A stretch of DNA of 21,078 nucleotides from a virus. Of this stretch, positions 1 through 21,078 are shown piece after piece (within the stretch, counting starts at the first letter, position 1; each line of letters opens with the position of its first letter). The DNA lies in IMG/VR virus record IMGVR_UViG_3300004807_000159, positions 1 to 21,078 of that record; one strand, given 5' to 3'. The position numbers and the translations under genes are program-made. The notes under the pieces were generated by a model that worked only from the letters and a program-made list of their open reading frames with translations, made no database searches and was not told the origin of the DNA.

Positions 1-3
1 CTT

Positions 4-300
4 ATGAAACGTGGATTGCATCCTTCACAAATTGCCGCTAAAAAGCGTGTGGTTGGAGAGCATAAAAATGATTTACCAGATTATTCTGTGGACCGTGATA
101 GCGGTAAACTTAGCAATAGCGTTGGTAATGGTTTTGCGAGGGGTATCATGACCAATCTGCACAAGGAAAGCCCCGAAGTGCAAAAAGAAATATTACAGAA
201 GGCAAGCCGCTGTATGCCACTTTTTAATAAGGGTGGTTATCAGTATGCTTCGCCTGAAACAGATATGACTACAGTAGGAAGTAAGAGCAGACGAGGATGA
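4..300 (+). CDS. Hypothetical protein, start uncertain at window edge
   Basis: I do not recognise this 98-residue protein. It is basic at the N-terminus and the C-terminus (ends GSKSRRG), hydrophilic, with no membrane segment or signal peptide. The reading frame is still open at base 1, so the ATG at 4 may be internal and the gene may begin upstream. Its stop overlaps the ATG of the next gene by four bases (ATGA), which supports a co-translated operon and a real gene. Confidence 0.6.
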   Translation: MKRGLHPSQIAAKKRVVGEHKNDLPDYSVDRDSGKLSNSVGNGFARGIMTNLHKESPEVQKEILQKASRCMPLFNKGGYQYASPETDMTTVGSKSRRG

Positions 301-536
301 ATAATATAAAGAGTGCAAACGAGGTATCAGGAGTATTACTTCCAGTAGGTAGAACTTGGGTATTCCGTGTTTATCATAACGATGGTGAATTTACTGACTA
401 TGACATTTATCACAGTGACCTACAAATTACTATCAATGATGAAGATGCTTACTTCTATAAACGAGAAAACGGTGAGTCATATCTAGATCACTCTCCACAA
501 ACATTAGGAATTAAAAATGCCAGCTTGGATTTATGA
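297..536 (+). CDS. Hypothetical protein (79 aa)
   Basis: A small acidic protein of unknown function with many aromatic residues (VFRVYHNDGEFTDYDIYHSD). No membrane segment or known motif is seen. It begins on an ATGA overlap with the upstream gene, with a purine-rich stretch (aagagcagacgagg) just before the ATG. It runs 20 bases into the next gene. Tight coupling on both sides is the main support for it being translated. Confidence 0.6.
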   Translation: MNNIKSANEVSGVLLPVGRTWVFRVYHNDGEFTDYDIYHSDLQITINDEDAYFYKRENGESYLDHSPQTLGIKNASLDL

Positions 537-795
537 AAGTCCAGACGGTGGCAAAACCGTTACTCGTCGTCCGTGGGCAAACTACGATGAAAATTATAAA
601 GAGATACGTGTGCGTATACACCAATTACCAAATAATGAACGTGAAGAAATATGGACTACTAGAAACGCAGCGCATGATATAGTTGAAAATGCTTTTATGG
701 AAGCAATGATTCGTGAACAAAATCCAACGGTTATGGAAGCGTGGGAACATTATCAAGTGCTATTAAATTTAGCCAAGCCACTTTACAAGGAATAA
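517..795 (+). CDS. Hypothetical protein (92 aa)
   Basis: Unknown 92-residue protein. The N-terminus (MPAWIYESPDGGKTVTRRP) looks like a small beta-rich head and the C-terminal half like amphipathic helix. There is no signal peptide or membrane segment. A clear Shine-Dalgarno AGGA at 506-509 sits 7 bases before the ATG, inside the end of the previous gene. It belongs to the same co-directional string of small phage genes as its neighbours. Confidence 0.62.
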   Translation: MPAWIYESPDGGKTVTRRPWANYDENYKEIRVRIHQLPNNEREEIWTTRNAAHDIVENAFMEAMIREQNPTVMEAWEHYQVLLNLAKPLYKE

Positions 796-803
796 TTACA
801 TTT

Positions 804-1373
804 ATGCAAGACATTTACGAAAACATAGCACAAAATATTCACACAAACGCACAGATGTTACCATTTATTGAATGGTGTCGCAGAGTTAAACACATCACTA
901 TTGTTGGTTTTGGACAAGGATTGTCAACACTTTGTGCGTTAAGTGCCAAACCAGACACTATTGTAATTTATGATCATAACCAAATTGACATAAGTGATTA
1001 TCAAGCATTAGCTAATGAACATAATGTTAAATTGGTATTTCACAATAAGTTAATTCTTGAAGAGGAAACTATTGAAAACACAGATATGTTGTTTATTAAC
1101 AGTTTCCAAGAAGGAAATTACATCAATACGGTTTGTCAAAACTTTGCAAACTTTGTTAATCGTTACATTGTTATTCAGGATGCTTATAACTTTGCACATC
1201 AAGCTGCACCTGGTATTCAACTTGGTAATGGTGGTCAACCAATTGGTATGATTTTTGGTATAAACAACTTTTTGCAAAATAATGATCCTTGGCATATTGC
1301 CGAAAATCTTTATTGGGCACCAGGTTTAACAATGCTTTATCGTCGTAAGGATTTGTTAGATGCTGGATTCTAA
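804..1373 (+). CDS. Class I SAM-dependent methyltransferase-like protein
   Basis: This 189-residue protein has the layout of a class I methyltransferase of the Methyltransf_24 / cephalosporin-hydroxylase-like type. A glycine-rich loop after a first beta strand (ITIVGFGQGLST, about residues 31-42) would hold S-adenosylmethionine. An acidic position ends the second strand (VIYDHNQID, 54-62). A DMLFINS strand (94-100) corresponds to the usual DLVFIDG, then VIQD (123-126), and a C-terminal IFGINNFL..WAPGLTMLYR segment matches the typical family ending. Motif I is less canonical than E-x-G-x-G and the FIDG aspartate is Asn, so catalysis is uncertain. I chose ATG 804, after the previous stop and behind AAGGA at 786-790, over an in-frame ATG at 741 that would overlap the upstream gene by 55 bases. 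The substrate cannot be told from sequence. Confidence 0.6.
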   Translation: MQDIYENIAQNIHTNAQMLPFIEWCRRVKHITIVGFGQGLSTLCALSAKPDTIVIYDHNQIDISDYQALANEHNVKLVFHNKLILEEETIENTDMLFINSFQEGNYINTVCQNFANFVNRYIVIQDAYNFAHQAAPGIQLGNGGQPIGMIFGINNFLQNNDPWHIAENLYWAPGLTMLYRRKDLLDAGF

Positions 1374-1794
1374 TGTTTTAGACCTACTTAAAGGTTTGGA
1401 TGCGCTTTTAGTAAGCAAAGACCCTACTGTAATTGATGCGTTTACCCAAGCATTTGTGCTAAGCAAGATTGCAGAACCAAATGGACTACAAGGTCCGCTG
1501 CAAAAAATGTATTATGAATTGTGTTCGCTTCGCCGTGAATTAGACCAATTAAAATGGGATATGGAAGCACGTCAAAAAAGAAGCGTAGATGGTACTACGT
1601 GGGTTAGTCCATACCCTTATTATACTACTACAACAGCAGATACTAGTGGATATTGGCGTGAACCAGAAATATATGGTAAAAGTGGTTATCTAATTAAAGA
1701 CACAACTGTAGAAGCAGCATCGCCTACTGACCCAGATGCTTTTGTTCTAACCGACCCAGACACTGGTGATAGCATGAGTGTAAAATATAAGTAA
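1360..1794 (+). CDS. Hypothetical phage protein (144 aa)
   Basis: Unknown protein with two visible parts. Residues about 1-75 are helical and contain a charged heptad-like stretch (LCSLRRELDQLKWDMEARQK) that could form a coiled coil. The second half is rich in Thr, Tyr, Pro and Asp and looks flexible. The start is an ATG overlapping the end of the methyltransferase-like gene by 14 bases, with AAGG at 1347-1350 about 9 bases upstream. Its stop is only 3 bases before the IF-1 gene. A structural or assembly role is possible but not shown. Confidence 0.6.
   Translation: MLDSNVLDLLKGLDALLVSKDPTVIDAFTQAFVLSKIAEPNGLQGPLQKMYYELCSLRRELDQLKWDMEARQKRSVDGTTWVSPYPYYTTTTADTSGYWREPEIYGKSGYLIKDTTVEAASPTDPDAFVLTDPDTGDSMSVKYK
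1786..1791 (+). promoter_or_regulatory. Weak candidate -10 element before infA
   Basis: TATAAG ends at 1791, exactly 7 positions before the A of the infA ATG at 1798. This is the same geometry as the three stronger leaderless-type promoters at 12076, 16727 and 17631. The matching -35 region is poor (CTGGTG at 1763-1768), so this may be chance. There is no Shine-Dalgarno before infA; the alternative is re-initiation from the upstream gene that stops 3 bases earlier. Confidence 0.25.
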
Positions 1795-1797
1795 TCT

Positions 1798-2013
1798 ATG
1801 GCAAAAGAAGAACTTATTACATTTGAAGGTAAAGTAATGGAAGTTTTACCAAATGGTGTATTCAGGGTAGAAATTAACGAGCATATTGTGCTTGCATACA
1901 CAAGTGGTAATATTCGTAAAAATAAAATTAAAATTATTCAAGATGATCGTGTAAGCGTTGAACTAAGTCCGTATGATTTAACCCGTGGCAGAATAGTTTA
2001 TAGGTTTAAATAA
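1798..2013 (+). CDS. infA: Translation initiation factor IF-1, phage-encoded
   Basis: A complete 71-residue IF-1, one residue shorter than the 72 of E. coli, and a single OB-fold domain. Diagnostic stretches are the MAKEE start, [20 protein letters not shown] and the C-terminal [18 protein letters not shown], which align end to end with bacterial IF-1 (LPNTMFRVE, SGKMRKNYIRI, VELTPYDLSKGRIVFRSR). IF-1 binds the 30S A site and works with IF-2 and IF-3 in start-site selection. The basic residues that contact 16S rRNA look retained, so it is probably functional. It lies in a phage gene string between an unknown protein and an IscA-like gene. No Shine-Dalgarno precedes the ATG; a weak -10-like TATAAG lies 7 positions upstream. 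It may replace or supplement host IF-1 during infection (inference). Confidence 0.93.
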
Positions 2014-2014
2014 A

Positions 2015-2362
2015 ATGCAAGCAGTAACACTAACAGAAGCAGCAAGAACACATATTCGTCGTACTCTTATTGACATTGATAAACCATATCTTGTATTTGG
2101 ATTACAAGGTGGTGGTTGTGCTGGTTTTGAATATTTTTGGTTGCCAGCAGATGATGAACTTTATTTTGAAAAGGGTTCACCAGATATTGATGAAAAAATT
2201 AGTGTAGGCGAAGGCAAAACTCTCATTGTAGATGGAACTTCACTTGTTTATCTTATTGGCAGTGAAATAGATTACAAAAATGATTTTATCAGCAGCCAAT
2301 TGGTTGTTAACAACCCAATGGCAAAAAGTAGCTGTGGTTGTGGAACAAGTATAAGTGTTTAA
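2015..2362 (+). CDS. A-type Fe-S cluster carrier (IscA/HesB-like)
   Basis: A 115-residue A-type carrier protein. It holds the three conserved cysteines of the family: Cys35 in GGGCAGFEY, and Cys107 and Cys109 in the C-terminal SSCGCGTS. The N-terminal VTLTEAARTHIR and the segment VDGTSLVYLIGSEIDYKND also match IscA/ErpA/HesB. Such proteins bind iron or [2Fe-2S]/[4Fe-4S] clusters and pass them to target enzymes. HesB/IscA-like genes are known from marine T4-like phages, so this is typical cargo. The start is 2 bases after the infA stop with only a weak SD (TAGG at 2001-2004), suggesting coupling to infA. A terminator-like hairpin follows directly. Confidence 0.92.
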   Translation: MQAVTLTEAARTHIRRTLIDIDKPYLVFGLQGGGCAGFEYFWLPADDELYFEKGSPDIDEKISVGEGKTLIVDGTSLVYLIGSEIDYKNDFISSQLVVNNPMAKSSCGCGTSISV

Positions 2363-2370
2363 GAAAAAAA

Positions 2371-2400
2371 CTCCTGCTAAATAATAGCGCAGGAGTTTTT
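2371..2400 (+). terminator. Rho-independent terminator that also masks the next SD
   Basis: A perfect 7-bp inverted repeat, CTCCTGC (2371-2377) and GCAGGAG (2389-2395), is flanked by an A-run and followed by TTTTT. The pairing extends through AAAAA/TTTTT. It ends the infA-iscA-like unit. The right arm contains the AGGAG (2391-2395) that is the Shine-Dalgarno of the gene starting at 2402, so read-through RNA would have this site paired. The loop carries a late-promoter-like core. Confidence 0.85.
2376..2383 (+). promoter_or_regulatory. T4-late-like promoter inside the terminator hairpin
   Basis: GCTAAATA matches six of eight positions of the T4 late consensus TATAAATA and retains the TAAATA core. 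A start about 6 bases downstream (near 2389) would give RNA lacking the left hairpin arm, leaving AGGAG free 6 bases before the ATG at 2402. The position is similar to that of the other late-type candidates in this window. Confidence 0.5.
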
Positions 2401-2401
2401 G

Positions 2402-4609
2402 ATGGTACAAGAGGTTATCAACGTTGGTGCGTTTGCTAATGATGGCACTGGCGATCCGCTAAGAACAGCATTACTTAAAACAAATAATAATTTTAGTCGT
2501 CTATTCAGCACAGTTGGTGCAGTTGACACTTATAGCACTTTTACTCCTGGTGCCAATCTTGTTCTTGCTCCTACATATAATGCTAATGTTTTAGTAGTTT
2601 CAGGTAGTGCATTAGTTGCTAATTCTACTTGGTTTACAAGTATGACTGCAAATAACGCTACTTTTTATGGTCAAATTACTACAAATAGTGTTTATCCTAT
2701 AATTGGCAATTTAAGCGGAACTGCAAGTAGTGCAACCGTAGCAACTACTGCTCTTTATGCCACTACAAGTGGCACTGCAATTATTGCACAAAATTTTACA
2801 GGTAATAATTTACCAAATGTTAATACAATTGGTAATTTGATTTCAGTTAATATAGCTATTGCAAATATTGGAACACTTAATAGCAATAGTAATCTTTATG
2901 TAACTGGTAATATTGTTGCTGGTCCTACAAGTTATGTTCTTGGTAATGGTTACTTCTTAAGTGGTTTAAGTGTTGGTCCAGCAAGTTATGGCAATAGTAA
3001 TGCTGCTGCTTATTTTGCAACTTACACTGGTAATATCAGTGCAGGTAATTTAAATGTTACAAGCAATGTTTATGCAGGCAATATTGTTTCCAACACAATT
3101 ACTACATTGAGTGGCAGTGGTGCAAACTTAACAATCGACCCTGATGGTATTGCTGATTTAGTTGTAAGCAGTGCAACAGAAGTTTATTTGCTAAGCACAG
3201 CGGTAAGCAACTCTTACACAAATGGTGCACTTGTCACTCTTGGTGGCGTTGGTGTCACTGGTAATATCAATGCAAGTGGCAATGTAAATGCTGCTAACTT
3301 AACTGCAACAAGTAATATAACTGTTACTGGCGGCAATGTTTATGCTGGTAATCTTTTATCAACTTACGACATTATTGTTGGACCACCTGGCACAGTTCCT
3401 ACAGCTAATTTAACAGCACAATTTGTTGACAATAGCATTTATTATACGCAGATCAATATCCAAAATATCGGTAATGGAAGCAGCACAAGTGCCGATATCG
3501 TTGCAACAGCGAATAATGGTAACGATAGCGCATACTATGTTGACCTTGGTATCAATGCTAACAATTACAATAACAGCAGTTATACAATCACTTATCCAAA
3601 TGATTCATATCTATACAGCAATGGTGGAAACATAGCAATTGGAACACAAACTGTTGGTAAAGCAATTGTGTTCCATACTGATGGCACTTTTGCAGCAAAT
3701 GAAGCTGGTCGTATTACAAGTGGTCGTTGGGTTGTTGGTGGCACAGATGATGGTGGAACTAAGTTACAAGTTACAGGGAATGCTAAAGTTTCAAGTAATT
3801 TAAGCGTTGGTAATTTAACTTCAACTGGAAATGTTACATCTACATTCTATTATGGTAATGGCAGCACACTTACTGGAATGTATGGTAATACACAAACCAG
3901 TGCTTATATTGGAACTTACTTGCCAACATATACTGGCAATTTAACTGCTGGCAATTTGGTGGCTACAGGAAATGTTGGCGGAACTTATTTTATAGGTAAT
4001 GGTAGTTTACTAACAGGGTTGTATAGCAATGCAACTGCAGCTGCTTATCTTCCAACTTATAGTGGAAATATTAATGCTGGCAACGTTAATACAACAGGCA
4101 ATGTTAATGCTACATATTTTGTTGGTAGCGCACAATATCTAACAGGTTTGTATAGTAATGCAAGTGTAGCAAATTATCTACCAACTTATTATCAAAATGC
4201 AAATATTGCTGCAAATGGTGTATCCAGTGCATCATATGTTTTAGGTTATATCTCTATCAATGGATATAATTTCTCTAATCTTGCAAATACATCTTCTAAT
4301 ACTGTAACATTATACGGTAACGTATCTACATTGATTTTAGATTATACACTTGGTCAGACAGTAGCGATTGCAAACGTTTATCTGCCAGCAAATGCTAATA
4401 TAAGTGATGGAACTAAAATTACTATCAGTAGCAATATCAACGTAAGCAGTTTACGCATTATTGCAAATGATAGCACAGTGCAAGGTAACGTTACCAGTAT
4501 AAGTCCTACAACTCCTTATAGTTGGCATTATGTAAAATATGCACCTTTCAATGGAAATCCTATTCCACAGCAATTGCCTGGTGGTCCACGTTGGATACGT
4601 GTTGGATAA
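2402..4609 (+). CDS. Large repeat-rich tail fibre or baseplate protein
   Basis: A 735-residue virion-type protein, very rich in Asn, Gly, Ser, Thr and Ala. The N-terminus (INVGAFANDGTGDPLRTAL then NNNFSRLF) is a motif I associate with tail or baseplate proteins of marine T4-like phages. The middle holds many TGNxxAGN and GNLxxTGNV segments suggesting a beta-helical fibre, plus NGALVTLGGVGVTGNI. From about residue 482 to 600 there are three copies of a YFxGNGSxLTGLY..YLPTY unit. The last about 100 residues form a different, likely globular tip ending PGGPRWIRVG. I chose the ATG at 2402, which has AGGAG 6 bases upstream, over a TTG at 2399. It is expected to be expressed late. Confidence 0.78.
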   Translation: MVQEVINVGAFANDGTGDPLRTALLKTNNNFSRLFSTVGAVDTYSTFTPGANLVLAPTYNANVLVVSGSALVANSTWFTSMTANNATFYGQITTNSVYPIIGNLSGTASSATVATTALYATTSGTAIIAQNFTGNNLPNVNTIGNLISVNIAIANIGTLNSNSNLYVTGNIVAGPTSYVLGNGYFLSGLSVGPASYGNSNAAAYFATYTGNISAGNLNVTSNVYAGNIVSNTITTLSGSGANLTIDPDGIADLVVSSATEVYLLSTAVSNSYTNGALVTLGGVGVTGNINASGNVNAANLTATSNITVTGGNVYAGNLLSTYDIIVGPPGTVPTANLTAQFVDNSIYYTQINIQNIGNGSSTSADIVATANNGNDSAYYVDLGINANNYNNSSYTITYPNDSYLYSNGGNIAIGTQTVGKAIVFHTDGTFAANEAGRITSGRWVVGGTDDGGTKLQVTGNAKVSSNLSVGNLTSTGNVTSTFYYGNGSTLTGMYGNTQTSAYIGTYLPTYTGNLTAGNLVATGNVGGTYFIGNGSLLTGLYSNATAAAYLPTYSGNINAGNVNTTGNVNATYFVGSAQYLTGLYSNASVANYLPTYYQNANIAANGVSSASYVLGYISINGYNFSNLANTSSNTVTLYGNVSTLILDYTLGQTVAIANVYLPANANISDGTKITISSNINVSSLRIIANDSTVQGNVTSISPTTPYSWHYVKYAPFNGNPIPQQLPGGPRWIRVG
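3845..4200 (+). repeat. Tandem protein repeats within the fibre gene
   Basis: Three successive units begin FYYGNGSTLTGMY (base 3845), YFIGNGSLLTGLY (3986) and YFVGSAQYLTGLY (4115), each followed by ..YLPTY. Periods are 47 and 43 residues (141 and 129 bases); the last unit is short. The amino-acid pattern is conserved more than the DNA. A diverged copy (YVLGNGYFLSGL) lies earlier in the gene. They probably form repeated beta structure along a fibre shaft. Confidence 0.75.
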
Positions 4610-4612
4610 TCG

Positions 4613-4636
4613 CCTAAATATCTGTGCGGAGCAGAT
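4613..4636 (+). promoter_or_regulatory. T4-late-like promoter overlapping a small hairpin
   Basis: CCTAAATA (4613-4620) matches six of eight positions of TATAAATA. The inverted repeat ATCTGT (4620-4625) / GCAGAT (4631-4636), with one G-T pair, places the SD GGAG (4628-4631) in and beside a 5-base loop. RNA started near 4626 would lack the left arm. The ATG of the next gene is at 4642. Confidence 0.45.
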
Positions 4637-4641
4637 ACTAA

Positions 4642-7600
4642 ATGTCTAACTATAATGGTTTAGCCACCAATTTTCAACTTGGTCGTCTTATAAATGTAAG
4701 TGATAGTTGGACCTTTTTAAACAATGTTCCTATCAATAACACAGTTGCTAACACAGTTAATTTTACTGCTGTTGGTATCCCTTATCATGGCTATGGCAGC
4801 ATTTACACATCTACCATTGCTCTCGCACAATACTTTAATCGTAGTTGGGTTGATAATAGCGGCAAAAGTCTAACTGCAAATCCCACAACTACTGGACAGC
4901 AACTTATAGGTTTTGCACTTAATGGTGTTGCACTTTATCCACCTGCAATAGATGCATTGCCACCTTTTGGTTTTACAACACCTTTAGGTTTTCATTTTGA
5001 TCAAACCTATGCAAATGGCATACGTCAAAATCAAATTGATAATGGCCAACATTGGTATAAACAAGATTTAGCAGGTGGTCGTGCAACTACAAGTGGTCGT
5101 TATTTTTATAATGATTACAGTTTTGCGCCAATTTGGGAAAGTGGTTTAGGTGGTCGTCCATATAGCAGCACAGTGCATGGTTTACCAGAAATAGAAGTAA
5201 TTCCGTATCTTAACGATGGTTTATATCATCCCGATGGTCATAGTAAAATCATTGGTTTTAGTTTAGATGGATTCCCGATTTATGGTCCAGTTGGTTACAT
5301 TAATCCACTAGACAATACAAGTGGCACCAAAAATATGTCTAGTGGTTATGGTTTAAAATCATCTAGTTATCGTTCTGCTACTACTGCTTACAACTTAACA
5401 ACTTATCCAATGGGAATGTTTGTTGAAGATTATCAATATAATGGTGGTGGTGACCTTGATGAACACAACGGTCGTTACTGCGTAACACCAGATTACCCAA
5501 GTGGCACATATGCCTATTTTTGCACAGTAGATAACTCTGGAACACCAGTATATCCTTATATTGTTGGTAATACTCTATTTCAACAAATAGATGTTTTATC
5601 ACAAGAAACAGCACAAGGTTATGCAACAGGATATCCAGAGTGGGTGACACCCAGTGGAAATCTTGGTAAAATTCCTGCACTCAATTATTTCCAATTAGAT
5701 TTACAAGCAGTTGATCCCACTGGTCAACCAGATGGAAAAGACGTAAATTATAAATTAATCGCTGGCAAATTACCTGCGGGTTTGCAAATAGATAGCAGCG
5801 GTCAAGTTGTTGGAAATCCAAAGGACACTTACACAATTGACGGTGTTCCAGAAGCAGTGACACAAGATAGAACTAGCACTTTTACTGTTCGTGCTATAAG
5901 TTCAAGTGGTAAAATAACTGATCGTAGCTTTACAATTACTGTAACAGGTAATTTTCCACCCCAATTGTTAACAAGTAATTATTCTACTTTAGGTGAATTT
6001 TTAGATGGAACGGTTATTAGTATCCAATTAAGTTCAAGCGATTTAAACAATGATACACTTACATATTCCCTATTAACTGGTTCCTTACCTTATGGCACAA
6101 GTTTAAGCAGCGATGGTTTAATCAGCGGTCCACTTATTCCAAATTATGTTCCACCAAATGGTTGGGACAACGATACAAGTTCATGGGATGCAACTGGATG
6201 GGATCAAACTGGTATTGCACTTACACCTGGTGAATCTTATAATAACATAGCAAAAATAACTTATTTCTTTACTATTCAGGTAAGTGACGGTAAAAGTTTC
6301 GATATTAAAAATTACAATATCATTGTTAACAACCATGCTGCAATAACAGCAGATAACTCATTATTAACTGATGATGATGCTAATGTAAGCAGCGATACTT
6401 CAAATTACCGTTTGCCAATTTTGCTTACAACATCACTTGGCGACTATTCAACATTTACAAGTGGAAATTATTTCTCATTTAAATTTGAAGGTATAGACTA
6501 TGATAATATTGGTGTTGGATACAGTGTTGTAGGTGTTAGTGGCACAGGTTGGGACGCAGATGGCGTTGCATTTGATACAAGCCCATGGGACCAAAGCAAT
6601 TTTTATCTACCACCTGGTTTGAGTTTAGATAGCAATACAGGATGGCTTACTGGATTTGTTCCACCTCAATCTTATGTTACTAAAACTTATAGTTTTGGTA
6701 TTCAAGTTTACAGTTTAGTTGATAACAATGTTGTTAGCCAATATAGAATATTTGATATTACAATTTTGGGTGCGCTATCACTTGGCGTAAATTGGATTAC
6801 TCCATCAAATCTTGGTTCTATAAACGGCGGAGAAGTAAGTCAATTATATGTTGATGCAGTTGCGGCAAGTGGTCGTCAACTTTACTATTCATTAGCAAGC
6901 GGCAGTCGTATTCCTCAAGGGTTAACATTATTGCCAGATGGAAATATAAGTGGACGAGTTAGCTTTCAAGAATTTAGTTTAGACAAAGGAACAACTACTT
7001 TTGATGTTGTCAATAGTGAACTTGGAATAGTATCTGCACCAACAACTATTGACCGAACTTACAAACTTATCGTAAATGCAAGTGATTACAGTAGTTCTAT
7101 TAATGGACAAAAAACTTTTACGTTAACCGTAAACACAGTTACATATTCACCATATGATAATCTTTATTTGGCCTGTTATCCTAGTGTTGACAAACGCACA
7201 ATTTTGAATAGTATTTTAGGCAACACTGATTACTTTAAGCTAGAAGACATCTATAGACCCAATGATCCTTATTTTGGAATTCAAAAAGATATTAAAATCT
7301 TAGTCGGTTATGGATTAACGCCAAGTGAAGCAAGTGCTTATATTGCAGCTATGCAAACACGCCATTATAATAAACGTTTTTATTTTGGTGATTATCACTA
7401 TGCAAGTGCAACTGATAGCACTGGCAATCCACTTTATGATGTGATTTATGTTGACTTAATAGAAGATACAAAAACTTATTCAGTTGTTAATGGAGTTACA
7501 GTAGGAAATGTGCCACAAGGTAGCTTTTTAGACAAAAATGGTAATAGATTGTATACAAATGATTTGTCACTGATGTTTAATGATTTGATAGTAGCTATTG

Positions 7601-8469
7601 GAGAAACAAATAGTAACACACTACCACAATGGCAAACAAGTGTGCAAAATGATGGCACAATTTTAGGATTTAGAACCGCCGCTGTTCTTGCCTACTTAAA
7701 ATATGGCACAGGTGAACGTGTTCTGTATAAATTAAAAGATAATTTAAAAACTGATATCAAACTTGTGCCATTCACAGCAGATCGTTATATATTTGATAAT
7801 AATCTTGATGTAAACTTTGATTTGGCAACTGGAAAATATGTAGCAAAATCCTATACAACTTTTGACACAGGTTATATTCTTAGTATAACTCCAAGTGCAA
7901 CCGTATCTTATGCTGTAGATGTGCCGTTTGATCAAATTGATGGTCATACCATTAATCAAATTAATGCTATTGGTGGATTAGACGGTGATGAAAGTGGTGA
8001 TTGGGATGGTAAAACTCTAGTGTTTAGCACACAAGAAAACTACAATCCAACACTATTTCCCAATGAATATAATCAAGGTTGGAATCAAAACGGTGCTATA
8101 ATACCAGGTTATGCAGAAGTTCAAAATAATACTTCAACAATTAATAAACGCAGTGGTGTTTGGACAATAAGTGTTGTTAATAAGACAGTTTCTCTTGCTT
8201 TTACACAGCAAATCAACATAAATCAAGTTGTAGTAGTGCAGTTTGGTGCTAAAGCTGGTCAAACACTCCAATATACTGCTGCTCATATTGGAGTTGGTAA
8301 CCAAACAGTGCCAAAATATGAAAGTGTAAATATTCAAACTGTGCAATTAAAATCTCCAACAACTTTTGATAAAAAACAAACGCAATTTATTAATAACGAA
8401 GATCAATATCAATTGCCATTTACAAACGATAGCTATTTGAAATTTCCACGTCAAAATATCTTGCAATAA
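4642..8469 (+). CDS. Giant tail or fibre adhesin with YHYH-like and Ig-like domains
   Basis: A 1275-residue virion protein. Residues about 40-300 resemble a YHYH domain: DGFPIYGP (209-216), DLDEHNGRYC (271-280) and a GTYAYF strand (288-293). The signature Y-H-Y-H is replaced by Y-A-Y-F, so both histidines are lost. From about 345 to 780 there are four or so putative Ig (He_PIG/cadherin-like) repeats, recognised by endings such as LPAGLQIDSSGQVVGNP, LPYGTSLSSDGLISGP, LPPGLSLDSNTGWLTG and IPQGLTLLPDGNISGR. Trp-Asp motifs (GWD..SWD..GWD) are inserted between strands. The C-terminal third, from ACYPSVDKR, looks like a separate conserved phage module. Such proteins are normally exposed and may bind the host surface; no receptor can be inferred. 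SD GGAG lies 10 bases before the ATG. Confidence 0.75.
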   Translation: MSNYNGLATNFQLGRLINVSDSWTFLNNVPINNTVANTVNFTAVGIPYHGYGSIYTSTIALAQYFNRSWVDNSGKSLTANPTTTGQQLIGFALNGVALYPPAIDALPPFGFTTPLGFHFDQTYANGIRQNQIDNGQHWYKQDLAGGRATTSGRYFYNDYSFAPIWESGLGGRPYSSTVHGLPEIEVIPYLNDGLYHPDGHSKIIGFSLDGFPIYGPVGYINPLDNTSGTKNMSSGYGLKSSSYRSATTAYNLTTYPMGMFVEDYQYNGGGDLDEHNGRYCVTPDYPSGTYAYFCTVDNSGTPVYPYIVGNTLFQQIDVLSQETAQGYATGYPEWVTPSGNLGKIPALNYFQLDLQAVDPTGQPDGKDVNYKLIAGKLPAGLQIDSSGQVVGNPKDTYTIDGVPEAVTQDRTSTFTVRAISSSGKITDRSFTITVTGNFPPQLLTSNYSTLGEFLDGTVISIQLSSSDLNNDTLTYSLLTGSLPYGTSLSSDGLISGPLIPNYVPPNGWDNDTSSWDATGWDQTGIALTPGESYNNIAKITYFFTIQVSDGKSFDIKNYNIIVNNHAAITADNSLLTDDDANVSSDTSNYRLPILLTTSLGDYSTFTSGNYFSFKFEGIDYDNIGVGYSVVGVSGTGWDADGVAFDTSPWDQSNFYLPPGLSLDSNTGWLTGFVPPQSYVTKTYSFGIQVYSLVDNNVVSQYRIFDITILGALSLGVNWITPSNLGSINGGEVSQLYVDAVAASGRQLYYSLASGSRIPQGLTLLPDGNISGRVSFQEFSLDKGTTTFDVVNSELGIVSAPTTIDRTYKLIVNASDYSSSINGQKTFTLTVNTVTYSPYDNLYLACYPSVDKRTILNSILGNTDYFKLEDIYRPNDPYFGIQKDIKILVGYGLTPSEASAYIAAMQTRHYNKRFYFGDYHYASATDSTGNPLYDVIYVDLIEDTKTYSVVNGVTVGNVPQGSFLDKNGNRLYTNDLSLMFNDLIVAIGETNSNTLPQWQTSVQNDGTILGFRTAAVLAYLKYGTGERVLYKLKDNLKTDIKLVPFTADRYIFDNNLDVNFDLATGKYVAKSYTTFDTGYILSITPSATVSYAVDVPFDQIDGHTINQINAIGGLDGDESGDWDGKTLVFSTQENYNPTLFPNEYNQGWNQNGAIIPGYAEVQNNTSTINKRSGVWTISVVNKTVSLAFTQQININQVVVVQFGAKAGQTLQYTAAHIGVGNQTVPKYESVNIQTVQLKSPTTFDKKQTQFINNEDQYQLPFTNDSYLKFPRQNILQ

Positions 8470-8475
8470 ATATTG

Positions 8476-8483
8476 TATAAATA
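8476..8483 (+). promoter_or_regulatory. T4-type late promoter, exact consensus
   Basis: TATAAATA matches the T4 late consensus at all eight positions and lies in the 33-base gap between two virion genes. A start near 8489 would give a leader of about 14 bases carrying GGAA (8492-8495) before the ATG at 8503. A second, weaker AATAAATA overlaps the upstream stop codon at 8466-8473. Confidence 0.7.
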
Positions 8484-8502
8484 CACTTATTGGAAACATT
8501 AA

Positions 8503-9408
8503 ATGAGTAACGTAAACCCTAATAATATTAACGGTGCATATCCTGTAGCTGGCGTTGACAATGATAGTCAAGGCTTCCGTGATAATTTTACAAACATTAA
8601 AAACAATTTTGCTTACGCACAAAGTGAACTTGCTGATTTGCAAGCAAAAGCAATTGTAAAAAGTGCACTTACAGGAACAACTCTTAATAACAATATGGCT
8701 GGTACATTGCTTACAAGTGCTCAAATTCAAGATTTCCGTGAAACAGAATATGATAATGGTATCATTTCTACAAACGTTACTCTTGACCATAGTCGCGGTC
8801 ATTACCAAAGAGTGCAAACTAATGGCACTATTACTATTGCATTTACTAACTTTCCAGCTGCTGGCACTGTAGGCAGAATTCGTTTACGTTTGTATGTTAC
8901 TAATAGTTCTCATCGTATGATTTTACCAAGTGGTGTTTCTTATGGCACACAATATCTTCAAGATTATAACCAAACTAATAACAGTGTTGGTTATTCACAA
9001 AGTGGAACTGGTGTTTATTGGTATGAATTTATAAGCGATGATGGTGGTGTTACATATACTGTATTCCCACTGTCACGTGCACGTAATAACGTTGATTATT
9101 ATTATGCAAATATTGCAAACGGAACTGCTGCAAGTCCAACTGCCGTATCTATAGTTTCTAAATTAATTTTAGATAGCAACGTGGGACTGCCATTAAGCAA
9201 TGTAAGTGTAACATTTCCAAGTAACCCAATTGATGGACAAGTAATTCAACTTGCATCAAACGTCAATATCAGCAATCTATTCTTGTTAAGCGCAAATACA
9301 ATTAATGGTAATACAACTACGATTAGTAGTGGAACACACTATGGATTTACATTCGTGGGTTCTCCTCGTAATCCAACCATTAATAAGTGGTTTAAAACAC
9401 AGATTTAA
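8503..9408 (+). CDS. Fibre or baseplate-associated virion protein
   Basis: A 301-residue protein whose N-terminus (NNINGAYPVAGVDNDSQGF then RDNFTNIKNNFAYAQSEL) resembles virion proteins of marine T4-like phages and shares its plan with the protein at 2402: an IN.G motif, a D-N-D or N-D-G turn, and an amphipathic helix ending NNF. This probably attaches the protein to a common baseplate or fibre partner (inference). The rest is beta-rich with many Asn, Thr and Tyr, and has no signal or membrane segment. It follows an exact late-promoter match and is the last of the three-gene structural block. Confidence 0.72.
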   Translation: MSNVNPNNINGAYPVAGVDNDSQGFRDNFTNIKNNFAYAQSELADLQAKAIVKSALTGTTLNNNMAGTLLTSAQIQDFRETEYDNGIISTNVTLDHSRGHYQRVQTNGTITIAFTNFPAAGTVGRIRLRLYVTNSSHRMILPSGVSYGTQYLQDYNQTNNSVGYSQSGTGVYWYEFISDDGGVTYTVFPLSRARNNVDYYYANIANGTAASPTAVSIVSKLILDSNVGLPLSNVSVTFPSNPIDGQVIQLASNVNISNLFLLSANTINGNTTTISSGTHYGFTFVGSPRNPTINKWFKTQI

Positions 9409-9410
9409 TA

Positions 9411-9439
9411 TTGACTAAAAATTCATCTTACATTATATT
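9411..9439 (+). promoter_or_regulatory. Sigma70-type promoter for the mazG operon
   Basis: TTGACT (9411-9416), a 17-base spacer and TATATT (9434-9439) form a near-consensus promoter placed 2 bases after the stop of the structural block. The predicted start near 9446 leaves a leader of only about 10 bases, with GGAG at its very 5' end before the ATG at 9456. It marks a switch from late-type to host-polymerase-type control. Confidence 0.8.
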
Positions 9440-9455
9440 AGTGTAGGAGTAAATC

Positions 9456-9872
9456 ATGACAGACCTTAAACTGTATCAGGAATTTGTTAGCGCAGTAACA
9501 AGTGAACCTAGTAAGCACAATTATGCTTTTAGCGAACGTTTTGACCAATTGAGCGAATACCAAGAAGATAAAACTAAAATTAATCCAGCACTACTTCTTA
9601 CTGCTGGCATGGGTTTAAGTGCTGAAAGCGGTGAATTTAACGAAATCATCAAAAAGATGTTTTTTCAAGGCAAGCCACTTAATGCAGAAAATGTATTTCA
9701 TATGAAGCGTGAACTAGGTGATATTATGTGGTATTGGGTTAATGCTTGCACAGCACTCGGTCTTGACCCAAATGATGTAATTAATGAGAATGTTAAAAAG
9801 TTAGAGTCACGTTATCCAGGCGGTAAGTTTGATGCTTGGTATAGTGAAAATCGCAAAACTGGAGATTTATAA
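9456..9872 (+). CDS. mazG: MazG-like nucleotide pyrophosphohydrolase
   Basis: A 138-residue all-alpha NTP pyrophosphohydrolase of the MazG-like family, which cleaves NTPs or dNTPs to NMP and PPi in a Mg-dependent manner. The metal-binding residues are visible: Glu57 and Glu60 in GLSAESGEFNE, and Glu86 and Asp89 in KRELGDIMWY. The first Glu of the usual EExGE is Ala here. The C-terminal ENVKKLESRYPGGKFD is typical of phage members. It is a single-domain form, about half the length of E. coli MazG. Phage MazG has been proposed to alter (p)ppGpp or nucleotide pools; the true substrate is unknown. SD AGGAG (9445-9449) lies 6 bases before the ATG. It overlaps the next gene by 1 base. Confidence 0.88.
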   Translation: MTDLKLYQEFVSAVTSEPSKHNYAFSERFDQLSEYQEDKTKINPALLLTAGMGLSAESGEFNEIIKKMFFQGKPLNAENVFHMKRELGDIMWYWVNACTALGLDPNDVINENVKKLESRYPGGKFDAWYSENRKTGDL

Positions 9873-10108
9873 TGTTCAATCCAATGATTGAAGATTTATC
9901 AGGTAAATCATTGGACGATTTGCTAAAGACAAGCAACGATTTACATAAAAAAATTGCTTTTGTAGGTCGCATGGGTAACTCTAATATGATAAATCAATTA
10001 CGTAATACTCTTAACATTTTCCAACAAGAAATTAATAAACGTTATGCAGCAGAAGCACAGGCTGCAAAAGAAAATCCAATTTTTAAAGATAGTTTGGATA
10101 TAGGATGA
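9872..10108 (+). CDS. Small helical hypothetical protein (78 aa)
   Basis: Unknown 78-residue protein predicted to be almost all helix (LDDLLKTSNDLHKKI, INQLRNTLNIFQQEINKRYAAEAQAA), possibly a small coiled-coil or adaptor. It starts on the stop of mazG (TAATG) with GGAG at 9861-9864 and ends in a 4-base overlap with the next gene, so it is firmly part of the mazG operon. No enzymatic motif is visible. Confidence 0.65.
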   Translation: MFNPMIEDLSGKSLDDLLKTSNDLHKKIAFVGRMGNSNMINQLRNTLNIFQQEINKRYAAEAQAAKENPIFKDSLDIG

Positions 10109-10758
10109 GTGATGTAAGTTGGCAAGCAGAATTTACTGCTATAAACTGCTATAAAGATGTTCTTGAGCCTTGTAGTTATAATATTAGCATAGACTTTAAT
10201 GACCATTCAAAAGAGGAAGAAGACCCCTATACTTGTTTTGGTCGTATACGTAATTTAATTAAAGATTTATATCAAGATTCAATATTTGTATATATTGGTA
10301 ATCCACTACTTCCTACACTGCATAAAAAATTAAGTTCACGTATTATTACACTGCCTTATGCTCCAAGCAACTTTGTAATTGGTGTTGTAACATGGTATAA
10401 AATTTTAAGTATCACACAAGGTCGCGTTAGCCTTGAACATATTGCTGTTTCATGTGACAAAAGCGACGACATGACACTTCATGTTGATGAAGATATTGCA
10501 ACAAACGATGAAGTAATGAATGATTTGGCTTTTAAAAATTGGGATAGACCTGCTTGGTGGTTTAGAAACACACCAACCACTTGGGATATTCCTATTGTTA
10601 AAAATAAAGAAATCACTATGGACTATGACTATGCTGAATGGCCAGAATATTTGCAATGGGAAAAAAAACCTGTTACAATAGAAAAAAAGAAAGCAAAGAG
10701 TAATATCATTCCGCTCAAGAAATGGAAGCCAGAGGTCATCAAAGGTGATAAAAACTGA
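10105..10758 (+). CDS. Hypothetical protein (217 aa)
   Basis: I do not recognise this protein. The first 110 residues look like an alpha/beta domain, with acidic clusters (DHSKEEEDPY) and a hydrophobic strand (FVIGVVTWYKILSI). The middle is acidic, then Trp-rich (NWDRPAWWF, TTWDIP). The last 40 residues are strongly basic (KKPVTIEKKKAKS, PLKKWKPEVIKGDK), which could contact nucleic acid or be disordered. It starts on an ATGA overlap and its end overlaps the GTG of the DnaE-like gene by 14 bases. Operon position between mazG and a polymerase-like fragment hints at DNA metabolism, but that is only context. Confidence 0.65.
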   Translation: MSDVSWQAEFTAINCYKDVLEPCSYNISIDFNDHSKEEEDPYTCFGRIRNLIKDLYQDSIFVYIGNPLLPTLHKKLSSRIITLPYAPSNFVIGVVTWYKILSITQGRVSLEHIAVSCDKSDDMTLHVDEDIATNDEVMNDLAFKNWDRPAWWFRNTPTTWDIPIVKNKEITMDYDYAEWPEYLQWEKKPVTIEKKKAKSNIIPLKKWKPEVIKGDKN

Positions 10759-11260
10759 CGAATATGGTCGTAGCGTAATCAGTGATAGTGAATTAGCTGA
10801 ATTACTATACATAAATCCGCAACTTAAAATTGATGATATTGCTATCATTGATCCAGAAAAATATAATTCTGCTATCAAAAGTTTGTATATTGATTATCAA
10901 CCATTAAAAAACTTAGCAACCTTAAATGGAAGTATGCAAGAATTTCACAGACAAAATCAACAAGAATGGTTTATGCCAGATGATTACAAAGATTTAGATA
11001 TTGCTAAGTGGGTTTTAGATCAATGCACAAACCAAAACGAATTGCAACGTGCTGGTCAAGAACTTATGGTTTATGCTGAACGTAACTTATTACCACTGCT
11101 ACAATACTTAAAATATTTTGTTGACACGATGCGCAATAATAATGTAGTATGGGGTGTTGGTCGTGGTAGCAGCGTAGCCAGCTTTGTTTTATACTTAATT
11201 GGTATTCATCGCATTCACAGTTTAAAACAAAATTTAGACTTTGGTGAATTCATGCGTTAA
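10745..11260 (+). CDS. Short protein resembling the DNA polymerase III alpha palm start
   Basis: A 171-residue protein whose C-terminal half matches the first palm segment of bacterial C-family polymerases (DnaE). LQRAGQELMVYAERNL aligns with the R-L-x-x-E-L-x-V-I helix, and VVWGVGRGSSVASFVLYLIG (134-153) with the DnaE motif VGPGRGSAAGSLVAY.LGIT. IHSLKQNLDFGEFM aligns with DPLxYNLLFERFL. The protein stops where DnaE would continue into NPER..PDID, so the catalytic aspartates are absent. There is no PHP domain; residues 1-75 are unrelated. It therefore cannot be an active polymerase by itself. No continuation is seen in other frames downstream. The start is GTG, with AGAGG at 10731-10735 nine bases upstream. 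It may be a repurposed binding module (inference). Confidence 0.65.
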   Translation: MIKTDEYGRSVISDSELAELLYINPQLKIDDIAIIDPEKYNSAIKSLYIDYQPLKNLATLNGSMQEFHRQNQQEWFMPDDYKDLDIAKWVLDQCTNQNELQRAGQELMVYAERNLLPLLQYLKYFVDTMRNNNVVWGVGRGSSVASFVLYLIGIHRIHSLKQNLDFGEFMR

Positions 11261-11267
11261 ATACGCA
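11253..11267 (+). promoter_or_regulatory. Late-type promoter core in a hairpin loop
   Basis: A perfect 5-bp inverted repeat TGCGT (11253-11257) / ACGCA (11263-11267) encloses TAAAT, so GTTAAATA (11256-11263, six of eight to TATAAATA) spans the loop. It overlaps the stop codon of the DnaE-like gene. AGGAG (11269-11273) follows directly, 6 bases before the ATG at 11280; a start near 11269 would keep this SD and lose the hairpin. Confidence 0.45.
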
Positions 11268-11279
11268 CAGGAGTAATAA

Positions 11280-11696
11280 ATGCATCGCACTGCAAATGGA
11301 AGATTTTTAGACTTAAACGCTCTAAAAATTCAACAAGAAAGAACAATAGCTGTTGGTAATAGTAGACAGAATGCTCGTGGAGATATTCTTGGACCAGGAG
11401 GACAAATTGTTAAAACAAGAGATCAGATTATGACTGAATATTATAATGCACAAAAAGGTTCACCATTGGTTGATGCGCCTGTATATAATAATCAAGATGA
11501 AGCAAATGCGGCGGCTGTTGCAGATATATTTTCTGACCCTATGGACAATGGAATTGATGATATAATTAATTCACAACTAAATCCAACAACAATAAACCCA
11601 ACTTCACCACCTTCTTCCAATGGCGGTGTTGCCGATGCCGAAGCACGTAGTCAAGATTTAGCAGAACGTTTGAGAAACCAGAGACGAAGAATATGA
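11280..11696 (+). CDS. Conserved small phage protein, probably late
   Basis: A 138-residue protein with an N-terminal plan (TANGRFLDLNALKIQQERT, AVGNSRQNARGDILGPGG, TRDQIMTEYYNAQKG) that I associate with small conserved proteins of marine T4-like phages; function is not known to me. The central part is acidic, then Pro/Ser/Thr-rich (NPTTINPTSPPSSNGG), and it ends in an Arg-rich helix (AERLRNQRRRI). No membrane segment. A late-type promoter and a strong SD precede it, and it overlaps the GroES-like gene by four bases, so the two are co-transcribed. A head or assembly protein that uses the co-chaperonin is a possibility only. Confidence 0.6.
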   Translation: MHRTANGRFLDLNALKIQQERTIAVGNSRQNARGDILGPGGQIVKTRDQIMTEYYNAQKGSPLVDAPVYNNQDEANAAAVADIFSDPMDNGIDDIINSQLNPTTINPTSPPSSNGGVADAEARSQDLAERLRNQRRRI

Positions 11697-12079
11697 CAGA
11701 ACTCAACAAAGCAAAAAGTAGTTTACACCACATTTTAGGTGATTATCGTAAAATTACTCCCACAAAAAACAATGTTCTTGTAAAAGACATGGATTTTGGT
11801 GAACGCATGACACTTGGAGGCATTATCATTATTGATGATGACAAAAAAGGTCAAGGTATTCGCCCACGTTGGGCACAAGTTGTTGCTGTCGGACGACTTC
11901 AAGAAGATGTAAAGCCAGGTGAGTATATTCTTGTTGCACATGGTCGTTGGACACGTGGTCTTGATATGACAGATGAAAACGGCGAAACTACCACTGTTCG
12001 TCTTGTTGATCCAAAAGATATTCTACTTTCCAGTGACGAGCCACCAAAGGAAGATTTGACCTTTGGCGATTATATTTGA
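11693..12079 (+). CDS. GroES-like co-chaperonin (T4 gp31 role)
   Basis: A 128-residue Cpn10-fold protein. NNVLVKDMDFGERMTLGGII matches the GroES start with its mobile-loop region (the G-G-I-x-[IL] GroEL-contact pattern: LGGIIII at about 42-48). RPRWAQVVAVG and VKPGEYILVAHGRWTRG match the core barrel (RGEVLAVG, VKVGDIVIF), and VRLVDPKDIL the last strand. It is longer than host GroES (about 97 aa), with extra N- and C-terminal segments, like phage co-chaperonins such as T4 gp31. It would cap host GroEL to fold phage proteins, in T4 the capsid protein. It starts on an ATGA overlap. Its TGA stop is embedded in the TTGACA of the next promoter. Confidence 0.82.
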   Translation: MTELNKAKSSLHHILGDYRKITPTKNNVLVKDMDFGERMTLGGIIIIDDDKKGQGIRPRWAQVVAVGRLQEDVKPGEYILVAHGRWTRGLDMTDENGETTTVRLVDPKDILLSSDEPPKEDLTFGDYI

Positions 12080-12104
12080 CAGCAATCACATTTCATAGTA
12101 TAGT
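12076..12104 (+). promoter_or_regulatory. Sigma70-type promoter for clamp loader, leaderless geometry
   Basis: TTGACA (12076-12081, perfect), a 17-base spacer and TATAGT (12099-12104). The last base of the -10 is exactly 7 positions before the A of ATG 12111, so the expected transcription start is the start codon itself. The intervening bases aatatc hold no SD. The upstream TGA stop lies within the -35 element. Confidence 0.82.
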
Positions 12105-12110
12105 AATATC

Positions 12111-13040
12111 ATGATTACAAATTATCTTTGGACAGAAAAATACCGTCCACGCACGGTAAACGATTATGTTTGGCGTGATGATGCACAGCAAGCACAAGTT
12201 CGTCAGTGGGTAAATGAGAAGAATATTCCACATCTTCTATTCAGTGGCGGACCAGGAACAGGTAAAACAACGCTTGCCAAGGTTCTAATGAATGATCTTG
12301 GCGTAGAAGATTATGATATTATGCAAATCAATGCGTCAAGAGATAATGGTGTAGATTTTATCCGTGATCGCATTGAAGGATTTGTATCCACAATGCCATT
12401 TGGTGAGTTTAAGGTAGTGCTGTTGGATGAGGCAGATTATCTGTCGCCCAACGCACAAGCAGTGTTGCGTGGGCTGATGGAGACTTATAGCAGCACTGCT
12501 CGTTTTATTATGACTTGCAACTATCCTAATAAGATTATTCCAGCGTTGCATAGTCGTTGTCAAGGTTTCCACATTGAGAAACTTGACAAAACAGAATTTA
12601 CTGCGCGAACAGCAACAATCCTTGTTGAAGAAAATATACTCTTTGAACTGGATGTTTTAGATACATATGTTAGCGCACAGTATCCAGATTTGCGCAAGTG
12701 TATCAATTCACTGCAGAGTGGCAGTAGTAATGGTGTTCTACAAACTATATCACAAGGTTCACAGAACAGCAGTGATTATAGATTGCAAGCAGTTGAACTG
12801 TTCAAGTCTAAAAATATTCGTGAAGCACGTAAGCTAATTTGCAGCCAAGTTCGTCCCGATGAAATGGAAGAAGTATTTCGTTGGATGTATGATAATCTTG
12901 ATTTGTTTGCAAACAGTGATGAAGCGCAAGACCGTGCTATTATTATCATCCGCAATGGATTAGTAAATCATAGCATGGTTGCTGATGCTGAAATCAATTT
13001 AAGTGCTACATTGTGTGAATTGGCAGAACTAAATGACTAA
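12111..13040 (+). CDS. 44: Sliding clamp loader ATPase, gp44-like
   Basis: A 309-residue AAA+ clamp loader subunit of the RFC/gp44 type, which opens the sliding clamp and places it on primer-template DNA. Visible motifs: TEKYRPRTVNDYVW (8-21) typical of RFC small subunits, Walker A GGPGTGKTT (46-54), Walker B VVLLDEAD (102-109), sensor 1 MTCNYPNKI (134-142), and the SRC arginine-finger motif (148-150). The C-terminal helical domain would form the collar. Length agrees with T4 gp44 (319 aa). No Shine-Dalgarno precedes the ATG and the promoter predicts leaderless mRNA. The gene overlaps the next by 8 bases. Confidence 0.93.
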   Translation: MITNYLWTEKYRPRTVNDYVWRDDAQQAQVRQWVNEKNIPHLLFSGGPGTGKTTLAKVLMNDLGVEDYDIMQINASRDNGVDFIRDRIEGFVSTMPFGEFKVVLLDEADYLSPNAQAVLRGLMETYSSTARFIMTCNYPNKIIPALHSRCQGFHIEKLDKTEFTARTATILVEENILFELDVLDTYVSAQYPDLRKCINSLQSGSSNGVLQTISQGSQNSSDYRLQAVELFKSKNIREARKLICSQVRPDEMEEVFRWMYDNLDLFANSDEAQDRAIIIIRNGLVNHSMVADAEINLSATLCELAELND

Positions 13041-13401
13041 ATCCATTACTAAAAAAGACCCAGATTCTTTTTTAAATTGGTTTTGGAAAAATTATAACCA
13101 AAAGCTAAGAAGACGAAAGTTTACACAAAAAGAAAAAGAAATACTACGACCGATAGCTGAAATTATGGCTATAATGGATGGTAATGCTTTCTTTGGTATG
13201 ACTCGCAATGAACAAGGCGATGATACTTGGTATGAACAGTATTTGCCCGAAGCATGGGCAATATATAAAGCACAAGGAAAAGACGGCGGTTGGATTCAAG
13301 AAACAAGTTGGGCAAAAAACCTACAACATGAAAACACCGCCGTCAAAGATGCTTATGAAAATTGGCGACTACTTAAATTACTAAGCCGTAAATCTATCTA
13401 A
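13033..13401 (+). CDS. Hypothetical protein after the clamp loader (122 aa)
   Basis: A basic, Trp-rich 122-residue protein (FLNWFWKNYNQKLRRRKF, then ILRPIAEIMAIMDGNAFFGM). It overlaps the clamp loader gene by 8 bases and is certainly co-transcribed. In T4 the small clamp loader subunit gp62 occupies this position, but gp62 is longer (187 aa) and I see no specific motif in common, so I do not call it gp62. The DGNAFFGM..WYEQYLPEA region seems to be the conserved core. It ends tail-to-tail with phoH, sharing 8 bases. Confidence 0.65.
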   Translation: MTKSITKKDPDSFLNWFWKNYNQKLRRRKFTQKEKEILRPIAEIMAIMDGNAFFGMTRNEQGDDTWYEQYLPEAWAIYKAQGKDGGWIQETSWAKNLQHENTAVKDAYENWRLLKLLSRKSI

Positions 13402-14152
13402 TGTCACCATATATTCGCAATACTTCTTCTACTGCTGGATGACGTTCAATATCACCGCCAGTGAATTCAATAGTTCCTACGTGTTCACTATCACGGAAAC
13501 TATTAATAAGTTTATTAAAATCTAACAAACCATTTTCACCTTCTGTTCTATCAGTTTGACGCACGTCACCTGTAACAATAATTCGACTTCCTTCACCAAT
13601 GCGTGTAAGCAACATCTTCATTTGATTTGGCGTGGCATTTTGCATTTCATCAGCAATGATAAGTGCATTTTTAAATGTGCGACCACGCATAAAGGCAAGT
13701 GGGCAAATTTCAATAACACCATTTTCAATCATAGAAAGTGTATCACGTGGTGTATAATATTCATGAAGAACATCAAATAGTGGTTTTGTCCAAGGTTCCA
13801 TCTTTTGAACCAAATCACCTGGTAAAAAGCCATGACGTTCGCCTTCGACACCAACTGCTGGTCTAGTCATCACAATTTTATCAATAGTGCGTTCTTTAAG
13901 AAATTTAATCGCTGATTGCATTGCAAGCAGTGTTTTACCTGTTCCTGCTGGTCCACTAGCAATAATAATGCTAACATTTGGGTCCATGAGCAGTGATAGG
14001 TAATTTTCTTGGTTTAAATTTCTTGGGATGATTTCAACAATTCGTTTTTTCTGTGGTAGGAACTGGTCTATTTGTGTTACGTTGTAATAATTTTTAGATT
14101 GTGATGCGTTGTTTGGGTTCATATAGTCTTTTAATTTTTGTTTACGCTTCAT
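13394..14152 (-). CDS. phoH: PhoH-like P-loop ATPase
   Basis: A 252-residue PhoH-family ATPase, the only convincing minus-strand gene. Motifs: Walker A GPAGTGKT (67-74), the family stretch TRPAVGVEGERHGFLPGDLV (96-115), Walker B IIADEMQN (165-172) and the TGD sensor (194-196) in IIVTGDVRQTDR. It covers the C-terminal PhoH ATPase domain and ends there, close to marine phage forms. PhoH is common in marine phages; its role is not settled, and links to phosphate stress or RNA metabolism have been proposed. AGGAAG lies about 10 bases before the ATG. Opposite orientation implies separate control. Confidence 0.93.
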   Translation of the reverse strand: MKRKQKLKDYMNPNNASQSKNYYNVTQIDQFLPQKKRIVEIIPRNLNQENYLSLLMDPNVSIIIASGPAGTGKTLLAMQSAIKFLKERTIDKIVMTRPAVGVEGERHGFLPGDLVQKMEPWTKPLFDVLHEYYTPRDTLSMIENGVIEICPLAFMRGRTFKNALIIADEMQNATPNQMKMLLTRIGEGSRIIVTGDVRQTDRTEGENGLLDFNKLINSFRDSEHVGTIEFTGGDIERHPAVEEVLRIYGDIR

Positions 14153-14157
14153 GAATT

Positions 14158-14186
14158 ATTATCTTCCTGTGCTGGTTGTAGCACAA
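14158..14186 (-). promoter_or_regulatory. Candidate sigma70-type promoter for phoH
   Basis: On the minus strand TTGTGC (14181-14186) is followed after 17 bases by GATAAT (14158-14163), only 5 bases before the phoH ATG. The -10 matches five of six positions, the -35 only three. An SD-like AGGAAG overlaps this region, so a promoter further upstream with a normal leader is equally possible. A TGTGCT/AGCACA hairpin (14168-14185) covers the same bases. Confidence 0.3.
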
Positions 14187-14226
14187 AATTATTTAATTTT
14201 TGTTTTTAACAGTTTTATGTAAAGTT

Positions 14227-14251
14227 TGCACATTGAATTTGTGCATAAATA
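14227..14251 (+). promoter_or_regulatory. Late-type promoter next to an inverted repeat
   Basis: CATAAATA (14244-14251) matches seven of eight positions of the T4 late consensus. It is preceded by the inverted repeat TGCACA (14227-14232) / TGTGCA (14240-14245) with a 7-base loop. AAGG (14256-14259) follows 8 bases before the ATG at 14268. This lies in the 115-base divergent gap between phoH and the unknown/lysis operon; I see nothing else in that gap except the minus-strand phoH signals. Confidence 0.5.
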
Positions 14252-14267
14252 TTTTAAGGTTGTCACT

Positions 14268-14810
14268 ATGGATATTAAACAGAATTTAAAAAGTGTAAAA
14301 CAGATTTATATGAGTGATGCTGCAATCAGCATGCTCTGTGATTTTGAACGTGTATTGGATAGTATGGATTTTTATACTTTTCCAAACTGGCGTTTAGGTG
14401 AATTAGTAGAAGGGCCAATTGTAAGCCGTTATTGGGTTAAATGCACATTTATGTGGCCCCGTGACCGTATGCCTGATCCTGCTGCTGCAAAACGTTTATT
14501 GCCTTATGGTGCTAAAATAAATTACAAAAAAGATAAAGTTCAAATGCCAGTTGAGATTCGTAGTCCAGCAGACATTAGACCAGGCAGTCACAAAGGTAAA
14601 TTAGTTGACTTTCCTATTTGGTATGTAGAAATGCTTTTACCAAAGAAATTAATGGGTGACATTAAACAAGGAAGTGTCGATATTGCTGGTGAAGAAGTTG
14701 ATTTGGCAGATTTACAAGCAAGTATTGAAAAAGGTTTAATAGACCAATCTACTACAAACAAAGGCATAGAACCAGAAACAGAGGGTCAAGAAAATGAGCA
14801 AACAGCTTGA
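14268..14810 (+). CDS. Conserved hypothetical phage protein (180 aa)
   Basis: A 180-residue soluble protein of unknown function. It has an N-terminal helix pair (DAAISMLCDFERVLDSMDFY) and a beta-rich middle (VSRYWVKCTFMWPRDRMPDP). The segment LLPYGAKINYKKDKVQMPVE and the IRPGSHKGKLVDFPIWYVEM stretch look conserved. The tail is acidic and Gln-rich. I chose ATG 14268, which has AAGG 8 bases upstream, over an in-frame ATG at 14226 that lies within the inverted repeat and upstream of the late-promoter motif. It overlaps the next gene by 17 bases and looks functionally paired with it. Confidence 0.65.
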   Translation: MDIKQNLKSVKQIYMSDAAISMLCDFERVLDSMDFYTFPNWRLGELVEGPIVSRYWVKCTFMWPRDRMPDPAAAKRLLPYGAKINYKKDKVQMPVEIRSPADIRPGSHKGKLVDFPIWYVEMLLPKKLMGDIKQGSVDIAGEEVDLADLQASIEKGLIDQSTTNKGIEPETEGQENEQTA

Positions 14811-15315
14811 TGAAGGCTTGCAAATGAATGATCTAAAATATCTTGTTGATGATACAATTCATATTGATGAATTTAATAGCAAGATGGGACAAGCAAGTGA
14901 TGTTGTTACACTAAGTTTCAAAGTTAAAGATTTAATGCCAGCTACTGATTTAGTAAGTTTTTTAGAAAATGGCTATGACTTTGTGCTTGATGCTGATGTA
15001 AGCACTGGTGAAATTCGTGATAATGAACGTTTAGTTTTTGTTGAAGTTCAACGTAGACCTGGTATTTTTAAATATGTAAGTGAAATGTTAGATGATCTTA
15101 ATCATTTAACTGGTATTGACCGTAGTTCTTGGAAATTTCGTTGGTATAAAAGCAATGATTACATTGCAATGAATGAAGAGAACTTTGAAAAATTTGTGCC
15201 ACTCACTGCTGAAGGTTATGAAAAAAGTATTGAAGAGTTTAACAAAGTAAAAAGTGACACTAAAAAGTTAAATAATGATATAGAAGAAATCAAGAAACTT
15301 AGTGGAATCAATTAA
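14794..15315 (+). CDS. Conserved hypothetical phage protein (173 aa)
   Basis: A 173-residue acidic protein of unknown function. Beta-rich stretches (VVTLSFKVKDLMPATDLVSF, RLVFVEVQRRPGIFKYVSEM) are followed by a charged C-terminal helix (VKSDTKKLNNDIEEIKKLS) that may form a coiled coil. GAGGG at 14781-14785 supports the ATG at 14794; an alternative ATG at 14824 has a weaker site. The stop shares one base with the i-spanin start (TAATG). It is placed in the same late-type transcript as the lysis genes. Confidence 0.65.
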   Translation: MSKQLDEGLQMNDLKYLVDDTIHIDEFNSKMGQASDVVTLSFKVKDLMPATDLVSFLENGYDFVLDADVSTGEIRDNERLVFVEVQRRPGIFKYVSEMLDDLNHLTGIDRSSWKFRWYKSNDYIAMNEENFEKFVPLTAEGYEKSIEEFNKVKSDTKKLNNDIEEIKKLSGIN

Positions 15316-15716
15316 TGTTCGGTTTTAGCCTTTGGAAAATTGGTATCGTTCTAGCATTAGGTCTAGCGATAGTAGGGTATTTTAAATATACCCAAGATGA
15401 ATTAGCAAGATTAAATCAAGAAGTAGCAACAAAAGATTTTGCACTTAAAACAACTACAGAAACTTTAAAGAAAACACAAGAAGATTTGCAAGCACAACAA
15501 GCTATTGCAACAAAAGCATTTAGTGATTATCAAGCCGCTCGTCAAGAAGTAAACGATATTCAAGAAAAATTTACTAAAAATGGGCGTGATTTGGGTGCAT
15601 TTGCACAAAGTAAACCAAAAGAGTTGCAAAAGCGCATGAATGATGCAACTGCTAAATCATTCCGTTGTATCGAAGATACTGTCAATAAAGGAACCGCAAA
15701 TGTACCAGGTTGCTAA
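15315..15716 (+). CDS. Inner-membrane spanin (i-spanin, Rz-like)
   Basis: A 133-residue type II membrane protein: a short N-terminal cytoplasmic tip, one membrane segment (WKIGIVLALGLAIVGYF, about 7-23), then a long helical region with coiled-coil character (residues about 28-110). It ends with cysteines (FRCIEDT, PGC). This is the plan of phage Rz-type i-spanins, which bridge the periplasm and fuse inner and outer membranes in the last step of Gram-negative lysis. The call rests mainly on topology and on the overlapping lipoprotein gene behind it, the classical Rz/Rz1-like arrangement. GGAA lies 8 bases before the ATG. Confidence 0.7.
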   Translation: MFGFSLWKIGIVLALGLAIVGYFKYTQDELARLNQEVATKDFALKTTTETLKKTQEDLQAQQAIATKAFSDYQAARQEVNDIQEKFTKNGRDLGAFAQSKPKELQKRMNDATAKSFRCIEDTVNKGTANVPGC

Positions 15717-16110
15717 ATTTAGTTCTGCGGCACTTGTGACTGCAATTTTAATGGGTTGCCAAACTGCGCAGCCAACAACAGCAGTTGCAATTGTTGAGAA
15801 ACCAACATTAGTATTGCCAAGCGTTGATAATGTTAAGTTAAATGACGTAGAATGGCATGTTATAAATAAAAACGCCAAATCTGGTGCGGAAGACCACATT
15901 GACACAGCATTTAGAGAAGCACATAGCGAAAGCCTTTTTGCAATTAACCCAAGAGATTATGAAGACTTGGCAGTCAACCAAGCCAATCTTGTTAAAGTCA
16001 TTAGACAATATCAAGCTCAAATTAGCGCATACAAATCTTATTACGATGCCCAAGCTGCTCAGCCAGCAACAACCAAAACTGGAGCCTCAAGTGGCAGCGG
16101 TAGTAATTGA
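15700..16110 (+). CDS. Outer-membrane lipoprotein spanin (o-spanin, Rz1-like)
   Basis: A 136-residue lipoprotein. The start MYQVAKFSSAALVTAILMGC is a signal peptide with the lipobox LMGC, acylated Cys20 and Gln at +2, consistent with outer-membrane sorting. The mature part begins Pro/Thr/Val-rich, then has a helical C-terminal half (NQANLVKVIRQYQAQISAYK), and ends Gly/Ser-rich. ATG 15700 is chosen because AAGGA lies 7 bases upstream and because a longer in-frame start at 15640 would bury the signal peptide. The first 17 bases overlap the i-spanin gene in another frame. It is larger than lambda Rz1, comparable to separated or partly overlapping o-spanins. Confidence 0.75.
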   Translation: MYQVAKFSSAALVTAILMGCQTAQPTTAVAIVEKPTLVLPSVDNVKLNDVEWHVINKNAKSGAEDHIDTAFREAHSESLFAINPRDYEDLAVNQANLVKVIRQYQAQISAYKSYYDAQAAQPATTKTGASSGSGSN

Positions 16111-16723
16111 AGAAGACGACGAACCAATTGGTCCACGCCGTATGGCAGATGATGAGCGTCCAGAAGATGCGCAATTAAAAACATCTGCACCTGTTGCACC
16201 AGTAGCTACTCTATCTGAAGCTGACCAAAATAATTTGGAACTTCGTAAACTTCGTCTTGAAGAAAGACGTTTTGAATTAGAAGAGAAAAAAGAATTTCAT
16301 AAGATGGCGATTGAAGATCGTCACGAAGACCAAAAAGAAGATGAAATTGCTTACGAACGTGCGCAAATAGCAAAAGATGAAAGCAAAAAAGATGAAAAAG
16401 CCAGTGAACACTGGATGAAAGCATATTGGCGACCAGCCATGGGATGGCTTTATATGTTGATCTGCTTCTTTGATTTCGTCGTTGCACCAGTTTTAAGTAT
16501 GCTTATGCCAATATTCCTAAAAAGTCTTGGCGCAAATACAGTTACCTATACACAATGGCAAAGTTTAACACTTGCAAATGGTGGATTAATTCACCTTGCA
16601 TTTGGTGCAATTTTAGGTGTTACTGCTTGGGGCAGAACACAAGAAAAGAATGCAGCTAATAATGCCGCTAATGCAGCAAATGGCGGTGGTAAACCATCGG
16701 GCGGTTCAATTGCCACAACTTAA
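16091..16723 (+). CDS. Putative holin with coiled-coil N-terminus
   Basis: A 210-residue membrane protein if started at GTG 16091, which has GGAG 6 bases upstream; ATG 16046 or 16142 are alternatives without an SD. Residues 45-105 are a highly charged helix (LRKLRLEERRFELEEKK). Membrane segments follow at about 117-143 (GWLYMLICFFDFVVAPVLSM) and 161-180 (LANGGLIHLAFGAILGVTAW), then RTQEK and a Gly/Asn/Ala tail. The RPAMGWLY..PLTL-like..GAILGVTAWGRTQEK pattern resembles the phage/GTA 3-TM holin type. Position right after a spanin pair supports a role in making inner-membrane holes for endolysin. No endolysin is seen in this window. Confidence 0.65.
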   Translation: MAAVVIEEDDEPIGPRRMADDERPEDAQLKTSAPVAPVATLSEADQNNLELRKLRLEERRFELEEKKEFHKMAIEDRHEDQKEDEIAYERAQIAKDESKKDEKASEHWMKAYWRPAMGWLYMLICFFDFVVAPVLSMLMPIFLKSLGANTVTYTQWQSLTLANGGLIHLAFGAILGVTAWGRTQEKNAANNAANAANGGGKPSGGSIATT

Positions 16724-16726
16724 TGC

Positions 16727-16755
16727 TTGACAAAATTTAGTATGTGTAGCATAAT
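16727..16755 (+). promoter_or_regulatory. Sigma70-type promoter for dnaJ, leaderless geometry
   Basis: TTGACA (16727-16732, perfect), a 17-base spacer and CATAAT (16750-16755). The -10 ends 7 positions before the A of ATG 16762; the intervening tacatt has no SD. The predicted transcript starts on the start codon. The -35 begins 3 bases after the stop of the holin gene. Confidence 0.82.
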
Positions 16756-16761
16756 TACATT

Positions 16762-17634
16762 ATGAATCATTATGAAACTCTTGGGGTATCACAAACAGCT
16801 ACCCCAGAAGAACTTAAATCGGCTTTTAGAAAATTAGCTAAACAGCATCATCCCGATGTAGGTGGTGATGTGGCTAAATTTCAAGCTATTAATGAAGCAT
16901 ATAATACACTAAGCGATCCAAATAGTCGTGCACATTACGACCATACTTTGCGTAATCCGCAACCACAATTTCAACATAATCCTTATACCCAACGTGGTCC
17001 AAGCCCATTTGAATTTCATTTTAACTTTGGTGGTGGACCAGACCCAATGTCTGCTTTTCATGACCAATTTTTTAGCCAATTTGGTTTTCAAACAAGGCAA
17101 CAACCACGGAACCGCAACTTGCGTATCCAAATAGATATTCCATTTTTAGAAACATTAAATCCACAAAATAAAGTTATAGAATTTAAAACCACAAACAATA
17201 CCGAACGGTTAAATTTAGAAATTCCCGCTGGCGTAGAAGATGGTTTTGTTTTTCAAGTTGTAGGACGTGGTGATGATGCAAATCCTGGAATTCCTCGTGG
17301 TAATTTAGATGTTCAAATTCGTGTTCATCGTCATGAACGTTTTGTAAGAAATAATGAAAATATTATGGAAGATATTACAATTGATGCTTTTCAAGCGATG
17401 ACAGGATGTAAAATTCCTGTAAATTTGCCCAGTGGTAAAACCATTGAAATAAACATACCAGCAGGAACACAGCACCAGAGTCAATTTGGTATTACGGATG
17501 AAGGATTTCCAAGGCAAAATGGCACTCGTGGAAAGTATATTGCAAGAATAAATGTTAAAATTCCATCAATATTAACAGCAGAACAGCTAAATTTAGTAAG
17601 AAAAATACAAGAATTACGACCAATAAATACTTGA
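16762..17634 (+). CDS. dnaJ: DnaJ/CbpA-like Hsp40 co-chaperone
   Basis: A 290-residue class B Hsp40. The J domain (about 1-62) has YETLGVSQTATPEELKSAFR and the essential HPD (30-32), which stimulates the DnaK ATPase. A Gly/Phe/Pro-rich linker follows (about 65-115). Residues 120-285 are the two C-terminal substrate-binding beta domains (VEFKTTN..IPAGVEDG.., IPRGNLDVQIRV.., INIPAGTQ). No CxxCxGxG zinc repeats are present, so it resembles CbpA (306 aa) rather than DnaJ proper. It would act with host DnaK; no phage DnaK is seen here. It has no SD and a leaderless-type promoter. Its TGA stop lies in the -35 of the clpA promoter. Confidence 0.92.
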   Translation: MNHYETLGVSQTATPEELKSAFRKLAKQHHPDVGGDVAKFQAINEAYNTLSDPNSRAHYDHTLRNPQPQFQHNPYTQRGPSPFEFHFNFGGGPDPMSAFHDQFFSQFGFQTRQQPRNRNLRIQIDIPFLETLNPQNKVIEFKTTNNTERLNLEIPAGVEDGFVFQVVGRGDDANPGIPRGNLDVQIRVHRHERFVRNNENIMEDITIDAFQAMTGCKIPVNLPSGKTIEINIPAGTQHQSQFGITDEGFPRQNGTRGKYIARINVKIPSILTAEQLNLVRKIQELRPINT

Positions 17635-17658
17635 CAAGTCTGAAAACTGTGTTATATT
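17631..17658 (+). promoter_or_regulatory. Sigma70-type promoter for clpA, leaderless geometry
   Basis: TTGACA (17631-17636, perfect), a 16-base spacer and TATATT (17653-17658). The -10 ends 7 positions before the A of ATG 17665; agtatt between them is not an SD. The dnaJ stop codon is inside the -35. A late-like AATAAATA (17622-17629) lies just upstream within dnaJ codons and may be chance. Confidence 0.82.
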
Positions 17659-17664
17659 AGTATT

Positions 17665-19896
17665 ATGACAAATTTTAACAGCAACGGCGACCTTGAAAAA
17701 GTAGTTAAGATAGCAAAACAGTTTGCTATTGATAACAATCACCAATATTATACAGTGGAACATCTACTTGTTAGTATGCTCCATGAACGTGGATTTAGTC
17801 GTATTCTTACACAAATAGGCATTGATGTTGAAAGCCTAGTGCAAGATTTGGAAAATTATATCTTTGATAATATTCCACAAGGCAAAGATTCAGTTGAACC
17901 TAAAAAGACACAAACACTTGAACGTGTCTTTAACCGTGCTTTTACACAAGTTATATTGTTAGGTCGCCAAACTATTAACATTACTGATCTTTATCTTAGT
18001 ATCAGTAAAGAAACTCAAAGCCATGCTGCTTACTACTTAAAAAAATATGGTGTTGAACCTGAAAAGGTTATGGAAGTTTTTGCTAACGAGCGCAAAAAGC
18101 AAAGCGGATTTAACAGTAGCAGTGCGCTTGATGAATATTGTACCAACCTTAATGAATTAGTTGTTGATGGCAAGATTGATCCTGTCATTGGTCGTGTAAG
18201 TGAAATTGCGGACATGACACAAATTCTTGCTCGTAAGAATAAATGCAATGTTATTCTTGTTGGTGATCCTGGCGTAGGTAAAACTGCAATTGCCGAAGGT
18301 CTTGCATATAAAATTGTCCATAATGAAGTTCCAAAGTTCTTGCGTGGGCATGATGTTTATAGCCTAAACATTGGTTCGCTGTTAGCTGGCACCAAATATC
18401 GTGGTGATTTTGAAGAACGATTACAAGAAATTATGAATGCTGCAGTAGAACGTGGCAATGTTATCTTGTTCATTGACGAAGCACATCAAATGAATGGTGC
18501 TGGCGCTGGTAGCCAAAGCAATGTTGATTTTGGCAACATGATTAAACCAGCATTGGCACGTGGCGATTTTAAAGTTATTGCTTCTACTACGTGGGAAGAG
18601 TACACCAAGCATTTTGAAAAAGACCGTGCGCTTATGCGCCGCTTTAACAAAGTAAATGTTGGCGAACCAAGTATTGAAGATTGTAAAACAATTATGCTTG
18701 GTATCAAAACAAATTATGAAGCATTTCATAATGTTAAAATTACAGATGCTGCTGTTATTGAAGCAGTTATGTTGAGTCATCGTTATCAAGCAGATAAGAA
18801 GCTGCCAGATAAAGCAATTGATCTAATTGACAGTGCTGCTGCACTTCGCCGCACACAATCACGTGGTTCACGCACTATTGACGTAAATCAAATCCGCCGT
18901 GAATTAAGCCGCATTACTGGTATTCCAGAGTCGCAACTTGGTGCAGAGAATACACAAAAACTTATGCCTAATCTTGACAAAGATATCAAGGCTAAAGTTT
19001 ATAATCAAGATGCGGCTGTTGATGCTGTTCTTGACCGTGTATGGGTAAGTCAAGCTGGCTTAAAGGCTGATAACAAGCCTGTTGGTTCATTCCTATTTCT
19101 TGGTCCAACTGGCACAGGTAAAACAGAACTTGCAAAGCAATTAAGTGAAAAACTTAGTATGAAGTTGTTGCGCTTTGATATGAGTGAATATCAAGAACGG
19201 CATAGTATTTCACGATTGATTGGTGCGCCTCCTGGCTATGTTGGATATGAAGATGCTAACCTTGCTGGCGGATTGCTTATTAGTGAAGTTGCTAAAAACC
19301 CACATTGTATCATTCTGTTTGACGAGATTGAAAAAGCACATCCAGATGTTGCACAAGTGTTGTTGCAAGTTATGGATGAAGGTTTCATCACTGGCACCAA
19401 TGGTAAACGTGCTGACTGTCGCCAATCACTACTGATTATGACCAGTAATCTTGGTGCCGCTGACAGTGAACGTCTTGTTATTGGTTTTGGTAATCAAGAT
19501 CGTAGTGATGCGGTTGATGCTGCTGTTAAAGAGCATTTCCGTCCAGAGTTCCGCAATCGTGTAGATGCGATTGTTACATTCAACAAACTGGATAGCAAAA
19601 CTATCCGTAAGATTGCTGAAAAGTTCATTGCTGAACTACAAGCACAAATGTCAGGTAAAAACATCACGCTTGATGTTACTGACGCTGCTTATGATTGGCT
19701 TGTCAAGAAGGGTTATAGTCCACTTCTTGGTGCAAGACCAATGAGCCGCACAATTCATGAACATATTAAGACTCCGCTTGCAAAGAAAATACTGTTTGAC
19801 AAATCACAAAACGGTGTTATTATTAAAGTAGACTTGCTTGGTGACAAGTTAGAATTGGTGGCAGAAAATGACAGTAACAGAACAAACGCTGATTGA
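17665..19896 (+). CDS. clpA: ClpA-type AAA+ unfoldase
   Basis: A 743-residue Hsp100 unfoldase with the ClpA layout (E. coli ClpA is 758 aa). It has an N-terminal Clp-N domain (HQYYTVEHLLVSML..), D1 with Walker A GDPGVGKT (200-207) and Walker B LFIDEAHQ, and D2 with Walker A GPTGTGKT (480-487), Walker B ILFDEIEKAHPDV, RPEFRNR arginine finger and GARPMSR sensor 2. The ClpB/ClpC middle domain is absent. In D2 the loop LVIGFGNQD carries the [IL]-G-[FL] tripeptide (Ile606-Gly607-Phe608) at the place of the ClpP-docking IGL of ClpA, so it probably works with a ClpP peptidase. No clpP is seen here, so the partner would be host or elsewhere in the phage. It has no SD. Confidence 0.93.
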   Translation: MTNFNSNGDLEKVVKIAKQFAIDNNHQYYTVEHLLVSMLHERGFSRILTQIGIDVESLVQDLENYIFDNIPQGKDSVEPKKTQTLERVFNRAFTQVILLGRQTINITDLYLSISKETQSHAAYYLKKYGVEPEKVMEVFANERKKQSGFNSSSALDEYCTNLNELVVDGKIDPVIGRVSEIADMTQILARKNKCNVILVGDPGVGKTAIAEGLAYKIVHNEVPKFLRGHDVYSLNIGSLLAGTKYRGDFEERLQEIMNAAVERGNVILFIDEAHQMNGAGAGSQSNVDFGNMIKPALARGDFKVIASTTWEEYTKHFEKDRALMRRFNKVNVGEPSIEDCKTIMLGIKTNYEAFHNVKITDAAVIEAVMLSHRYQADKKLPDKAIDLIDSAAALRRTQSRGSRTIDVNQIRRELSRITGIPESQLGAENTQKLMPNLDKDIKAKVYNQDAAVDAVLDRVWVSQAGLKADNKPVGSFLFLGPTGTGKTELAKQLSEKLSMKLLRFDMSEYQERHSISRLIGAPPGYVGYEDANLAGGLLISEVAKNPHCIILFDEIEKAHPDVAQVLLQVMDEGFITGTNGKRADCRQSLLIMTSNLGAADSERLVIGFGNQDRSDAVDAAVKEHFRPEFRNRVDAIVTFNKLDSKTIRKIAEKFIAELQAQMSGKNITLDVTDAAYDWLVKKGYSPLLGARPMSRTIHEHIKTPLAKKILFDKSQNGVIIKVDLLGDKLELVAENDSNRTNAD

Positions 19897-20596
19897 ATAT
19901 CAGGACAAGTTCAAAAGCATAATTCCAGCTTGGCGTGTAAGTACTGAGGCTAAAACTTGGTATAAGCAAAAGTATAGATTCCGTTTGGAAGTGGGCTGTA
20001 ATGGTAATTGGGAAGAAGTTCGTCGTTGGATGTGGACTTATTCACATTCTATTAAAAGCAAAGTTTTGGATATTGACCCAACTGCACGTATGCGTCAAGA
20101 AGGTTATCTGCGTATTTTTACCAATGAAACAGCAGTGCTTGATGCGTTTCTTGATGATCCAGAACTGCGTGTTCATGTTTATGGTTTAACCACAAGTAAC
20201 ACGCAGTATATTGACGAGTTGAATAATCTTGATAATATTGCTGTCGATGTAAAACTTATCAGTGAAAAAAAGTATGATCCAGAAATCCAATATCAGGTTG
20301 ATTTTAATACCTATTGGGGTTGGCAAGCTGATCTTACTTCTACTAAACAAACACAGCGTGATAAGTTGGTTGCACTGTATAATTTTGTTGACAGTAATAG
20401 TGACGACTTGAGCATATCTCCTGCACTTGCACGTTGGTGCAAACGTGCCGTTACTGGTAAAGATACATATGGTTATTATTATGGTGCAGTTCGTGTATTT
20501 TGTAAAAGCAGTGATAATATTCCGCTGATGTATATGATGTTCCAGAATGGCATCCACAAGATTTATAAACATGTTAAAAAGGAAAATAAAAAATGA
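19868..20596 (+). CDS. Hypothetical protein (242 aa)
   Basis: I do not recognise this protein. It is aromatic-rich and mixed alpha/beta, with no signal or membrane segment. WEEVRRWMWTYSHSIKSKVL and the segment LRIFTNETAVLDAFLDDPEL form a possible RRM- or ferredoxin-like beta-alpha-beta. The C-terminal part (SPALARWCKRAVTGKDTYGY, YMMFQNGIHKIYKHVKKE) is basic. It overlaps the end of clpA by 29 bases, with GGTGG at 19857-19861 upstream of its ATG, so translation is probably coupled to clpA. An adaptor or substrate role for ClpA is conceivable from position only. Confidence 0.65.
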   Translation: MTVTEQTLIEYQDKFKSIIPAWRVSTEAKTWYKQKYRFRLEVGCNGNWEEVRRWMWTYSHSIKSKVLDIDPTARMRQEGYLRIFTNETAVLDAFLDDPELRVHVYGLTTSNTQYIDELNNLDNIAVDVKLISEKKYDPEIQYQVDFNTYWGWQADLTSTKQTQRDKLVALYNFVDSNSDDLSISPALARWCKRAVTGKDTYGYYYGAVRVFCKSSDNIPLMYMMFQNGIHKIYKHVKKENKK

Positions 20597-20943
20597 ATGG
20601 CAATCTTGCAAAAGCACTTATTGATCGTGGTATTATAAATCGTAAAACTAGAATACTTGCTAAATGTCCTGTTCAAGCATTTGGTGGTATGCCCACAGAA
20701 GAACTCATGTTCTTGAATGTTGACCGTGTGCATCACGAAGATGGCATTTATAAGTTCATTGCAAGTCATAGAAATGGTCGCAAATATAGCGTTCCCAATG
20801 ACAAAATTATTGAAATTGATGGTATGGAACCTGTGCGTCTTGGTTTAGCATTTGATATAAAAGCAGATGGACTCAAGAAAGGTGCGGGCAAAAAGCGTGG
20901 ACGCAAGCCACGAATAAATACTACGGAGCAATTAAATGGCTAA
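20593..20943 (+). CDS. Hypothetical protein with AT-hook-like tail (116 aa)
   Basis: A 116-residue basic protein. Residues 1-90 look like a small beta-rich domain (NRKTRILAKCPVQAFGGMP, KFIASHRNGRKYSVPNDKII). The C-terminal tail GAGKKRGRKPRIN resembles an AT-hook (R-G-R-K/R-P core), a minor-groove binder of AT-rich DNA. Function is unknown; DNA or RNA binding is a reasonable guess. AAGGA about 10 bases before the ATG and an ATGA overlap with the previous gene support the start. It overlaps the next gene by 8 bases. Confidence 0.65.
   Translation: MNGNLAKALIDRGIINRKTRILAKCPVQAFGGMPTEELMFLNVDRVHHEDGIYKFIASHRNGRKYSVPNDKIIEIDGMEPVRLGLAFDIKADGLKKGAGKKRGRKPRINTTEQLNG
20913..20920 (+). promoter_or_regulatory. 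Late-type promoter candidate within the upstream gene end
   Basis: AATAAATA matches seven of eight positions of TATAAATA, and GGAG (20925-20928) and the ATG at 20936 follow at the usual spacing. It lies in coding sequence (codons for RINTT), so chance is a real alternative. It would give the last gene its own late transcript. Confidence 0.35.
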
Positions 20944-21078
20944 AATCTACGAAGAAGTAATGGTTATCAAAGTAAGCAAACTTGTTGCTGACAAAAATTC
21001 AAGTAATCAAGACATCCTGCGTGATGATATTGTTGAAAGTATTGAAAGTGTTGTTCAGGAATTAGTTGGCAATAATAT
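20936..21078 (+). CDS. Hypothetical protein, cut by window end
   Basis: An open frame starting MAKIYEEVMVIKVSKLVADK and continuing to the last base without a stop (47 codons visible). GGAG lies 7 bases before the ATG, and the first 8 bases overlap the previous gene. The visible part is an acidic strand-helix segment (DDIVESIESVVQELVG). I do not recognise it. The 3' end is outside the window. Confidence 0.6.
   Translation, partial: MAKIYEEVMVIKVSKLVADKNSSNQDILRDDIVESIESVVQELVGNN

Follow-up and report, generated by a model that had tools for sequence, protein, structure and literature searches.

The genes for a clamp loader, DnaJ and ClpA in the analysed stretch of viral DNA are very likely transcribed from sigma70-type promoters whose +1 coincides with the A of the ATG, which would yield leaderless mRNAs, and the same arrangement is predicted for a genome-wide class of genes in a lineage of uncultured jumbo phages. 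The whole stretch, referred to as the window, comprises 21,078 nucleotides with a GC content of 36%, and its genes lie close together in a single orientation, 30-38 nt apart (Table 1). All three promoters have a TTGACA-like -35 box, a spacer within 16-18 bp and a TATAAT-like -10 box. The original prediction held that the A of the ATG lies 7 positions past the last -10 base, and this geometry was verified at 3/3 sites. The pattern TTGACA-N16/17-NANNNT-N6-ATG matched only these three sites in the entire window. In 100 dinucleotide shuffles of the window the mean was 0.11 matches and no shuffle reached three, so that the three fixed-spacing arrays are confirmed as an observation beyond chance. 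A Shine-Dalgarno (SD) sequence of at least 4 nt was found at none of the three starts, as compared to 14 of 23 other plus-strand starts examined and phoH, which bears out the claim that these starts differ from their SD-bearing neighbors. At the clamp loader and clpA sites the -35 box overlaps the TGA stop codon of the preceding gene.

Table 1. Coordinates of the genes, promoters and phage bS21 genes discussed (window positions unless a genome is named)
Feature	Coordinates	Strand	Details
T4 gp44-like clamp loader, 309 aa	12111..13040	+	PHROG 168, 2.7e-82
DnaJ chaperone, 290 aa	16762..17634	+	PF00226, 7.8e-21; PF01556, 5.9e-29
ClpA-like ATPase, 743 aa	17665..19896	+	PHROG 4871, 1.6e-246
Predicted leaderless promoter, clamp loader	12076..12113	+	TTGACA (12076-12081)-N17-TATAGT (12099-12104)-N6-ATG (12111); predicted +1 = A at 12111
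Predicted leaderless promoter, dnaJ	16727..16764	+	TTGACA (16727-16732)-N17-CATAAT (16750-16755)-N6-ATG (16762); predicted +1 = A at 16762
Predicted leaderless promoter, clpA	17631..17667	+	TTGACA (17631-17636)-N16-TATATT (17653-17658)-N6-ATG (17665); extended -10 TGT; predicted +1 = A at 17665
Contrast: leadered mazG promoter	9411..9458	+	TTGACT-N17-TATATT, then 16 nt including AGGAG, ATG 9456
Contrast: T4-type late box CATAAATA	14244..14270	+	16 nt upstream of ATG 14268, with AAGG
Contrast: T4-type late box TATAAATA	8476..8505	+	19 nt upstream of ATG 8503
Phage bS21, G001	C1:331176-331328	-	PF01165
Phage bS21, G005	C1:77813-77965	-	PF01165
Phage bS21, PA5oct	170985-171143	+	PF01165

Misassigned start codons were ruled out by homology and by the absence of SD-led in-frame ATGs. 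Within 50 codons downstream of the three starts no in-frame ATG with an SD was found; the use of such starts had been named beforehand as a result that could overturn the prediction. The sole SD-like alternative start is a GTG at 16870, which lies inside the J domain of dnaJ. The window also contains a leadered sigma70-type promoter in front of mazG (identified by PF03819, 5.2e-10), and the same leadered arrangement is present in the relative G005 at 11613. Several further genes in the neighborhood could be assigned. A GroES-like Cpn10 gene (11693-12079; PF00166, 1.6e-06) lies directly 5' of the clamp loader in this chaperone-rich region, and dnaJ is preceded by a probable lysis cassette (15315-16723) with a 3TM holin (PF11351, 2.6e-06). 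Ahead of the holin a possible spanin pair was recognized by eye, consisting of an N-terminally hydrophobic coiled protein and an overlapping frame with a lipobox-like LMGC. A 171-aa protein (10745-11260) matches just part of DNA polymerase III alpha (PF07733, 1.3e-09; PHROG 11127) and resembles a small DnaE-like gene that is also found in Phosso.

The source, an IMG/VR virus record, consists of the 21-kb window alone and genome-wide counts were therefore obtained from relatives. G001 (338 kb), G005 (131 kb), G002, G003, G004 and G007, all uncultured, were taken whole, distant jumbo-phage contigs (G021, G022, G027 and G028) were scanned, and PA5oct and the first 400 kb of Phosso served as cultured comparison genomes. 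Genes were called by a simple longest-ORF caller on contigs that may be incomplete, and seeming gaps of 7 or 13 nt were disregarded in a few places where a nearby SD-led start provided a better fit. The best cultured matches are the jumbo phages PA5oct and Paride of Pseudomonas, Phosso of Sinorhizobium and Atu_ph07 of Agrobacterium. A search for a relative among genome contigs that might identify the host returned none.

A generic sigma70 matrix detected 25 promoters at 6 nt from the start codon in G001 and G005 together, representing 19 distinct families, as compared to 0-4 at any other gap between 0 and 16 nt. The remaining promoters in these two genomes mostly lie 17-40 nt from the start and have SD leaders, and few sigma70-type promoters are found at 9-16 nt. 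A second matrix was built from long-leader promoters only and is hence blind to the question of the 6-nt gap; among the strong promoters that it picked out, 13 of 45 (G001) and 11 of 24 (G005) nevertheless lie at this distance. In the four distant contigs the generic matrix yielded 30 promoters at 6 nt, 8 at 5 nt and 5 at 7 nt. The Poisson probabilities of the two 6-nt peaks are 3e-32 and 7e-32 under the assumption of independent sites, which orthologs are not. PA5oct and the first 400 kb of Phosso showed no such peak in the same scan, with one promoter at 6 nt in both together, and the peak is therefore not a product of the method. The predicted genome-wide enrichment of the spacing was thus recovered.

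The gap is also conserved among relatives of the individual genes. For the clamp loader, the -10 box ends 6 nt before the ATG in 23/23 relatives (75-100% identity, some contigs being near-identical), while the sequences of spacer, -10 box and discriminator differ. A clear TTGACA is missing from two of these relatives (L023 and L024); in L023 the ATG lies one codon into the match. The promoter in the sub-group of the window has the same geometry with a spacer sequence unrelated to that of the other relatives. In outgroups of approximately 70% identity (L027, L028 and L030), 17 nt separate promoter and start and the SD is AGAGGT, which indicates that a switch between leadered and leaderless arrangements occurred. 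In L005-L007, L013-L022 and L026 the clamp loader spacer contains an inverted repeat, CTAAC-N5-GTTAG or close variants, that is missing from the window's own sub-group and is possibly an operator. All seven clpA relatives that contain the start (71-98% identity) have the 6-nt gap, and the clpA outgroup examined (50-54% identity) has mostly SD leaders. The 28 relatives of dnaJ (52-85% identity) are more variable, with 6 nt in 10, 7 nt in 5 and no such promoter in 13; this absence from about half of them counts against the reading favored here. A dnaJ group of 34% identity (L151-L154) has TTGACA-N17-TATAAT-N7-ATG. Among other genes, 6 nt separate promoter and ATG in 29/29 primase relatives (76-100% identity) and in 8/8 relatives of DexA; many primases of approximately 40% identity have 6 or 7 nt, as do part of the UvdE relatives. 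For primase, DexA, UvdE, DnaJ, SbcD and DnaB, gaps of 5-7 nt also recur in distant contigs, where identity falls as low as approximately 35%. Conservation in relatives had been anticipated and was found in full for the clamp loader and clpA and in part for dnaJ. Together with the genome-wide enrichment, the conserved gap strongly supports the claim that the promoters are positioned for leaderless mRNAs and that the fixed spacing is selected.

Further features point to the A of the ATG itself. With the strict pattern, ATG was found 37 times at gap 6 and 0, 0, 2, 3, 1 and 2 times at gaps 3, 4, 5, 7, 8 and 9, and among other start codons at gap 6 there were 2 GTG and 0 TTG. An SD of at least 4 nt was detected in 4/25 and 0/30 gap-6 genes, as compared to 34/46 and 62/88 leadered genes. 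A pyrimidine directly 5' of the ATG occurs in 22/25 and 27/30 gap-6 genes, exceeding its frequency among leadered genes (Fisher P 0.03 and 0.0007). Weaker 5' mRNA structure was considered as an additional mark of leaderless genes and discarded, since gap-6 and leadered genes did not differ significantly (P 0.14 and 0.24). Bacterial leaderless genes have their -10 boxes approximately 12 bp upstream of the start codon (Zheng et al., PMC3160421), and the distance in these phages matches this value. With the -10 box placed for a start on the A, the SD absent and the start codon nearly always AUG, the best reading is that transcription begins on the A of AUG and that translation would be leaderless. 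The geometry, its conservation, the bimodal distances, the absence of SDs, the ATG preference and the pyrimidine are seen directly in the sequence; the exact +1, direct initiation by ribosomes and its benefit are what we infer.

The alternative that survives best accepts the promoters as real and places the transcription start 1-4 nt upstream of the A, which would leave mRNAs with a very short leader and no SD, functionally near-leaderless. The start site of sigma70 promoters can shift by one or two bases around position 7, and gaps of 5 or 7 nt do occur in some relatives. However, the sharp maximum at a single gap, the preference for ATG and the pyrimidine in front of it fit a start on the A, and the range of 9-16 nt is nearly empty of promoters; such short leaders are considered unlikely. 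It is considerably less probable still that the genes are expressed mainly by reinitiation on read-through polycistronic mRNA and that the promoters carry little weight. The packing of genes in one direction with short gaps would suit this explanation, but internal SD-less starts would be weak, and neither the fixed distance between promoter and ATG nor the SDs of the leadered promoters would be accounted for. Read-through from upstream could additionally yield polycistronic mRNA. The low GC content and some background matches to a looser pattern might speak for promoter-like strings that arose by chance in AT-rich DNA, but the shuffles, the conservation and the lack of a peak in PA5oct (33% GC, same scan) refute this explanation.

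A start on the A is also suggested for a second type of promoter. In G001, ATAAATA boxes of the T4 late type are located exactly 5 nt before the ATG in nine genes, 8-14 nt before it in none and 15-23 nt before it in thirty, most of the latter with an SD. Three late-box genes with the 5-nt gap were found in G005, and the peak at 5 nt in the relatives is sharp and SD-less. Both hallmarks of T4-type late transcription are present: the boxes in the relatives resemble TATAAATA, and G001 encodes a gp55-like sigma (PHROG 12791, 'sigma factor for late transcription', 1.3e-78), the gene of which adjoins sbcD. In T4 the late box and the transcription start are separated by approximately one helical turn (PMC2988020), and a gap of 5 nt therefore fits a start on the A. 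The same scan for a late box 5 nt before an ATG gave none in Phosso and one in T4. In G028, clpA lies 5 nt downstream of a late-type box and is predicted to be a leaderless gene with a different promoter type.

These observations do not agree with the part of the original prediction that assigned leaderless translation to early or replication genes and SD leaders to late genes. The late ATAAATA boxes have their own SD-less 5-nt class, and SD leaders occur on many sigma70-type promoters. An early/late split is therefore rejected, as both promoter types were found in both placements, SD-less close to the ATG and SD-leadered. The predicted leaderless genes with sigma70-type promoters include primase, a DnaB-like helicase, the clamp loader, an SbcD-like nuclease, two exonucleases, dNMP kinase, UvdE, a VWA protein, DnaJ and ClpA, and among the leadered ones are uvsX and nrdB along with an ATPase, an RNA ligase and numerous small genes. 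Replication genes are frequent in the predicted leaderless class yet are not its defining trait. Leadered promoters in G001 (for example 79701, 213928 and 317910) and G005 (for example 31567 and 42636) share a long common consensus, TTGACAACCCCTAAATCTGTGTTATATT, and often have a second TATA that follows the -10 box after a few bases, close to where transcription is expected to begin. Two leaderless candidates were noted in a cultured phage, PA5oct. Its primase (145884-146912) has TTGACA-N17-TATAAT-N6-GTG (145890), with GTG 145884 as the start in the record, and is possibly leaderless from a GTG; ATG 144985 of EST35_0222 is preceded by TATAAATA-N5.

Searches of G001, G005 and PA5oct for RpoB and Sigma70_r2 gave no match, which speaks against a phage-encoded RNA polymerase or sigma70 as the reader and makes the host RNA polymerase the most likely one for the sigma70-type promoters. 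The ATAAATA promoters would probably be read with the gp55-like phage sigma. Promoters of either type would be placed with +1 on the A and no SD or with a longer SD leader, and few between, and ribosomes may start directly on the 5'-terminal AUG. This arrangement may let promoters fit into the narrow gaps between packed genes and may free translation from the need for SD pairing. G001, G005 and PA5oct encode a bS21 protein (Table 1), and bS21 is located near the anti-SD on the ribosome. Phage bS21 was proposed to favor phage mRNAs (PMC9723584), and leaderless mRNAs are translated mostly via direct 70S binding to the 5'-terminal AUG (PMC9031893). A link of phage bS21 to the two initiation modes is possible and is offered as a hypothesis only, because PA5oct has bS21 yet no leaderless peak. 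That phage bS21 alters host ribosomes during infection, with leaderless and SD-led mRNAs favored at different times, is a speculative extension to which we give little credence.

Documented leaderless translation in phages mainly concerns a few repressor genes. If it serves primase, helicase, the clamp loader, nucleases and chaperones as predicted, it would be a stable mode of expression that is under selection. Pairs of leadered and leaderless orthologs are available for testing the gain to the virus, 5' ends in uncultured phages become predictable from sequence, and SD-based gene finders can misplace starts in such phages. The literature searched, most subscription papers being outside it, yielded no account of jumbo phages in which leaderless genes form a genome-wide class. 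Leaderless phage mRNAs as such are known; the genome-wide, replication-rich class with two promoter types appears to be new.

Among known systems, cI of lambda and cI and cro of PY54, the latter two mapped by RACE (PMC4488713), share a phage promoter, a transcript that begins at the AUG and the lack of an SD, but are single regulatory genes of temperate phages, whereas the class predicted here is genome-wide and contains replication, repair and chaperone genes. Phage transcripts were said to be often leaderless in a study of AR9, whose own leaders measure 26-491 nt (PMC5312081). In bacterial TANNNT leaderless genes (PMC3160421) the -10 box likewise begins, with its first T, 12 bp ahead of the A; the jumbo-phage genes differ in their strong TTGACA -35 box and the parallel leadered class. 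Lactococcus cremoris, in which no leaders of 4-14 nt were found (PMC10986495), also has two leader classes, near-zero and long, with a gap between them, though its leaders were measured in a bacterium and those of the jumbo phages are predicted. T4 (PMC2988020) resembles the relatives in its late box and sigma, and differs in having one such box 5 nt before an ATG as opposed to nine in G001. With PA5oct-like jumbo phages (Arenbergviridae), homology and gene order were compared in the local region: GroES-like gene, clamp loader, phoH, dnaJ and clpA follow the same order in PA5oct and the window, and the clamp loader is 59% identical to those of PA5oct and Paride. Unlike G001 and G005, PA5oct lacks the genome-wide 6-nt peak.
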